Shown here: positions 1-64,000 of the stretch, one piece after another
Position numbering within the stretch: the stretch's first letter is position 1
Layout: the number at the start of each line of letters is the position of its first letter
Source: Paraburkholderia sp. SOS3
Lineage (GTDB): Bacteria; Pseudomonadota; Gammaproteobacteria; Burkholderiales; Burkholderiaceae
DNA: 64,000 nt
NCBI RefSeq assembly: GCF_001922345.1
Contig: NZ_CP018811.1
Span: 310,001-374,000, forward strand
Direction of reading: 5' to 3'
Translations under genes and position numbers: made by a program
The notes under the pieces: model-generated
Database searches by the model: none
Seen by the model: the letters and a program-made list of their open reading frames with translations, nothing else
Told to the model about the DNA's origin: nothing

Positions 1-38
1 GTGAAAACGGCACCGGCGCGCTGCTCGCAAAAGCCTGA
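1..38 (+). CDS. 3' end of an unidentified gene (partial)
   Basis: In the third forward frame the first bases read ...ENGTGALLAKA followed by TGA at 36-38, which would fit the tail of a gene entering from the left. Only about a dozen codons are visible, so no family can be assigned and the frame could be fortuitous. Confidence 0.25.
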   Translation, partial: ENGTGALLAKA

Positions 39-371
39 TGAATGATGAAAGACCGCGCAGAGGGCCGCGAAAGGCCGCGCGCGCAAGAAAGAGCGGATGG
101 TCGCAATCGACATGGACGCAGGCTACACGCGATCGATGACGCGAGGAAGTCGGGTTTTTACCCTTGCGGTCATCGCTTGTACGATGCGAAACCGGCGGTT
201 GGTACGGCATGCTGCATATCGCGGGCGTCCCTTACGTCTGTCAGGTTCCGCGTCGGGTTCGAACGATGTGCATTGTTGCATCCGCAGCGTGCGGCGTGCC
301 CTCATCCGATACTGCCCCATGTGATCGGCCGCGTTTTACAATCGTGATTTAGCAGTCGAACGCCATCGGAA
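39..371. other. Intergenic region upstream of the PhyH gene
   Basis: Short overlapping frames on both strands here have no recognisable protein character. I see no clear terminator or palindrome. It presumably holds the promoter of the gene starting at 372. Confidence 0.4.
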
Positions 372-1139
372 ATGTCCATGTCCGTCCATTCGAAAAAGGA
401 ACAGGTAGAACTGCTGCGCGAGCAGGGTTTCGTCATCGTTCCGGGTTTGATGTCGCCCGCGCGCTGCGGCGAACTGAAGCAGGTCGCGCAACAGCAACTG
501 AACGAAGCGGCCGCGCCGCTCGAATTCGAAGCAGACTTGCGCTATCCGGGCGCGCCCGATTCGAAGCATGCGCCCGGCGGGCATACGGTGCGGCGCCTGC
601 TCGACGCCTACGCGCGTCATGCGCTGTTTCGCGAAGCGGCCACATCGTCCGATATTCGCAGCTGGATGGAGCTGTACTTCGGCGAGGAGCCGCGTCTTTC
701 GCGTGCACACCACAATTGCATGATGACCAAGCACCCCGCATACGGCAGCCTGACAGGCTGGCATCGCGACGTGCGCTACTGGTCCTTCGAGCGCGACGAT
801 CTCGTTTCCGTATGGTTTGCGCTCGGACGCGAGACCGTCGATAACGGCGCGCTGTGGTTAGTGCCGGGCTCGCATACCGCGGCGCTCACGTCCGGGCGTT
901 TCGACGACGCGAAATTCTTCCGCTCGGACTTGCCGGAAAACCAGGCGTTGATTCAAACCGCGGTGTCGCCGGAGTTGAATGTCGGCGACGTGGTCTTTTT
1001 TCACTGCAACACGCTGCATTCGGCCGGCAAGAATCTGACGAACGACGTGAAATTTTCGCTCGTGTTCACGTATCACGGCGCGAGCAATGTGCCGCTGCCG
1101 GGTTCGCGTTCTGCGTCGAAGCCCGAAGTTGCGTTTTGA
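372..1139 (+). CDS. Phytanoyl-CoA dioxygenase (PhyH) family protein
   Basis: This is a 255-residue Fe(II)/2-oxoglutarate-dependent dioxygenase of the PhyH family. The double-stranded beta-helix iron site is visible as H131-x-D133 (GWHRDVRYW) and a distal His near 211-216 (HCNTLHSAGKN); the flanking NGALWLVPGSH segment is typical of the family. Length fits the family, there is no signal peptide, and it should act in the cytoplasm. The substrate cannot be told: PhyH proteins hydroxylate acyl-CoAs, ectoine, halogenated amino acids and others. A second ATG lies two codons downstream of the first. It stands alone, with no operon partner in the same direction. Confidence 0.85.
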   Translation: MSMSVHSKKEQVELLREQGFVIVPGLMSPARCGELKQVAQQQLNEAAAPLEFEADLRYPGAPDSKHAPGGHTVRRLLDAYARHALFREAATSSDIRSWMELYFGEEPRLSRAHHNCMMTKHPAYGSLTGWHRDVRYWSFERDDLVSVWFALGRETVDNGALWLVPGSHTAALTSGRFDDAKFFRSDLPENQALIQTAVSPELNVGDVVFFHCNTLHSAGKNLTNDVKFSLVFTYHGASNVPLPGSRSASKPEVAF

Positions 1140-1238
1140 ACTTGCGTTTTGAGACGTTGCGTTCTTTTGACCTTGCGGTTTGACGTGACGTTTCAAAGCG
1201 GCATTCGGACTCGACGGCGAGCACGCGGTTCACATGAC

Positions 1239-1442
1239 CTAGCGTCTGCCGCCGAGCGTCAATCCGATCAATCCGGCAATCGTCGCAATCGCGCCGCCGG
1301 CGAGCAGATAGATGGTCTTGTTCGTCGGCGCGCCAGTGAACACGCGCGATACGTCGTTGCTGAACGAGTGAAACGACTGTCCGCCGAAGTACAGCAGCAG
1401 GACGCCGCCGACGAGCAATGCAATAGAAACCGCCTTCGTCAT
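1239..1442 (-). CDS. Small two-helix membrane protein, DUF3185-like
   Basis: This 67-residue protein has two hydrophobic helices (about residues 5-22 and 46-63) separated by a polar loop. The pattern, including LLYFGGQSF and a GAPTNKTIYLL stretch before helix two, resembles the small DUF3185 family of inner-membrane proteins with no known function. The start was placed at the ATG preceded by a good GGAGG, not at the upstream in-frame codon. It is a single gene with no partner. Confidence 0.7.
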   Translation of the reverse strand: MTKAVSIALLVGGVLLLYFGGQSFHSFSNDVSRVFTGAPTNKTIYLLAGGAIATIAGLIGLTLGGRR

Positions 1443-1723
1443 TTCCCAATCCTCCCTGATGTGTATCTGACGGGCGCCTGCGTGAAAGCGCAGCAATGCG
1501 TCCAGATCGGCGCCCATGGTCCAACCGGACGCGCTATTTTGCCCGATCCCGCAGTGTGGGCCATCGCAGGACGCCCGTGCAGCATACTGGCCGATTGGCT
1601 ACCATAACGTATTCGTCGTACGAACCTTCGTACGAATGCGTGTAGCGCGTCGCACATGCGATGCCGCGTTCTCTTTCCAGCAGTCCCCCCGCGGTTTTCA
1701 TCGAGAATTCAAGGATTCGAGCC

Positions 1724-2767
1724 ATGGCTTACGAAGCAGCTTCAGCACGTTATTCCGACATGCAGTACCGCGTTTGCGGCAAGACCGGCCTCAAGCTGCC
1801 GGCGCTGTCGCTCGGTCTATGGCATAACTTCGGCGACACGACGCCGCTCTCCACGCAACGTGAAATTCTGCGCACGGCGTTCGACCTGGGCATCACGCAC
1901 TTCGACCTCGCGAACAACTATGGGCCGCCGTACGGTAGCGCCGAAACCAACTTCGGCCGCCTCTTCAAGGAAGACTTCAAGCCGTATCGCGACGAGCTGC
2001 TGATCTCGTCGAAGGCCGGCTACGACATGTGGCCGGGTCCGTACGGCCAGGGCGGCGGCTCGCGCAAATACGTGCTCGCGAGTCTCGATCAGAGCCTCAC
2101 GCGCATGGGCCTCGACTACGTCGACATCTTCTACTCGCATCGCTTCGACCCGGATACGCCGCTCGAAGAAACGGCTGGCGCGCTTGCGACCGCCGTGCAA
2201 CAGGGCAAGGCGCTTTATATCGGCATCTCGTCGTATTCGGCGGGGAAGACGCGCGAGATGGTCGCGCTGCTGCGCGAATACAAGGTGCCGCTGCTGATTC
2301 ACCAACCGGCGTACAACATGCTGAACCGCTGGATCGAACATGAACTGCTCGATGCGCTCGAAGAAGCGGGCGCCGGCACGATCGCGTTCACGCCGCTCGC
2401 GCAAGGACTGCTAACCGGCAAGTATCTGAATGGCGTCCCGGCGGATGCGCGCATGAACAAGGCCGGTGGCGATTCGTTCACGCAGCAGCATCTGAGCGCG
2501 CAAAACATCGAGCACGTACGCAAGCTCAACGACATCGCGCAGCGCCGCGGTCAGAGCCTCGCGCAGATGGCGCTTGCATGGGCGCTGCGCGATCCGCGCG
2601 TGACATCGGTGCTGATCGGGGCGAGCAAGCCCGAGCAGGTGCGCGAAAACGTCGGCGCGCTGCGCAATCTGTCGTTCACGAAAGATGAACTGGCGGAGAT
2701 CGATCGCCACGCGACCGAAGGCGGGGTTAATCTGTGGGAGAAGCCGTCGACGGATCAGCAGGTCTGA
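1724..2767 (+). CDS. Aldo/keto reductase (YghZ-like)
   Basis: This 347-residue NAD(P)H-dependent aldo-keto reductase closely resembles L-glyceraldehyde-3-phosphate reductase YghZ and the Kv-beta-like AKR14 group. The catalytic tetrad is visible as D61, Y66, K97 and H139 (SHRFD), and the nucleotide-binding end includes VTSVLIGASKPEQVRENV. The start is the ATG with AAGGA upstream; longer frames begin in non-coding-looking sequence. It probably detoxifies small aldehydes such as methylglyoxal. It is followed at once by a strong intrinsic terminator, so it is monocistronic. Confidence 0.9.
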   Translation: MAYEAASARYSDMQYRVCGKTGLKLPALSLGLWHNFGDTTPLSTQREILRTAFDLGITHFDLANNYGPPYGSAETNFGRLFKEDFKPYRDELLISSKAGYDMWPGPYGQGGGSRKYVLASLDQSLTRMGLDYVDIFYSHRFDPDTPLEETAGALATAVQQGKALYIGISSYSAGKTREMVALLREYKVPLLIHQPAYNMLNRWIEHELLDALEEAGAGTIAFTPLAQGLLTGKYLNGVPADARMNKAGGDSFTQQHLSAQNIEHVRKLNDIAQRRGQSLAQMALAWALRDPRVTSVLIGASKPEQVRENVGALRNLSFTKDELAEIDRHATEGGVNLWEKPSTDQQV

Positions 2768-2810
2768 GCGATATCCTGTCGCGAGACCCGTCGGATCGTC
2801 CGGTCATCGA

Positions 2811-2849
2811 AGCCGCCGTCATGCATTGCGATGCACGGCGGCTTTTTTT
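2811..2849 (+). terminator. Intrinsic terminator after the aldo/keto reductase
   Basis: A 9-bp stem (AGCCGCCGT pairing with ACGGCGGCT) with a 15-nt loop is followed by a run of seven T residues, 40-80 nt after the stop codon. Confidence 0.85.
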
Positions 2850-2879
2850 GATTGCTGTGGACCGCGAACGTTTGCTGCG

Positions 2880-3062
2880 CTACACGAGCGCCGGCAATCC
2901 CTCGACGAGCGCCACCGCGAACACAACGCCTAGCAGTGCGCCCATCACGCGTAGCGAGTTGCGCTTCAGCGCGCTGTTGCACGGCAGGGCGCTAAGAAAA
3001 AGCGCGCCGGCCAGCGCCATCGGAATCACCAGAATGAAGTCGCTGATGGTGAAGTAGCCCAT
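2880..3062 (-). CDS. Small conserved-looking membrane protein
   Basis: This 60-residue protein has two predicted transmembrane helices (about residues 8-26 and 38-57) around a basic loop (NSALKRNSLR). A well spaced AGGAG lies in front of its ATG. I do not recognise the family. Short two-helix proteins of this kind are common orphan genes in Burkholderia. Confidence 0.55.
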   Translation of the reverse strand: MGYFTISDFILVIPMALAGALFLSALPCNSALKRNSLRVMGALLGVVFAVALVEGLPALV

Positions 3063-3548
3063 ATTCGTCTCCTTCTCTATTACTTGTGTCGAGCGGCCGC
3101 GCGGTCGTTCTGGTTCTTATGATGCGGCTGCGACGCTCGATTTGAGTATAGGTGACGATGCGGATGCCGAAGCTGGCGTTTTCGCACCGAAGGCACCGTG
3201 GCGCTACGGTCCGAGCCCCACGGGACGGGGCTTTCCGCGATTTCTGGCGGTTGTAGGCAACTTTTGAAAAACGTGTTGCTTGCTTACGCAGACCTTTCCG
3301 GATATGCGTATCGCAGACCGCGGGCCCAACGCTTAGGTCAACTGGCTTTACGCGCGCCGGCGCGCTCGCGCTGTTGCAGCCATGTTGCACCTGCGATGCC
3401 GATCGGTGGACGATGCAGACGAAGAAGGAGCAGCCGAGGCTGCGCCCCGCTTGCATTCCGGCGGTACGGCCACGAACAGGATGTCCCTGAATTCCGGCTG
3501 GAGGAAAACGATACGCCGAGCCACAGCCGCTATCGATACTGAGCGCGG
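3063..3548. other. Non-coding region between the small membrane gene and the efflux operon
   Basis: About 490 bases with only GC-rich shadow frames. The plus-strand frame at 3198-3542 has no domain-like composition and no ribosome binding site. The promoter of the small membrane gene must lie at its left edge. I see nothing else. Confidence 0.4.
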
Positions 3549-5078
3549 CTAACCGCGCGGCGCTTGCACCGCGCTCGCCGGTTTGTCGTCGCCTTCCGGA
3601 GGATGAACGATCTGGTCGCCGGTCGGCAGTTGCGATACATCCCAGCCGCCGCCAAGCGCCTTGATCAGCGCGACGCTCGCGGCCATCCGGCGGCGCGCGA
3701 TCGACACTGCCTGCACTTCGTTGTTCAATGCCGTGGTCTGCGCGACGACGACGTCGAGATACGTGATCGCACCGTTCCTGTACCGGTCATTCAGGATGGC
3801 GAGCGAGCGCTCGGCGGCGGACACCGCTTCGTCCTGCGCCTTCGCTTCATGTTCGAGCACGCGCAGCGCGGCGAGGTTGTCTTCGACCTGGCCGAATGCG
3901 TCCAGCACCGTTTGACGATACTGCGCGACGCTTTCGTCGTAGTTCGCCTGCGCCTGTTCCTTCTGCGCCGAGCGTCCGCCGAAGTCGAGCAGCGTGCCCG
4001 CGAGCGACGGTCCGAGCGACCAGAAACGGCTCGGCGCGAGCAGCCACTGGCTATAGTTGGTCGCTTCGAGGCCGCCCGTCACGGACAGGATCAGATCCGG
4101 GAAAAACGCCGCTGTCGCGACGCCGATCTGCGCATTCGTATTGACCATTTGCCGCTCGGCCGACGCGATATCGGGGCGTCGCTCGAGCAGCGACGACGGC
4201 ACGCCGGCCGGCGCGACGACCGCCACCGCGTTCAGCGGGATGACCGGCAGCGAGAAGCCCGCGGGCGGCTGGCCCGTGAGGATCGCAATCGCGTGTTCGA
4301 GTTGCGCGCGCTGCACGCCGAGATCGATCTGCTGCGCCTCGGTCGTGCGCAACTGCGTTTGCGCCTGCGCAACATCGGCATCGGTTGCGATACCGCCGTT
4401 GAGCCGGTTCTGCGTGAGCTCGACAGCATCCTTGTATGCGCGAATCGTATCGTCGAGCAGTTGCTGTTCGCGATCGATGCCGCGCAGTTCGAAGTAATCG
4501 GTGGCGAGTTCGGCCTGCATCGACAGCAGCACGCTTTGCTCGTCGGCGGCACTGGCCTGCGCGTTGGCCTTCGCGCCCTCGACGGTCCGCGATATGCGGC
4601 CCCACAGGTCGGGTTCCCACGACGCGTCCGCACCGATCGAATAGTCGCTCAGCGTCCTGCCCGCGGCCGAGCGGAATTCGATGTTGCGCGACGAGCGCGC
4701 GCGCGAGTAGGTGCCCGAGTACGCGATGAGCGGGAAGAACTGCGAGCGGAACTGCGCAACGGCCGCGCGCGCCGAACGGAAGCGCGCTTCGGCTGCCTTC
4801 ACGTTCTGGTTTGCCGTCGCGACCTGCTCTTCGAGCGCATTCAGTGCGGGATCCTGATAAACCTCCCACCACGCACCGCGCAATGCCGCGTCGGCGGGCT
4901 GGGCGGTCTTCCAGCCCGTGCCTTCGAGTTCCTTGTAGGTCGCGGGCGTCGGCGCGGCAGGGCGCACGTAGTCGGGCCCGACCGTGCACGCGGCGAGGAG
5001 CGCCGTCGCGGTCGCTGCCGCAAGCGTGGAAAGCGCTGTGGCAAGCGTGCGCCGGCGCGTACGAGCGTAATGACGCAT
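3549..5078 (-). CDS. RND efflux outer-membrane lipoprotein, NodT family
   Basis: This 509-residue outer-membrane factor forms the exit duct of a tripartite efflux pump. It has an N-terminal lipoprotein signal with lipobox LLAAC (lipidated C31), then VGPDYVRP, the usual opening of NodT/OprM proteins, two internally related coiled-coil/beta-strand repeats, and the LLERRPDIASAERQM motif of the family. It is the last gene of a three-gene minus-strand operon and starts only 5 nt after the adaptor gene ends, so it should be co-translated with its pump. Confidence 0.93.
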   Translation of the reverse strand: MRHYARTRRRTLATALSTLAAATATALLAACTVGPDYVRPAAPTPATYKELEGTGWKTAQPADAALRGAWWEVYQDPALNALEEQVATANQNVKAAEARFRSARAAVAQFRSQFFPLIAYSGTYSRARSSRNIEFRSAAGRTLSDYSIGADASWEPDLWGRISRTVEGAKANAQASAADEQSVLLSMQAELATDYFELRGIDREQQLLDDTIRAYKDAVELTQNRLNGGIATDADVAQAQTQLRTTEAQQIDLGVQRAQLEHAIAILTGQPPAGFSLPVIPLNAVAVVAPAGVPSSLLERRPDIASAERQMVNTNAQIGVATAAFFPDLILSVTGGLEATNYSQWLLAPSRFWSLGPSLAGTLLDFGGRSAQKEQAQANYDESVAQYRQTVLDAFGQVEDNLAALRVLEHEAKAQDEAVSAAERSLAILNDRYRNGAITYLDVVVAQTTALNNEVQAVSIARRRMAASVALIKALGGGWDVSQLPTGDQIVHPPEGDDKPASAVQAPRG

Positions 5079-5083
5079 CGGCA

Positions 5084-6343
5084 CTACCCTGCCGCCGCTT
5101 GCGCGTTCGCGGAGCCGCTTGCCGCGCTCGCGCCGCTGGCGGGCTGCGCCGCACCCGCCTTCGTTTGCACGATGCGTACCGGCGCACCATCGGCGATCGA
5201 ATCCTGCGGATTCAGAATGACCCGTTCGCCGCCCGTGAGGCCCGACGCAATCGCGACGCGCGTGCCGTAGTCGGTGCCGAGCTGCACCTTGACGAGCTTC
5301 ACGCGTTGCTGGTTGTCGACGGTCGCGACGTTCACGCCGTTCGGACGGAACAGCAGCGCGTTGCCGGGCAGCGTGTACGGCGCGCCTTGCGCGCTCAGCG
5401 CGAAATGCACTTGCGCATAGGCGCCCGGCAGCAGCGCGCCGTTGCGATTGTCGACTGCGACTTCCACAAGCATCGTGCGCTGCGTCGGATCGACGGCGCC
5501 CGACGTGCGTGCGACGGTACCTAGATAGTGCTTGCCCGGCGTTTCGGTCAGCGTCAGATAAGCGGCTTCGTTCGCGTGAATCTGCTGCGAGTACGCTTGC
5601 GGCACATTCACGTAGACGCGCAGCCGGTCCGCCTGCGCGACGTGGAACAGTTCCTTCGCGGGGCCGCCCGAACTGCCCGCATCGATCAGCGCGCCGACGT
5701 CCACATTGCGCGCGGTCACGATGCCGTCGAACGGCGCATAGACCTTCTGGAACGACTGCGTCTTTTCGAGCCGCGCGACGTTGAAACGCGCCGCATCGAG
5801 CGTGCCTTTCTTCGCGAGCATGTCGCCGACCTTCTCGTCGGTTTCCTGCTTCGATACCGACTTGTTCTTCAGCATGTCGGTCCAGCGGTCGGCGGTCGTT
5901 TTCGCGAGCTCGTAGTTCGCCTGCGCATTGGTGACATCGGCGCGCGCCGCGCGCAGCTGGTCGTCCACTTCCGGCGTATCGATCTCGGCGAGCAGCTGTC
6001 CGGCCTTCACGTGACTGCCGATATCGGCGTACCACTTCTTCAGGTAGCCGTTCGTGCGCGCGTAGATCGGCGTATCGAGGTAAGCCTGCACGTTGCCGGG
6101 CAGCACGAGGTCGAGCGCGGCATTCGACTTTTGCGGATGCACGACCTCGACGCTGAGCTGTGCCGTGTGCGCGGCCTCGCGCTCGAGCGTCGCATGCGCT
6201 TCGCGGCGCGACCAGATGCCCTGCGCCGCCAGCGCCAGCACGACGACGACCGCGAGCACCGCAATCCAGCGTCCGCGCTTCGTGGCTGCCGCGGGCGGGG
6301 CGCCGCGGCCGACCGCGGATTCATCAAGTGGCTTCCCTTCCAT
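5084..6343 (-). CDS. RND efflux periplasmic adaptor (membrane fusion protein)
   Basis: This 419-residue HlyD/AcrA-type adaptor links the inner-membrane pump to the outer-membrane factor. A transmembrane anchor at about residues 20-40 is followed by a beta-barrel/lipoyl segment (NVQAYLDTPIYARTNGYLKK), an alpha hairpin, and the second lipoyl half (VYAPFDGIVTARNVDVGAL). The C-terminus is Ala/Gly-rich. The ATG at 6343 has GGAG upstream; a longer form starting at 6409 is possible. It is the middle gene of the efflux operon, 46 nt after the pump gene. Confidence 0.92.
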   Translation of the reverse strand: MEGKPLDESAVGRGAPPAAATKRGRWIAVLAVVVVLALAAQGIWSRREAHATLEREAAHTAQLSVEVVHPQKSNAALDLVLPGNVQAYLDTPIYARTNGYLKKWYADIGSHVKAGQLLAEIDTPEVDDQLRAARADVTNAQANYELAKTTADRWTDMLKNKSVSKQETDEKVGDMLAKKGTLDAARFNVARLEKTQSFQKVYAPFDGIVTARNVDVGALIDAGSSGGPAKELFHVAQADRLRVYVNVPQAYSQQIHANEAAYLTLTETPGKHYLGTVARTSGAVDPTQRTMLVEVAVDNRNGALLPGAYAQVHFALSAQGAPYTLPGNALLFRPNGVNVATVDNQQRVKLVKVQLGTDYGTRVAIASGLTGGERVILNPQDSIADGAPVRIVQTKAGAAQPASGASAASGSANAQAAAG

Positions 6344-6389
6344 CAACGCTCCATATCGAACGACCTCGCGCTCAACGCGCTTGCTGGCA

Positions 6390-9300
6390 CTACGGTCTCT
6401 GCACGACATGTTCGGCGGCTTTATGCCGCCGGTCGGCAAGCCGCCGGTAAATCATCGAGAACAGCACCGGCACGAATACGAGCGTGGCGAGCGTGCCGAT
6501 CGCGAGGCCGCCGATCACCGCGCGGCCAAGCGGCGCGTTCTGTTCGCCGCCTTCGCCGAGGCCGATCGCCATCGGCACCATGCCGATCACCATCGCCAGC
6601 GCCGTCATCAGCACCGGGCGGAAACGCGTGAAGCCCGCTTCGATCGCCGCGCGCACCGGGTCGCCGTGCTCGAGCAACTGTTCGCGCGCGAAGCTGACCA
6701 CGAGAATCGAGTTCGCGGTCGCAATGCCGATACACATGATCGCGCCCGTCAGCGCTGGAATCGACAGCGTCGTATGGGTGAGGAACAGTATCCAGACGAT
6801 GCCGGCGAGCGCACCGGGCAGCGCGGTGATGATGATGAACGGATCGAGCCATGACTGGAAGTTCACGACAATCAACAGGTACACGAGCACGATCGCAAAG
6901 ATCAGGCCGGCGAACAGGCCGCTGAACGAGTCGTTCATCGTCTGCACCTGGCCGCGTACCCTGACCGTCGATGTCTGCGGCAGATCGGCCTTCGATTCCT
7001 CGATGATCCTGTTGATGTCGTCGGAAACGGCGCCGAGATCGCGGCCGTCGGCCGTACCGTAGATATCGATCGTGGTTTGCGCGTTGTAGTGCGTGAGCAC
7101 CGCGTTGCCGGCTTCGCGGTGCATCGTCGAGAGCGCGCCGAGAATGTTCGTATGGCCGTTCGCGTTGAGCGGAATATTGGCGAGCGACTGCAGCGAGTCC
7201 ATCGTGTACTGCGGCGCTTCGGTGATCACGTTGTAGCTCACGCCGTTGCGCGGATTGAGCCAGAACGTCGGCGTCGTCTGCTGGCTGCCCGACAGCGTGA
7301 TCAGCAGGTTGCGCGCGACGTCGCTTTGCGTGAAGCCCGCCTGCTGTGCGCGCGTGCGGTCGACGTCGATAAAGATGCGCGGCAGGTCCGCCGGCTGCTG
7401 GATGCGCGCATCGGCGAGTCCCGGCACGCTGCGCAGCCTGCTCAGCAGCGTGGCTGCGTAGACCCGGTTCGCCTGCACGTTGCGTCCGACCACCTGGATG
7501 TCGATCGGCGACGGCATGCCGAAGTTCAGCGTCTGACTCACGATATCGGCGGGCAGGAACGAGAACTGAACGCCGGGGAATTCGTCCGTGAGCGTGCGCC
7601 GCAGTGTGCGCACGTAGTCGGCGGTCGGATGATGGTCTTCGTTGAGCGTGATCAGCACGTCCGCATCCGAGGTGCCGATCGTGCCGGTGTTGCTGTACGA
7701 CAGGTTGATACCCGATACCGGCAGGCCGATGTTGTCGATGATCGAATGCAGTTCGCCGGGCGGAATCAGCTGGCGAATCCTTGAATCGACGCGATCGGTG
7801 ATGACCGCGGTTTCCTCGACGCGCGTGCCCGTTTTCGCGCGCAGATGCAGTGCGATCGTGCCCGCGTCGACCGACGGGAAAAAGTCGCGTCCGAGAAACG
7901 GGATCAACAGCAGCGACAGCAGGCAGCAGACGAGAAAGCCGGCCGAAAACAGGCCGGGTTTGGCCACGCGCGCGACGAGGAACCGGCGATAGCGCTCGCG
8001 CAGGCTCGCAAAGCCGCGTTCGAACGCGTAATGCACGCGCATGAACGGATTGCGCGTTGGCGTGTGATGCGAACTGCCTGCCTGATGGTGATGGCGCAGC
8101 AGATACTTCGCGAGCGTCGGGACGAGCGTACGCGAGAAGAAGTACGACGCGAGCATCGCGAACACGACCGCTTCGGCGAGCGGAATGAACAGATAGTGCG
8201 CGACGCCGGAAAGCAGGAACATCGGCACGAACACGATACAGATCGACAGCGTCGACACGAGCGTCGGCACGGCGATCTGGTGTGCGCCGTCGAGAATCGC
8301 CTGTTCGAGATTCTTGCCCTGCTCGAGCTGATGGCTGATGTTTTCGATCGCGACCGTCGCATCGTCGACCAGGATGCCGACTGCGAGCGCGAGGCCACCG
8401 AGCGTCATGATGTTGATCGTCTCGCCGAGCGCCGATAACGCGATGATCGACGTGATCATCGAAAGCGGAATCGACACCGCGATGATCAGCGTGGCGCGCC
8501 AGTTGCCGAGAAAGAGCAGGATCATGAGGCCCGTCAGGCAGGCGGCGATCAGCGCTTCGCGCAGCACGCCCTGCACGGAGGCGCGCACGAACAGCGACTG
8601 GTCTGCGACGGGATCGATTTTCAGCGACGCGGGCACGAGATTGCGCAGCGTCGGCATCATGTTCTTGATGTCGTTGACGATCTCGAGCGTCGACGTATTG
8701 CCGCTCTTGTTGATGGTGAGCAGCGATGCGCGCTGGCCGTTCACGCGCACGATGTTGGTCTGCGGCTGGAAGCCGTCGCGCACGTGCGCGACGTCGCGAA
8801 TATAGATCGTGCCATTCGCGGTGGTCTTGACCGGAATGTTGTTCAGGCCTGCGAGCGAATCGGGGCTCGCGTTCATTTCCACCGCGTATTCGGTCGAGCC
8901 GATTTTCGCGGTGCCGGTCGGCACGATCAGGTTTTGCGCGGTGATCGCGTTCACGACGTCGGTCGGCGACAGATTGCGCTCCTGCAGCTTGCGCGTATCG
9001 ATGTCGATCATGATCTGGCGCTGCTTGCCGCCATACGGCAGCGGCACCGACGCACCGGGCACCGTCGCGAGCTGCGTCTTCAGGAAGTTATTGCCGAAGT
9101 CGTACAGTTCCTGCTCGGTCAGCGACGGCGACGACAGTGCAAGCCGCAGGATCGGCACCGTCGATGCGTTGTAGCGCAGGATGAATGGCGGCGTGATGCT
9201 GGGCGGCAACGAGCGCAATTGCGATTGCGAGAGTGCCGTGACTTGTGCGAGCGCTTCCTGAATGTTCGCGTGCGGCTGGAAGAAGATCTTGACCACCGCT

Positions 9301-9566
9301 ACGCCGTACAGCGAAGTCGATTCGATGTGCTCGATATCGTTGACCGCCGTCGACAGGCCGCGCTCGTAGTTGAGCACGACGCGTTTTTCCATCTCGTCGG
9401 CCGGCAAACCCTGGAAGGTCCAGATGACCGATAGCACCGGAATATCGATGTTCGGGAAGATATCTGTCGGAGTGCGCAGGATCGTGAGCGGCCCGACGAT
9501 CAGCAGCAGCAGGGCCAAAACGACAAACGTGTATGGGCGCCGCAGCGCGAGGCGAACAATCCACAT
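6390..9566 (-). CDS. RND efflux pump, inner-membrane permease
   Basis: This 1058-residue proton-driven RND permease has the standard length and layout: TM1 at the N-terminus, a large periplasmic loop, TM2-6, a second loop and TM7-12. The GILVDDATVAIEN segment near residue 400 contains the paired TM4 Asp residues of the proton relay. The sequence resembles the MdtB/MexF-like hydrophobe exporter branch more than heavy-metal CusA. It is the first gene of the minus-strand operon pump-adaptor-outer-membrane factor. No regulator is adjacent. The substrate is unknown. Confidence 0.94.
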   Translation of the reverse strand: MWIVRLALRRPYTFVVLALLLLIVGPLTILRTPTDIFPNIDIPVLSVIWTFQGLPADEMEKRVVLNYERGLSTAVNDIEHIESTSLYGVAVVKIFFQPHANIQEALAQVTALSQSQLRSLPPSITPPFILRYNASTVPILRLALSSPSLTEQELYDFGNNFLKTQLATVPGASVPLPYGGKQRQIMIDIDTRKLQERNLSPTDVVNAITAQNLIVPTGTAKIGSTEYAVEMNASPDSLAGLNNIPVKTTANGTIYIRDVAHVRDGFQPQTNIVRVNGQRASLLTINKSGNTSTLEIVNDIKNMMPTLRNLVPASLKIDPVADQSLFVRASVQGVLREALIAACLTGLMILLFLGNWRATLIIAVSIPLSMITSIIALSALGETINIMTLGGLALAVGILVDDATVAIENISHQLEQGKNLEQAILDGAHQIAVPTLVSTLSICIVFVPMFLLSGVAHYLFIPLAEAVVFAMLASYFFSRTLVPTLAKYLLRHHHQAGSSHHTPTRNPFMRVHYAFERGFASLRERYRRFLVARVAKPGLFSAGFLVCCLLSLLLIPFLGRDFFPSVDAGTIALHLRAKTGTRVEETAVITDRVDSRIRQLIPPGELHSIIDNIGLPVSGINLSYSNTGTIGTSDADVLITLNEDHHPTADYVRTLRRTLTDEFPGVQFSFLPADIVSQTLNFGMPSPIDIQVVGRNVQANRVYAATLLSRLRSVPGLADARIQQPADLPRIFIDVDRTRAQQAGFTQSDVARNLLITLSGSQQTTPTFWLNPRNGVSYNVITEAPQYTMDSLQSLANIPLNANGHTNILGALSTMHREAGNAVLTHYNAQTTIDIYGTADGRDLGAVSDDINRIIEESKADLPQTSTVRVRGQVQTMNDSFSGLFAGLIFAIVLVYLLIVVNFQSWLDPFIIITALPGALAGIVWILFLTHTTLSIPALTGAIMCIGIATANSILVVSFAREQLLEHGDPVRAAIEAGFTRFRPVLMTALAMVIGMVPMAIGLGEGGEQNAPLGRAVIGGLAIGTLATLVFVPVLFSMIYRRLADRRHKAAEHVVQRP

Positions 9567-10020
9567 GTACGGTGCGGTCCGATGAGGGCCGAAGGGGGAC
9601 GGCGCCGCCGAAGCAGCGGGCGTGTGCGCATGCGTGACGAGCGAAACCCGACCAAAACCGGGCCGGAAACCCGTTGAAACCAGAATGGTGAGTGTCGCGC
9701 GCGACAGGAATATAACGCGTATCGTAGTCTACATGTCCAATTTGGAGGGTTCGTCGCCGAACGGTTTATGATGGGCTGTTTACTGCACGTTACAGTTAGC
9801 GTTTCGTAAGTCAAATCGACAGAAACAACGTGATATGTGCCGCTTTTTCCGCTATCGCCGCGGCACTCGATGTGGTAACAATGGCGTGGTAGTCATGCGT
9901 GTGTCGCTGCCGTTATCGATCGGTGCGCGCGCAACTTTTTCTGTCGAAGCGACGTTTTTCAATCGTCACATTGACCGGCGCAATCCTCCCAAGCCGGCAG
10001 ACGCAGAACGGGGAAATATC
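9567..10020. other. Divergent intergenic region between efflux operon and small + strand gene
   Basis: About 450 bases. It must carry the promoter of the efflux operon (minus) and that of the gene at 10021 (plus). I see no convincing operator palindrome and no regulator gene in the region. Confidence 0.4.
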
Positions 10021-10233
10021 ATGCAAGTCGGTTCTATTGTCCGATCCGTTCATATCGCTGTGCCTGCGGGCGCACGCGGGATCGTCATGCGCATTCTGGG
10101 CGACATGGCCATGGTGGCGTGGTACGCGGGTGAGCCCGGCACGACGCAGCAGCTCAATACGGAACCCTTTTTCCTTGAAGATCTGATCGACACCGGCGAA
10201 CTCGTGCGTCCGGCAGGCGCGCCGCTGCACTGA
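10021..10233 (+). CDS. Small hypothetical protein
   Basis: This 70-residue protein opens MQVGSIVRSVHIAVPAGARG and ends in an acidic stretch. The first half reads like a small beta-barrel (alternating hydrophobic residues with Gly turns), as in SH3-like or KOW-like folds, but I do not recognise a family. The ATG has GGGGA upstream; frames starting earlier extend into AT-richer, non-coding-looking sequence. It is soluble with no signal peptide. It may share a transcript with the kinase gene 130 nt downstream. Confidence 0.6.
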   Translation: MQVGSIVRSVHIAVPAGARGIVMRILGDMAMVAWYAGEPGTTQQLNTEPFFLEDLIDTGELVRPAGAPLH

Positions 10234-10362
10234 ATCACGACGCGGTTTTCAGCGGGACGCGAGCGCGTCCCGGTGCGCCTCAGTGCGTCTTCGCGTCTCT
10301 CAGGCCTGCATGCTGCACCGCAAACGCTCGTCTTTGACGGCGGCACGGCGCACAATGCCGGC

Positions 10363-11385
10363 ATGAACGAAGACACTGAGGACATCGGGGACGGCGCCGC
10401 CGTCCCCTTCGCCCGGCTTACGCCGGAACGCGTGCTCGACGCGATCGACAGCGTGCTGGCAGGCGCCGGCGCGCGTACCGACGGACGCATGCTGCCGCTC
10501 AACAGCTATGAGAACCGCGTCTATCAGATCGGCGTCGAAGACGGCGCGCCTATCGTCGCGAAGTTCTATCGGCCGCAGCGCTGGTCCGATGCGGCGATTC
10601 TCGAAGAACATGCGTTCGTTGCCGAACTCGCCGCGCGGGAAATTCCCGCGGTGCCGGCGCGCGCGTTCGAAGGCCGCACGCTGCATGCGTTCGAAGGCTT
10701 CCGCTTCGCGCTGTTCGAGCGGCGCGGCGGCCGCGCGCCCGAACTCGAGCAGCGCGACACGCTCGAATGGCTCGGGCGCTTCATCGGGCGCATTCACGCA
10801 GTGGGCCGAACGCAGCGCTATACGGAGCGGCCGACGCTCGACATCGGCACGTTCGGCTACGAGTCGCGCGATTTTCTTCTAGCGCAAGACTTCGTGCCTG
10901 GCGACCTGCGCGAGGCGTGGCTCACGGTCGTGAATCTCGCGCTCGAAGGCGTCGAACACGCGTTCGAGCGCGCGGGCGACATCGCAGCGTTGCGCATGCA
11001 CGGCGACTGCCATCCGAGCAACGTGCTGTGGACCGATCGAGGCCCGCATTTCGTCGATTTCGACGACAGCCGCATGGGGCCCGCGGTGCAGGATTTGTGG
11101 CTGCTGCTGCCGGGCGAACGCGGCGATGCTTCGCGCGCATTGACGGATCTGCTGGCCGGTTACGAGGACTTCTGCGAATTCGAGCCACGCGAGCTGCACC
11201 TGATCGAGGCGCTTCGCACGCTGCGACTCATTCACTATTCGGCATGGCTCGCGCGGCGCTGGGACGACCCCGCGTTTCCGGTCGCGTTTCCATGGTTCAA
11301 CACGCAGCGTTATTGGGAAGATCGCATTCTCGAGTTGCGTGAACAGATCGGTGCGATGCAGGAAGGACCGCTGTGGCCCGTTTGA
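10363..11385 (+). CDS. srkA: Stress response kinase A-like serine/threonine kinase
   Basis: This 340-residue member of the SrkA/YihE family has an aminoglycoside-phosphotransferase-like kinase fold. The family opening NSYENRVYQIG is followed by a VAKFYRP lysine region, the catalytic loop MHGDCHPSNVLW and the metal-binding FVDFDDSRMG. In E. coli, SrkA counteracts MazF-related programmed death under envelope and oxidative stress. The start is the ATG at 10363; the earlier in-frame codon gives an N-terminus unlike family members. No dsbA gene is adjacent, unlike in E. coli. Confidence 0.88.
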   Translation: MNEDTEDIGDGAAVPFARLTPERVLDAIDSVLAGAGARTDGRMLPLNSYENRVYQIGVEDGAPIVAKFYRPQRWSDAAILEEHAFVAELAAREIPAVPARAFEGRTLHAFEGFRFALFERRGGRAPELEQRDTLEWLGRFIGRIHAVGRTQRYTERPTLDIGTFGYESRDFLLAQDFVPGDLREAWLTVVNLALEGVEHAFERAGDIAALRMHGDCHPSNVLWTDRGPHFVDFDDSRMGPAVQDLWLLLPGERGDASRALTDLLAGYEDFCEFEPRELHLIEALRTLRLIHYSAWLARRWDDPAFPVAFPWFNTQRYWEDRILELREQIGAMQEGPLWPV

Positions 11386-11457
11386 TGGTGGTTTGAGCGC
11401 GTTGGCCTCGGTGATCGATGGATTCGCGCGAAGCGTCTATGGGGTTGACGGACCCGC

Positions 11458-13470
11458 TTACGGCGTTTCAGCAATGACTTTCTGTGTGGACCGGGACGCA
11501 CCGTTCGCGCTCCTTTCCGTACTTGCACTCGCGCCATCGCGCGCCACACCGGGTAGCGTCGATCTGACGATCACCTGGGCGCGCACGTCGCGCCCGATCG
11601 TTTCGATGCCCGCGCGCATTTGCGCAAACTCATCCGGCGAGCACACTTCGCTGCTGAACCGTGTGCTGCCGTCGCGTGCCATCGTCACGACGTTGGTTTT
11701 CGGATCGTACTGATATGTCGAGCGGAAATCGATAAAGCGGTCTTCGGCACGCGCGGCCTCCGGCATATCGAGCACGCGGAAATTCGCCGGCAGCACGATG
11801 CGCGCGCGCTCGTGCAACTCGACGTTACGGCAGACAAACGGTTGCGTGCGCTGCCGTTCGCCGAGCCAGTAGCGCGCATCCGACTGGAAGCCGCCGACGA
11901 AGCTCGTCAAGGCGGGAATCGATGCGGCCGCGCCCGGCAGCACGAAATCTTCGAGTGTGCCCTTCATCGTGACGATCAGCGGGCCTGCGGACGCATCGAG
12001 CGCGTTCGTCGAGAGCATCGCGTTGCCGGTCAGGTTGGCCGCGCGCAACTCGCCCTGAATCGCTTCTTCGCGCTGCGCGGGCGTTTGCAGCCGCAGCATC
12101 GCGCGGCCCTGCTCGGCGGCCCAGCCCGTTGCCTGCAAGCGGTAGACGAAGTTCGCGGAGCCGTCCGGCGCGACGGTGATCGTGAGGTCGCTGCTGCGCG
12201 CCATCGATGCGGTGGCCGGCGTGTGGCCGAGCACGCCCTCGTCGACGAGGACGGTCGGCCGGTCCATGTCGGTTGACGGCAGATAGCCGAACTCGACGTT
12301 CGGCGCGGTGGAATCCGCGTACATCTGCAGGTCGGGCAGATAGGTGATGACGTGATTCAACACGCCGAATCCGGGCACCGACGGCAATGAATAGACCGTA
12401 CCGCTGTTGATCAACGCGGGTTCGTTGCGGATGCCGACGGCGCCGAGCAGCGCGCCGTAAAGCGCGACGTGATCCTTGCAGTCGCCGTAGCGCAACGCGA
12501 GAATCTCGGCCGCGCGATGCGGCACGACCGCGCCGCGCCCGACGTTGACCGCGACGTAGCGGATGTTCTTGCGCACCCAGTCGTAGAGCGTTTTCGCTTT
12601 CTCCCGCGGCGTGCTGTCGGCTTCGGTCAGCGTGCGCGCGAGACGGACGATTGCCGGGTCCGATACGCTCGGGTCGACCGCCGATGCCTTGTACGTCTCC
12701 GCAAACGCCGCATAGTCGCGATACGTCGACACCATGAGCCGGTCGCCATAGCTCACGTACGAGATCGAACCGTATTCGAGGCGCCCGAAGCGCGCCTTGT
12801 CGTAGCGGAACTCGTAGCGCGTGCGGCCGTTCTGCGTCACGGGCGCCGCTGCGCTGAAACCGCGCGCGTCCGCGTAGAGCGGCATATCGGCGGGCAAATC
12901 GTAGATAAGGCGGAAGTTGTGCGTCGGCGCGAGATCGGGCGGCGTGAAATCGCTGAAATGGCCGGGCACGATCGGGACCTGCTGTGTTTTCCGGTACTTC
13001 AAATGAATGCGTGCACCGGGTTCCACGGCGGGAAACACGATGACTTTTTCGAGGATGTCCTGGAACATCGGCGCGTCGAACGAACGCGCTTCCTGTACGT
13101 TGCGAATCTCGTCGGGCTGCACGTCATGCCGCACGCCATCGGCACTGGTCGTATATGCCTCGATCACGTCGACCTTCGCCATATTGCGATTGAACCAGAT
13201 GTAGTGCTGCGCCACACGCGCGACGCCGGCCTCGGTGTTCACGCGCAACGTCATGTCGTCGAGCTTCGTGAACGAGCCGTCCGCGTTGACAGTGAAAGTT
13301 TGCGTTTCCTGTTCGTTCACGTATGGTTCGACAGGACGAGCCGGGCTGACGGTAGAAGCGGGCGCCGGGTCGTTTGCGATGGCCGGAATGTCGGTTGCCA
13401 CGGTGCTTGCAGCACTGACGTGGCCGGACCAGCACGCAGCCGCGATGAAGACGGGCACAAGAGAACGCAT
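11458..13470 (-). CDS. DUF3857 / transglutaminase-like periplasmic protein
   Basis: This protein of about 670 residues is secreted: the first 20-odd residues form a signal peptide (VPVFIAAACWSGHVSAA). A DUF3857 domain fills residues 40-240 and a transglutaminase-like domain follows, with the Cys of YGDCKDHVALYGALL and His/Asp further on (LNHVITYLPDLQMYADST). The C-terminal third is beta-rich (DUF3858-like). A GTG six codons upstream (13488) is an alternative start; neither has a clear Shine-Dalgarno sequence. Function is unknown; such proteins are often suspected of cell-surface protein cross-linking or proteolysis. Confidence 0.82.
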   Translation of the reverse strand: MRSLVPVFIAAACWSGHVSAASTVATDIPAIANDPAPASTVSPARPVEPYVNEQETQTFTVNADGSFTKLDDMTLRVNTEAGVARVAQHYIWFNRNMAKVDVIEAYTTSADGVRHDVQPDEIRNVQEARSFDAPMFQDILEKVIVFPAVEPGARIHLKYRKTQQVPIVPGHFSDFTPPDLAPTHNFRLIYDLPADMPLYADARGFSAAAPVTQNGRTRYEFRYDKARFGRLEYGSISYVSYGDRLMVSTYRDYAAFAETYKASAVDPSVSDPAIVRLARTLTEADSTPREKAKTLYDWVRKNIRYVAVNVGRGAVVPHRAAEILALRYGDCKDHVALYGALLGAVGIRNEPALINSGTVYSLPSVPGFGVLNHVITYLPDLQMYADSTAPNVEFGYLPSTDMDRPTVLVDEGVLGHTPATASMARSSDLTITVAPDGSANFVYRLQATGWAAEQGRAMLRLQTPAQREEAIQGELRAANLTGNAMLSTNALDASAGPLIVTMKGTLEDFVLPGAAASIPALTSFVGGFQSDARYWLGERQRTQPFVCRNVELHERARIVLPANFRVLDMPEAARAEDRFIDFRSTYQYDPKTNVVTMARDGSTRFSSEVCSPDEFAQMRAGIETIGRDVRAQVIVRSTLPGVARDGASASTERSANGASRSTQKVIAETP

Positions 13471-13588
13471 GAGGTGGGGCACGCGCACGATGTCGGATTA
13501 AGCGTAGAAATAGACTGAACAGCGCGACTGCGCATGAGCGCGATGCATGCCGGAGCGCCGTACAAACCGGCATGCATCGCGCCAATTG

Positions 13589-13909
13589 CTATGCGTCGCT
13601 TTCCACCACTTCGAAGTTGGTGATCTTCACGTCCCCTTCGGGAAAGACTGCGATGATTTCCAGCTCGCCGCCGAGGCCGCGAATGTGATCGCGCAACGTG
13701 GACACATAGGTGTCCGCGCGTTGCTCGAACTTCGCAATGCTCGGCTGCTTCACATGCAGCACAAGGGCCAGGTCTTCCTGAGACATGCCGCGAGCCCGGC
13801 GCAGTTCGTGCAGCGCCATTTCCGCCATCAGACGGCGGGCTTTCTCTTCGGAGCGAGCCCGGGACTCGGGCGACATTCCTGCCCGCAGTTCAGTGAACTT
13901 CTTGACCAT
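13589..13909 (-). CDS. HigA-like XRE-family antitoxin
   Basis: This 106-residue protein has a central helix-turn-helix of the Cro/C1 type (about residues 37-75: RARGMSQEDLALVLHVKQPSIAKFEQR) and a short C-terminal beta region. It overlaps the toxin gene by 20 nt and comes second, the order typical of higBA-type loci. It is expected to neutralise the toxin and repress the operon through the inverted repeat at 14290-14307. Confidence 0.85.
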   Translation of the reverse strand: MVKKFTELRAGMSPESRARSEEKARRLMAEMALHELRRARGMSQEDLALVLHVKQPSIAKFEQRADTYVSTLRDHIRGLGGELEIIAVFPEGDVKITNFEVVESDA

Positions 13910-14267
13910 ATACCGTTTCCTCCTCTTTCAATTGCTCGATATGCTCGCCGTAAAGCGTGTCTGCGCGCGGGACGTTCCGCTGATACCAGCGGTCGTCACC
14001 GCCCTTGTTGCCACCGAGCAGCAAGATGGCAATGCGCGACGGGTCGAACGCGTACAGCACCCGATACGGCTGCCCCTCGTGCTGCACCCGCAACTCTCGC
14101 ATGTGGCCGCAACGCGAGCCGTGGATATGACTCGAATGCGGATATCGCAAATACGGACCGTATTCTTCAAGCAGCCGCACCGATGCCGCGACCGACTCCT
14201 GTTCGGACTCGTTCAAAACTTCCCACCAGTCACCGAAAGCGCTGGTGTATTCGACGTCCCAGTTCAT
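13890..14267 (-). CDS. HigB-like type II toxin (RelE/ParE superfamily)
   Basis: This 125-residue toxin opens MNWDVEYTSAFGDWWEVLNESEQES and contains RCGHMRELRVQHEGQPYRVLYAFDPSRIAILLLGG, with the conserved basic strand and core of the RelE/HigB mRNA interferase fold (DUF4258/phage-derived Gp49-like group). The start is the ATG with GGAGG about 12 nt upstream. Toxin precedes antitoxin, as in higBA. It probably cleaves mRNA at the ribosome. Confidence 0.85.
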   Translation of the reverse strand: MNWDVEYTSAFGDWWEVLNESEQESVAASVRLLEEYGPYLRYPHSSHIHGSRCGHMRELRVQHEGQPYRVLYAFDPSRIAILLLGGNKGGDDRWYQRNVPRADTLYGEHIEQLKEEETVYGQEVH

Positions 14268-14289
14268 GAGCAATATAACCTCCAAAGAA

Positions 14290-14307
14290 TATTCCGTCAA
14301 TGGAATA
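14290..14307. promoter_or_regulatory. Inverted repeat upstream of the toxin-antitoxin operon
   Basis: TATTCC and GGAATA arms separated by 6 nt lie 23-40 nt before the toxin ATG. Position and symmetry fit an operator for the HigA-like HTH protein. A further half-site-like GGAAT is present at about 14314. Confidence 0.5.
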
Positions 14308-14473
14308 AGTTGCCGGAATGTCAGGGCGCGGCAGTACCGCGACACAGAGGTCATGCTAGGGAGATCGGGACGGTAGCGACAGTCGGCCAAACGGCCAACG
14401 CTAAGGAAAGCAGAGGAAATGCAAACGGACAGCGAGCGGCACCGTGCGGCCGCTCGCAGGACACCGAGGCTCG

Positions 14474-15523
14474 CTACGCGCGTCGCTCGCTGATTTCGTC
14501 GGGAATACCGCAGGCCGTGCCCGCGTTTGCGGCGATCTCGCGGGCGGCCTTCGCGCCTTCGACCTGCAGCAGCGTCGGCAGCGACACGCCGTTTTTAGCC
14601 GCCGTCACTTCCGCGAGAATCGAGACGGCGATCTCAGGCGGCGTGCGGCTGCCGATATAGATGCCGACCGGCCCGTGCAGGCGTGCGAGTTCCGTGTCGG
14701 TCAGATCGAATTCCTTGAGCCGCTCGCGGCGCGCCGCATTGTTGCGTCGCGACCCCAGGGCGCCGACGTAGAATGCCGGCGTTTTCAGCGCTTCCATCAG
14801 CGCGAGGTCATCGAGCTTCGGATCGTGCGTGAGCGCGATCACCGCGCAGCGCTCGTCGAGCTTCATCTCGAGCACGGTGTCGTCCGGCATCGTGCGCACG
14901 ATTTTCGTGCCCGGCACATTCCACTCGTCCGTGTACTCTTCGCGCGGGTCGCAGACGGTGACCTGATAGTCGAGGCCGACCGCAATATTGCAGAGATACC
15001 GCGACAACTGCCCGGCGCCGATCACGAGCATCCGGTAGCGCGGGCCATGGATCGTGAGCAGGCGCCGCTCGTCGAAATCGACGCCGTCCGTTGCTTGCGC
15101 CGCGCCGTAGTGGACCGCGCCGCTCGCCATATCGAGCGTGCGCGCGACGAGCTTGCCGTCCTCCACCGACCGGCACAATTCCGCGATGCCGCTTTGCTTG
15201 CTCAGCGGTTCGAGCACGAGCTGGATCGTGCCGCCGCACGGCAGGCCAAAGCGGTGTGCTTCTTCGGCGCTGATGCCGTATTTCACCGCTTCCGGGTGGG
15301 TCTGTTCGATGCCGCGTTGGCGTACGCGATCGATCAGATCGTCTTCGATGCAGCCGCCCGATACCGAGCCGACCACGAGTCCATCGTCGCGTACTGCGAG
15401 CATCGCGCCCTCGGGACGCGGCGACGAGCCCCACGTCCTGACAACCGTGACCAGTAGCGCGCGGTGACCTTCGTCGAGCCAGCGTGCACTGGATTTCAGG
15501 ACTTCGAGATCCACGCTGTCCAT
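14474..15523 (-). CDS. XdhC/CoxI family protein
   Basis: This 349-residue protein is involved in maturation of molybdenum hydroxylases: XdhC proteins bind molybdenum cofactor, aid sulfuration and deliver it to the large subunit. The N-terminal XdhC/CoxI domain carries VVRTWGSSPRPEGAMLAV and GSVSGGCIEDDL, and a C-terminal Rossmann-like XdhC_C domain carries YRMLVIGAGQLSRYL. It is the last gene of the minus-strand cox-type operon and its start overlaps the CoxG-like gene by 28 nt. Confidence 0.88.
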   Translation of the reverse strand: MDSVDLEVLKSSARWLDEGHRALLVTVVRTWGSSPRPEGAMLAVRDDGLVVGSVSGGCIEDDLIDRVRQRGIEQTHPEAVKYGISAEEAHRFGLPCGGTIQLVLEPLSKQSGIAELCRSVEDGKLVARTLDMASGAVHYGAAQATDGVDFDERRLLTIHGPRYRMLVIGAGQLSRYLCNIAVGLDYQVTVCDPREEYTDEWNVPGTKIVRTMPDDTVLEMKLDERCAVIALTHDPKLDDLALMEALKTPAFYVGALGSRRNNAARRERLKEFDLTDTELARLHGPVGIYIGSRTPPEIAVSILAEVTAAKNGVSLPTLLQVEGAKAAREIAANAGTACGIPDEISERRA

Positions 15524-16092
15524 GATTTCTTCCTCTTCGGTTCGGCGCCTTCGGTGGTGGATTCCGTTGCGCCTGTCTGTTCTGCCGGGCTTTGCGCTTC
15601 AGGTGCGGCGCTGCTATCGACGTTTGCGTCGCTGGCCGTGCCGTCGCCGCCGCCCGTTACCTGCGCGCTGAAGCGCTTGAAAAATTCGCCCGCGATCTTG
15701 CGCGCGGCGCCATCGACGAGCCGCGAGCCGATTTGCGCGAGCTTGCCGCCGACCTGCGCACTCGCCGTGTACGCGAGCGTGGTGGCGTCGTCGCCGTCCG
15801 GCTCGAGCGTGACCTGTGCGTGGCCTTTGCCGAAGCCCGCCGCGCCGCCCTGGCCCTCGAACACAATCGTATACGTATGCGGCGCGTCGATGTCGGTCAG
15901 CAGCATACGCCCTTTGAAGCGCGCCTTAACGGGACCGACCGATGCGCTCATCGAGATCGCGTACGCATTCTCGCCGTCTGCGTCGATACTTTCGCAGCCC
16001 GGTATCGAGGCGCGCAGGATCTCGGTGTCGTTCAGCGCTTCCCACGCGCGCTGTTGCGAAACGGGAAGCTTATGGGTTTCGGTCAGGTCCAT
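15496..16092 (-). CDS. coxG: CoxG-like SRPBCC protein (CO dehydrogenase subunit G)
   Basis: This 198-residue protein has a START/Bet v1-like domain over residues 1-150 (the opening THKLPVSQQRAWEALNDTE is typical of CoxG) and a low-complexity Ala/Ser-rich tail ending in a basic KRKKSWTAW segment. CoxG is needed for function or membrane attachment of CO dehydrogenase in Oligotropha; recent work on related proteins suggests binding of quinone-like lipids. It overlaps coxE by 10 nt at its start and the XdhC-like gene at its end. Confidence 0.86.
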   Translation of the reverse strand: MDLTETHKLPVSQQRAWEALNDTEILRASIPGCESIDADGENAYAISMSASVGPVKARFKGRMLLTDIDAPHTYTIVFEGQGGAAGFGKGHAQVTLEPDGDDATTLAYTASAQVGGKLAQIGSRLVDGAARKIAGEFFKRFSAQVTGGGDGTASDANVDSSAAPEAQSPAEQTGATESTTEGAEPKRKKSWTAWISKS

Positions 16093-17384
16093 CGTGTGTC
16101 TCCTGCGGGTTTTGGGGTTCGCGCGGCGAGGTCGGCGGGTGCGGCCGGCCGCAGCGCTCGATGGGCCGGCTGCGTGGCGGGCGCAAGCGGCGCAAGCTGC
16201 GCGAGATCGCGGGCGAACGCGCTGAGGCTGTCGAGATTATGGACCGGCCGGTGCGCGTCCACATGCGGCAGGATCGCTTGCACGCCGCGCGCTTTCGGCG
16301 CGAATTCGCTGTAGCGCAGCAACGGATTGAGCCAGACGATGCGGTGCGCGAAGCGCCGCAGGCGGCTCATTTCAGCGGCCAGCAGATCGATCGCTTCATG
16401 ATCGAGGCCATCGGTAACGAAGACCACGGTCGCCCTGCCGGTCAGCACGCGTCGTGCCCAGCGCCGGTTGAAGTCGGCCAGCGCCGCGCCGATGCGCGTG
16501 CCGCCGGACCAGTCGACCACCTGCTCCGCGAGCGCCGCAATCGCCACATCGGGGTCGCGCTCGCGCAGCGCGCGCGTCGCGTTCGTCAGCCGCGTGCCGA
16601 ACAGGAACACCTGCAGGCGCTCGCGCGACTGCAGCAGCGCGTGGCAGAAGTACAGCACCGCGCGCGAATAGCTGCTCATCGAACCGGAGATATCGAGCAG
16701 CAGGACGAGCGGCGGCTTGCGCTCGACGGCCGCGCGATATTTCCAGACGGTCCAGTCGCCGCCCGCCCGCACCGCGTGCCGCGCGCTCGCACGCAGGTCC
16801 GCATGCGTGCCGCGCGATGCGGCTTTGAGGCGGCGTGTCGGTTCCATCGCGAGCGGCAGCCGGTGGCTGCGGATCACATGGCGCAGCGTGCGCCATTCGT
16901 CGGCGCTCAGCGTATCGAAGTCGCGGTGGCGCAGCCGTTCTTCCGCGCTGAAGGTGACGTGCGCGTGCAACTCGTGCTGTTCCATTCGCGGCGCGCGCGG
17001 CGCGTTGCGCGTGACCGGCGGACGCGCCGCGAGCGCGTCGGCGAGGCGGTTGTTGCGCTTCGGCGGCGGGATCGTGTTGCCGACTTTCGGCAGCAGCAGC
17101 GCGCGCATCTTGCCGGCCCAATCGGGATCGCGCCAGAAGAGCTCGAACGCCGCGTCGAACAGTTCGCGTTCGTCGGGCGCACGCACGAGCAGTGCGGCCA
17201 GCGCGGCTTGCACGTCGTCGCGGCGCGCGAGTCCGACGTGGCGCAATGCGTCGAGCGCGTCGACGGCCTGTGCCGGCGACATCGGCAGGCCAGCCGCGCG
17301 CAGCAGCCGCACGAAATGCACGACGTTGCGCGCGAATGCGGGAAAAGCGTGCGGTGCTTCGTCGGTATCCGGCGTGGCGTTCAT
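16083..17384 (-). CDS. coxE: CoxE-like von Willebrand factor A domain protein
   Basis: This 433-residue VWA/CoxE family protein shows the MIDAS motif DISGSMSSYSRA about halfway, then a Thr-containing strand (RTRIG-like GGTRIGAALADF) and a late VTDGLDHE. With the MoxR ATPase encoded just upstream it forms the chaperone pair needed to insert or mature the Mo-Cu or Mo centre of CO-dehydrogenase-type enzymes. It starts 6 nt after the ATPase gene ends and overlaps coxG. Confidence 0.88.
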   Translation of the reverse strand: MNATPDTDEAPHAFPAFARNVVHFVRLLRAAGLPMSPAQAVDALDALRHVGLARRDDVQAALAALLVRAPDERELFDAAFELFWRDPDWAGKMRALLLPKVGNTIPPPKRNNRLADALAARPPVTRNAPRAPRMEQHELHAHVTFSAEERLRHRDFDTLSADEWRTLRHVIRSHRLPLAMEPTRRLKAASRGTHADLRASARHAVRAGGDWTVWKYRAAVERKPPLVLLLDISGSMSSYSRAVLYFCHALLQSRERLQVFLFGTRLTNATRALRERDPDVAIAALAEQVVDWSGGTRIGAALADFNRRWARRVLTGRATVVFVTDGLDHEAIDLLAAEMSRLRRFAHRIVWLNPLLRYSEFAPKARGVQAILPHVDAHRPVHNLDSLSAFARDLAQLAPLAPATQPAHRALRPAAPADLAARTPKPAGDTRWT

Positions 17385-17390
17385 CGCGCG

Positions 17391-18278
17391 TCACTCCGCC
17401 GCGGCGATGCACTCGGCGATCTGTTGCGCGTCCATGCGCGCGAGATCGTCCTGATACTTGAGCAGTACGCCCAGCGTATCCTGCACCGATTGTGGATCGA
17501 GCTCGGTCACGCAGAGCGCGTTGAGCGCGCGGCACCAGTCGATCGTTTCGGCGATGCCCGGCGCCTTGAACAGATCCATCCCGCGCAACTGATGCACGAA
17601 GCCGACCGCATGCCGTTGCAGCGCTTCGCTCGTTTCGGGCGCACGCGCGGCGACGATCGCGAGTTCGCGTTCGCGCTCCGGGTAGCCGATCCATTGATAG
17701 AGACAGCGCCGCTTCAACGCATCGTGCACTTCGCGCGTGCGGTTCGACGTCATCACGACAAGCGGCCGCTGCTGCGCGCGCACGGTGCCGTACTCGGGAA
17801 TCGACACCTGAAAGTCCGAGAGCAGTTCGAGCAGGAACGCTTCGAACGGCTCGTCGGCGCGGTCGATTTCATCGATCAGCAGCACGCGGCGCGCGCCCGG
17901 GTTCCGTTCGTCGGGCATCAGCGCCTGCAGCAGCGGGCGCTTGAGCAGGAATTCGCTGCGATAGAGCGTGTCGCTGCCGGGCTTCTCGCCGGACGCTTCG
18001 GCGACACGCAGCGCCATGATCTGCCGCGGGTAGTCCCACTCGTACAGCGCGCTGGCCGTGTCGAGTCCTTCGTAGCACTGCAGCCGCAGCAGCGACGTGC
18101 CGAGCATGCCGGCCGCGGCCTTCGCGAGCTCGGTCTTGCCGACGCCGGGCTCGCCTTCGACGAACAGCGGCCGCTCCATCCGCAAGGCGAGAAAGAGCGC
18201 CGTCGCAAGCTCGCGGCTCGCGAAGTAGTCCTGTTCGGTCAGTCGCGCGAGCGTGTCGTCGATGGAGGCGGGTTGCAT
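17391..18278 (-). CDS. coxD: CoxD-like MoxR AAA+ ATPase
   Basis: This 295-residue MoxR-family ATPase has Walker A EGEPGVGKT at residues 41-49, Walker B LLIDEIDRAD, sensor 1 VVMTSNRTREVHDALKRRC and a C-terminal helical lid. CoxD drives maturation of the active site of CO dehydrogenase together with the VWA protein CoxE. It sits between the FAD subunit gene and coxE in the operon. The ATG at 18278 is used; the long open frame reading further upstream is only a shadow of the FAD subunit gene. Confidence 0.9.
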   Translation of the reverse strand: MQPASIDDTLARLTEQDYFASRELATALFLALRMERPLFVEGEPGVGKTELAKAAAGMLGTSLLRLQCYEGLDTASALYEWDYPRQIMALRVAEASGEKPGSDTLYRSEFLLKRPLLQALMPDERNPGARRVLLIDEIDRADEPFEAFLLELLSDFQVSIPEYGTVRAQQRPLVVMTSNRTREVHDALKRRCLYQWIGYPERERELAIVAARAPETSEALQRHAVGFVHQLRGMDLFKAPGIAETIDWCRALNALCVTELDPQSVQDTLGVLLKYQDDLARMDAQQIAECIAAAE

Positions 18279-18295
18279 GCCGCGTCGACCCGCTG

Positions 18296-19093
18296 CTATG
18301 CCTTCGCGCGTTCGACCGCGCGCGCCGCGAGGATCGGAATCAGATGAGCGCGATATTCGGCGCTCGCGTGCAGATCCGTATTGAGGCCGTCGGCCGAAAC
18401 CGTCACGGCGCGCGCCGCCGCCGGCGAGAAGTCGGCCGATAGCGCCTGTTCGAGCTCGGGCACGCGAAACACCGACGGCGCCGCGCCCGTCACCGCGACG
18501 CGCACGCCGCCTGCCTGCTTCGCGACGAACACGCCGACGAGCGCGAAATGCGACGCCGGATTCCTGAACTTCTCGTACGCGGCGCGCTCCGCGAACGGAA
18601 ATTCGACCGACACGATCAGTTCGTCCGGGGCGAGCGCGGTCTCGTACATGCCGACGAAGAAGTCTTCGGCCGTGATGCGGCGGCGATCGGTCACGACCGT
18701 CGCGTCGAGGCCGAGCACGGCGGCCGGATAGCAGGCAGCCGGGTCGTCGTTCGCGAGCGAGCCGCCGATCGTGCCGAGCGCGCGCACCTGACGATCGCCG
18801 ATGTGCGCAGCGAGATCGGCAAGCGCGGGCAGCGCGTGGCGCACGTCCTCGTTCGCCGCGACGTCTGCGTGACAGACGGCGGCGCCGATCGACAGCGTCC
18901 TGTCGCCTGCGCGGATCTGCTTGAGCTCGGGAATGCGCGTGACGTCGATCAGCTGCGAGGGCTGCGCGAGACGCAGGCGCATGGTCGGCAGCAGGCTTTG
19001 GCCGCCGGCCAGAAACTTCGCGTCGACGTCCGCGGCGAGCGCCGATACCGCGGCCTTCGGATCGGCCGCACGTTGATAGTCGAATGTGTACAT
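18296..19093 (-). CDS. coxM: CoxM-like FAD-binding subunit of a molybdenum hydroxylase
   Basis: This 265-residue medium subunit of the xanthine dehydrogenase/CO dehydrogenase family has the FAD signatures AGGQSLLPTMRLRLAQP (residues 29-45) and TIGGSLANDDPAACYPA, and a CO_deh_flav_C domain at the end. It passes electrons from the 2Fe-2S subunit to FAD and the final acceptor. A GGAGG lies in front of the ATG, and it follows the large subunit by 14 nt. Confidence 0.92.
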   Translation of the reverse strand: MYTFDYQRAADPKAAVSALAADVDAKFLAGGQSLLPTMRLRLAQPSQLIDVTRIPELKQIRAGDRTLSIGAAVCHADVAANEDVRHALPALADLAAHIGDRQVRALGTIGGSLANDDPAACYPAAVLGLDATVVTDRRRITAEDFFVGMYETALAPDELIVSVEFPFAERAAYEKFRNPASHFALVGVFVAKQAGGVRVAVTGAAPSVFRVPELEQALSADFSPAAARAVTVSADGLNTDLHASAEYRAHLIPILAARAVERAKA

Positions 19094-19107
19094 GTGGGCT
19101 CCTCCGC

Positions 19108-21513
19108 TCAGGCCGGTTTGGACGACGTGCGTTGCGACGCTCCCGCGGCTTGCATCGCCGACCAGATCCGATGCGGCGTCGCCGGCATCTGCAGGTCGGT
19201 GACGCCGAGCGGCGCGAGCGCATCGATGATCGCGTTGATCACCGCCGGCGGCGAGCCGATCGCGCCCGCTTCGCCGCAGCCTTTCACGCCGAGCGGATTG
19301 TGCGTGCACGGCGTGCCTTTCGCGGTTTCGACCGTGAACTGCGGCAGATCGGACGCATGCGGCATCGCGTAGTCCATATACGAACCCGACAGCAGCTGGC
19401 CGCTTTCGGTGTCGTACACGCAGCGCTCGAGCATCGCCTGGCCGATGCCCTGGCCGAGGCCGCCGTGCACCTGTCCTTCGACGATCATCGGGTTGATCAC
19501 GTTGCCGAAGTCGTCGATCGCGGTGAAGCGTTCGATGCGCGTTTCGCCCGTATCGACGTCGACTTCGACTTCGCAGATATAGGCGCCGGCCGGATAGGTG
19601 AAGTTGGTCGGATCGTAGAACGCGCTTTCGTCGAGGCCCGGTTCGAGCTTGTCGAGCGGATAGTTGTGCGGCACGTAGGCGGCGAGCGATATGTCCGTGA
19701 AGGTTTTCGTGCGATCGGTGCCGGCCACGCGGAACGTGCCGTCCTTGAACTCGATGTCGTCGGGCGACGCCTCGAGCAGATGCGCGGCGATCTTCTTCGC
19801 TTTCGCTTCGATCTTGTCGAGCGCCTTGACGATCGCCGAGCCGCCGACCGCAATCGAGCGCGAGCCGTATGTGCCCATGCCGAACGGAATGCGCCCGGTG
19901 TCGCCATGCACGACCTCGACGTTTTCGATCGGCACGCCGAGCCGGTCCGCCACCACTTGCGCGAAAGTCGTCTCGTGACCCTGGCCGTGGCTGTGCGAGC
20001 CTGTGAACACGGTCACGGAGCCGGTCGGATGCACGCGGATTTCGCCTGCTTCGAACAGACCCGCACGCGCGCCGAGCGCGCCGGCGACATTCGACGGCGC
20101 GAGTCCGCACGCTTCGATGTAGCACGAGTAGCCAAGGCCGCGCCGCTTGCCTTTCTGCTCCGAGGCCTGCCTGCGCGCAGCGAAGCCTTCGACGTCGGCC
20201 AGTTCGATGGCGCGCGCCAGAAGCGTTTCGTAGTCGCCGGTATCGTAGGTGAGGCCGACCGGCGTCGCGTACGGGAACGAACGGATGAAGTTGCGGCGGC
20301 GCAGTTCGGCCGGGTGAATGTTGAGTTCGCGCGCCGCGCTTTCGACGAGCCGCTCGACCACGTAAGTCGCTTCGGGGCGCCCGGCGCCGCGATACGCGTC
20401 GACGGGCACCGTGTTCGTGAAGACCGCTTTGACTTCCGCGTAGATCGCGGGCGTCGCGTACTGGCCCGCGAGCAGCGTCGCGTACAGCACGGTCGGTACG
20501 CTCGAGGCGAACGTCGACAGATACGCGCCCATATTGGCGATCGTGTGCACGCGCATCGCGAGGAACTTGCCGTCCTTGTCCATCGCAAGTTCGGCCTTCG
20601 TGACGTGGTCGCGGCCGTGCGCATCGCAGAGGAACGATTCGGAGCGCTCGGCGGTCCATTTGACGGGGCGCCGCACCTTCTTCGACGCCCACGTCACGGC
20701 GACGTCTTCGGCATACAGAAAGATCTTCGAGCCGAAACCGCCGCCGACGTCCGGTGCGATCACGCGCACCTTCGATTCGGGCAGCGCGAGGACGAACGCA
20801 GCCATCAGCAGCCGTTCGACGTGCGGGTTCTGATTCGCGACGTAGACGGTGTAGCTGTCGTCGTATGGCGACCAGGCGGCGTTCGCCGCGCGCGGCTCGA
20901 TTGCGTTCGGCACGAGCCGGTTATTGACGATATCGAGGGTCGTCACATGCGCGGCGTTGGCGAAGGCGGCGTCGGTCGCAGCCTTGTCGCCGTGGCCCCA
21001 CGTGAAGCAGGTATTGTTGGGCACTTCGTCGTGCACGGCGGGTTGGCCCGCGTCGGCTGCATGTGCGGTGTCGACGATCGCGGGCAGTTCGTCGTAATCG
21101 ACTTCGATCAGTTCGAGCGCATTTTTCGCCGCGTTGACCGAGTCGGCGATCACGAGCGCGACCTGGTCGCCGACGTGCCTGACCTTCGTATGTGCGATCA
21201 CCGGATGCGGCGGCTCGTGCATCGGCGTGCCGTCGATGCTGTGGATCAGCCAGCCGCATGGCAGGCCGCCGACGTTGTCCGCCGCGAGGTCCGCGCCGGT
21301 GAAGATCGCGACGACGCCCGGCGACTGCTTCGCCGCCGTCGTGTCGATGCGCTTGATGCGCGCATGCGCATGCGGCGAGCGCAGAAACACCGCGTACGAC
21401 TGATTGGGCAGGACCACGTCGTCCGTGTACTGGCCGGTGCCGGTGAGGAAGCGGGCGTCTTCCTTACGTTTGACGGAAGCGCCAATGATGCGATGGGTTT
21501 CGGGTGCGTTCAT
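19108..21513 (-). CDS. coxL: CoxL-like molybdopterin subunit (form II type)
   Basis: This catalytic large subunit is about 801 residues long. It has an N-terminal Ald_Xan_dh_C a/b-hammerhead ([15 protein letters not shown]), then VGGGFGSK and [17 protein letters not shown] molybdopterin-contact motifs and a late [13 protein letters not shown] with the catalytic Glu. The active-site loop reads AYRGAGR, the form II signature, instead of the AYRCSFR loop of proven form I CO dehydrogenases that carries the Cu-binding Cys. So aldehyde, purine or other oxidation is as likely as CO. The ATG with GGAG at 21513 was preferred over the codon six residues upstream. Confidence 0.92.
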
Positions 21514-21534
21514 TGTCGGGCTCCTCGGCATCGA

Positions 21535-22062
21535 TCAGGCGGTGGCCTTCGCGGCGGTTTGCGTTTGCGCGTGTGCTTGTGCCGAACCCGCGTCCGACGC
21601 CATGGCCGCCGCGCCCTCGACGATCGCCTTGACGATGTTGTGATAGCCCGTACAGCGGCACAGGTTGCCGTCGAGCTGTGCACGCACGTCGGCTTCGCTG
21701 GGCTGCGGATGGGTCGCAACGAGTGCGGCGGCGCTCATTACCATGCCCGGTGTGCAGAAGCCGCACTGGAGCCCGTGGCACTCCTTGAACGCGGCTTGCA
21801 TCGGATGCAGCTCGCCGTTCGGGGAGAGTCCTTCGATCGTGGTGATGTCCGCGCTATCGGCCTGCACGGCGAGCATATTGCACGACTTGATCGCGCGCCC
21901 GTTCAGATGGATCGTGCATGCGCCGCACTGTGCGGTATCGCAGCCGATATGCGTGCCGGTCAGGCGCAGCTGATCGCGCAAAAATTGAACAAGTAGCGTA
22001 TTGGGCTCGACGTTAGCGGTGACGGGCGCGCCGTTCACCGTCAGGCTGATGCTGATCGTCAT
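21535..22062 (-). CDS. coxS: CoxS-like 2Fe-2S subunit
   Basis: This 175-residue small subunit binds two [2Fe-2S] clusters. The plant-ferredoxin-type cluster ligands are C41, C46, C49 and C61, and the C-terminal four-helix cluster ligands C100, C103, C135 and C137 (QCGFC and CRC). A 20-residue Ala/Gln-rich tail is extra. It is the first gene of the minus-strand cluster S-L-M-D-E-G-XdhC. A GGAG lies before the ATG. Its promoter should be between here and 22290. Confidence 0.94.
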   Translation of the reverse strand: MTISISLTVNGAPVTANVEPNTLLVQFLRDQLRLTGTHIGCDTAQCGACTIHLNGRAIKSCNMLAVQADSADITTIEGLSPNGELHPMQAAFKECHGLQCGFCTPGMVMSAAALVATHPQPSEADVRAQLDGNLCRCTGYHNIVKAIVEGAAAMASDAGSAQAHAQTQTAAKATA

Positions 22063-22260
22063 GAACTGTCTCCTTCGCTTTTGTGCGGGGATAGAGACCG
22101 GCTCGGGCCCACGTTCACTACCTACCGCCTGCCTGCTGTGAGGGTCCGGCTCGGTTGGTGCTGTTTGTGATTTGTGCCGGACAGTAAAGCACAAATCGGC
22201 GGGGGCGGCTATCGGGGGAAATCGTCGCGGCCGCGCATTGCCTTGCTGCGCGGCCATGCT

Positions 22261-22312
22261 CGATCAGTGCGGACGCACACCATGCGCGATCAGTGCGGAT
22301 GCACACCATGCG
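22261..22312. repeat. 26-bp tandem duplication at the end of the APC permease gene
   Basis: Two adjacent 26-bp units (22261-22286 and 22287-22312) differ at one base. The right-hand unit holds the last codons and stop of the minus-strand permease gene; the left-hand unit is a spare copy just past the stop. Confidence 0.85.
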
Positions 22313-23693
22313 CGAGCTTCGAGCGCCGGCGCGAATAACCGAAATAGATCGCCATGCCGAGCACGAGCCAGACGACGAACGCCATCCACGTGACGCCCGC
22401 GAGATTCACCATCAGGAACAGGCACGATGCGACCGCGAGCACCGGCACGACGGGCACGCCGGGACAGCGGAATGCTCGCGGCAGTTCGGGGTGCGTGCGG
22501 CGCAGGACCAGCACCGCGATCGAGACCATCGAGAACGCGGCGAGCGTGCCGATATTGATCAGTTCGGCGAGCACGTCGAGCGGCACGAGCGCACCGATCA
22601 GGCCGAAGAAGATGCCGCACAGCCAGGTGGTGAGAAACGGCGTCGCGAAGCGCGGATGCACGCGCGACAACGCGGCAGGCAGCAGGCCGTCGCGCGACAT
22701 CGCGAAGATCACGCGCGTCTGGCCGTACGCCATCACGAGAATGACGGTCAGCATGCCGAGCACGGCGCCGAGATCGATCAGGCCGGCCACCCACGGCTGC
22801 CCCGCTACCTGCAATGCATAGGAAACCGGATGCGAGATATGGGCGAACTGCGCGTACGGCACGATGCCGGTCACGATCGCGGCGACCGCGACGTAGAGCA
22901 CCGCGCAAACGACGAGCGACGCGATGATGCCGATCGGCAGGTCGCGCTTCGGATTCTTGACTTCCTCGGCCGCCGACGACACCGAATCGAAGCCGATAAA
23001 CGCAAAGAACATGACGGCAGCCGCGCCGAACACGCCCGACCAGCCGTTCGGCATGAACGGCTGCCAGTTCGCCGGCGTTACGTGAAATACGCCGACGGCA
23101 ATCACGAGCAGCACGACGGTCACCTTGATCGCAACCATCAGATTATTGACGCGCGTCGACTCGCGTACGCCGACCGACAGTAGCGTGGTGATCGCCATCA
23201 TCACGAGGAAGGCGGGCAGGTTGAAGAGCGTGGCGTGGCCCGGCAGCGCGCCGGGTGCCGCGGTCAGCGCAACCGGCAATGACATGCCGAAACCCGCGAG
23301 CAGCGATTGCAGATAGCCGGACCAGCCGACCGACACCGCCGACGTCGCGAGCCCATATTCGAGCATCAGGTCCCAGCCGATGATCCACGCGGCGAGCTCG
23401 CCGAGCGTCGCGTACGAGTACGTGTAAATCGAGCCGGCGACCGGAATGGTCGATGCGAATTCGGCGTAGGCGAGCGCTGCGAAGCCGCACGCGATGGCGG
23501 CGATAACAAACGAAATGGTGAGCGCGGGACCGGCCTGTACTGCGCCCGTGCCGGTGAGAACGAAAATGCCGGTGCCGATGATGGCGCCGACGCCGAGAAA
23601 CGTCAGATCGAGCGCGCCGAGCGCTTTCTTGAGGCCGGCGGCTTGCGCGCCGGCGATCATGTGTTCGACGTTTTTCTTTCGGAATACAGACAT
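22290..23693 (-). CDS. APC-family amino acid permease
   Basis: This 467-residue inner-membrane transporter has about 12 hydrophobic helices. The APC signature GVGAIIGTGIFVLTGTGA lies in TM1 and FAFIGFDSVSSAAEEVKNP in TM6. It is closest in style to the CAT/YfnA group of cationic or broad amino acid transporters. The C-terminus is short and basic, and its last codons lie within a tandem 26-bp duplication. It is a single gene between the cox-type cluster and the two-component pair. Confidence 0.9.
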   Translation of the reverse strand: MSVFRKKNVEHMIAGAQAAGLKKALGALDLTFLGVGAIIGTGIFVLTGTGAVQAGPALTISFVIAAIACGFAALAYAEFASTIPVAGSIYTYSYATLGELAAWIIGWDLMLEYGLATSAVSVGWSGYLQSLLAGFGMSLPVALTAAPGALPGHATLFNLPAFLVMMAITTLLSVGVRESTRVNNLMVAIKVTVVLLVIAVGVFHVTPANWQPFMPNGWSGVFGAAAVMFFAFIGFDSVSSAAEEVKNPKRDLPIGIIASLVVCAVLYVAVAAIVTGIVPYAQFAHISHPVSYALQVAGQPWVAGLIDLGAVLGMLTVILVMAYGQTRVIFAMSRDGLLPAALSRVHPRFATPFLTTWLCGIFFGLIGALVPLDVLAELINIGTLAAFSMVSIAVLVLRRTHPELPRAFRCPGVPVVPVLAVASCLFLMVNLAGVTWMAFVVWLVLGMAIYFGYSRRRSKLAHGVHPH

Positions 23694-23817
23694 TGCCAGA
23701 AGGTCTCATGAGCGGCGCGTTGTGCATCGCGCGCCGGGTGCGGGAAACCTTCGATTTTATCCGATCGCCGAAAGGTAGCCGTCAGGCTGAAAGTCAGGCC
23801 GCAACTCAGGCGGCAAG

Positions 23818-24474
23818 TCAGGCCGTCATGGCCGGGTTCAGATCGACGAGCCGGTTCGTCATCACATAGAACGTGAGTTCCGCATTGTTGTGCAGCTTCA
23901 TTTTTTCGAGGAGCCGTGTGCGGTACACGCTGACCGTCTTCACCGATAGCGACAGGGCGTGCGCGATGTCGGTGAGCCGTTTGCCCGACGCGAGCATGCA
24001 AAGCGTCTGGTATTCGCGGTCCGACAGCTTTTCATGCGGCATCTGCTCGCCGTCGAACGACACGTAGTTCGCGAGCGCCTCGGCCATCGCCGGGCTCACG
24101 TATTTGCGGCCCGCGGCGACCTGCTGGATCGCGGCGATCATCTGCGTGGCGTCGACGGTTTTCGACAGATAGCCGGCCGCCCCCGCCTTGAGTGCGCGGA
24201 CCGCGTACTGGTCCTCGCGATACATCGAGAACATCAGCACCGGCACGCGCGGCACCTTGCGCTTGAGGCGCTTGAGCACTTCGACGCCGTTCAGGTCCGG
24301 CAACGAGATGTCGAGCAGGATCACGTCGTACGAGTGCCGTCCCGCTTCCATCAGCGCTTCGGCCCCGGTCTGGGCTTCCGCCACTTCCGCGGCGACGCCG
24401 CGGTCGAGCAGCAACTGGCGTACGCCCTGGCGAACCACGGCGTGATCTTCGGCGAGGAGGATGCGCAGGTTCAT
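23818..24474 (-). CDS. NarL/LuxR-family response regulator
   Basis: This 218-residue protein has a receiver domain at residues 1-120 (phospho-acceptor D55 in VILLDISLPDL, acidic pocket ED at 9-10, Lys in AGAAGYLSKTVD) and a C-terminal LuxR-type HTH (KLSDREYQTLCMLASGKRLTDIAHALSLSVKTVSVYRTRLLEKM). It follows the histidine kinase gene by 20 nt and is surely its partner. Its targets are unknown. Confidence 0.92.
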   Translation of the reverse strand: MNLRILLAEDHAVVRQGVRQLLLDRGVAAEVAEAQTGAEALMEAGRHSYDVILLDISLPDLNGVEVLKRLKRKVPRVPVLMFSMYREDQYAVRALKAGAAGYLSKTVDATQMIAAIQQVAAGRKYVSPAMAEALANYVSFDGEQMPHEKLSDREYQTLCMLASGKRLTDIAHALSLSVKTVSVYRTRLLEKMKLHNNAELTFYVMTNRLVDLNPAMTA

Positions 24475-24494
24475 CGTGCTTGTCGGCTATCGGG

Positions 24495-25328
24495 TCATGA
24501 ACGTGCGGCGTGGCGCCGCGCGTCGGGTTCAGTGGTAGCCAGCAACGCGCGCCATGCGAAGCGCGCGTGCAGCGCGGTGCCGGGCAGCGTACCGCGCGAG
24601 TTTTTCCTGGGTTTCTTCGGCCGCGATGTGTTCGCAATGGCGAATTCGCCTTCGAATGCTTCGCAGCGCGCGCGCATGCCGGACAGGCCGAAGCTGCGCT
24701 CGCGACGGTTCGCCGCGAGGTTGGCCGCGAGCTTGCCGGCGGCGCGCGGCAGGCCGATGCCGTCGTCGGCGACGATGAGGATCAGATGCTCGGCATCGGT
24801 CTCGATGCGCACGTCGGCGCTCGACGCGCGCGCGTGCTTCGCGACGTTGTTCAAGGCTTCCTGCGCGACGCGGAACACTGCAAGCGCGGCGTCGCCTGGC
24901 AGGCGCGTCAAACGTGCGTCGGCCGCACAGACGAAGCTCGTGCGCAGGCCCGTGCGGGCCGCGAAGCTGCCGGTCCATTGAGACAGTGCGTGCACAATGC
25001 CGCTTTCGAACGACGGCGCATGGAGTTCGTCGATCGCATGGCGAGTGGCGTCGGAGACCGCGTCGAGCGAACGGTTCGCCACGGCCAGCGACGCCGCGCA
25101 TTGCGGCGGCGCATCGGCCGGCAGCCATGTTTGTACGTTGGCGAGCGCGAAGCGCGCCGCAGTCAGTTCGGCGCCGGTGCTGTCGTGCAATTCCTGCGCG
25201 AGCGGGCGGCGCACCGCTTCCTGCGCGCGCACGACCTCGGCCGCGAGTTCGCGTACGCGTTCGCGCAGGCGCGCGATCTCGGCATGGTCGGCGTGCGCGC
25301 CGATCGGTACCACGGTCGACGTATCCAT
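24495..25328 (-). CDS. Soluble sensor histidine kinase (HisKA_3 type)
   Basis: This 277-residue kinase has the phospho-acceptor H48 in LAQELHDSTGAELTAAR, then a HATPase domain with N-box AQEALNNVAKHARAS and G-box DDGIGLP...GLSGMRARCEAF. There is no transmembrane segment and no PAS or HAMP domain. A coiled coil of about 40 residues precedes the dimerisation helix, so it must sense inside the cell or respond to a partner. It is the first gene of the two-gene operon with the NarL-type regulator. Confidence 0.88.
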   Translation of the reverse strand: MDTSTVVPIGAHADHAEIARLRERVRELAAEVVRAQEAVRRPLAQELHDSTGAELTAARFALANVQTWLPADAPPQCAASLAVANRSLDAVSDATRHAIDELHAPSFESGIVHALSQWTGSFAARTGLRTSFVCAADARLTRLPGDAALAVFRVAQEALNNVAKHARASSADVRIETDAEHLILIVADDGIGLPRAAGKLAANLAANRRERSFGLSGMRARCEAFEGEFAIANTSRPKKPRKNSRGTLPGTALHARFAWRALLATTEPDARRHAARS

Positions 25329-25781
25329 TGCGCCCCTGTCAGAAAGTAGCGTGGCCGGCAAACCGGCTGTGCGTCGACAGCGCAATCACGGAAAAACGCA
25401 TGCGGACCCTTGGCCTCCAGATGCGCCCGCCGCGATCGGCGCCGTGACGGACAATCGCTACGCGATGACGTAACGAAATTTACATTCGGTAACAAGTCGT
25501 CGGCACCCGGTGGCAGGTGCCGTGTAGGCGTACTGCGCCGCGATGATATCCTAAAAAAAGAAAATAATGCAGGCAGAGCAAGGCTCGGCGCGTAAAATTC
25601 ACCTGTCGCGCACTTTTTTTCTGACGCATTTTGTAGGAAAAATGCTTACAGCCTAAAGACGTTTCTGTGTGTCAATTTGTAACGTCTAGCCGACAGTGGC
25701 GACCCTCACGGTCATCGCGTAGTTTGGCTCTCTGTGCAAGGCAAGCGCGGCGAAGGCGAAATGAAAGTGAAATCGTAGCGA
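25329..25781. other. Intergenic region upstream of the histidine kinase
   Basis: About 450 bases, AT-richer than the surroundings, with poly-A/T tracts around 25550-25635. It must hold the promoter of the kinase operon at its left edge. No coding frame is convincing. Confidence 0.4.
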
Positions 25782-25811
25782 CAAAAAAAGACCGGGACGT
25801 GTCCCGGTCTT
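25782..25811 (-). terminator. Terminator of the ferredoxin-NADP reductase gene
   Basis: A perfect 11-bp stem (AAGACCGGGAC against GTCCCGGTCTT) with a 2-nt centre is followed on the minus strand by seven T residues. It lies about 75 nt past the fpr stop codon. Confidence 0.85.
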
Positions 25812-25886
25812 GTTGTTTTTACGCTGATTCACGGCGCGAGGCTGTGGCCTTCGAGGTCGGACGTCAGCCAATCCGCATCGGCGTTA

Positions 25887-26657
25887 TCAGCCCACGAAGG
25901 CCTTTTCGATCACATAGTGGCCCGGCGAGTTGTTGCTGCCTTCTTCGAAGCCCATGCTGTCGAGCAGTTCGCGCGTGTCGCGCAGCATGTGCGGGCTGCC
26001 GCACAACATGATGCGATCGTTCTCTTTCGAGAAATGCGGCAGGTCGAGGTCGGCGAACAGCTTTTGCGTCTCGATCAGTTCGGTAATGCGGCCGCGGTTC
26101 TGGAATGCTTCGCGCGTGACGGTCGGGTAGTAGACGAGCTTGTCGCGGATCAGCTCGCCGATGTGCTCGTGCGCCGGCAGGTGGTCCGTGATGTATTCCT
26201 TGTACGCGAGTTCATCGACGAAGCGGCACGTATGCGTGAGCACGACGCGCTCGTAGCGGTCATAGACGTCCGGGTCCTTGATGATCGACATGAACGGCGC
26301 GAGACCCGTGCCCGTGGACAGCAGCCACAGCGTCTTGCCGGGCAGCAGGTTGTCGGCCACGAGCGTGCCGGTCGGCTTCTTGCCGATCAGGACCTGGTCG
26401 CCGACCTTCAGGTGCTGCAGCCGCGACGTGAGCGGGCCGTCCTGCACCTTGATGCTGAGAAATTCGAGGTTCTCTTCGTAGTTCGCGCTCGCCATGCTGT
26501 AGGCGCGGATCAGCGGCTTGCCGTCGACCTCGAGGCCGACCATCGTGAACTGGCCATTCTCGAAACGAAACGACGCGTCGCGCGTGCACGTGAAGCTGAA
26601 AAGCGTGTCGGTCCAGTGGTGGACGCTCAGGACGGTTTGTGAATTCAGGTTGCTCAT
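25887..26657 (-). CDS. fpr: Ferredoxin--NADP reductase
   Basis: This 256-residue flavoprotein has the FAD-binding motif RAYSMAS near residue 60, the NADP pocket STGTGLAPFMS near residue 110, a CGSPHM segment and a C-terminal aromatic-poor tail ending in EKAFVG, as in bacterial Fpr enzymes. It exchanges electrons between NADPH and ferredoxin/flavodoxin. The start is the ATG beginning MSNLNSQTVLSVHHW, the usual Burkholderia form. It is monocistronic with its own terminator. Confidence 0.95.
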   Translation of the reverse strand: MSNLNSQTVLSVHHWTDTLFSFTCTRDASFRFENGQFTMVGLEVDGKPLIRAYSMASANYEENLEFLSIKVQDGPLTSRLQHLKVGDQVLIGKKPTGTLVADNLLPGKTLWLLSTGTGLAPFMSIIKDPDVYDRYERVVLTHTCRFVDELAYKEYITDHLPAHEHIGELIRDKLVYYPTVTREAFQNRGRITELIETQKLFADLDLPHFSKENDRIMLCGSPHMLRDTRELLDSMGFEEGSNNSPGHYVIEKAFVG

Positions 26658-27293
26658 GGCTTCTTTGGATGAGGCGAAAACAAGGGCGGCCTTGACGACG
26701 GCCTTATGGTGGCATCGTGGCCTCGCAGCCGCCGGCGCTTCGATGCGCCATTCCTGTCGCGACCCTGACAAGGCCGGGTTGCACGGAAAAAGTGCTGCGC
26801 AGTCCGCTATTTTACCGCGTTACCGGTTCGCAGGCCGGTGGGCGGCAAACCGGCTGGCGCGGCTGCCTGATTTTGCACACACCCGGCTGCCTGATTTTGC
26901 ACACACCCGTTTGCGCACCGTTTGTACGCAACATTTGACCAGGGCCATGGCGTGCGGCGCGGCGACAGCTTCGATGCTGCAACGCGCGGCCGCTGCATCG
27001 GACGACGGCGATGCGATGACGTGCACAGCGCAACAACCGATGCTCGGGATGGCAAACCAGAGACCGGCGATGATACCGAAACCCGGAACGCATCGCAGTA
27101 TTGACCCTGCTCGCAAAGCTGGAACCCGGCGGGAGACGCCGTTTTTACCGTACCGCGCTTATTGGGCCACGCCACTGGGCCGCGCTTGCCGCGCCGCGCG
27201 ATTATTTTTCGTCTAACGTTTCGCGACGAGCGTGGCGCCGAGGCCCATCGACGCCGCCCCGCATAGCGCGTCGATCGGCCGGCGCAGCTTGCG
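26658..27293. other. Intergenic region with a 24-bp tandem repeat
   Basis: About 640 bases without a credible gene. The only structure is the tandem repeat at 26860-26907. Frames on either strand are shadows or begin inside the repeat. Confidence 0.45.
26860..26907. repeat. Perfect 24-bp tandem repeat
   Basis: Two adjacent identical 24-bp units lie at 26860-26883 and 26884-26907, each containing GCCTGATTTTGCACACACC. The repeat is upstream of fpr by about 200 nt and outside any gene. Confidence 0.9.
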
Positions 27294-28163
27294 CTATTCG
27301 ATGCGCAGGCGCGCCATATAAGGCAAATGATCGGAGAGCCACGCGGTTTCCTGGGCGGGCTGGATCCATTCGACCGGTTGCATGCCGCGCACGAACATCT
27401 TGTCGAGCGCAAGCGCGGGCGAAAACGCGGGAAATGTGCGCCCCGATTCGCCGAGCAGCGTCGCCACCTCGTTCATCCCGAGTTCGGCGAAGAGCGGCAC
27501 CGAGTCGTTGCGCCAGTCGTTGAAGTCGCCGGCGAGCACGAGCGGTCCTTCGGCCGCTTCCTTCGCGATCCAGTGCGCGATCCAGCTCATTTGACGCAAA
27601 CGCGCCTGGCGCGTGAGTGCGAGGTGCGCGCACAGCAGCGTGACCGAGCGTCCCGCGAACGTCGCGCGCGCGACGAGCAGTCCGCGCCGTTCGAAACGGT
27701 GAGCCGAAATGTCCCAGCGGCCGCCGAGATCGAGCGGATGCGGCGACAAGATCGCATTGCCGTGACGCCACGATGGTTTGAACACGTTGGTTCCGAGCGC
27801 GATCTGCAACTCGAGCGCGCGCGCGATTTCAGTCGCCTGGCAATGCCAGATATCGTCGCTCGGTTCGCCGAGCGGCGCGCCGAAATTGCTGGCAAGCACC
27901 GGCGCCGGCATGCGGCGCGCCATCGCTTCCTGCAGAAAATAGGCGTCGGCGTGCGTCGATTGCACCCAGCGCTGCATCGCCTGCCAAGCCTGGAATCCGA
28001 GCGGCGAGCGGCCTTTGTGCAGGTTCCAGCTCACCGCGATGAAGTCGCGGTTCGGTTCGTCCCGCAGCGCAATGTCCGGCCCGGGCGCGTCGCGCTCCAG
28101 TTTTTCGACGCCGGAACCGTTCTGTCGTGCGGGTTCGCGTATCAGTTCTTCGGGGTTTCGCAT
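27294..28163 (-). CDS. Endonuclease/exonuclease/phosphatase family protein
   Basis: This 289-residue EEP-superfamily enzyme (DNase I/exonuclease III fold) shows SWNLHKGRS with the catalytic Asn, FLQEA with the metal-binding Glu, HGNAILS, AHLALT, GDFNDWR and a terminal SDHLPY. About 40 residues precede the domain. Such proteins hydrolyse nucleic acids, phosphoinositides or other phosphodiesters; the substrate is unknown. The next gene upstream on the same strand ends only 20 nt away, so they may be co-transcribed. Confidence 0.85.
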   Translation of the reverse strand: MRNPEELIREPARQNGSGVEKLERDAPGPDIALRDEPNRDFIAVSWNLHKGRSPLGFQAWQAMQRWVQSTHADAYFLQEAMARRMPAPVLASNFGAPLGEPSDDIWHCQATEIARALELQIALGTNVFKPSWRHGNAILSPHPLDLGGRWDISAHRFERRGLLVARATFAGRSVTLLCAHLALTRQARLRQMSWIAHWIAKEAAEGPLVLAGDFNDWRNDSVPLFAELGMNEVATLLGESGRTFPAFSPALALDKMFVRGMQPVEWIQPAQETAWLSDHLPYMARLRIE

Positions 28164-28182
28164 GCCGCGTTGTCCACGTTGT

Positions 28183-28689
28183 TCATTGCTGTGCCGGGTT
28201 GCTGGCGACGCTCGCGCGCACGCGATAAACGAGCTGCGGGTCTTTGTCGACGAGCGTCCAGCTGGTCCAGTCGCTGCCCGTCGCCTTCAGGCCCGGATGA
28301 CTCGCGCTCACCTGGCGCGGCTGCGGCGGAATCTTGCATCCCGACGCCGACGTGCGCTGCGTGCTCGTGTCTTCGAGCGTTTCCTGCGCCTCGATCGCAA
28401 GCGTCACGCCGCTTGCGTCCGCTGCGATCGGCGAAACGGTGAGCGTGCGCTGCAGGTCGATATCGCCGGCCGGCTGATCCTTGCAGCCGACGTTGTGCTG
28501 CACGACGTGATGATGCGTGTCCGTGCGCGCCTGGCCGACGGTCGTCGTGCCGTCGAATGAATCGATCTGCTGGCCGTTCTGCATCACCTGCAACTGCCAT
28601 TGCACGACCGGCGCGCTTGCGGCCGGCTGCTGCGCAAACGCAGCCAGGGGCATGCAGATCAATACGGCGGCGATGCGGGTTTTCCACAT
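28183..28689 (-). CDS. Hypothetical secreted protein
   Basis: This 168-residue protein has a clear signal peptide (first ~19 residues, cleavage after AAFAQ or AFA). The mature part is beta-rich, with two Cys residues (about positions 69 and 118) that could form a disulfide in the periplasm. I do not recognise a family. It probably forms a two-gene unit with the EEP-family gene downstream. Confidence 0.65.
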   Translation of the reverse strand: MWKTRIAAVLICMPLAAFAQQPAASAPVVQWQLQVMQNGQQIDSFDGTTTVGQARTDTHHHVVQHNVGCKDQPAGDIDLQRTLTVSPIAADASGVTLAIEAQETLEDTSTQRTSASGCKIPPQPRQVSASHPGLKATGSDWTSWTLVDKDPQLVYRVRASVASNPAQQ

Positions 28690-28977
28690 GAATGAGGTCT
28701 CCGGAATCGTTGCGGCCGCGCTTTGTCCGACAGCCGATCATCTTACGCCTGATGGGGGAACCTCTCTGACCCCCGATCCGCGGCCAGGGTTCAGCAACAA
28801 TATCGTGCAAATTGTGACGCAGTCCCGCGCATTCAAGCGGTATTAGCAGCAACCCCGCGTGGCTGCTGGCTTGCAAGCCGGTCGCGCATCGTTACACTGA
28901 AATCGGGACGGGGCCGGCGGGCGCCGTACGGACAACGAGCAAGATCGACGCGCAACATTTGCACGACGGGGTGAGCG

Positions 28978-29967
28978 ATGACAACGGCAGTGGTCAAACA
29001 GGAGATCGCGGTAGCGTCCTTCAGCAAGGTGTACGACCTCGAGCAGGTCGAAGCCGCGCTCAACGATCTGAACGACAGCGCGAACGAAGCCTTGCGCGCG
29101 ACCTACGAAAAAATGCTGAAAATCGGCAACCTGCGGTTTTGCGTGAAGCCGAACCGGATGCCGTCCATCGACGACCTGATCGGCACCTTGCCGAACTTCG
29201 CCGAGCCGCTCGACGACGTGCGCAAGCAGGTCGCGCTGTGTATCGAAACCGACGACCGGCTCGAGCTGATGCCGATTCTGCTGCTGGGCGACCCGGGCAT
29301 CGGCAAGACGCATTTCGCGAAGCAACTCGCGCGCTTGCTCGGCACGTCTTATCACTACGTCGCGATGGGCGCACTGACGGCAGGGTGGATTCTGTCCGGC
29401 GCGTCCTCGCAATGGAAAAACGCGAAGCCGGGCAAGGTGTTCGACGCGCTCGTGCACGGCAGCTACGCGAACCCGGTGATCGCCGTCGATGAAATCGACA
29501 AGGCAAGCGGCGATTCGCAATACGATCCGCTCGGCGCGCTCTATGCGCTGCTCGAGCACGATACCGCGCAGAGCTTTATCGACGAGTTCGCGGAAGTTCC
29601 GATCAATGCGGGGCACGTGATCTGGATCGCTACCGCGAACGACGCGCGCGCGATTCCCGAGCCGATTCTGAACCGCATGAACGTCTACGAAATCCCGGCG
29701 CCCGATTGCGACGGCGCGCGGCGTATCGCGCAATCGATTTACGACGAGATACGCAGTGCACACGGCTGGGGTCAGCGCTTTCCCGCTTGTCTTTCGGATG
29801 CGGCGCTCGAACCGTTGCAGCGCGCGTCGCCGCGCGCGATGCGCCGCGCGATTCTGAACGGCTTCGGGGCCGCGCGCATCGACGGACGCGACGAGATCGT
29901 AGCGGACGACATCCGGCTCGATCATCAGGCGCGGCGCAAGCCGATCGGTTTTCGCGCTCGCGATTGA
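28978..29967 (+). CDS. Stand-alone Lon-like AAA+ ATPase
   Basis: This 329-residue AAA+ protein has Walker A GDPGIGKT at residues 104-111, Walker B PVIAVDEID at about 166-174, sensor 1 VIWIATAND, an Arg-finger region PILNRM and a helical lid. The order and wording of the motifs resemble the ATPase module of Lon proteases, but there is no Lon N-domain and no Ser-Lys protease domain. About 95 residues of unknown fold precede the ATPase. It is monocistronic. The role is unknown: a chaperone or remodelling activity is likely. Confidence 0.8.
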   Translation: MTTAVVKQEIAVASFSKVYDLEQVEAALNDLNDSANEALRATYEKMLKIGNLRFCVKPNRMPSIDDLIGTLPNFAEPLDDVRKQVALCIETDDRLELMPILLLGDPGIGKTHFAKQLARLLGTSYHYVAMGALTAGWILSGASSQWKNAKPGKVFDALVHGSYANPVIAVDEIDKASGDSQYDPLGALYALLEHDTAQSFIDEFAEVPINAGHVIWIATANDARAIPEPILNRMNVYEIPAPDCDGARRIAQSIYDEIRSAHGWGQRFPACLSDAALEPLQRASPRAMRRAILNGFGAARIDGRDEIVADDIRLDHQARRKPIGFRARD

Positions 29968-30516
29968 GTCGCTCGCGTGGCGAAGCGCCGGACGGAAACG
30001 CGAATATGGCAGCGTCCCGAGGCGCTACGTTTCGCGTGAGGCAACGGTGAGCCCGCCGCGAGTCGCCGTGAATCCGGCGTGAATCCGGCATGAGTTTCGC
30101 GCGACTACGGTTAATTCCGTTTATTGAGGCGAGAGTCGCGATAGCCGAGCCATGTGCGACGGCGTCGCGCATTCGCCATCGGCGAAAACGGCACGCACGC
30201 GTTCGCGCAAACGATTGGCTTCTCGCCGCGATGCGTCGATCGCATGCGGGCACGTGAAGTGCAAATCATCGGATTGGTCCGCTAAACCACACATGCGCTT
30301 CACGCGAGCCCCCCATGCGCGGCCTTGACGGCGTACACTCCGACAACGCTGGTGTTGTGGTTGAGCGTTGAAGATCGCCATGCCCGCAGCCGTTTCCGGC
30401 TTCGGGCTTTTGCGTCTCTGGAGCGTCGTACAATTTTCCGTGGCCGTACGCGATCTTCATCTTCACCAGGTGGACGAGGCAAAACGCGGTGCATGACCGG
30501 CTGCGTCAATACGAAT
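29968..30516. other. Intergenic region before the FAD oxidase gene
   Basis: About 550 bases. Minus-strand frames around 30121-30381 lack a ribosome binding site and domain-like composition. Nothing else recognisable is visible. Confidence 0.4.
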
Positions 30517-31623
30517 ATGGATCAAATCGAATGTGTGGTGATCGGCGCCGGCGCGATCGGTCTCGCCGTGGCGCGCGCGCTTGCGGCGCGTGGCCGCGAG
30601 GTGATCGTGCTCGAAGCGGCCGAGGCGATCGGCGTCGGAACGAGCTCGCGCAATAGCGAAGTCATTCACGCGGGCATCTACTATCCGCGTGGCTCGCAGA
30701 AGGCCGCGCTGTGCGTACGCGGCCGCGAACTGCTGTACGAATACTGTGCGGCGCGCGGCGTGCCGTATCAGCGCTGCGGCAAGCTTCTCGTCGCGACTGC
30801 GCGCAATCAGATTCCGCAGCTCGAAAGCATCCTTGCGCGCGGCCGCGAAAATGGCGTGCTCGACCTCATGCGCATCAGCGGTGCGGAAGCGCAGGAACTC
30901 GAGCCCGCGCTCGAATGCGTCGATGCCGTGTTCTCGCCGCACACGGGCATCGTCGACAGCCATCAGTTGATGCTCGCGTTTCAGGGCGATGCGGAACGCG
31001 ACGGCGCCGTGATCGCATTTCATGCGCCGGTCGAATCAATCGAAGCGTCGAGCGGGCGCTTTGTCGTGACGGTCGGCGGCGCCGCGCCGACGACAATCGG
31101 CGCGGCCTGCGTGATCAACAGCGCGGGCCTCCATGCCAATGCGCTTGCGCGGAAGATTCGCGGCCTGAATCCGCGTTATGTGCCGCCGCTTTATTTCGCG
31201 CGCGGGAACTACTTCAGCATGTCGGGGCGCGCGCCGTTTAGCCGGCTCATCTATCCGATGCCGAATGAAGCGGGACTCGGCGTGCATCTGACCATCGACC
31301 TCGGTGGTCAGGCGCGTTTCGGCCCGGACGTCGAATGGGTCGATTCGATCAACTACGACGTCGACCCGCGCCGCGCCGATTCCTTTTACGCGGCGATTCG
31401 CGCGTACTGGCCGGCGCTGCCCGATCACGCCTTGCAACCCGCGTATGCGGGCATCCGGCCGAAGCTGTCCGGACCCGGCGAACCGGCTGCCGACTTCCTT
31501 ATCCAGGGCGCGGCGGCGCACGGCGTGCGCGGCCTCGTGAATCTGTTCGGCATAGAGTCGCCGGGGCTCACGGCGTCCCTCGCGATCGCGCAGCGCGTCT
31601 GCGAACTGCTGGGGCGCGCGTAA
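30517..31623 (+). CDS. FAD-dependent oxidoreductase, L-2-hydroxyglutarate oxidase-like (DAO family)
   Basis: This 368-residue flavoprotein has an N-terminal Rossmann motif [15 protein letters not shown], the FAD-binding ...[24 protein letters not shown] segment characteristic of the LhgO/YgaF group, and late GIRPKL and [17 protein letters not shown] motifs. It probably oxidises a 2-hydroxy acid or amino acid and feeds electrons to quinones at the membrane. The ATG opening [12 protein letters not shown] fits homologues; an ATG eight codons upstream is possible. Confidence 0.85.
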
Positions 31624-31875
31624 CAACGCCGCGCGGTCCTGCGTCCATCTGTCGCAGCACCGCGGGGCGCGGGTGGCCATGATTCTCTGACGACGTTGCA
31701 TGCGGCGCTCGCCGTACCCGGCGCGGCGTGCTCCGCGTCGTGCAATCTCCGCTGTGAATTCGCTTATGACCGGCATCGAAGCCGCCCGCGCGCCGGCTTC
31801 GTTGTTATGCTTGGGGACCGCTGTCGACAGAACGGCGGACCAATCAGGATCAAGACATAAACGGAGCAAGTCCCC

Positions 31876-32187
31876 ATGAAATCATCCCGTCGTACGTTTC
31901 TGATCACGAGTATCGGCGCCGTGTCGGCGCTCGCGTTGTCGCGCGAGGCGCTGGCCGACGCACCGAAGGTCGCCGAAAGCGACCCGACTGCCCAGGCGCT
32001 TGGCTACAAGCTCGATGCGACGCAAGTCGACAAGGCCAAGTACGCGAAATACACGGCCGGCGAAGACTGCGGCAACTGCAGCTTCTACCAGGGCAAACCG
32101 ACCGATGCGTTCGCGCCCTGCCCGATGTTCGCGGGCAAGCAGGTGTCCGCGAAAGGCTGGTGCAGCGCATACAACAAGAAGGCCTGA
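31876..32187 (+). CDS. High-potential iron-sulfur protein (HiPIP)
   Basis: This 103-residue precursor has a twin-arginine signal (SSRRTFLITS, cleavage near residue 28 after ALA) followed by a small domain with the four [4Fe-4S] ligands C65, C68, C82 and C96 (CGNC...PCPMF...WCSAY). HiPIPs carry electrons in the periplasm to oxidases or other acceptors; Tat export fits cluster insertion in the cytoplasm. It is a single gene with its own terminator. Confidence 0.95.
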   Translation: MKSSRRTFLITSIGAVSALALSREALADAPKVAESDPTAQALGYKLDATQVDKAKYAKYTAGEDCGNCSFYQGKPTDAFAPCPMFAGKQVSAKGWCSAYNKKA

Positions 32188-32270
32188 GCGCCGGCGCAGT
32201 CGCGGCGTTATGCGGCGAGCGCCGAGTTCGGCGCTCGCCGCCCGGTTACCGGGTCACCGTCCGATGCTCG

Positions 32271-32310
32271 AAAAACGTCCGTTGCGAACTGCGCGACGGA
32301 CGTTTTTTTT
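32271..32310 (+). terminator. Terminator downstream of the HiPIP gene
   Basis: A stem of at least 9 bp (AAACGTCCGT against ACGGACGTTT) with a 13-nt loop is followed by a run of eight T residues. It lies between the convergent HiPIP and amidase genes. Confidence 0.85.
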
Positions 32311-32388
32311 GCCTGGAGAGACGCGAAGCGCTCGTACACTCGCATCCAGGTTTCAAACGTGCACGAACGACGACTGCTCGTCGCCGCG

Positions 32389-33894
32389 CTACTCGCTGGC
32401 CGGCATCAGCGGCGGGCGCCGGTTGAACCACGGGCGCGCCGCTTCGAGTTGGGCGGCCAGCCGGAACAAGGTTGCTTCGCCGCCGCTGCGCGTCGCGAAC
32501 TGCGTGCCGATCGGCAGTCCACGCGCATTCCAGTAAAGCGGCACCGACATCGCGGGTTGCCCCGTCATATTGAAGATTTCCGTGCAACCGGCCCATGCGA
32601 ACGCTTTGTCGGACGCTTCGGCCAGCAGCCTTTTCATCAGCGCTTCGATGCGCAGCGTGGTGACCACGCGCATCTGCATTCGTTCGATCGCCGTCGGCTG
32701 CATCTCGCCGATCTTGATCGGCGCGGCCGCGAGCGTCGCGCACAGCAGCACGTCGAAGCGGTTCAGCAGATCGGTGAGCTTCGCGGTCAGCTTGCGCTGT
32801 TCTTCGAGCGCGTCCGGCAACAGGCGTTCGCCGAACTTGCGGCCGATGTGCGCCATGGTCCACGTCGAGACTTCGAATTCGTCGCGCACCGGTTTGCGTC
32901 CGGTGATGCGATCGGCGTTGAACACAATGGCCTCGGCGCTGACGGAATACATCGCGAGAAACGCGCTGCGCACCGTGCTGAAGTCGATGCCGAGCGAGAC
33001 CGGTTCGATCCGGTGTCCGAGCGACTGCGCGAGCTGTGCGGCATCGTCGAGCGCGGCGCGCGCATCGGCCGATAGCGTGTGCGCGAACATCGGGTCCGTC
33101 ACGTAGGCGATATGCAGCGGCTTGCCGTGCGGTTCGGCCAGCGCGCCGAGGAAGGTGCCCGGCGCGCCGGGCGGCACATCGGCACGGCCCGAGGTCAGAT
33201 CGAGCAGCAACGCGCTGTCGCGCACACTGCGCGAGACGGCGTGCTCCACGCCCATATCGCCGGGCGACGGTTCGCCTGCCAGCGGTTGCCGGCCGCGCGA
33301 TGGCTTGAGCCCGAACAGCCCGCAGCACGATGCCGGAATGCGGATCGAGCCGCCGCCGTCGCTTGCATGCGCGAGCGGCACGATGCCGGCGGCGACCGCC
33401 GCGGCCGCGCCGCCGCTCGAGCCGCCCGGCGTGTGATCGAGACTCCACGGATTGCGGCACGCGCCGAACAGTTCGGGCTCCGTATAAGGCATCAGCCCGA
33501 TCTCGGGCGTGTTGGTCTTGCCGAAGATATTGAGGCCGGCCGCGCGCGTACGTGCAATCAGCGGCGCATCTTCGGCGGGCACGAAGTGCCGGTAATGGCG
33601 GCTGCCGAGCGACATGCGCAGCCCGGCTACCGGCGCGAACAGGTCTTTGATCAGATAGGGAACGCCCGCGAGCGGCCCGGCGCCGAGGTGATCGGGACTG
33701 CCGCCGTCGGCGCGTTCGCGCGATGCGCGGCGGCGCGCCGCATCGTAGTCCTTCAGCACGATCGCATTGATCGCGGGGTTCGTGGCTTCGGCGCGTGCAA
33801 TTGCGGCGTCGATCAGCTCACGCGCGCTGACTTCGCGTTTTCTGACGAGCTCGGCAAGGCCGATTGCGTCGTGGGCAAGATAGTCGGATTGCAC
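32389..33894 (-). CDS. Amidase (amidase signature family)
   Basis: This 501-residue amidase-signature hydrolase has the Ser-cisSer-Lys triad regions: Lys in VPYLIKDLF, the Gly/Ser-rich [16 protein letters not shown] with cis-Ser, and the nucleophile region [21 protein letters not shown]. Length is normal. It resembles amidases annotated as 6-aminohexanoate-cyclic-dimer-hydrolase-like, but substrate prediction within this family is unreliable. It is cytoplasmic. The dienelactone-hydrolase-like gene upstream is in the same direction, 72 nt away. Confidence 0.9.
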
Positions 33895-33966
33895 GGCTCG
33901 ATCGTCTCCCGATGAGCGGCGCGCGTGGTGCGCGCCGCGACGACAAGCTTAGCGGAACGAGAGTGT

Positions 33967-34671
33967 TTACAGACGTTCGCCGAGGAACGTAAGCGTGCGG
34001 CCATGCGCAAGCGCCGCCGAATGCTGGTGATAGCTTGCGCGATCGGTACAGTTGAAACCGTGATCGGCGTTCGGGTAGATATGGAATTCGACGTCGTCGC
34101 GCCCGGCGAAGCGCTCTTTCACTTCACCGACCGCCGACATCGGAATGCCCGAGTCGAGTTCGCCATAGTGGAACTGCATCGGCACCTTGATCTTCGGGGC
34201 GAGTTCGAGCTGGTTCTGGATGCCGCCGCCATAGTACGCAACCGCGGCGTCCACGGTGCCCTGCGCGGCCGCCAGATACGCGAGCCGGCCGCCGAAGCAG
34301 TAGCCGATCGCCGCGACCTTGCCCGTCACTTCGGGCATCGCGCGCAGCGCGGCCGCGGTCGCGCCGATGTCGGCAACGGCGAGGTCGACGTTCGTCTTTT
34401 GCAACAGTTCGATGCCCTTGTCGCGATCGGCGCCGGCGTAGGTCAATTCGACGCGCGGCTGCGTGCGCCAGAAAATGTCCGGCGCGATGGCGACGTAGCC
34501 GTCCTGCGCATATTGTTCGGTGACGGCGCGAATATGGCCGTTCACGCCGAAGATTTCCTGAATGATGATGACGGCAGGCCCTTTGCCGCTCTTGGGCAAC
34601 GCCAGATAGGCGCCGAAACTGTCGGAGCCGGCGGGGATATCGATCCAACGGGAAGTGACGCTCACGTTCAT
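33967..34671 (-). CDS. Dienelactone hydrolase family protein
   Basis: This 234-residue alpha/beta hydrolase has the cysteine nucleophile C125 in GYCFGG, and the remaining triad is D173 (GELDSGIP) and H204 (NADHGF). An early IIQEIFGVNGHIR segment carries the conserved Glu that activates the Cys in dienelactone hydrolase. It is likely a carboxymethylenebutenolidase-like enzyme, but no other aromatic-degradation genes are adjacent. It may be co-transcribed with the amidase gene. Confidence 0.9.
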   Translation of the reverse strand: MNVSVTSRWIDIPAGSDSFGAYLALPKSGKGPAVIIIQEIFGVNGHIRAVTEQYAQDGYVAIAPDIFWRTQPRVELTYAGADRDKGIELLQKTNVDLAVADIGATAAALRAMPEVTGKVAAIGYCFGGRLAYLAAAQGTVDAAVAYYGGGIQNQLELAPKIKVPMQFHYGELDSGIPMSAVGEVKERFAGRDDVEFHIYPNADHGFNCTDRASYHQHSAALAHGRTLTFLGERL

Positions 34672-35291
34672 TCTCCTCTACGAAGCGGTGGGCCAAAAAC
34701 CTGGCCGAAAACGGCGCCCAGTTTGCCACCAAAAGAAGAGCACTGCAGCGCGACAGCGCGGTGCCGATAAACCCGCGCCGGCAATGGCGCGGCGAAAGCC
34801 GGCCTTGCCGTAAGCGGATTGAAACAGCACGGTTATCGATTATCGGATCACGGACGGCACTGTTTTTGTCATGAATCGCGAAATGCTTCGGATTGCGTTC
34901 TGGCGCATCGGAGCAGGGCCGCGGCACTGGTTCCGGCAACGTTGCGGCGATTGTCTATTAACGGCGTTTTGAAGCGCATCTTTAGAAAAGCCAGTCGAAA
35001 CCGCGTGCCGTCAGGCGTTTGGGCGGCGACTAAAGCGGCGCGTCGGCGACGATGTGGGATAAACGCTATTGGTAGTGATCCCACTTACTCAAAAAAACCC
35101 CACAAATTAATTTGATGGCCTACACTTGCGCGCTGGTACGAAGACCACCTGCCACAAACAGGCTGGTTGACGTGCTTGCCAAGTGCATAACGATGCATCC
35201 GGCGCAGTCGTCCACGGGATTTGAGCGACACGTGAAGGACGCGGGGCACAAGGGCGATTACGTTGATTTGGGACCGAAACTGGAGACTTAC
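34672..35291. other. Divergent promoter region of the hydrolase and LivJ/K-type genes
   Basis: About 620 bases, with an AT-rich patch at roughly 35080-35120. A frame reading into the binding-protein gene from 35112 has no signal-peptide logic. A long leader upstream of the strongly coded binding-protein gene is likely. No palindrome stands out. Confidence 0.4.
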
Positions 35292-36437
35292 ATGAACATC
35301 AAGATTCAAAAGCTGTTGCCGATTAGCGCTGCGGCGATGCTGTTTGCGACGTTGGCGACGGGCGCGGTGGCGGACCAGACCGTCAAGATCGGCCACGTCG
35401 CTCCGTTGACGGGCGGCATTGCACACCTGGGCAAGGACAACGAGAACGGCGCTCGCCTCGCAGTCGAGGAAATCAATGCGAAGGGGCTCACGATCGGCGG
35501 CCAGAAGATCACGCTGGTGCTCGATGCGCAAGACGACGCGGCCGACCCGCGTACGGCCACGCAGGTTGCGCAGAAGCTCGTCGACGACAAGGTCGTCGCC
35601 GTGGTGGGCCACCTGAACTCCGGTACGTCGATCCCGGCTTCGAAAATCTATAGCGACGCGGGCATCGTGCAGATCTCGCCGTCGTCGACGAACCCGGCCT
35701 ACACGCAGCAAGGCTTCAAGACCACGTACCGCGTGGTCGCGACCGATGCGCAGCAAGGCCCGGCACTCGCGAACTATGCAGCGAAGGGCCTGAAGGTGAA
35801 GAGCGTCGCGATCGTCGACGACTCGACCGCTTACGGTCAGGGCCTCGCAAACGAATTCGAGAAGACCGCGAAGTCGCTCGGCCTGAACGTGATGTCGCAC
35901 GACGCGACGAACGACAAGGCTGTCGATTTCCGCGCGATTCTGACGAAGATCAAGGGTGAGAACCCCGACGCGATCATGTACGGCGGCATGGACGCCACGG
36001 GCGGCCCGTTCGCCAAGCAGGCGAAGCAGCTCGGCCTGCGCGCGAAGGTGCTGGCCGGCGACGGCGTGTGTACCGACAAGCTGGCCGACCTCGCCGGCGA
36101 CGCGACCGACAACATCGTGTGTTCGGAAGCGGGCATGGCGCTCGAGAAGATGGAAGGCGGCAAGGCATTCGAAGCGAAGTACGAAAAGCGTTTTGGCCAG
36201 CCGATCCAGATCTACGCGCCGTTCACGTATGACGCCGTGTACATCATCGTCGACGCGATGAAGCGTGCGAACTCGACCGATCCGGCCAAGATCCTCGCCG
36301 CGATGCCGAACACCGACTACAAGGGTGTGATCGGTGAAACCACGTTCGACTCGAAGGGCGACCTCAAGCACGGCGTGATCTCGCTGTACAACTACAAGTC
36401 CGGTAAGAAGACGCTGCTCGACGTCGTCAAGATGTAA
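35292..36437 (+). CDS. Branched-chain amino acid ABC transporter substrate-binding protein
   Basis: This 381-residue periplasmic binding protein is of the LivJ/LivK type (Peripla_BP_6). The signal peptide ends near ATGAVA, followed by DQTVKIGHVAPLTGGIAHLGKDNENGARLAVEEIN, the characteristic opening. It uses highly biased codons, which suggests strong expression. The permease and ATPase genes are not adjacent, so it works with a Liv system encoded elsewhere. A strong terminator follows, giving a monocistronic message with a long leader. Confidence 0.94.
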   Translation: MNIKIQKLLPISAAAMLFATLATGAVADQTVKIGHVAPLTGGIAHLGKDNENGARLAVEEINAKGLTIGGQKITLVLDAQDDAADPRTATQVAQKLVDDKVVAVVGHLNSGTSIPASKIYSDAGIVQISPSSTNPAYTQQGFKTTYRVVATDAQQGPALANYAAKGLKVKSVAIVDDSTAYGQGLANEFEKTAKSLGLNVMSHDATNDKAVDFRAILTKIKGENPDAIMYGGMDATGGPFAKQAKQLGLRAKVLAGDGVCTDKLADLAGDATDNIVCSEAGMALEKMEGGKAFEAKYEKRFGQPIQIYAPFTYDAVYIIVDAMKRANSTDPAKILAAMPNTDYKGVIGETTFDSKGDLKHGVISLYNYKSGKKTLLDVVKM

Positions 36438-36523
36438 GAGCAGAGACAAGACGGATGACGGATCTGCTCGCGCAGTTTCGTCATCTGTCAAACCGTCGGT
36501 TCGTTTGCGCGAACGGCGTATGC

Positions 36524-36557
36524 AAGGCACGCGGCTTCCGGCTCGCGTGCCTTTTTT
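36524..36557 (+). terminator. Terminator after the LivJ/K-type gene
   Basis: A 10-bp stem (AAGGCACGCG against CGCGTGCCTT) with a 10-nt loop runs into TTTTTT. It lies in the convergent gap between the binding-protein and MFS genes. Confidence 0.88.
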
Positions 36558-36600
36558 GTTGAGCCGCCCGCGCGCTGTGGCGACATGGCGGGCAGCGTCG

Positions 36601-37812
36601 TCAGATACCGAGGCGCCGCAGCACCTTCGGTCCCGCAAACGCAATCAGCGCGGCGCAGATCGCGACGACTGAAAGACCGATCTTGAGGTTGGTCGCCTGC
36701 GCCACGCCGCCGATAATCACCGGCCCGAGCAGCAAGCCGAAGTAGGCGAGGCCCGCGACGTGCGCCAGTCCTTCGGCCGCGTGAATGCCCTTGACGCGCG
36801 CCGCCGCCGCGAACAGCACCGGCATCATGTTGGCGAGGCCGAGTCCCATCAGCGTGAAGCCGGTCATCGCGGTGATCGTATGCGGCAGCAGCAAGGCGCC
36901 GATCATCCCGACGCACGCGAGCGACGCGCTTGCCATCACGAGTTGCGGCGCGCCGAACCGCGCGCGTACCGCATCGCCGGCAAAGCGCGCCGCGGCCATG
37001 CCGCCGGAAAACGCCGCGTACGCGGCACTCGCGACAGCCGGCGTGGCGACGACGACGTCGCGCATATAGATCGTCGCCCAGTCGTACATCGCGCCTTCCG
37101 CGATCAATGCGATCAGCGCAACGATGCCGAGCGCCCAGAGCGCCGGCGAGCGCCAGCGGTTCGCACGCGGTGTGTGCGCATCCGGATGCTCTTCATGCGG
37201 CACGTGCGGCAGCACGGACGGGCACGCAACGAGCAGCACCGCGGCGCTCACCGCGGCCGCAAGCAGCATATGGACAACCGAGCTCATGCCGTGCGCGAGC
37301 AGTGCGCCGCCGGCCGCCGCGCCCGCCATGCCGCCGACGCTGAACATGCCGTGCAGCGCCGACATGATCGGACGGCCGAGCGCCTGTTCGACCGCGCTCG
37401 CTTCGGCGTTCATCGCGACATCGAGCGTCGCCATGCCGGCGCCGAAGCAGGCGAGCACGACGAGCAGCATCCAGTACGCGGGGACGAGCAGCATCAGCGC
37501 CGCGCAGACCGACATCGTCAGGCCGCCGGCGAGGCACGCGCGGCGCGTGCCGGCGCGGGCGATCCACGGACCGTTCGCCGTCATCGCGGCAATCGAGCCG
37601 CCCGCCACCGCGAACAGCGCGAGCGACAGCAGTGCCGGGTTCAGTTCGAAGCGGTCGCGCACCGTGGGCACATGAATCCCCCACGTGCCGTACATCATGC
37701 CGGCGATAAAGAACAGGGCCATCGTCGCGTAGCGCGCGCGGTTGCGCGCGGCCACGGGCAGATCGCGATGCGCGGCGGGAAGCATCGCGATGTCGGGCGG
37801 TCGGTCGGACAC
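36601..37812 (-). CDS. MFS transporter (YbjJ-like)
   Basis: This 403-residue major facilitator protein has 12 predicted helices, with GIHVPTVRDRFEL in the first loop and RAGTRRACLAGG as the MFS loop 2-3 motif. Overall it resembles the YbjJ/FucP-like group of uncharacterised exporters. The substrate is unknown. It is a single gene, convergent with the binding-protein gene. Confidence 0.85.
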   Translation of the reverse strand: MSDRPPDIAMLPAAHRDLPVAARNRARYATMALFFIAGMMYGTWGIHVPTVRDRFELNPALLSLALFAVAGGSIAAMTANGPWIARAGTRRACLAGGLTMSVCAALMLLVPAYWMLLVVLACFGAGMATLDVAMNAEASAVEQALGRPIMSALHGMFSVGGMAGAAAGGALLAHGMSSVVHMLLAAAVSAAVLLVACPSVLPHVPHEEHPDAHTPRANRWRSPALWALGIVALIALIAEGAMYDWATIYMRDVVVATPAVASAAYAAFSGGMAAARFAGDAVRARFGAPQLVMASASLACVGMIGALLLPHTITAMTGFTLMGLGLANMMPVLFAAAARVKGIHAAEGLAHVAGLAYFGLLLGPVIIGGVAQATNLKIGLSVVAICAALIAFAGPKVLRRLGI

Positions 37813-38018
37813 AGGTGGTCTCGTCGTAGAAGGGGGGGAAAGCGCGGTGAAAGCAAAGTCCCGATTCTAGCGAAGCGAGCCGTACCGCGCTGACACGCCG
37901 CCGCACTAATATATCGATCGGTTGTCTACCTCGTTTCGCGCGAGGACCGCGTATCGGCTGTCAGTTCGTACGCACGCGGTATGCGCGTACGAATGCTTGA
38001 GAAAAATCCGAGGCTGCC

Positions 38019-38684
38019 TTGAAAATTCCCGCTCACGCTCCGCTCAATTTGCTGCATCGTGTCGCGCTCGGCACGCTGGCCACGCATTCGCGTCAGCCGC
38101 AGGGTTTTCCGTATCCGACCATCCTGCCTTTCGCGCTCGATGCGCGCCATCGTCCGACCATTCTCGTGAGCCGTCTTGCCGAGCATACGCGCAACCTCGA
38201 AGGCGACGCGCGCGCGGGCTTTCTCGTTGCCGATGCGCCGGACGGCAATGTGCTCGACGCACAACGCGTGACCCTGCTCGGGACGTTCGAGCCGATCGAC
38301 GCATCCCCGCTCTTCGTGCGCCGCTATCTGCGCTTTCAACCCGATGCCGAACGCTACCTCGCGCTAGGCGATTTCGCGTTCTGGGCGATGTCGATCGAGC
38401 GGCTCCGGTATATAGGCGGCTTCGGCATGATGGGCTGGCTGGACGGCAGCGAACTCGACCCGCTCGAACCGCTCGCATTGGACGAAGAAGCCGCGTTGCT
38501 CGAGCGCTTCGACGCGCATCCTCGCCACACAAGCGACGTGGCATTGCTTGGCGTCGACCGCTATGGCGCGGACTTTCGAATCAACGGCGTGCGTACGCGC
38601 CACACTTTCGAGTCGCCAGCGACCGAATTCGCAACGCTCGATGCGGCATTCATGACGTGTACTGCGGCCATCCTCGGCGGTTAA
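38019..38684 (+). CDS. HugZ-like FMN-binding split-barrel protein
   Basis: This 221-residue protein belongs to the pyridoxamine-phosphate-oxidase-like family, group HugZ. The opening HAPLNLLHRVALGTLATHSRQPQGFPYPTILPF and FVRRYLRFQPDAERYLALGDFAFW fit, and there is a DUF2470-like C-terminal half. Some HugZ proteins are heme-degrading oxygenases; others bind FMN only. No ATG lies in frame at the start, so the TTG at 38019 preceded by GAGG is used. Confidence 0.8.
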   Translation: MKIPAHAPLNLLHRVALGTLATHSRQPQGFPYPTILPFALDARHRPTILVSRLAEHTRNLEGDARAGFLVADAPDGNVLDAQRVTLLGTFEPIDASPLFVRRYLRFQPDAERYLALGDFAFWAMSIERLRYIGGFGMMGWLDGSELDPLEPLALDEEAALLERFDAHPRHTSDVALLGVDRYGADFRINGVRTRHTFESPATEFATLDAAFMTCTAAILGG

Positions 38685-39042
38685 GAAGATTTACCGCGCA
38701 ATGCTTAAACGATCTGATTGTCGCGGAAAGTTTTCACAAAATGAAATGATTTCCTGCCGCATGGTCGAATACGTTTCATTTTTCGACAATCAAAATGAGA
38801 ATCTATTCATTTGGGACGCAACTTTTCTGACAAAATAACAATCAATGTGCGGCGTTGCCCGAGCCGCTTTCGTCACTTCGTTGAAAATTTAGGAAATCGC
38901 AATTAATTAATTTGGGCGAGCCCCTATTCGCGGCTTTATATTCTGTGTTAATCTCGCCTGCAAATTCCGAGGCATGATCACCTTCAAAGGACTAAATCGG
39001 CTCAAGACCGGCCCGTCCATTTTCCAAATGACAAGGGAACCT
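38685..39042 (+). promoter_or_regulatory. AT-rich promoter region of the H-NS-like gene
   Basis: About 360 bases of strikingly AT-rich sequence against a GC-rich background, with repeated A and T tracts around 38740-38930. Such curved DNA upstream of hns-type genes is commonly bound by the protein itself. A Fur-box-like element lies at 38794-38812. I cannot fix the promoter hexamers. Confidence 0.5.
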
Positions 39043-39345
39043 ATGTCTTCCTACAAAGAACTCCTCGCGCAGCGCGAGAAGCTTGAAAAACAGATCGAAG
39101 AGGCGAAGGCGCGTGAATATGCCGAAGTGCTGAACGAAATCAAGCAGAAGATGTCCGACTACGGCATTACGCTCGCGGAACTCGGCGGCGGCCGAGGTGC
39201 GAAGAATGCGAAAGCCGGGCGTGTCCGCACGGGCGTCGCGCCGAAGTATCGCGATCCTGATAGCGGCAATACATGGTCGGGCCGCGGCAAACCGCCGCGT
39301 TGGATCGCCGGCCAGGATCGCGAAAAGTTTCTGATCCAGAAATAA
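39043..39345 (+). CDS. H-NS family histone-like protein
   Basis: This 100-residue nucleoid protein has a coiled-coil oligomerisation domain at about residues 3-40 (SYKELLAQREKLEKQIEEAKAREYAEVLNEI), a flexible basic linker, and the DNA-binding domain with PKYRDPDSGNTWSGRGKPPRWI at about 68-88, the minor-groove loop of Burkholderia/Bordetella BpH3-type proteins. The start has GGGA upstream. It is expected to silence AT-rich and acquired DNA, perhaps including the island in this window. Confidence 0.94.
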   Translation: MSSYKELLAQREKLEKQIEEAKAREYAEVLNEIKQKMSDYGITLAELGGGRGAKNAKAGRVRTGVAPKYRDPDSGNTWSGRGKPPRWIAGQDREKFLIQK

Positions 39346-39388
39346 TCGCAAGACTTCGTGTAATCGAATTGTCGGATACGCGAACAAT

Positions 39389-39422
39389 AAAACCGCGCTG
39401 CTGGAACCAGGCGCGGTTTTTT
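39389..39422 (+). terminator. Terminator after the H-NS-like gene
   Basis: AAAACCGCGC pairs with GCGCGGTTTT across a loop of about 12 nt and ends in six T residues, 45-75 nt past the stop codon. Confidence 0.88.
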
Positions 39423-39718
39423 GTTTGCGCATGCACTATCGGCAGTTTGGGGCACGCCGATTGAGCGGTCCTTTGACCGATCTCTTTGCCAATCCGGTTT
39501 GCATGAGCCCGTTTGCGCGCACTTAAAAGAGAATTCAAATCGAGTCACTGTCAAGGCGTTCGGCGGTGGCGACGGCGCGCGCCGCGCTCGCCGGACACCC
39601 TGATACGAATGCTTCGCGTTTAGATAACCATCTGATTCGAAAGCATTTTTGGGTTGGCTTAACTGACGCAGAACGCGCCGGCGCGTAGAATGAAAGGGTT
39701 CAATCCTGCCCTATTCGT

Positions 39719-40927
39719 ATGTCGCCGAGCACTACCCTCTCTCCCGCGGAAAAACAACAGGTCGCGCGCAAAAGCACGTTCGTCAGCATCGTGCTCAATA
39801 TCGTATTGATGATCGCGCAGGTTGCGATTGGCGTGTTTGCCCATTCGCAGGCGTTGATCGCCGACGGCGTCCATTCGCTGGCCGATCTGATCTCCGATTT
39901 TGTCGTACTGTTCGCAAACCGCCATAGCGCCGCAGAGCCCGATGCCGATCACAACTACGGCCACAGCCGCTACGAAACGGTCGCGTCGCTTTTTCTCGGC
40001 GGCCTGCTGATCGCGGTCGGCGTCGGCATGCTGTGGCGCGCCGGCATGCGGCTCACCGATCTGCAGGACATTCCACCCGTGCATGTGAGCGCGCTCGTCG
40101 TCGCGGTCGTCGTGCTGGTGTCGAAGGAAGGGCTCTTTCGCTACATGCTGCATGAAGCGCAACGCGTGCGCTCCGCGATGCTGATCGCGAATGCATGGCA
40201 TGCGCGCTCGGACGCGGCATCGTCGCTCGTTGTTGCGCTCGGCATCGTCGGTAGTCTGTTCGGCGTGCGACTGCTCGATCCGATCGCGGCGGCAATCGTC
40301 GGCTTCATGGTGGCGCGGATGGGCTGGTCGTTCGGCTGGGATGCGCTTCAGGACCTGTCCGACCGCGCGCTCGACGAGCCGGCCGCGGCCGAGGTGCGCG
40401 CGCTGCTGTTATCGACGCCCGGTGTGCGCGACGTGCATCAGCTGCGTACGCGCAAGATGGGCGACCTCGCGCTCGTCGATGCGCATATCCTCGTCGATCC
40501 GTTTATTTCCGTGTCCGAGGGGCACTTCATCGCGGAGTCGGCGCGCGCGCGCGTGCTGACCGACAACCGCGTGCTCGATGCGCTGATTCACGTCGATCCG
40601 GAAAACGACGCGGTCGCGCAGCCTCCCACCGGATTGCCGCCGCGCGAGCGCGTCGTGGAGCAGGTCGAGACGGCGTTTGCCGAACACGGTTTGAAAGCGG
40701 TGGCGGTGAACCTTCACTATCTGAGTACAGGGCTCGACGTCGAAGTGACGTTGGCGCCTGCGTCGTCCGGTGAGGCGCATGAAGACGAGGCGCACCGTCT
40801 TGCGCGCATCGATCTTACCGATCTGCAACGCAGGCTCGGCGCGCGCACGGTCGATGCGCGACGTGCGCTGGATTTACCTGTGGCAGATGCCGCCGCAAAC
40901 GATGCACGACGCGAAATCGAACGATAG
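39719..40927 (+). CDS. Cation diffusion facilitator family exporter
   Basis: This 402-residue CDF transporter has six helices, the paired metal sites ADGVHSLADLISD in TM2 and AWHARSDAASS in TM5, and a long cytoplasmic C-terminal domain. The first site reads DxxHxxxD-like, which is seen in Zn/Fe/Co exporters, but metal specificity is uncertain. An extra ~90-residue C-terminal extension goes beyond the usual dimerisation domain. It is a single gene. Confidence 0.88.
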   Translation: MSPSTTLSPAEKQQVARKSTFVSIVLNIVLMIAQVAIGVFAHSQALIADGVHSLADLISDFVVLFANRHSAAEPDADHNYGHSRYETVASLFLGGLLIAVGVGMLWRAGMRLTDLQDIPPVHVSALVVAVVVLVSKEGLFRYMLHEAQRVRSAMLIANAWHARSDAASSLVVALGIVGSLFGVRLLDPIAAAIVGFMVARMGWSFGWDALQDLSDRALDEPAAAEVRALLLSTPGVRDVHQLRTRKMGDLALVDAHILVDPFISVSEGHFIAESARARVLTDNRVLDALIHVDPENDAVAQPPTGLPPRERVVEQVETAFAEHGLKAVAVNLHYLSTGLDVEVTLAPASSGEAHEDEAHRLARIDLTDLQRRLGARTVDARRALDLPVADAAANDARREIER

Positions 40928-41056
40928 CGGGGAACCCCGGTAGGTCGCGCGACGCCGTTCGACCGGGCGCGAACGGAACCGACGCATCGCGCGAACCGCG
41001 CGGCGTTTGCCCGACCCGGCGACGCTGCGCTCAGTCGCGGCTCAAAGCGTCAATGC

Positions 41057-41515
41057 TTAAAGCGGCAATTGCGTATCGAACTTGATTTCGCGCAGTACGA
41101 CACTCGTGCGAACCTGCGCGACAGCCGGAATCTTGAAGATGCGTTCGTGCAGAAACGTGTCGTAAGCCTTGATATCGGGCGCGACGATCTTGAGGATATA
41201 GTCCGATTCGCCGGTCGTGCTGTAGCACTCGGTCACTTCCGGGCACGTGGCGATTTCCCGTTCGAACTGTTCGACGCCGCCTTCGGTATGACGCGTCAGA
41301 TGGATATGCGCGAGCGCGCAGACGTGCAGCCCGAGTTTCTCCCGGTCGAGCAAAGCCGTGTAGCGCTGGATGATGCCCGACTGCTCCATATCCTTGATGC
41401 GGCGCCAGCACGGCGTGCTGGACAAACCCACCTGGTCGGAGATCTCCTGCACGGAACGGCGAGCGTCCAGTTGCAAGAGGCGCAGGATCTTTTGCGAGAA
41501 CGTATCGAGTGTCAA
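41057..41515 (-). CDS. Lrp/AsnC family transcriptional regulator
   Basis: This 152-residue protein has an N-terminal winged HTH (KILRLLQLDARRSVQEISDQVGLSSTPCWRRIKDMEQSGII) and a C-terminal RAM effector domain (GESDYILKIVAPDIKAYDTF). It is likely an amino-acid-responsive regulator. The start is TTG with a strong GGAGG six nt upstream; no in-frame ATG exists near the N-terminus. Confidence 0.92.
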   Translation of the reverse strand: MTLDTFSQKILRLLQLDARRSVQEISDQVGLSSTPCWRRIKDMEQSGIIQRYTALLDREKLGLHVCALAHIHLTRHTEGGVEQFEREIATCPEVTECYSTTGESDYILKIVAPDIKAYDTFLHERIFKIPAVAQVRTSVVLREIKFDTQLPL

Positions 41516-41617
41516 CTGCGCCTCCGTTGGCGTCGCCGTATTCCGTCATGGTAGAGGCCGCGAAAACGAAACGCAATCGAATCGCCGGTTTGTGAGGCGT
41601 ATTGTCTAATTTGCGGG

Positions 41618-42235
41618 TTAGTCGGCGGCGTTTCGTCCTGAGCCGTCCCCATCATTGGCGTCGAGCGCCGCCACGGAGCGCGCTTCGCGCAGATCCGCCA
41701 GCATGTTGCAGAAGAGCGCGCCCTGCTCGATTGCGTCGTCGAGCGCCACGTGCGTATGCGGCAGGTCGTCGAACCAGTGCTTCGGCAGCCGCGGTTTGAT
41801 GCACTTTCGATACGGCAGGCCGGTCATCGCGAACGCGAGCGTCTTGATATCGAGCGCGGACCACGAGAAAGGACAGCGGCCCGCGAACCGCATCATGTAC
41901 CAGAACATGAAGGTGAAGTCGAAGCCCGCGGGCATCGCGACGAACACCGGCTTGCCGGGCAGCGCCTCGACCCATTCGACGTAGGCGACCAGCGCTTCGG
42001 CTGGCTGGCGCAAGTCCTTGCGGCACGCCTCCCACGCTTCGGGCTGCGTTTTCCACCATGCTTCCTGGACCGGGTGCGGCGCCGAGCCTTCGAGCACTTC
42101 GAGGTTCGCCGAGAAGGTGGCGATCAGTTGCTTGTCCGCTGTGTAGGCGGCGGACGCAAAGCTCAGCATCGAATGCGGTCCCGGAATCGGACCGTCCGCT
42201 TCGACGTCCGTGCTCACATAGATCTCATCGTTCAT
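41618..42235 (-). CDS. DnaQ-like 3'-5' exonuclease
   Basis: This 205-residue protein has the DEDD nuclease features: D10 and E12 in [12 protein letters not shown], a second Asp region in LDIKTLAFA and a late [11 protein letters not shown] with His and Asp of the DEDDh type. It resembles small 3'-5' exoribonucleases of the Rv2179c-like group more than DNA polymerase epsilon subunits. It overlaps the MBL-hydrolase gene by 4 nt (ATGA), so translation is coupled. Confidence 0.8.
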
Positions 42236-42876
42236 ACACCGACTCCGTCGGCAACATAGGGATTCGTGCGGCGCTCGTCGCCGAACGTCGAAGTGGCGCC
42301 GTGGCCGGGCACGAACGTGACGTCGTCGCCGAGCGGCCAGAGCTTGCCGCGGATCGAATTCACGAGGTCGTCGTGATTGCCGCGCGGAAAATCGGTGCGG
42401 CCGATCGAACCCGCGAACAGCACGTCGCCGACCAGCGCGAAACGATGCGCGCGGCTGAAGAACACAACGTGGCCAGGCGTGTGCCCGGGGCAGTGATAGA
42501 CCTCGAGCGTCTGCGCGCCGACCTGCGCGGAGTCGCCATCGTGCAGCCAGCGGTCCGGCTCGAATGCAGCGGCGGCCGGGAAGCCGAAGCGCGTGCTTTG
42601 CTCGGGCAACTGGTCGAGCCAGAATCGCTCGTCCGGATGCGGGCCTTCGATCGGCACGCCGTAGTGCGACGCCAGTGCTTTTGCGCCGGCGCAGTGGTCG
42701 ACATGGCCGTGCGTCAACAGAATCTTTTCGACACTGACGTTCTGACGCGCAACCTCGCGCTGGATGACCTCGAGATCGCCGCCCGGATCGACGACGGCGG
42801 CGCGTCCGGTCGTCTCGCAAACGAGCAGTGAGCAGTTCTGCCGGAACGGCGTGACAGGGATCAGGGTGACTTTCAT
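42232..42876 (-). CDS. MBL-fold metallohydrolase (glyoxalase II-like)
   Basis: This 214-residue metallo-beta-lactamase-fold hydrolase has the dinuclear-metal motif H56-x-H58-x-D60-H61 ([11 protein letters not shown]), then [18 protein letters not shown] and a C-terminal [12 protein letters not shown]. It is similar in size and layout to YcbL, a glyoxalase II-like thioesterase. It is the first gene of a two-gene unit with the exonuclease. Confidence 0.9.
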
Positions 42877-43033
42877 GAAGGCGCCGGGTGCGGTGCGCAG
42901 AGAGCAAAAAATCGATTGTACCGGGGCCTGCTTTGCGTCGCGCAGAGCCTTGCCATCTGAATCGGCCGCCGTAACGGGACCGACGTTGAACAGCCGCCGC
43001 ACAGTCGCGCGATCGGGTATTCTTACAAGGACG

Positions 43034-43093
43034 GTAAAGATTCTGTAAAGATTAGTGCACTTGCGCTACCCTTGATTTCGTTTTGGGTATAAT
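43034..43093 (+). promoter_or_regulatory. Candidate promoter with 11-bp direct repeat
   Basis: A good -10 hexamer TATAAT lies at 43088-43093. Upstream are two copies of GTAAAGATT at 43034-43042 and 43045-43053, that is with an 11-bp period, the spacing used by OmpR/PhoB-type regulators. No clear -35 lies at the ideal distance (nearby TTGCGC at 43061 gives 21 bp), which suits an activator-dependent promoter. Confidence 0.5.
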
Positions 43094-43098
43094 GCGCC

Positions 43099-43440
43099 CA
43101 TTGCGTGCGGAAGATCGCACCTTCACCGGTTGACCAAATCCCGGTTTCGACGTCTGCAGTATGGTCGTCAGAAAGCGGAATGAACGTTGCCTTCAAGTAA
43201 GTGCCGTTGTTGTCAGACGGCAAATCCGAGCATCGAAACCTTCGATGCACACGTCTTGTCCAGCCAGGCGCGATGCGCCTGCTACGGCCTTGCTGCCGTG
43301 ACGCTGGATGGGGCCTACGCCGCCGTTCCTACGTACCGCTGTCCGGGTGCAAGAACGTGTAGCCATGTTCGATGGCGGCGTGTGGGGTCTGGCCAAAGCC
43401 TGCGGGGACAGGTTGTGTCAGACGTGAAAGCTAACCGTGC
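43099..43440 (+). ncRNA. Putative structured RNA or long leader upstream of rlpA
   Basis: Downstream of the -10 element lies about 340 nt without a coding frame that contains many self-complementary pairs: GTGCG/CGCAC near 43105, ACCGG/CCGGT near 43125-43145, GCATCGAA/TTCGATGC near 43232-43250, a three-way-junction-like set (TCCAGC ... GCTGGA at about 43258-43308 enclosing CAGGCG/CGCCTG and ACGGC/GCCGT), and ACGCCGCC/GGCGGCGT at about 43317-43380. I cannot match it to RNase P, tmRNA, 6S or SRP RNA consensus. In GC-rich DNA some pairing is expected by chance. Confidence 0.35.
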
Positions 43441-43583
43441 GGTAGCGGCCTGAATGGGCCGTGTACGGGCTTGATCGTTCCGTGCCATTGGCGCGGCGCG
43501 CGGTCTCGTCTTGCCGTCCGGGCCACAGTGCAACACGCCGTCAATCGCGTGATGTGGCTCGCCTTTGTAACATCGTTTGTCTT

Positions 43584-44216
43584 ATGAAAACTCGGCTAAC
43601 CCGACGTATTGGGGGTCTTTTTGCCTTTTCGATCCTGGCGGGCTGTGCGATGCCGCCGGGCTCGGGGGATCAGGTCGGCAGCGCGCCGCTCAGTACCAAA
43701 GCGACGCAGAATGCGACCGCCATGGCCCCGCAAGCTTATGGTTCCGCCAGCAACGTGCCGGCGCCCGCTTCGGACGCGGATTCGAACTCCGCTTCGAGCC
43801 CTAAGGGCAAGCTCGCCGACGCGTCCGCGCTGACCGATGACGGCCCCGATGTACCGAACTTCCGTCAGACGGGTCGCGCATCGTGGTACGGCAAGCTGTT
43901 TCACGGCCGCCGCACCGCGAATGGCGAACGCTTCAATATGAACGCGCTGACGGCCGCGCACCGCACGCTGCCGCTCGGCTCGTACGTGCGCGTGACGAAT
44001 CCGGCCACGAACGATTCGGTCGTGGTCCGCATCAACGATCGCGGACCGTACGTGCGCGGGCGCGTGATCGATTTGTCGTTTGCCGCGGCGCGGATGCTGC
44101 ATCTGCAGCACGCGGGCACCGGGCGCGTGCAGATCGCGGGTCTGACGCAGAGCGAGGCCAAGGTCGAACAGGCAGAACTGCTCGCCGCGAACGGCAATCC
44201 AAGCGTCGAGAAGTAA
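43584..44216 (+). CDS. rlpA: RlpA-like septal ring lytic transglycosylase lipoprotein
   Basis: This 210-residue lipoprotein has a signal with lipobox ILAGC (lipidated C21), a Ser/Ala-rich linker of about 75 residues, then the double-psi beta-barrel domain (ASWYGKLFHGRRTANGERFNMN ... RINDRGPYVRGRVIDLS). The SPOR domain found in E. coli RlpA is absent. RlpA cleaves naked glycan strands at the division site in Pseudomonas. It lies about 490 nt downstream of a candidate promoter, after a structured untranslated region. Confidence 0.9.
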   Translation: MKTRLTRRIGGLFAFSILAGCAMPPGSGDQVGSAPLSTKATQNATAMAPQAYGSASNVPAPASDADSNSASSPKGKLADASALTDDGPDVPNFRQTGRASWYGKLFHGRRTANGERFNMNALTAAHRTLPLGSYVRVTNPATNDSVVVRINDRGPYVRGRVIDLSFAAARMLHLQHAGTGRVQIAGLTQSEAKVEQAELLAANGNPSVEK

Positions 44217-44261
44217 GCGACGGTCTTCGCGCTCACGCCTTGGTTGAGCGCGTTGCCGCAC

Positions 44262-44296
44262 GAAGGGCCGCTGCGCGCGGCCCTTCAGTCTTTTTT
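44262..44296 (+). terminator. Terminator between convergent rlpA and rsmI
   Basis: GAAGGGCCG pairs with CGGCCCTTC around a short loop, followed 4 nt later by TTTTTT. It overlaps the last codons of rsmI on the other strand. Confidence 0.75.
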
Positions 44297-45157
44297 GAGC
44301 TGCAGCGCGCGCGCGTATAGCGCGTTACGCGGTGCGCCCGTAATGGCGGCCGCCATCTTTGCCGCACTGCTCACCGATACCTCTTCGAGCAAGATGCCGA
44401 GCAGCGTGTCGTGTTCATTTTCGCCTGCCGCTTGCGGCGCGGCGCCTTCCACCACGAGCACGAATTCGCCGCGTTGACGGTTCGCGTCTTCCGCGAGCCA
44501 TGCTGGCCCTTCGGCCAGGGTGCAACCGTGCAGCGTCTCATGTAACTTCGTCAGCTCGCGTGCAATCAGCAGACGTCGCGCGCCGCCGAATGCATCGGCC
44601 AGTGCGTCGACGGTTTCGACGATTCGATGCGGCGCTTCGTAAAACACCATCGCATGCGGGTGCGCGGCCAATTGCTGAAGCTGCGCCGCGCGTTGCTTTG
44701 TTTTCGACGGCAGGAAGCCGAGAAACGAGAACGTCGCGACCCAGTCGCCGGCCGCGCTGAGTGCGGTCGCGAGCGCGCTTGCGCCAGGCAGCGGCACGAT
44801 CGGCAGGTTCGCTTCGCGCACGGCATCGACGAGCTTCGCGCCCGGGTCCGAGATGCCGGGCGTGCCCGCGTCCGACACATATGCCACGCGCTCGCCCGCT
44901 TGCAGATGTTCGACGATGCGCAAGCCTGCGGCGCGCTCGTTGTGCTGATGCACGGCCATCAACGGTTTCGAAATGCCGTAGCGCGCGAGCAGTTGACCGG
45001 TGTTGCGCGTGTCTTCCGCGGCGATGCGATCGGCGAGTCCGAGCACGTGGAGCGCGCGCAGCGTGATGTCGGCGCTGTTGCCGATCGGCGTGGCGACCAC
45101 GTATAGCGCGCCCTGCGGATAGTGCTGCTGTTGCGCGAGTTCGGAGAGAGAGGTCAT
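44285..45157 (-). CDS. rsmI: 16S rRNA (cytidine(1402)-2'-O)-methyltransferase
   Basis: This 290-residue SAM-dependent enzyme of the tetrapyrrole methylase fold has the signature [19 protein letters not shown] at the N-terminus, [28 protein letters not shown] and [14 protein letters not shown]. It 2'-O-methylates C1402 in the ribosomal decoding centre. It is divergent from yraN, and the two start codons overlap by 2 nt within CATG, so the promoters must lie inside the opposing coding sequences. Confidence 0.95.
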
Positions 45158-45623
45158 GAGACTGAAGACGCAGACTGACGGAAGGAGCACGCCATTGTGC
45201 CACCACGCCGATGGCGGGAAGGCGGCGGCCACGCGCGCGGGCGCCAAACGCATCGCGCGATCGAACGCGACCACGGCGAGCGTCGGCGCGAAGTTCGAAG
45301 CGCACGCGCTTGCCTATCTGCAGCGGCAGCGCTTGCGCTTTGTCGCGCGCAACGTGGTGTGCCGCGGCGGCGAGATCGATCTCGTGATGCGCGACAGGGA
45401 CGGCACGCTGGTGTTCGTCGAAGTGAGGGCGCGCGCCCGGACGCGCTACGGCGGCGCGTCCGCGAGTGTCGGCCGGCATAAGCGCGAGCGGCTCGTGCGT
45501 GCCGCGCAGTTCTACCTCGCGCGGCATCCGCACGAAGCTGCCGCGTGCCGTTTCGACGTGGTCGCGTTCGAAGCGGGGCGTCTTGTCTGGTTGCGCGATG
45601 CGTTTCGCGCAGACGATAGCTGA
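45156..45623 (+). CDS. YraN family (UPF0102) endonuclease-like protein
   Basis: This 155-residue protein has a Holliday-junction-resolvase-like fold: [50 protein letters not shown] contains the Glu...Asp...ExK-like nuclease core (here EVR) of UPF0102. The first 40 residues are poorly conserved. The start shares an AT with the rsmI start and has a GGAGAGAGAGG purine run upstream. The neighbourhood rsmI-yraN-diaA-dolP matches E. coli, minus lpoA. Confidence 0.85.
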
Positions 45624-45946
45624 ACTGCGCAACTGCAATCGTCAATCGTATGACGCGGGCGGCATGCGCCGCGCCCGAAGGCATTTGCTGCGCGCGAGGT
45701 GTTGAGCTGCGCGATAGGCCTCGCGAGTACGTTAAACTTGCGCCACGCGCATCGGGTATCGAACGCCGCGCCGCGAAAGCGGTCTGATGCTCGCAAGCGC
45801 AGGGTGCTCGACAATCTGCGCGCGAGGCGAATTCGCGATCGCAACGCGCTTCGCCGTATGGGGTCCCGCGCGATGCTCGACGCCCGCCCGATGCACGGTG
45901 CCAAGAGACGCGCAGTACAGAACGCGCAGTACAAGATAGAGAGTCG
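45624..45946. other. Gap between yraN and the SIS-domain gene
   Basis: About 320 bases with no credible gene on either strand. It probably carries the promoter of the diaA-dolP-cytochrome unit. Confidence 0.4.
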
Positions 45947-46534
45947 ATGTCAGTCGAACGTATTCAACAGCACTTCCGCGACAGCGCGGCAGTGAACCTT
46001 GCCGCGGTGGACACCCTCGCGCTGCCGATTGCCGCCGCGGTCGACACGATGTTCGGCGCGCTTGCGAACGGCAATCGTATTCTCGCGTGCGGCAACGGCG
46101 GCTCGGCCGCTGCTGCTCAGCATTTCGCGGCCGGACTGATCGGCCGCTTCGAACGCGAACGGCCGGGAGTTCCGGCCGTTGCGTTGACAACCGACACATC
46201 GGTGCTCACGGCGCTCGCCAGCAATTACGCGTACGACGAGATCTTCGCGCGGCAGATTCGCGCGCTCGGCCAGCCCGGCGACGTGCTGCTCGCGATCACG
46301 ACGTCCGGCAATCCGGCCAACGTGCTCGCGGCGATCGACGCCGCGCACGAGCGGGAGATGGTCGTGGTCGCGTTGACGGGCAGCGGCGGCGGGAACGCGA
46401 ACGGCGTGCTGACCGACATCGATATCTCAATCTGCGTGCCGTCGGAACAGACCGCGCGCATTCAGGAAGTGCATCTGCTGACCATCCACTGTCTGTGCGA
46501 CGGCATCGATGCGATGTTGCTGGGCGAAGAATGA
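45947..46534 (+). CDS. diaA: SIS-domain protein, DiaA/GmhA family
   Basis: This 195-residue sugar isomerase (SIS) domain protein has [30 protein letters not shown] and [19 protein letters not shown], the phosphosugar-binding signatures. Sequence alone does not separate phosphoheptose isomerase GmhA from DiaA, which promotes DnaA assembly at oriC. Position between yraN and a dolP/yraP-like gene favours DiaA. Confidence 0.85.
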
Positions 46535-46554
46535 CTTCGAAGGAGAGCTAGTTG

Positions 46555-47352
46555 ATGAGCGCATATCGCGTGAAAAGTACGCTTGTGAGGACCACGCTCG
46601 TGGTGGGGCTGGTTGCGGGCCTTGCCGCGACGCTGCAAGGCTGCGTGCTGGCAGTCGGGGCCGCCGCGGGCGGCGGCGCGCTCGTCGCGACGGACCGGCG
46701 CACGCTGGGCGCGCAGACCGAAGACCGCGAAATCCAGGTGAAGGCGATCTCGCAGATCAATGACGCTCTCGGCGACGGGTCGCACGTCAACGTGGCGGTC
46801 TTCAACCGGCGCGTGCTGCTGACCGGCGAAGTGCCTGACGAAGCATCGAAGCAGAAGGCGGCGACGATCGTGCGCGGCATCAATAACGTGCATGCGCTCG
46901 TCAACGAGCTGACCATCGGCCAGCCCATCGATTTCTCTGCGCGCACGAACGATACGTATCTCGAAGGGCGCGTGAAGACTGCGCTGATCGCCGAGAAGGA
47001 TCTGTCGGCGAACAATTTCAAGGTGGTGGCGGAGGGCGGGGCGGTCTATCTGATGGGCCTCGTGACGCCGGACGAAGGCGCGCAGGGTGCGAATGTCGCG
47101 AGCCGCGTGCCGGGGGTGAGCCAGGTCGTCAAGGTGTTCCAGTACATCGAGCCTTCGGAAGCGGTGGCTGCGGCGGCCGCGGCGGCATCGGCGCCGAGCG
47201 CGTCGTCGCCCGAGGCGGCGGCAGCGCCCGAGGGCGTGACGACGGGGGCGGTGCCCGATGCGTCGGTGACGTCGAAGCCGCTTGATCAGCAGCCGCCGGC
47301 GCCGGTGTCGAATTCGAATGTGCAGCCGGGTAGTTCGCAGGTGGTGAAGTGA
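46555..47352 (+). CDS. dolP: BON-domain outer-membrane lipoprotein (DolP/YraP-like)
   Basis: This 265-residue lipoprotein has the lipobox TLQGC (C30) and two BON domains at about residues 60-125 and 135-200. DolP maintains outer-membrane integrity and supports the BAM complex in E. coli. A low-complexity Ala/Ser/Pro tail of about 60 residues is an addition to the E. coli protein. The ATG at 46555 has AAGGAG upstream; the TTG before it is less likely. It is followed directly by a cytochrome c gene. Confidence 0.9.
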   Translation: MSAYRVKSTLVRTTLVVGLVAGLAATLQGCVLAVGAAAGGGALVATDRRTLGAQTEDREIQVKAISQINDALGDGSHVNVAVFNRRVLLTGEVPDEASKQKAATIVRGINNVHALVNELTIGQPIDFSARTNDTYLEGRVKTALIAEKDLSANNFKVVAEGGAVYLMGLVTPDEGAQGANVASRVPGVSQVVKVFQYIEPSEAVAAAAAAASAPSASSPEAAAAPEGVTTGAVPDASVTSKPLDQQPPAPVSNSNVQPGSSQVVK

Positions 47353-47387
47353 GGCGTCTGGGAAGCTTGGGGGGCGTTATTGAGGCG

Positions 47388-47756
47388 ATGCAGCGTGCGG
47401 TGGTCGTGAGTGTGAAGACTGGGGCGCGTGCTGTAGTTGCTGGGTCGACGCTGATGGTGTTGACGGCGGCGGGCGCGGCGCACGCGGCTGAAACGCCGCG
47501 CGGTCTGCAGATCGCGCAGCGCAATGCATGCCTTGGCTGCCACGCGATCGATCGTAAGCTCGTCGGTCCGTCGTTCCAGCAGGTTGCGAGCCGCTACAAA
47601 GGCAACACGCAGGCGCAAACGATGCTCGAACATAAGGTGAAAGACGGCGGCTCCGGCGTGTGGGGGGCGATTCCAATGCCCGCCCATCCGGCGATGAGCG
47701 ATGACGATATTCGTACCGTCGTCGATTGGGTGCTGGCCGGGGCTCCTTTGAAATGA
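47388..47756 (+). CDS. Class I cytochrome c
   Basis: This precursor of about 122 residues has a signal peptide (to AAGAAHA) and a single heme-binding CLGCH with distal Met near MPAHPAM. It resembles cytochrome c551/c8-type electron carriers of the periplasm. The ATG at 47388 gives a sensible signal peptide; a GTG at 47349 overlapping the previous stop would give an unusually long N-terminus. It is probably co-transcribed with dolP. Confidence 0.9.
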   Translation: MQRAVVVSVKTGARAVVAGSTLMVLTAAGAAHAAETPRGLQIAQRNACLGCHAIDRKLVGPSFQQVASRYKGNTQAQTMLEHKVKDGGSGVWGAIPMPAHPAMSDDDIRTVVDWVLAGAPLK

Positions 47757-47811
47757 AGGTTCCGGCCGTGGTCATTCTAAAAAAGCTTGTGCTAGAATTG
47801 CGCGACTCGTT

Positions 47812-47887
<76 letters not shown>

Positions 47888-47899
47888 AGAATTTCCTTT

Positions 47900-47926
47900 A
47901 AAACCGGTCACTTAGGCCGGTTTTTT
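47900..47926 (+). terminator. Terminator after tRNA-Ala
   Basis: AAAACCGG and CCGGTTTT arms with a 9-nt loop continue into a T-run, 12 nt after the CCA end of the tRNA. Confidence 0.85.
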
Positions 47927-48367
47927 CTTGCCGTTTCACTGTATTAGCCTCGGTCTTTTTTGGTCCAATCGGGTCTATTGATGTCCCGGATTTGTCCCGT
48001 TTGAGACGCGTTGCCGTGGCAAGCGGTGTCCCACGTGTCGTCGACCATAGTGACTCTGCCTTGACTCATCTAGTCAGACCAAAGACAATCCAGCTCGTAG
48101 TTATCCTGTACCCATGTGCCTTGACTTGGATCGGGAGATCCAAGGCCCACGTTGGCAAGCGCCGCCTGCGGGGGTTAACGACATGCAAACCGGCTATTAC
48201 GGACGGAGCCGGAGCGACAGCGAGACAACGCACGCGTGCATGTCGAGGGACCGACAGAGGGCCACTCGGCCCGCCACTGGTACAACGCTTCTGCGTCTAG
48301 GCCGTTGGCTGGCGCGCACGTTCGGTAGCTCGCACGCTTTTGGCGTGTGGGCCGCCGGAGTTCGCCC
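47927..48367. other. Non-coding left edge of the accessory region
   Basis: About 440 bases without a gene. Notable are the inverted repeats TGACT/AGTCA at about 48063-48077 and CTTGGATC/GATCCAAG at 48125-48144 (4-nt centre). No copy of the tRNA 3' end was found elsewhere in the window. Confidence 0.45.
48125..48144. repeat. Perfect inverted repeat, 8-bp arms
   Basis: CTTGGATC and GATCCAAG are separated by GGGA, about 225 nt upstream of the small HTH gene. It could be a binding site for one of the element's regulators. Confidence 0.5.
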
Positions 48368-48718
48368 ATGTCAACAAAATTTCCCGTCGAACTGCTGACG
48401 CTCGGTCAGCTGTGTCTTCTTCTTCACAGAAAGCCCGCAACAGTCTATTCAGACATTGCAGCGAAACGCTTCGATCGTTTGCCGCCGATCGTGCGATTGC
48501 CCGGCCAACGGAAGTTGTTCTGGCGCAAGCAGGACGTGCATGACTGGATTGATCGACACGTTCAACCAGCAGTGGCGGCTACCGTTGATGTCCTCAGATC
48601 CCGCAAAGCGGCGTCGAAGGCCGACGGAGCAGCCGAGCCACAGGAATCACGTCGAAGCGGACGACCGACGAAACAAGAGCAGCTTAAACGTCGGGCAGCC
48701 GCGCGGGAGGGCCGATGA
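48368..48718 (+). CDS. Small AlpA/MerR-like HTH protein
   Basis: This 116-residue protein opens with a helix-turn-helix in which LLTLGQLCLLLHRKPATVYSDIAAKRFDRLPPIVRLPGQRKLFWRKQDVHDWID resembles the excisionase/AlpA wing arrangement (HTH_17). The C-terminal half is basic and low complexity. GGAG lies before the ATG. It overlaps the trfA-like gene by 4 nt, so it may act as an excisionase or as a regulator of replication. Confidence 0.75.
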   Translation: MSTKFPVELLTLGQLCLLLHRKPATVYSDIAAKRFDRLPPIVRLPGQRKLFWRKQDVHDWIDRHVQPAVAATVDVLRSRKAASKADGAAEPQESRRSGRPTKQEQLKRRAAAREGR

Positions 48719-49788
48719 ACTCCCCGGATGAGCAGACCTTGCCCCTGGTCCACGGGAGTGTTCGTCCTCGTCTTTCTCATCGTCAACAGATGAGCGCCGT
48801 TGTCGACCACGCGACGTGTCGCGAGCGAGCGGCGGCCGCGCCGATGAAATCTGCGGCTGATGCTATCTTCGCGAATCGGCCTGAGATCGTCCAGCGGGCC
48901 GCAGCACAAGAAGCGAAGCAGGCCGCGCAGCAAGCAAAGCTGGACGCGACTTTAGCTGAGAGTGTTGCCAACCAACAGCTTTCGCTCCCGTTCTGGCCGG
49001 CGAAGTGCCGCGCACTGCCGAACGAAATTTTCAGATCAGCTCTCTTCAACGCACGGAATAAGAGCAAGACACGCGAGCATCTGAAAAATTGTGAAATCTA
49101 CGTCATAGGTGACGGTCGGATCACCTACACGGGAGAGGAGCTGCGGCAGGATGATGAGACGGTATGGCTTCAACTGATTCAGCTCGCGAAATCCCAGCCG
49201 CTTGGCGGAACAGTGAAGTTCACTGCGCGCTCTTTTCTCGTCGCGATCGAATGGCCGGTCAAAAGCCAAAGCTATACCCGTTTGCGCGACTGCCTCACGC
49301 GAATGCAAGCCACGTCCTTGCAAGTGATAGGAAAGCGCCTCGACAGCAGCGACGAAATAAGCGAGGAAAACGGCAAGGCGATGTCGATGATCCCCGCATT
49401 CGAGTGGCGTGACCCGCACACCGGTGCCGCACTCAAACAGTATCGGGTGCAATTGGCCCCGCAACTGGTCGACCTGTACGGCGGAAAGGGCTATTTCACC
49501 CGAGTTGAGTGGGCGCAGCGGCTCGATCTACCGCCTGGACTCGCAACATGGCTACACGGCTACTTTGCCAGCCATGAAGCGCCGTTTCCGATCAAGCTGG
49601 GGACCATCAAGGCGGGGGCGGGGCTGACAACCTCGACACAGAAACATCTGCGCGAACTCGTCAAAACCGCCTTGGACGAGCTCAAACGGGTCAAGTTTTT
49701 AAGAGACTGGTCTTGGGGTCCGGACGATCTCGTCAAGGTCGAGCGCCTAAGTCGGGACCAGCACCAAGTTTCGCCGCGTGACCTTTGA
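48715..49788 (+). CDS. trfA: TrfA-family plasmid replication initiator
   Basis: This 357-residue protein resembles TrfA of IncP plasmids across its length. Recognisable blocks are NEIFRSALFNARNKSKTREHLKN, DGRITYTGEELRQDDETVWLQLIQLAKSQPLGGTVKFT, SYTRLRDCLTRMQATSLQVIG and a late KYRKLSP-equivalent region YFTRVEWAQRLDLPPGLATWLHGYFASHEAPFPIKL. TrfA has two winged helices that bind iterons and recruit DnaA/DnaB. The five iterons begin inside the end of this gene, so initiator and origin sit side by side. Confidence 0.9.
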   Translation: MNSPDEQTLPLVHGSVRPRLSHRQQMSAVVDHATCRERAAAAPMKSAADAIFANRPEIVQRAAAQEAKQAAQQAKLDATLAESVANQQLSLPFWPAKCRALPNEIFRSALFNARNKSKTREHLKNCEIYVIGDGRITYTGEELRQDDETVWLQLIQLAKSQPLGGTVKFTARSFLVAIEWPVKSQSYTRLRDCLTRMQATSLQVIGKRLDSSDEISEENGKAMSMIPAFEWRDPHTGAALKQYRVQLAPQLVDLYGGKGYFTRVEWAQRLDLPPGLATWLHGYFASHEAPFPIKLGTIKAGAGLTTSTQKHLRELVKTALDELKRVKFLRDWSWGPDDLVKVERLSRDQHQVSPRDL

Positions 49789-49881
49789 CCGACCGACGTG
49801 TGACCTTTGGCCGACCGGGCATGACTCTTGACCGACTGGCGTGTGACCTTTGGCCGGCCGGACCATGACCTTTGACCGACC
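49779..49881 (+). repeat. Five iterons (plasmid oriV)
   Basis: Five direct copies of a 16-bp unit with consensus TGACCTTTGRCCGACC start at 49779, 49801, 49822, 49844 and 49866, giving a 21-22 bp period (two helical turns), as in IncP iterons. The first overlaps the end of trfA. They are the expected binding sites of the TrfA-like protein. Confidence 0.9.
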
Positions 49882-50010
49882 CTTGATCTCGTCAGACGAC
49901 CTCTGGAAAAGGCTCGGCGGCCGCTTTCTCCAACCTCTAACCGTTTACTAACATCTCTTTAACCGTAAACCGTTAACGTGCTGTGGAAAAGCTATGGATA
50001 ACTTATCGGT
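49882..50010. other. AT-rich origin segment with DnaA-box-like sites
   Basis: Next to the iterons is an AT-rich stretch (about 49931-49975) with short repeats of AACCGT and a TTAAC/GTTAA dyad. Two near-consensus DnaA boxes follow: TGTGGAAAA at 49982 and TATGGATAA at 49993, each one mismatch from TGTGGATAA. Layout fits a complete plasmid oriV. Confidence 0.65.
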
Positions 50011-50756
50011 CAATTCCGCGCTGGCTTGCCTCGTCGCATCATGGGGAAAAAACAAGTGCGCGCCTTCGGCGCGTGGTGAGTCCCAGACGAAACACAGCTG
50101 GTCCGCAACCGCCCAGCCGGATTGCCCGGCCCTATGGGCCGGTCGGCACTCTCCCACCGCCCTGCGGGCGGCGGTGCCCGTGTGCCTCAATCCGGGCTCG
50201 TGGCACTCGCGATCCCGAATCATCGATCAACGGCTTGGGCTTGCAGAGAGGGGCCCATGGTCGGCAGACCTTCTCGCTAGGGCAAGCCGCATTGCGGCGC
50301 GTCAGGCCGAAGGCAACGGTCGCGGGGAGCCGGTGGGCGGGTGCAGCACGCCGGCTCCCAAGCCGGCGCTGTCCACACCCTTGTGGTGTGGGCAGTGCTC
50401 CCGTCCACGGGCGGGCGCGAGATCGACGACTGTCTCCGCACATCGGCGGGTTCTCGGCCTGACCTAATGGGACGGGCGGCCGGTGGCGTTGAAGATGGTG
50501 CGCTCCAAGCCAAGGCGCGACCACATAACCTCAGCCGATGGGCGGAGAGAAGGGAAGACATTCGATCGTCGAATGTGTGTGGTTCCCGCAGCGCACCAGT
50601 TGCACGAGCAAACGGGTGCACTGCGGGGTGGTGACATATGCGCGGCGCGCTCGTCCGATCCCCAGCTTCTTGCCAGCTCCTTCTCTGCCCGCGCTCTTTT
50701 CATACTTGCCCCACACGGCCGTGCAGTGCTTGTTGCTACGCAAAAAAAGAAATCTC
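50011..50756. other. Structured non-coding segment downstream of the origin
   Basis: About 750 bases with no credible gene but several strong GC hairpins: CCGGCCC/GGGCCGG at 50126-50142, CCGCCC/GGGCGG at about 50157-50171, CGCCGGCT/AGCCGGCG at 50349-50368 and CCACACC/GGTGTGG at 50373-50391. It may hold an RNA, a single-strand origin or oriT, or be debris. Confidence 0.4.
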
Positions 50757-50772
50757 TTCACAAATTTGTGAA
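50757..50772. promoter_or_regulatory. 16-bp perfect palindrome upstream of the XRE regulator
   Basis: TTCACAAA and its exact reverse complement TTTGTGAA abut, 55-70 nt before the ATG of the XRE gene, in the place expected for its promoter. It is probably the operator through which the XRE protein controls itself. Confidence 0.6.
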
Positions 50773-50826
50773 AACATGTACAATTCTGTTATCTACAAAG
50801 ACGGGTCACGTCCATGAGGAGCTGCC

Positions 50827-51192
50827 ATGAAACTTACACCGTTTGGCGAAGCGGTTCGCCACCTTCGGATGCGGCATGACGCATCGCTGAAGTCGATGGC
50901 GGAGGCGATGGGTATCAGTTCTTCGTATCTGAGCGGTATTGAATATGGCGAACGAAGGCTGTCGCAGAAGCACATTGACGGAGCGTTGGCGTTCTTCAGC
51001 GACAAGGCGAGCCCGGCTGAGCTGGAGAAGATACGCGAAGCAGCCGAGCAATCGAAGGACTTTGTAGCATTGGAAAGCTTGTCGCCCGATGCGCGTGGAC
51101 TGGTTGCTGCTTTTGCGCGCCGCTTACAGGAAGGCGGAGTGCCGACACCCGAAATTCAAGACTGGATCGAAAAGAAATCGAGGCGCAAATGA
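50827..51192 (+). CDS. XRE-family HTH regulator
   Basis: This 121-residue protein has a Cro/C1 helix-turn-helix at about residues 8-62 (VRHLRMRHDASLKSMAEAMGISSSYLSGIEYGERRLSQKHIDGALAFF) and a C-terminal helical region. Its gene overlaps that of an ImmA-type peptidase by 4 nt. In elements such as ICEBs1 the equivalent repressor is inactivated by cleavage by its ImmA partner after DNA damage or signalling, releasing excision and transfer genes. Confidence 0.88.
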   Translation: MKLTPFGEAVRHLRMRHDASLKSMAEAMGISSSYLSGIEYGERRLSQKHIDGALAFFSDKASPAELEKIREAAEQSKDFVALESLSPDARGLVAAFARRLQEGGVPTPEIQDWIEKKSRRK

Positions 51193-51806
51193 CGACACTT
51201 GGAAACGCATCGCGCGGCGCCCGCACCCCTTCGGGAATGAAGGTCGCGCCGATGAGCTACGAAAAGTTGGAAAGCGTTGCCGACGACCTACGTCCGCTCC
51301 TACCGAAGCTGAACGGACGGGGCCGGTCTGGCGAAGCGATCGATTGCCTGCGCGTGCTTGAGACAACTCTGCCGAAGGCACGCTTTAACTATATGTACGT
51401 TGAAGTTGACGAGCTGCAAGATTGCGCGGCGTTCACTATCCCGGAGCGAAACATCGTGGTGCTGCGAGAGGACGTCTATGAGGGCCTGTTTGACGACTCT
51501 CCGTTTTCACGCAGCACTGTGATCCACGAACTGTCTCACATCGTTCTGCGTCATGCCGTTACCCTTCACCGGGGTGCAATTTTGGGGCAGCACAAGTTCT
51601 ACGAGGATTCGGAGTGGCAGGCGAAGGCACTGACGGCAGCGGTGATGATGCCAATTGAAGTCTGCCGCGCAGCGCGATCGGCGCACGAGCTAGCTCAGAT
51701 GTGTGGTACGAGTGCCCAAGCGGCAGGTTACCGCATTGAAAGCCTTGCCAAACGCGGCTTGATCGAACAACCAAGGGAACAAGGGCTATTCGACAACGAG
51801 ATTTGA
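51189..51806 (+). CDS. ImmA/IrrE family metallopeptidase
   Basis: This 205-residue zinc-peptidase-like protein has the HEXXH motif H113-E-L-S-H117 and a downstream Glu in EDSEWQAKAL (about residue 145) that may be the third ligand. The C-terminal part has a small winged-helix feel (TSAQAAGYRIESLAKRGLI). Coupled to the XRE gene by an ATGA overlap, it is expected to cleave that regulator. Confidence 0.9.
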   Translation: MTTLGNASRGARTPSGMKVAPMSYEKLESVADDLRPLLPKLNGRGRSGEAIDCLRVLETTLPKARFNYMYVEVDELQDCAAFTIPERNIVVLREDVYEGLFDDSPFSRSTVIHELSHIVLRHAVTLHRGAILGQHKFYEDSEWQAKALTAAVMMPIEVCRAARSAHELAQMCGTSAQAAGYRIESLAKRGLIEQPREQGLFDNEI

Positions 51807-52001
51807 TATGAGATAACGGGAAAAGATAAGGGCCGCGAGCGCTGCGAACGCTCAAGACCCTCTTGGGAAAATGCTGCGCTCAATTGATCCCATGAGCAAT
51901 GCATCTTGACTGCTTGGTTGTAGCGACCTGCATGATAGTCACACATTAAGTGATTGTCAAACGTCAAGTTCGATGCTGGGATCGCCCTTGTGGAGCCAAA
52001 C

Positions 52002-52127
52002 ATGCCCAAGAGCGACAACGATGAGCAGGTCATCTACCGGATGACCATCACGGTCAAGGGACGAGTAATTCGTCGTCCCAATGGCCAACCGTTCCGGATC
52101 GTCCTGCGTAACAAGAAACAGAAGTAA
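52002..52127 (+). CDS. Small ORF of 41 residues
   Basis: The frame from the ATG at 52002 encodes a 41-residue basic peptide (opening MPKSDNDEQVIYRMTITVKG, ending RNKKQK) with a well placed GGAG eight nt upstream. The sequence looks protein-like (amphipathic strand then basic tail). It is followed at 52137-52172 by a strong hairpin. I do not recognise it. Confidence 0.45.
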   Translation: MPKSDNDEQVIYRMTITVKGRVIRRPNGQPFRIVLRNKKQK

Positions 52128-52136
52128 GACGACCGT

Positions 52137-52172
52137 CCTGCGGCCCCGAGTCTTCAACTCGGGCGCCGCAGG
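52137..52172 (+). terminator. Strong GC hairpin, possible terminator
   Basis: CCTGCGGC-CCCGAGT pairs with ACTCGGG-(C)-GCCGCAGG around a 5-nt loop, immediately after the small ORF. There is no T-run, so termination would be inefficient or Rho-assisted. Confidence 0.4.
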
Positions 52173-52230
52173 TTATCTGCGGGATATCGCGAGATGACCC
52201 ATAGCTTTCCCAACATAATCGAGTACTTGA

Positions 52231-52500
52231 ATGTTTCATTTTTCTATCGGAACCTTGACGCTGCTAGCCCCAGTCGCCGCAGTAGCCCTTTACCTCCTCG
52301 TTTTCATGCTTCGACGCATCGAAGCATGGCTACGCCGGAACGACCCGCCCCGTGAGCGGGTTGGCGTAATCTGTGTCCTTGTTGCTGCGCTGGGCTTCTT
52401 CATCGGCGGTGCAGCACAAGGCATGTGGGATAACAGCGCCGCCTGTCGCGCGACAGGACAAGCTCCGGGCGTTTGCCTCTTCTTCCCGCCTAGGGCATAA
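52231..52500 (+). CDS. Small two-helix membrane protein
   Basis: This 89-residue protein has two transmembrane helices (about residues 5-27 and 44-64) linked by a basic loop (RRIEAWLRRNDPPRER). A Cys pair lies in the last third (CRATGQAPGVC). The order and composition suggest an inner-membrane protein with a periplasmic Cys-containing tail. No family is recognised, and the ribosome binding site is weak. Confidence 0.5.
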   Translation: MFHFSIGTLTLLAPVAAVALYLLVFMLRRIEAWLRRNDPPRERVGVICVLVAALGFFIGGAAQGMWDNSAACRATGQAPGVCLFFPPRA

Positions 52501-52991
52501 CGCACAGAAGGCTGCGTCGGCGAGCGTCCGAGCGCTCGCCGGACGCTTTCCATGGCTGCCGGAACAGCGGTCGCTTAACGCATGCTTCAGCGAGGCGGCG
52601 ACCGGCTCGTTTCCGTTGTATTGAGAACGGTCACCGAGCGAAACGCCGTCATACTTTTGGCAAGGCTGCCAAAAACAAATCAAACACGAAGCCTGGTCAA
52701 AGGTCCATCGCTGGACCGAGGTAATCAACGGTGCAACACGCGTAGCAGTACCAGACATAACAGCGCTTATGTCAGATTACGACGCACCATCGTCATAAAC
52801 ATAACGTTGTACATGGTCGCCAGTTGCAACGTCTGGCCAAGCCTACTCGCGGGAACTACTACAGGCGCCGACGCGTGACCCGGCTGACGGCATTTGGAGG
52901 CGAGGTTATCTGGTCGCGCTAATCGCCTCGCGTCGAGCAAGGGATCTACCGTCGAGAAGATGGTTATAGCGGGATCGACTGATAACACCTG
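52501..52991. other. Intergenic segment with two ATAAC-type inverted repeats
   Basis: About 490 bases without a gene. GACATAA/TTATGTC with a 6-nt spacer lies at 52754-52773, and ATAACA/TGTTAT with a 2-nt spacer at 52982-52995, the latter touching the end of the next minus-strand gene. Both look like protein-binding sites. Confidence 0.45.
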
Positions 52992-53225
52992 TTATGCCGG
53001 ATCGCCAGGCGGCAGTAGCCCAAGCTGCTTGGCCGTGGTGGTTGGCAAGCGCAGAAGCACCGTGCCCGCCTTTGTCCATGCGCTGTCGATCATTATTACG
53101 TCGGCTAGCACGCCTTCCAGTTCGAGATAGACGACGTCGTCTTTCTCGAAGGCTTCCGCATAAAGATGCCAGGACGGCTCCCCGGCCTCGCCGTGGTGAT
53201 ATTTGATTGATGCCTTGGTGCTCAT
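52992..53225 (-). CDS. Hypothetical 77-residue protein
   Basis: This 77-residue soluble protein opens MSTKASIKYHHGEAGEPSWH and ends VLLRLPTTTAKQLGLLPP. The layout (basic start, acidic middle LELEGVLADV, LRLP-x-LGL end) recalls small uncharacterised proteins found in beta-proteobacterial islands, but I have no name for it. Its ATG overlaps, as ATGA, the stop of the decayed antitoxin frame upstream, so it may once have been its partner. Confidence 0.55.
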   Translation of the reverse strand: MSTKASIKYHHGEAGEPSWHLYAEAFEKDDVVYLELEGVLADVIMIDSAWTKAGTVLLRLPTTTAKQLGLLPPGDPA

Positions 53226-53353
53226 AGGATGACCGTCGCTGTAAGGGTGACGATTGCCAGTGTAGCGGGGGCCGGGCGCACAACCGACCGACAAGTTTCG
53301 TTTTTATCGATCTGCGTGGCGTATGTTGGCGTCGCCAAGTGCGGCGATGCGCC

Positions 53354-53594
53354 CAAGTCACGGCCGCCCGCTCGCAACTGCGCAACAGAACCCGCCAGAA
53401 GCTCAGCGTTAGCCGGAGAGCGCAGCATGTGGGCCGTCTCCATCGAGTCCCGATAATGCTCAACGAGAATGTTCAGTATCTCCGACCTGTCGACTTCCTG
53501 CGTGCCGGGTTACTGGGTCATGATCGACCAGTGCGGACACTTCCACCAGCGCCGCACGATAGTCATCTTCAGTGTGCAGAGGTCGAATGTCCAT
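53354..53594 (-). pseudogene. Chimeric antitoxin remnant: HigA-like N-terminus, YefM/Phd-like C-terminus
   Basis: From the ATG at 53594 the frame reads MDIRPLHTEDDYRAALVEVS, the typical start of YgjM/HigA-type antitoxins, then shifts frame near 53507-53519. The next frame resumes PGTQEVDRSEILNILVEHYR, still HigA-like, and runs into METAHMLRSPANAELLAGSV plus a GGRDL end, which resembles the C-terminus of YefM/Phd antitoxins. No HTH domain remains. The second frame stays open to 53222. This looks like a decayed, recombined antitoxin gene. Confidence 0.55.
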
Positions 53595-53821
53595 TTTTGC
53601 CCCGAAGTGTCGCATGCACCGCAGTGTAGCGGTTCCGGCTTGGCCACAGTCGGCGTGAAAAAGGCGCATGCGAGGTGATTGTGCCGACATGGACGGGATG
53701 TTCATCGGCCTGTGCGCAACCGTGAGGTTATTTGGTCGCGCCTGCGCAGCGCGGGAGGTGAAATCAACACTTTCGAGGCTCCGGGAAGCCGGCGTATGCT
53801 TGCAAAAAAGGAGAACACGCC
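53595..53821. other. Short gap between antitoxin remnant and small + strand genes
   Basis: No gene is visible. A toxin gene that would normally accompany the antitoxin remnant is not recognisable on either strand here. Confidence 0.4.
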
Positions 53822-54067
53822 ATGCCAGCCGACAAACTAGGCCGCTATATGCGGAGCCCCGAGTTTCTGAAGCGAGCCAATGAAGCCGTCGCTGAAGCTG
53901 TGCGCGATCTGGAGGCGCACGGTATCCGGCCTGTTTATCTCGATCGGAAGACAGGCCGGATTGTCGGCGGCAGCGATGACGCGTTGCGCGAAGATGGCGC
54001 TTGCGAGGGTCGCCGGCTTCCCGATATATTGAAACGTCACGTCAAATCGGAAAAGGCCGAGGAATGA
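53822..54067 (+). CDS. Hypothetical 81-residue protein
   Basis: A small soluble protein with a long amphipathic helix (KLGRYMRSPEFLKRANEAVAEAVRDLEAHG) followed by a strand-turn-strand (IRPVYLDRKTGRIVGG). This pattern is common in short antitoxin-like or adaptor proteins, but I do not recognise the family. AAGGAG lies 8-13 nt before the ATG. It overlaps the next gene by 4 nt, forming a two-gene unit. Confidence 0.6.
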   Translation: MPADKLGRYMRSPEFLKRANEAVAEAVRDLEAHGIRPVYLDRKTGRIVGGSDDALREDGACEGRRLPDILKRHVKSEKAEE

Positions 54068-54327
54068 TCGACAATGGAGCCGCCCTCGGTAGGGCGTTTG
54101 CGTCTGAACGGAACGCGCAGGACTGGAAAGCCTATGCGAAGAAACTGGAGCAACAGCTTCTGGTTGCCCAAGCCAACCTTGCAGGCCATAAAGCGCTCAA
54201 AGAAATCGCGATCCGCGAACTGACGAAGGTCGCCCCGTCCCATTTCTTGACGGTTCAACAGAACAGGCAACGCTTGTTCGATGAGCAGTTCGACGCCGTG
54301 GTGTTCGGCGATCGGCGCACGGCATAG
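54064..54327 (+). CDS. Hypothetical 87-residue helical protein
   Basis: A predicted coiled-coil protein (DWKAYAKKLEQQLLVAQANLAGHKALKEIAIREL at about residues 20-53). It is coupled by an ATGA overlap to the preceding small gene and converges with the DotA/TraY gene. No family is recognised. Confidence 0.6.
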   Translation: MIDNGAALGRAFASERNAQDWKAYAKKLEQQLLVAQANLAGHKALKEIAIRELTKVAPSHFLTVQQNRQRLFDEQFDAVVFGDRRTA

Positions 54328-54363
54328 GTCGAACGGACGGCCAGCCAAGACGGGATACAGTTG

Positions 54364-56658
54364 CTATGCGTTGTCTCGACCACCGATGTCCGCGGGTGAT
54401 TTGGGAGGGCTGTCGGGACTCCCTCTTCCAAATGCAGAGGGCACTTGGCTGCGTGCAGTGCTGCCCCCTTGGCCGACGCCTGTTCCGAACAAACGGTTCA
54501 CACGGTCTTCCAGTTCGGGCATCCGCGACGCCATTTGCCCGCCAACCCAGGAGAACACTTGGTCGGGCACGATATGGATGAGGCTGAACGTGTTGTTGCA
54601 CAGCGTTTGGCACATACCGACGTAAAGGACGATGTAGCCGATGATGCTCACGACGCCGGTCGTGGAGTCATATTGGGCGTTCGCCATAGCAACGCCGAAC
54701 ATAGAATTCAGCAGCGTTCCAAGCACCACGATCCCCGCTGCTGCCAGTACGAAGCCGATTTCCATGAAGACCGGCCGAAACATGACGTTCAACAGGAAGA
54801 TGTAGCCGTGCGTCGGCCTTTGTCCCAACCCTTCCCCTTCGCCATCGAGGTGCGTCATTGCCCAAAGTGGTGACGCGACCATCGACTCACCGACGACGGC
54901 GTACCACGACACGACTCCGCTAAACCAGATTATGAACGGCAGCATCGGAATATAGACCGACAGCATCGCGCCGAAGAAGAACATCGTGATGAGCATAACG
55001 ACTAAGAACGGACCGAGCGCTTTCAGGGCACCGCTAGCGGCGCTTGATACGACGTCCGAGAGGCCAAAAGTGGCGACGGACATTGCAGTCGACACGAGCT
55101 TCCCGGCGGTGGTCTCCTTGGCCGCTGCTAGGCCTTCCAGCGCGATGTATCCGGCAAGTGCGGTCCACCCGGCATCAAGGATGTAGTCGCCGAGGTTCTT
55201 CATGCCGATGAGCGGATTGGTCGCGCCTCCCTGTGCCTGGCCGGAGTTCAAATTGACCACCCGCCTGATCCAGCCTTGGCCGTCGAAGATCTTCCCGAGG
55301 ATGCTCTTCGCGTCGGTCATGCCCGTAATCCCGCTTCCCGACAGGTTGGCGGGACCTTGCGAAGTCGTCACCGATGCGTCCTGCTGGTTCTGCTGCGCAT
55401 AGGTCGCGACGACCTTCCGATATACCTGTGGGTATGGCATGTTATCGGGATCGGTGCCCGGCACAGCGGTTGCCGTCGCGTTCGCGAGGCTCGTGAGCTG
55501 CGAGTTGGCCTGCGCGAACGTTTGGTACCACGCGCCCATCATGATCCAACCATCGCGTTGAAGGTTCGACTGGATGACGCTTGCGAGCTGACTGATGCCA
55601 CTCGATGAGTCTGCGATCGCCTTCGTGATCGTGGCTTGGTATTGCAGCGCTGCTTGGTTGATGGCGTTCGCAGGGGCGGCGGGCAGAGCCTGCCCGTTGA
55701 TAGCAGACACATAGGTCTGCGCGGCAGCGGCCAACGTTGATTGCATTGACGTGAGCGCGCTCTGGTGCGCGGCAAGCAGTTGCGAATATGCCAGGTTCGG
55801 ATCGTTCGCATAAACGGCCATGCCGTCGTATTGCGGGATCGACGGCGGGGCCGCAATGTCGATTTCCGCTCCACCGCAGGAAAGGCCGCGCTGGTTCATC
55901 AAGACAATCTTCGTGCCGGTCGCGAACGGGGCGAAGCTTTCCGCGGGATCGACCGACACGCCTGTGTCGTTTGGCATGTTCGCGATTGCCGTATTTGCGG
56001 CCTGCGCACACAGATTTGCTTCGAAAAGCGCTTTTGCCAAGGTAGTTGCTTGCGGCGCGGCAGGGGTCGCGATCATCGAGCCGCCACTGTTGAGCACGGC
56101 TACGGCTGTGTCGAGCGACAGGTTGGCTATACCCACGCCGGCCATCGTTCCCCAAAGCATCGCCATCTGCGCGCCACAGTACCCGCCAAAGATCGGCACC
56201 AGACCCGAGAAGCCGACGCCTAGGCGGATGATGAACCAAGGCGAGGACTTCTTCTGTCCCATGAACTCACCGTCCTGTCCGGTTGCGATCATCGCGGAGC
56301 CAAAATGATACATGGCCCAAATTGTACCGACCGCAAGCATGCACGAGTTCAGCACGAGAAACAGTTGCGCAATCACGCCGCCCGAGCCGCCACCGGCTGC
56401 AAGCGGGTTGTGTACGATCGATCCGTAAACCAGCTCGAGCAGCGACATCGACTTGTCGCCGCTTCGGTTTGCGGCGTTCTGGATTTCTCCGATCGTCACG
56501 GATGATTGAGCAAATGATGTTGCCGACATGAGCGTGATCGATGCTGCTGCTGCGGTCCGCTTGACCTTATCGATTGAAACGACTTGGCGGAGGTAGCGGC
56601 CAGCATGCGCCAAACAACGGCCACTGAGGTCTTTGTTCAATTCCTTTCGGCTCATCAT
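54364..56658 (-). CDS. DotA/TraY family integral membrane protein
   Basis: This 764-residue protein has a predicted N-terminal signal region, several transmembrane helices at about residues 85-150, a long Ala/Gln-rich periplasmic section (about 230-430) and four to five helices in the last 250 residues. The block HLDGEGEGLGQRPTHGYIFLLNVMFRPVFMEIG is typical of DotA of Legionella Dot/Icm and TraY of IncI plasmids. These polytopic proteins are part of type IVB secretion/conjugation systems and also of surface exclusion. It overlaps the upstream gene by 4 nt. It is the last gene of a minus-strand transfer-like operon. Confidence 0.85.
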   Translation of the reverse strand: MMSRKELNKDLSGRCLAHAGRYLRQVVSIDKVKRTAAAASITLMSATSFAQSSVTIGEIQNAANRSGDKSMSLLELVYGSIVHNPLAAGGGSGGVIAQLFLVLNSCMLAVGTIWAMYHFGSAMIATGQDGEFMGQKKSSPWFIIRLGVGFSGLVPIFGGYCGAQMAMLWGTMAGVGIANLSLDTAVAVLNSGGSMIATPAAPQATTLAKALFEANLCAQAANTAIANMPNDTGVSVDPAESFAPFATGTKIVLMNQRGLSCGGAEIDIAAPPSIPQYDGMAVYANDPNLAYSQLLAAHQSALTSMQSTLAAAAQTYVSAINGQALPAAPANAINQAALQYQATITKAIADSSSGISQLASVIQSNLQRDGWIMMGAWYQTFAQANSQLTSLANATATAVPGTDPDNMPYPQVYRKVVATYAQQNQQDASVTTSQGPANLSGSGITGMTDAKSILGKIFDGQGWIRRVVNLNSGQAQGGATNPLIGMKNLGDYILDAGWTALAGYIALEGLAAAKETTAGKLVSTAMSVATFGLSDVVSSAASGALKALGPFLVVMLITMFFFGAMLSVYIPMLPFIIWFSGVVSWYAVVGESMVASPLWAMTHLDGEGEGLGQRPTHGYIFLLNVMFRPVFMEIGFVLAAAGIVVLGTLLNSMFGVAMANAQYDSTTGVVSIIGYIVLYVGMCQTLCNNTFSLIHIVPDQVFSWVGGQMASRMPELEDRVNRLFGTGVGQGGSTARSQVPSAFGRGSPDSPPKSPADIGGRDNA

Positions 56659-56969
56659 TGGATCTCCCTCGCCACTGCGTTTTCGAGCGCTTTGTATGCT
56701 TGTTTCAAGAGGAACCACCAGAAAAAGACGACCAACGCGATGGCCATAGCGACACCGAGCCAGTTCATCCAATTCATTGGGTCGTCGTCGTGGCTGCGCG
56801 CCCACCACAGCGAGGCGGGGACGAAGCAATGCACGAAGACGCAAATCTGAAGGATCAGGCAAGCGTCCTTGAACTGCTCATGAGTGAGCCCTCCACGTGC
56901 GCGGCGACGGCGCAAGACGCGCGGAAATGCCGCGAACACGCGGAATACATCGTTGATAGTTCGCGCCAT
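56655..56969 (-). CDS. Small membrane protein of the transfer-like operon
   Basis: This 104-residue protein has two hydrophobic helices (about 37-55 and 70-90) with a short acidic, Trp-rich loop (WWARSHDDDPMNWMNWLG) and a basic N-terminus. Its position just before the DotA/TraY gene mirrors traX before traY in IncI plasmids, but sequence similarity to TraX is not evident to me. GAGG precedes the ATG, and the gene overlaps the next by 4 nt. Confidence 0.65.
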   Translation of the reverse strand: MARTINDVFRVFAAFPRVLRRRRARGGLTHEQFKDACLILQICVFVHCFVPASLWWARSHDDDPMNWMNWLGVAMAIALVVFFWWFLLKQAYKALENAVAREIQ

Positions 56970-56973
56970 CGCA

Positions 56974-58179
56974 TCACCTCGCGTTCGTTGTGCGCACGCG
57001 CTGTAGCTGCGTTTCGATTGCGATGCGATCCGTTCCGCGCTCATTGGCTGCGAGCAGTTGCCCCAACAGCACATTCGCTTGCCGCTGCAACTCGACGTGC
57101 TCGTGCGTCTGGTCGGCCAGGAAAGCCGTTGTGAACAGCAGTTCCCGCATGAGCTTGGTAGGGTCGGCGATCGCACCAAACTCGATTTGCCAATAAGGGT
57201 TACGCCAACGGCGGCCGGCCTCGAAATCTTCGAGTTCGGCGAGACTCATCGTGCCGGTGCTCTTGGCGACGCTCGATGCGGTCGCGTTGAAATACTGCGC
57301 GGCGGCGTCCGACTGCTTGAGGTCCTGAATCAGTTGGTCGCTGCCTTTGAACGGTTGTCGTGAGGAAATCAGGTCATTGATCGGCTTGATCGCGCTCGAC
57401 ATGTTGGCTTGGTAAGCCTTCTGCATCGCGATATACAGCTTGCCTGTTTCGGTCCCTGCCTCGGCCTTGTTGATACTCTCGGGCGGTTGCGGGTCGATTG
57501 ACATGCGCGCGTAGGCGCGTGCCGCGTCCTGTTGCTGCTGCGTGAACGTCAGATCGGCGCTTTTTCCTGGCATCCCCGCGCCAATGAGAACGGTGTCCAC
57601 GTCCGCATCGGCGTCGGGCATCGTGGAAGGCTTGCAGCCCGGATAGCCAAGCTGCAACTCCAGAGGCGTGCAGTAGTTATCGGCGTGGATGCTCGCCGAA
57701 GCGCGACGTGATGCCTCCACAGACGGGGCCGGGGAGTTCAGCGCCTTGTCGAGTGGCGTATAGCCGACGTGTGAGCCACCCGGACGCAGCGACGAAGAGG
57801 CCGAGGCCGCGCCGCGAACAGCCTGCAAGGCGTAGTTGCTTGATGACGTGGCGCACGGGTCGAGCGGCAACTCTGTTTCGCGGGCAACCTGATCCATTTC
57901 CTGCTGCCGCTGGACTTCGAGCGCCATTTCGCGCTGCGAGTCGGACGCCTGCGTAACGGCGTTCGAGACCTTCGTGCCAATGCCCGCAATATCGGTGTCA
58001 ATCTCGTTGAATAGCGTCGTGAACGATGTACCGAGCGCCTGGATGATGTTGCCGAGCGTCAGTGCCGATTGCTCGACGGCGCTCACCACGCACCCGTCGC
58101 ACACGGCATAGGCGCTGCTGGTCGAAAGCATGGTCGAGCCGGCCAGCGCAGCGCATAGGACAGTTTTTCTCAACTTCAT
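56974..58179 (-). CDS. Exported protein of the transfer-like operon
   Basis: This 401-residue secreted protein has a signal peptide of about 26 residues (cleaved near SSAYA), an early CDGC pair, then a helical region rich in Ala, Gln and Asp (NIIQALGTSFTTLFNEIDTDIAGIGTKVSNAVTQ) and a long middle with two more Cys. It is likely periplasmic and coiled-coil. Its position two genes before the DotA/TraY gene corresponds to traW in the IncI order, but this is inference from context alone. Confidence 0.65.
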   Translation of the reverse strand: MKLRKTVLCAALAGSTMLSTSSAYAVCDGCVVSAVEQSALTLGNIIQALGTSFTTLFNEIDTDIAGIGTKVSNAVTQASDSQREMALEVQRQQEMDQVARETELPLDPCATSSSNYALQAVRGAASASSSLRPGGSHVGYTPLDKALNSPAPSVEASRRASASIHADNYCTPLELQLGYPGCKPSTMPDADADVDTVLIGAGMPGKSADLTFTQQQQDAARAYARMSIDPQPPESINKAEAGTETGKLYIAMQKAYQANMSSAIKPINDLISSRQPFKGSDQLIQDLKQSDAAAQYFNATASSVAKSTGTMSLAELEDFEAGRRWRNPYWQIEFGAIADPTKLMRELLFTTAFLADQTHEHVELQRQANVLLGQLLAANERGTDRIAIETQLQRVRTTNAR

Positions 58180-58188
58180 AGTGGCTTC

Positions 58189-58518
58189 TCAGTGGCAGGC
58201 TGAAAGCAGACGCATCGCGGTCGGCGCAGACACGAACGTTTCGAGCACCCCTGCCTTCATGGCAAGGGCCTTGCCTTCGTTCAGGTACTGCCGCACCGTC
58301 GTTTGACGGTAGACGGATACCCCGTTCATGCAGTCACACACCGTCACGACACGATCCATAGCCGTGTCGTCATGGGCGTTGAGTTGCGCGATTACTTCCG
58401 CGTGGTGAGCATCGGCCGCAGCCTGAGCGGCTGCGATCACATCAGAAACGCCCTGCTGGTCGGCAAAGGCCGACGCCGACGCGGCAACGAGCAGGCATGC
58501 GCAAATGACTCTTCTCAT
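58189..58518 (-). CDS. Small secreted Cys-containing protein of the transfer-like operon
   Basis: This 109-residue precursor has a signal peptide (VICACLLVAASASAFA) and a mature part with a CDC pair and a terminal Cys (SACH), suited to disulfide formation in the periplasm. A family is not recognised. It lies 9 nt before the exported-protein gene in the same operon and could correspond in position to traV of IncI-type clusters. Confidence 0.6.
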   Translation of the reverse strand: MRRVICACLLVAASASAFADQQGVSDVIAAAQAAADAHHAEVIAQLNAHDDTAMDRVVTVCDCMNGVSVYRQTTVRQYLNEGKALAMKAGVLETFVSAPTAMRLLSACH

Positions 58519-58519
58519 G

Positions 58520-58732
58520 TCAGCGCCCCCGCGTGTAGACCACGGCTCGGCGCATATCCAAAAGGCCAAATAGATACCCGCGCTCTTCGGTGCCGGGTTC
58601 CGTTTCCTCGATGAGGCTTTCGAGCCGATCGAGCGGCATATGAAACGGATCGCTCAACTCGAACGCGATTGATAATTCGCTGTCGCTCGAAAGGGAAGAC
58701 AGGGGGTGACTTGCTAGAATGCTATTAGCCAT
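58520..58732 (-). CDS. Small cytoplasmic protein opening the transfer-like operon
   Basis: This 70-residue acidic protein has a helical middle (PLDRLESLIEETEPGTEERGYLFGLLDMRRAVVYTRG). It ends 1 nt before the next start, so it belongs to the operon. The shape recalls small regulators such as those in front of conjugation operons, but I do not recognise the family. Confidence 0.55.
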   Translation of the reverse strand: MANSILASHPLSSLSSDSELSIAFELSDPFHMPLDRLESLIEETEPGTEERGYLFGLLDMRRAVVYTRGR

Positions 58733-59087
58733 TGCGGAGCCTCTCGTACAGGTGACGTGGTGGTTAGGTGCGACGGCCGGTGCCAGCCGATCGTCGCACC
58801 ACTTTTTTAAGGTTTTCTAATTAAAGATAATCAATTATCACCCTTTCAGATAATCGGACAATAGGCGGGTTGCGCTATAGTTCAATGTCGGCCAATTTTT
58901 TTTCTGTCCGTTGTGAAATTGCCGAAGTTCCCCTGTTGTTAGATGCAAGGTCGACTCACGAGAGGCATCCTGTCCGCCACCGCAAAACTTAGGCGGAGGG
59001 CAAAGTGGGCTGACGTATGCATGCAGCCAAAACGCCTGATATCAGCGAAATGAGAGTTGATGAATGCGCACAAGTGCTCTTCGTCAA
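58733..59087. other. Promoter/leader region of the transfer-like operon
   Basis: This gap contains a 9-bp inverted repeat, GGTGCGACG/CGTCGCACC at 58767-58800 (with T6 just beyond on the plus strand), and GATAAT/ATTATC around CA at 58826-58839, within an AT-rich stretch. The hairpin lies in the 5' leader of the minus-strand operon; the palindrome lies where its promoter would be. The right half to 59087 has no evident feature. Confidence 0.5.
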
Positions 59088-60047
59088 CTATCCGTTCCGG
59101 GGCGTTGATCGCCGGACGGGTGCTTGCATTTGCGCAGTCGGTTTTGCGGTTTGGACTTGCCTGAATTCAGACCAAGCGCTGCGGCGCGGCGCATAGTGTC
59201 GGCGCGCAGTGCGGATCGATCGATGGCCGAGGAGAGCGGCAACCTCCTCTGCGGACGCGATAGCCTTCGCGTTCGCCGAAAATTGATGGCGAGCGGAGTA
59301 GAGCGCGTATGTTCGCTTGGCGTCGCTAGGCCACAGAGCGGCGCACGTTCGGCGAATTGCTTGCGTGCATCCCTTCTGAATCACGGAATACTCGAGCCCG
59401 CGAGCGAGAAGCTCTCGGAGTGACTCGAGGTGAGCGCGGACTACTGGGAAGTCATCGACGTTAACGGGGACCACTCGGCTTATGCCAATCGCTCGGCCGT
59501 TGGTAGCTTTTGCGTTCAGGACGTTGAGAGTCCTGCCGTCTTCGGACAGTTGTGCGTTTTCCCATTCGCAAGGACGCAACCCCGTCGCGAGTCCCGCCAT
59601 TATCCAAAGTGCGGCGCGTTTCGAATAATCGCTAGCGCGGGCTGGATTGGCGAGGTTTGCTACCAGCAGATCGTAGTCGCGCTTGGGAATGCCTTTTCGT
59701 TTGCGCGATGACGTGTGACCGGGTTCGCGGTTCGACCGACAATCGGCGCACGGAAGGCTGCGGATCTCTTCTGCAGTCTCCTGGAACAGCGGATCTCGGT
59801 TTCGCTCGAATTCGATCTCGTATCTGCAAACGAGGCTGGCTTGGTACTGCCGAAAAGTCGCCCACTTCCAGTCTTTGGCGCGCCGCTTCATATAGGCAAC
59901 GACATCGCTTGGTGCCGGATAGGCATCCTCAGGTAACTCCAATTCTTCTGCAATCCGACATAAGAGGCCATGGGCGCGCGCCAGGTATGCAGCGATGGTC
60001 GGCTTCGTCCGGGTTTGATTTCTGGCTGTTTGACGTGGGTCCTTCAT
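59088..60047 (-). CDS. Tyrosine recombinase/integrase
   Basis: This 319-residue phage-integrase-family recombinase has an N-terminal SAM-like core-binding domain (about 15-95, TIAAYLARAHGLL...WATFRQYQASLVCRYEIE) and a catalytic domain with R158 (GLRPCEW), R253 in YALYSARHQF (Tyr in place of the usual His), H275 (LLGHRS) and nucleophile Y285 (RRHYAPRR). It is shorter than P4-type tRNA integrases and is not next to the tRNA-Ala gene. It is likely the recombinase of the accessory element. Confidence 0.9.
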   Translation of the reverse strand: MKDPRQTARNQTRTKPTIAAYLARAHGLLCRIAEELELPEDAYPAPSDVVAYMKRRAKDWKWATFRQYQASLVCRYEIEFERNRDPLFQETAEEIRSLPCADCRSNREPGHTSSRKRKGIPKRDYDLLVANLANPARASDYSKRAALWIMAGLATGLRPCEWENAQLSEDGRTLNVLNAKATNGRAIGISRVVPVNVDDFPVVRAHLESLRELLARGLEYSVIQKGCTQAIRRTCAALWPSDAKRTYALYSARHQFSANAKAIASAEEVAALLGHRSIRTARRHYAPRRSAWSEFRQVQTAKPTAQMQAPVRRSTPRNG

Positions 60048-60194
60048 GATGTGGATCCGGCTTCCCTTTCGGTGGCAGTTGGTGAGTGGTCGGCTTGGCG
60101 TGATCGAGAAGTTGCGGTTTCAAGGCTATCAGTTTTCGAATGAATTTTGCGTGCTGCCCGATCGTATTCTGGCTGCTTCGGGATTCGTTACACG

Positions 60195-60262
60195 GTGAGG
60201 TATCACGTAGCGGCTATATTTCATATAGCCGCGTTACAGCTTCACTTGCAGTGAGCTGTAAC
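60195..60262. repeat. Three abutting inverted repeats upstream of the integrase
   Basis: GTGA/TCAC at 60195-60206; GCGGCTATA/TATAGCCGC (perfect 9-bp arms, 5-nt centre) at 60210-60232; and GTTACAGCT-(T)-CACT/AGTG-AGCTGTAAC (13-bp arms with one bulge) at 60233-60262. The last two touch each other with no gap. Confidence 0.8.
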
Positions 60263-60417
60263 GACCATTAGGTGTCTAAAGGGCTTCAGATACCGAGTGA
60301 GATCGAATCCCGCAATAGTCGGCTTTCCTCTATATCTTGGTTCACGTCCAGATGCTGCGGTCGCGATGACGGGTAACTTGAAAAGGTGTAGACCGCGCAT
60401 ACCTGGATGCGTCGAAG

Positions 60418-60552
60418 TTGCGTCGTTTGACTTTGCTCCCAAGACTCGGCCGCTGGATCGTGTGAAAACGACGCAAACTTGCGTCGTTTGGCACTATCGG
60501 ATTTCTGCCGGATGTGTGCGACGACGGAAAGTGCGTCAAATTTGCGTCGTTT
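60418..60552. repeat. Three direct repeats of TTGCGTCGTTT
   Basis: Identical 11-bp copies lie at 60418-60428, 60479-60489 and 60542-60552 (spacing 61 and 63 bp, near six helical turns). The middle copy is half of a perfect palindrome at 60467-60488 with 10-bp arms AACGACGCAA/TTGCGTCGTT and a 2-bp centre. The third has a partial inverted partner (GTGCGTCAAA). Confidence 0.8.
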
Positions 60553-60802
60553 TTGATCGTTCGGAGGGGCTCGGCGTGAAAGGCGGGGCATCTAGGACTC
60601 GCCGGAAGAGGGCGCACGCACGGGTAACGCCTGGCGCTGGTTTGGCAGGGGTGCCAAGAAAGCGACTGCGATTGCGGTAGAGTCCGAGTGCGATACACGT
60701 CGATTGATACCGACGGACCCACGATAAATCGGGCTGACCGCAGCGAGTACCAAGATCACCGAGTCCGTTCCACCCTGCGGCGGGTCGAAGGGGAGGTACC
60801 CG

Positions 60803-61246
60803 CTAGGGCTCGTGGTCGGGCGCGCGTGTACTGAAGTCAATACTGACGATCTTAGCGGACCGACCAAACGGCACGGTGAATGCGACGAAGCATCGTGCCA
60901 GGTGGCCTGAAGCGGCGAGAGTTAGCAACTCCTGAAAATGGCCCTCCGCCATATCGACGACTCCCTGCAATTCGGGATTGATCGATATGAATGCGCCAAC
61001 TGTAGGCAGGTCGGTATTACCTATATCCGGCTTGTCTGTCGACGAGACTTGGATCAAGAACCGGGTCACTTCGCCCACCGGTTCAGTGAACTCCCCCTTC
61101 AACTGAATCGACGCGCGGCTTTCGCGCCTGGGAGGAACACCGCGAGGCCGTTCGGCACACTCCGATAGACTCGCGTGCCAACTCGTAACACGCCCGTACC
61201 GACTCAGCAGTTCGCGCTCACCGTGTTGATGCTTCCGACTGACCAT
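60803..61246 (-). CDS. Hypothetical protein downstream of the ADP-ribosylation genes
   Basis: This 147-residue soluble protein reads like a real beta-rich fold in its second half (PTVGAFISINPELQGVVDMAEGHFQELLTLAASGHLARCFVAFTVPFGRSAKIVSIDFS). No family is recognised. It is in the same direction as, and only 60 nt after, the glycohydrolase gene, so it may be a fourth member of that operon. The ribosome binding site is weak. Confidence 0.6.
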   Translation of the reverse strand: MVSRKHQHGERELLSRYGRVTSWHASLSECAERPRGVPPRRESRASIQLKGEFTEPVGEVTRFLIQVSSTDKPDIGNTDLPTVGAFISINPELQGVVDMAEGHFQELLTLAASGHLARCFVAFTVPFGRSAKIVSIDFSTRAPDHEP

Positions 61247-61306
61247 GGCCTAGTATCCGGATCACCCTTGAACTAAGACATCGAATTCGGCCGACCGTGC
61301 GCCGAC

Positions 61307-62992
61307 TTATGCAGTCCTCCGTCGTCGCGCCACAAGTGCTTTCGCGATAATCGCAACGTACGCAATTGATCGATCCACTGGATGCGGCCCGTCGGCTAAG
61401 GCCCGAATGTGTTCCCCGATAATCCTACTATCGAAATGAGAGTGGATGGCCTCGGTTGTAAGTAGGTCGAGATCGTCTAGGCTGTGAGCCGTGCCAGAGT
61501 TCGTTGTTGCGTTACCTTTCTCCTGCGCAAGCTTTATCTCGGGGCCGCTCGCATTTTCCACAGGTGCGTGTTTAGGCTCTCCACTCTGCGTCGAAGGACT
61601 GTCCGACACTTGTCCAAGTAGCTCCCCTTGTCGATGCGTTGCAGGCTGCCGCTCTGCGCCCGACAAGCGTCTCTTGACTAATGCTGTTTGCCCGAATTCG
61701 AATTTGATCCATTGATACCCATAGGCACCCTTTGAACTTGGGACATCGAGAGGCGGATCAATCGGAGTCGCCCTGCCGAGCGCCGCTACGATTAACGTGT
61801 CATCGTCAGTTGCGACAGCATCGAGCGCGCTCCTCGGCGGCTCCCAACCGAGCAAGCTAGGGTAACCAAATGACCCAACTGTCTTTCGACGAGAGATATC
61901 GAACAAACGCTGGGCGTCGCGGACTATCCAGTCCGCGTCTTGTGGCTGCTCTGGAGGCGGCTCCTGAGTTACGGCTCCGATGAGTGCCCCTGCCATAGTT
62001 CCAATTGAGTCGGTGTCCGTACCCAACGTGTTGACGATCTCGAACAGGATTTCGTCAGGCTTTCGATCGTTCAGGAGGATAGACATCGCCGACGCAGCCA
62101 CCGCTGTCGCAGTACCGGACCCACGAGTCGAAGCATCGTCGAGCTTGAGGAGTTCCACTAGTTCGGCATACGGAGCGAGCGGAGCGCGTGACACCCAAGT
62201 GGTTGCCTGATCCACCTGTCGTTCGAGTTCGCGCACGACATCTTTATAGCCTTCGTCGACGGACTGTTTAGCTTCGTCCTCCCACCTAGGTAGCCAGAAA
62301 TCCCTTAGATAGTTGTCTCGTCGAATGGTGGACGGAATATATCCAACGCACTCCACTGCCTCCGCGAGATCACTTGCGGAAAGCGGCGAGAGCCGAGTCA
62401 TTGCACGTCCTAGGCAAGCCGCATGAAATACCGCTCCAGCGACGGCTCTCGGATGACCATGGGTGCATATTGCGTTCTTGACGACTTCTGCCAGATAGCT
62501 CGACGGAACTAAGGGCGATCGCGATGCCCAAACATGGGGCTGTATGCGCATAGCTGCGCCGTTACCACCACTCGTAACGTAGCTCAGCCCCTTTTCTTCA
62601 TAGAAGTTTGCGAACCATTGCGTGTCACGCCGAGCGAGGTTGCTGGCCGCCGTCGTGGTAGCTCTGCCCGCACCGAGCGCATACGACAACCAGACGGGCA
62701 ACTCCACCTTGGAGAATGCCTCGACGTCAAAGTGTCCGTCGCCTTGGATCGCTCTCGCTGTCGCTAACCTCAACTGAGTGTCATCCGAGTACGCACCCAC
62801 CGGCAAGGGCGCCTCAATCCCGAAGCGGCCGCCAATGCGTCGCTTCCACGGACGCAAATTCATCACTGTATCCACACCGGTACGCCTGCGGACTAGGGAG
62901 CGATCGGCAAGTTCCGTCATGAAACCTAACGCGTCGCCGTAAGCGGCCCATAGGGCCGAGCACTGAATAGCTTCTATGATTTTGTCGGTCAT
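61307..62992 (-). CDS. ADP-ribosylglycohydrolase (DraG/ARH fold) with C-terminal extension
   Basis: This 561-residue protein has a DraG-type ADP-ribosyl hydrolase domain over residues 1-375: GDALG at 19-23, metal-binding SDDTQ at 69-73, SGGNGAAMR at 141-149, THGHPRA at 177-183 and TDTDSIGTMAGALIGA at 325-340, so all key acidic residues are present. About 185 further residues hold a small folded-looking segment (YGYQWIKFEFGQTALVKRRLSG), a low-complexity linker and a helical end. ARH enzymes remove ADP-ribose from Arg, Ser or DNA. It overlaps the DarT-like gene by 4 nt and is the likely antitoxin or eraser. Confidence 0.9.
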   Translation of the reverse strand: MTDKIIEAIQCSALWAAYGDALGFMTELADRSLVRRRTGVDTVMNLRPWKRRIGGRFGIEAPLPVGAYSDDTQLRLATARAIQGDGHFDVEAFSKVELPVWLSYALGAGRATTTAASNLARRDTQWFANFYEEKGLSYVTSGGNGAAMRIQPHVWASRSPLVPSSYLAEVVKNAICTHGHPRAVAGAVFHAACLGRAMTRLSPLSASDLAEAVECVGYIPSTIRRDNYLRDFWLPRWEDEAKQSVDEGYKDVVRELERQVDQATTWVSRAPLAPYAELVELLKLDDASTRGSGTATAVAASAMSILLNDRKPDEILFEIVNTLGTDTDSIGTMAGALIGAVTQEPPPEQPQDADWIVRDAQRLFDISRRKTVGSFGYPSLLGWEPPRSALDAVATDDDTLIVAALGRATPIDPPLDVPSSKGAYGYQWIKFEFGQTALVKRRLSGAERQPATHRQGELLGQVSDSPSTQSGEPKHAPVENASGPEIKLAQEKGNATTNSGTAHSLDDLDLLTTEAIHSHFDSRIIGEHIRALADGPHPVDRSIAYVAIIAKALVARRRRTA

Positions 62993-63627
62993 GACGGCTG
63001 TTGAACAGCAATAAACTTGCTTGGGTCGAGAATCACAAGCAGATTGGGCTCGCCTACGGCGGCGAGAATCGCGTGCACCACGTTCTCCTCATCCTCTGTT
63101 CGGACGTAGATCGCCTTGAGATATTCTATCGACACCGCGCCAGGATAAAGCACTTCCGCTTGTGGACAGGTTGTCCACCCCATAGGGTGCGTCAGAGTGC
63201 GGCGAATCCGCTGTGAATAGCGCGCGGGGACCTCATCGGCGAACATCGCGTCGAATGCAGTCAGATCATCGCCGCGCCTGCACGCTGGATAGATGTTGTT
63301 CGTGGTCGTGAAATGAACACCGTTGTGTGTCATCAGGGCCGCGTCGAAGGAAAGGAGCACCCAGAAAACGTCGTTGTGCCATGCCTCAGATTGCTCGAAA
63401 AACGTATGATTGATCCTGCTTATCGAAAGGTTGACGTGATCGAGCCAAGCTGTGTCACGCCTAAACTTCGAATTTACCCGCAGGATGTACTCCAGGGTGA
63501 GTTCATCGCTAAGAGCTGATCTGGGGAGCAACTTCCCCGTCGACACGATTCCAATAAGACCCACGTTCGTCGTGAAGTGCACGAGGTCGGTGATCCCACG
63601 AGCTGCGATTCGGTCGGCAACTGTCAT
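62989..63627 (-). CDS. DarT-like (DUF4433) ADP-ribosyltransferase
   Basis: This 212-residue protein shows the DUF4433/DarT pattern: LVHFTTNVGLIGIVSTGKLLPR at 15-36 (H17 in the NAD-binding block), DHVNLSISRINHTFF at 63-77, GVHFTTTNNIYPA, AFDAMFADEVPARYSQ and PQAEVLYPGAVSIEYLKAIYV with the presumed catalytic Glu at 158. DarT enzymes ADP-ribosylate thymidine or guanosine in single-stranded DNA and block replication. It is coupled by 4-nt overlaps to a helicase gene upstream and to an ADP-ribosylglycohydrolase gene downstream. Confidence 0.85.
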   Translation of the reverse strand: MTVADRIAARGITDLVHFTTNVGLIGIVSTGKLLPRSALSDELTLEYILRVNSKFRRDTAWLDHVNLSISRINHTFFEQSEAWHNDVFWVLLSFDAALMTHNGVHFTTTNNIYPACRRGDDLTAFDAMFADEVPARYSQRIRRTLTHPMGWTTCPQAEVLYPGAVSIEYLKAIYVRTEDEENVVHAILAAVGEPNLLVILDPSKFIAVQQPS

Positions 63628-64000
63628 ACTTTTTTCAGGGTGAATGTGCCCTGCTTCATAAGCTCAACAAGCTTCGGCCGGTTATCGGCTTTGTAGCCGA
63701 TCGTCACCGTCTTTCGCGCACGCGTGATGCCCATTGCTACAAGCCGGCGCGCGCGTAGATACTCCTCATCCTCATCTTCTTGGCCGTGCGAGAAGCATTC
63801 ATCGCTCAGTCCAAGCATAAAGACGTGATCGAACTCTAGCCCTTTCACCGAATGTATCGTGGACAGGGCAATGGCCTCGTCGCCGGGCGGCCATTCGTTC
63901 ACTCGCGTCAGCTCGGCGAAGTCGAGCCCTGCGCCTTCAAGTGCTCCCCGAAGGTAGTCGAACCATCCGCCACCCTTTGCGTGCAAGAAGCCAACGGTCT
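63624..64000 (-). CDS. UvrD/Rep-like SF1 helicase, C-terminal part (cut by window end)
   Basis: The visible 125 or so residues are the C-terminal 2B/2A portion of a UvrD/PcrA/Rep-family DNA helicase: motif V STIHSVKGLEFDHVFMLGL and motif VI RRLVAMGITRARKTVTIGY. The frame remains open to the right edge, so the N-terminal ATPase half, and any fused nuclease domain, lie outside. The gene overlaps the DarT-like gene by 4 nt, so it is the first visible gene of that operon. Confidence 0.88.
   Translation of the reverse strand, partial: TVGFLHAKGGGWFDYLRGALEGAGLDFAELTRVNEWPPGDEAIALSTIHSVKGLEFDHVFMLGLSDECFSHGQEDEDEEYLRARRLVAMGITRARKTVTIGYKADNRPKLVELMKQGTFTLKKV

What the first reader, a model, noticed from the sequence alone, without database searches (positions are those of the whole stretch)
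60803..64000. Helicase / DarT-like transferase / ADP-ribosylglycohydrolase operon: a possible undescribed ADP-ribosylation defence system
Seen: three minus-strand genes joined by 4-nt overlaps encode the end of a UvrD-type helicase, a DUF4433/DarT-like transferase (HFTT and PQAEVL blocks) and a DraG-fold glycohydrolase with intact metal-site motifs; a 147-residue unknown follows 60 nt later. Known: DarT is normally paired with DarG, a macrodomain antitoxin, and DarTG acts against phage. Inference: here the eraser is of the unrelated ARH fold and a helicase is translationally coupled, suggesting a system in which the helicase senses or exposes single-stranded DNA (phage replication forks) for modification. 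I recall no named defence system with this exact trio.
Basis: partly seen in the sequence, partly recalled or inferred. Interest (0 to 1): 0.85.

Follow-up and report, generated by a model that had tools for sequence, protein, structure and literature searches.

The report
Helicase–DarT–ARH three-gene toxin cassette
A compact set of three bacterial genes (a DNA helicase, an enzyme that probably tags DNA with ADP-ribose, and an enzyme of a family that removes such tags) travels together between very distant bacteria, plasmids and prophages and looks like an unnamed toxin–antitoxin-type anti-virus system.

Summary
The minus strand carries the end of a UvrD-type helicase (full gene outside the window), a 212-aa PF14487 (DarT) protein and a 561-aa PF03747 (ARH/DraG-fold) protein joined by 4-nt overlaps. 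The trio is a real unit: of 76 loci encoding a relative of this DarT, 74 have all three genes in that order, across eight phyla. Of 30 DarT loci from the window's order, the 3 of trio type have both partners and the 27 others neither. The DarT lies on the DarT1 side (NADAR-linked, guanine-specific), not with thymidine DarT2. Two genomes carry a related helicase–DarT pair beside a NADAR antitoxin instead of an ARH: this eraser swap is the best argument that the ARH is the antitoxin. Copies lie on plasmids, in E. coli and in three viral contigs, one in the P2 antiviral hotspot. The 147-aa ORF is not part of it. No description of the trio turned up in ten paper searches. Activity, substrate, phage defence and the helicase's role are inferred; no structure could be computed.

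The parts
63624..64000 (-). C-terminal 124 codons of a UvrD-type SF1 helicase; the gene continues outside the window (L002:5624-7180 = G000:C1:373624-375180)
   Evidence: PF13361 1.1e-13 for the part in the window; whole protein UvrD_C and UvrD-helicase only, no nuclease domain; helicase present in order in 74 of 76 relatives
62989..63627 (-). DarT1-side ADP-ribosyltransferase, 212 aa, presumed toxin/effector
   Evidence: PF14487 1.7e-20; E. coli C7 DarT1 8baq 4.4e-18; tree and profile comparison; E158 76 of 76, N110 75 of 75, H17 74 of 74 relatives with a letter
61307..62992 (-). ARH/DraG-fold ADP-ribosylglycohydrolase, 561 aa, catalytic domain 16-341 plus a C-terminal extension; presumed eraser/antitoxin
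   Evidence: PF03747 4.1e-36; D20, E27, S69, D70, D71, D326, T327, D328 in 76 of 76 relatives

Best explanation
A horizontally spreading three-gene conflict module built like a DarTG toxin–antitoxin system. Shown by sequence: the unit is conserved; the DarT is a DarT1-side transferase with most of the DarT1 catalytic set kept; the ARH keeps its metal-site residues; the helicase motifs are intact; a NADAR stands in for the ARH beside two related helicase–DarT pairs. Inferred: the DarT uses NAD+ to ADP-ribosylate bases in single-stranded DNA (guanine most likely, from its likeness to DarT1). The ARH removes the mark and so is the antitoxin of uninfected cells. The helicase, encoded just ahead of the DarT and translationally coupled to it, unwinds or tracks along replicating foreign DNA and gives the DarT its single-stranded substrate. 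Phage infection tips the balance, DNA is modified and replication stops. The least certain step is the helicase's role.
For: 74 of 76 loci with all three genes in order; at least 57 of 74 helicase/DarT and 41 of 74 DarT/ARH junctions are in-frame 4-nt overlaps; co-varying distances r 0.79-0.84 against a permutation maximum of 0.118; 0 of 27 other DarT loci with these partners; DarT1 likeness; NADAR in place of ARH in L126 and L140; divergent helicase–DarT–ARH sets on three plasmids; trio in the P2 hotspot between gpA and portal; PADLOC families hit by neighbour proteins (57 families for 129 proteins against 1 for 91 control proteins).
Against: No activity, toxicity or phage test exists. [quoted passage not shown] D58 is kept in only 58 of 76 relatives and DarT1 M71 is not conserved here. 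Many immediate neighbours are metabolic genes and most of the listed PADLOC families are hit by a single neighbour protein. In L126 and L140 the NADAR is on the opposite strand, not co-transcribed. Helicases without DarT fall among the DarT-linked ones in the tree. L069 has kept DarT and ARH with only a helicase fragment.
Confidence: 0.6

Rival explanations
1. Addiction module: the DarT–ARH pair keeps islands, plasmids and prophages in the cell by toxin–antitoxin action; the helicase is a repair factor that clears ADP-ribosylated DNA rather than a sensor. Phage defence is secondary or absent.
For: Copies lie on plasmids, viral contigs and beside integrases. Many neighbours are not defence genes. 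UvrD-family helicases serve nucleotide excision repair (recalled), and the title of a paper cited (Lawaree 2020, not read) says that DNA ADP-ribosylation is reversed by nucleotide excision repair and RecF recombination.
Against: The P2 hotspot copy, BREX pglZ beside the Nostoc pair, RADAR in the same E. coli region, type I restriction genes beside the window's copy. Addiction alone does not need a third, always coupled helicase.
Confidence: 0.2
2. The DarT does not modify DNA bases but another target (RNA, DNA ends or a protein bound by the helicase), and the ARH removes that mark with the kind of chemistry already known for ARHs.
For: Known ARHs act on protein side chains (recalled) or phosphate-end ADP-ribose on RNA and DNA (PMC11833690, section titles and passages); identity to solved DarT1 is low.
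Against: DarT1 base-contact N104 corresponds to N110, present in 75 of 75 relatives, and E152 to E158, 76 of 76. Profile probability 99.7 with NADAR-linked DarT1s. NADARs, a guanine-ADP-ribose hydrolase family, stand in for the ARH.
Confidence: 0.15
3. An ordinary regulatory or repair operon of the host with no conflict role, as in DraT–DraG control of nitrogenase.
For: DraG-fold enzyme present; the ARH scores 42.9 bits with the DraG model.
Against: That score is far below the model's cut-off of 337. The trio is rare (3 of 399 genomes of the order including the window's), patchy and crosses phyla.
Confidence: 0.05

Closest known systems
DarTG1 (DarT1–NADAR)
   Same: Same side of the DarT tree; most of the DarT1 catalytic residues; two genomes have a related helicase–DarT pair beside a NADAR-DarT1
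   Different: Eraser here is ARH-fold (PF03747), not NADAR; a helicase is coupled to the DarT; no helicase is described with DarTG1 in the passages read
DarTG2 (DarT–macrodomain DarG)
   Same: PF14487 transferase with a linked ADP-ribose hydrolase
   Different: Separate branch of the DarT tree (99/95), no macrodomain partner, a helicase added. PMC9035990 (one passage) reports an 8.5-kb segment of SGI1-related elements with a DNA helicase, a macrodomain protein and two DUF4433 proteins; its arrangement was not examined here
DraT–DraG and other ARHs
   Same: ARH/DraG fold with metal-site motifs
   Different: 42.9 bits against a cut-off of 337 for DraG; C-terminal extension; partner is DarT, not DraT
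Gabija (GajB helicase)
   Same: UvrD-type helicase; best PADLOC hits of the helicase C-terminus are GajB models
   Different: No GajA-like gene among the neighbours seen; the helicase is followed by DarT
ARG-domain-centred systems of PMC9503650 (passages read)
   Same: ARH/ARG domain in conflict neighbourhoods, sometimes with helicases
   Different: Those were chosen for the absence of a coupled transferase

Membership tests
DarT family (PF14487) | Match above the curated cut-off and the ART catalytic glutamate | tested here: met
   74.1 bits against 22.5; E158 in 76 of 76 relatives
DarTG2 | Macrodomain antitoxin in the operon | tested here: not met
   Partner is PF03747; 21 of 30 flank proteins of the 27 other DarT loci are macrodomain proteins
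DarTG2 | Thymidine-specific DarT2 | tested here: inconclusive
   Sequence places it away from macrodomain-linked DarTs; base specificity was not measured
DarTG1 | DarT of the DarT1 branch with the DarT1 catalytic residues | tested here: met
   Tree (some long branches, and one comparison row, L105, was called DarT1-like without a proven NADAR partner); hhalign 99.7; H, R, N and E kept, D in 58 of 76, M71 not conserved
DarTG1 | NADAR antitoxin | tested here: not met
   ARH instead of NADAR in the window and the trio loci; NADAR only in the related pairs L126 and L140
DarTG1 | ADP-ribosylates guanine in DNA | not testable with these tools
   Needs biochemistry
ARH/DraG fold (PF03747) | Family match with intact acidic metal-site motifs | tested here: met
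   125.6 bits against 26.2; SDD and DTD motifs in 76 of 76
DraG (TIGR02662) | Score above the equivalog cut-off | tested here: not met
   42.9 bits against 337
Gabija | GajA nuclease next to GajB | tested here: not met
   Helicase neighbours in the window's genome are the DarT and an integrase
Anti-phage defence system | Protects cells against phage | not testable with these tools
   Only circumstantial: hotspot and neighbours

The most novel reading that the evidence does not exclude
A third class of DarT antitoxin: an ARH-fold enzyme that removes base-linked ADP-ribose from DNA (not reported for ARHs in the papers seen), inside a helicase-guided DNA ADP-ribosylation immunity module whose helicase–DarT core accepts interchangeable erasers (ARH or NADAR).
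Probability: 0.4. Interest if true: 0.88.

Novelty: new variant of a known kind. Interest (0 to 1): 0.74.

Why it matters
If right, DarT toxins have a third, unrelated kind of eraser, the ARH fold gains a nucleic-acid-base activity, and DNA ADP-ribosylation has a dedicated helicase partner that may explain how such enzymes find single-stranded phage DNA. The ARH/NADAR exchange on related helicase–DarT pairs makes the chemistry directly testable: both erasers should act on the same kind of mark. A near-identical cassette sits in 21 of 5426 complete E. coli genomes, so tests in laboratory strains are easy.

Tried and rejected
No model and no fold search exist; profile and tree comparisons were used instead. 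ORF4 as a fourth component: rejected. Thymidine/DarTG2 model: rejected on sequence. Gabija: rejected. Chance adjacency: rejected by the control. All DarT-linked helicases as one exclusive clade: not shown; two helicases without DarT fall among them, and one clade is not rejected (AU p 0.344). A first junction count ignored reading frame and was replaced, whose printed list shows only the 12 commonest classes, so 57 and 41 are lower bounds. Phage-record collection: no match with the DarT. The ARH C-terminal extension searched alone found 3 proteins, the window's own among them, all with PF03747.

Limits of counts: the 76 loci were found with motifs of this DarT clade. Of the 35 PF14487 matches, five had no locus and were not examined. 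Flank proteins for one search were picked by hand, one or two per locus, within about 1.5 kb. In some searches only a few first-look candidates per genome were scored. Defence-neighbour survey: 129 of 209 neighbour proteins were scanned (the first by locus number), family counts are not protein counts, and the control was 91 proteins of the window's own genome, not matched by species. Five of the 75 complete sets (74 plus the window's) were left out of the distance comparison as partial or odd. Trees used 19 trio sets; long proteins were trimmed. Of seven plasmid records with a DarT match, four have the close trio; two distant ones (L133, L134) show no trio and the Rhizobium one was not examined.
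Full report
WHAT IS THERE. The minus strand at the window's right end holds three coupled genes: a UvrD-type helicase (last 124 codons in the window; an ORF of 518 codons reaches L002:7180, and an ATG at L002:7051, like the starts of relatives, gives 475 aa), a 212-aa protein matching PF14487 DarT (1.7e-20) and a 561-aa protein matching PF03747 over residues 16-341 (4.1e-36). Both junctions are 4-nt ATGA overlaps. Upstream of the helicase lie a tyrosine integrase on the same strand and type I restriction genes (HsdM, HsdS, HsdR) on the other.

IS IT A UNIT? A scan of one genome per species with the DarT alignment gave 76 loci. In 74 the helicase, DarT and ARH genes are present in that order on one strand (the helicase is split in L018 and L056). 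Of the two exceptions, L079 starts inside darT at a contig end, and L069 keeps only a 53-aa helicase-like fragment (6.4e-6). In-frame 4-nt overlaps join helicase and DarT in at least 57 of 74 and DarT and ARH in at least 41 of 74. Pairwise distances of the three proteins co-vary over 70 loci (r 0.788, 0.843, 0.839; maximum of 1000 permutations 0.118; no species-tree control). The 69 loci with a phylum label cover eight phyla, and 17 of them have their nearest relative in another phylum, which indicates horizontal spread (MAG labels may err).

CONTROL. Because that scan used motifs of this DarT clade, I also took PF14487 matches in 399 genomes of the window's order: 32 genomes, 35 matches, 30 fetched. 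Three are of the trio type (the window's own included) and have both partners; the other 27 have neither within the fetched flanks. Among 30 flank proteins of those 27 loci, 21 are macrodomain proteins and 2 are DarT1-associated NADARs. In 398 genomes of the phylum a trio-type ARH at 1e-30 was found only in the window's genome, and the nearest helicase elsewhere (L116) scores 255 bits against 643. The system is rare but coherent.

WHICH DarT? The only relevant solved structure found is E. coli C7 DarT1 (8baq, 4.4e-18). In a maximum-likelihood tree the 19 trio DarTs form one clade (100/98); DarTs linked to NADAR and to divergent ARHs lie on the same side, macrodomain-linked DarTs on the other (99/95; several long branches). 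Profile comparison gives 99.7% probability with NADAR-linked DarT1s and 88.0% with macrodomain-linked ones. PMC11543638 (passages read) names H17, R52, D54, M71, N104 and E152 in DarT1. By alignment I match them to H17 (74 of 74 relatives with a letter), R56 (72 of 75), D58 (58 of 76), F76 (F 29, M 22, Y 14, L 9 of 76), N110 (75 of 75) and E158 (76 of 76). D54 is the extra catalytic aspartate that paper describes in DarT1. Guanine is therefore the likelier base, as an inference.

THE ERASER SWAP. L126 (G671:C116) has a related helicase (481 aa) overlapping by 4 nt a DarT (219 aa), with a NADAR-DarT1 gene (PF22397, 1.6e-89) on the opposite strand. L140 (G819) repeats this (NADAR 1.2e-86). Among 321 genomes searched with the L126 helicase, five had a match at 1e-40; these two are the close ones, the other three being longer helicases. 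More divergent helicase–DarT–ARH sets occur on Shinella, Streptomyces NBC_01220 and Rhodococcus WAY2 plasmids; the Shinella and Rhodococcus ARHs carry a C-terminal glyoxalase-like domain. On a Nostoc plasmid a DarT and an ARH lie between an AAA-domain gene (the part held is not matched by the helicase profile) and BREX pglZ. The helicases of these sets lie near each other in the tree, but two helicases without DarT fall among them. The simplest reading is a helicase–DarT core with interchangeable erasers, which makes the ARH the antitoxin.

SETTING. Close trios on plasmids: Salmonella, Streptomyces tsukubensis (beside Tn7-like genes) and two Cereibacter records. E. coli: 21 of 5426 genomes, all chromosomal, at least 99% identical to the Salmonella plasmid copy; in the one strain looked at it lies in a region after ychF with an integrase, and RADAR rdrB is about 13 kb away. 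In viral contigs, three of five DarT loci have the trio: L112 between P2-like replication and portal genes, the antiviral hotspot of PMC9122126 (passages read; no mention of DarT, DUF4433 or glycohydrolase in its main text); L111 beside filamentous-phage genes; L110 beside a Mu-like capsid gene. The phage-record collection had no match. Of 129 neighbour proteins (of 209), hits at 1e-20 fell in 57 PADLOC families, none hit by more than 2 proteins; many neighbours are metabolic. Of 91 control proteins from the window's genome, one family was hit. The defence association is real but modest.

HOW IT PROBABLY WORKS. Shown: conserved operon, intact motifs, DarT1-side transferase, eraser exchange, mobility. 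[quoted passage not shown] One published result stands against the easy story: PMC11833690 (abstract and passages) found NADARs the only hydrolase family reversing guanosine RNA ADP-ribosylation. Either this ARH branch has a new activity or this DarT makes another linkage.

IS IT KNOWN? PADLOC-DB 2.0.0 gives a weak DarT match (1.6e-6), helicase matches led by GajB, and nothing for the ARH. Public records name the three proteins one by one ('helicase' or '3'-5' exonuclease', 'DUF4433' or 'DarT', 'ADP-ribosylglycohydrolase'); Pfam shows no nuclease domain in the helicase. Ten paper searches and passages of PMC9503650, PMC11125620, PMC13092281, PMC12255303, PMC9519451, PMC9967889, PMC5179494, PMC12724379, PMC5122569 and PMC9035990 gave no description of the trio. 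PMC9503650 lists DarT–Macro/NADAR and DraG–DraT as known pairs; PMC11833690 names only macrodomain and NADAR antitoxins. PMC9035990 mentions a segment with a helicase, a macrodomain protein and two DUF4433 proteins, so helicase neighbours of DarT have been seen, with a macrodomain. PMC11543638 remarks that DarTs occur in operons with different hydrolases, citing a 2012 paper that I did not read, so DarT–ARH adjacency may have been noted there.

VERDICT. A real, to my searches unnamed, widely spread variant of the DarTG theme. Membership in DarTG1 or DarTG2 fails on the eraser; likeness in working principle is strong.

Noticed in passing
window 60803-61246: 147-aa ORF of a Burkholderiaceae family of unknown function (61 relatives); a 101-aa, 99% identical form on a contig of 4483385 bases, the length of the window's contig, suggests a later start.
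   Followed up: partly
L126:525-3334 and L140:90-2952: Helicase–DarT pairs with a convergent NADAR-DarT1 gene: an apparently undescribed extended form of DarTG1.
   Followed up: partly
L132:6081-7814 and L144:4619-6421: ARHs of divergent helicase–DarT–ARH sets carry a C-terminal glyoxalase/bleomycin-resistance-like domain.
   Followed up: no
L138:1296-4320 (Nostoc plasmid pC052_C): 531-aa DarT with a long N-terminal extension, overlapping an ARH gene, just ahead of BREX pglZ.
   Followed up: no
L133:2057-4597 (Deinococcus sp. QL22 plasmid): 846-aa protein with a DarT match near its C-terminus, directly after an N-6 DNA methylase gene and before a hypothetical gene.
   Followed up: no
L112:6667-8306: ARH of the P2-like prophage copy lies in two reading frames (358 and 200 aa frames): decayed or a sequencing error.
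   Followed up: no
L129 (Streptomyces tsukubensis pST1): Trio next to a TnsA-like endonuclease gene and a DDE transposase gene, possibly cargo of a Tn7-like element.
   Followed up: no
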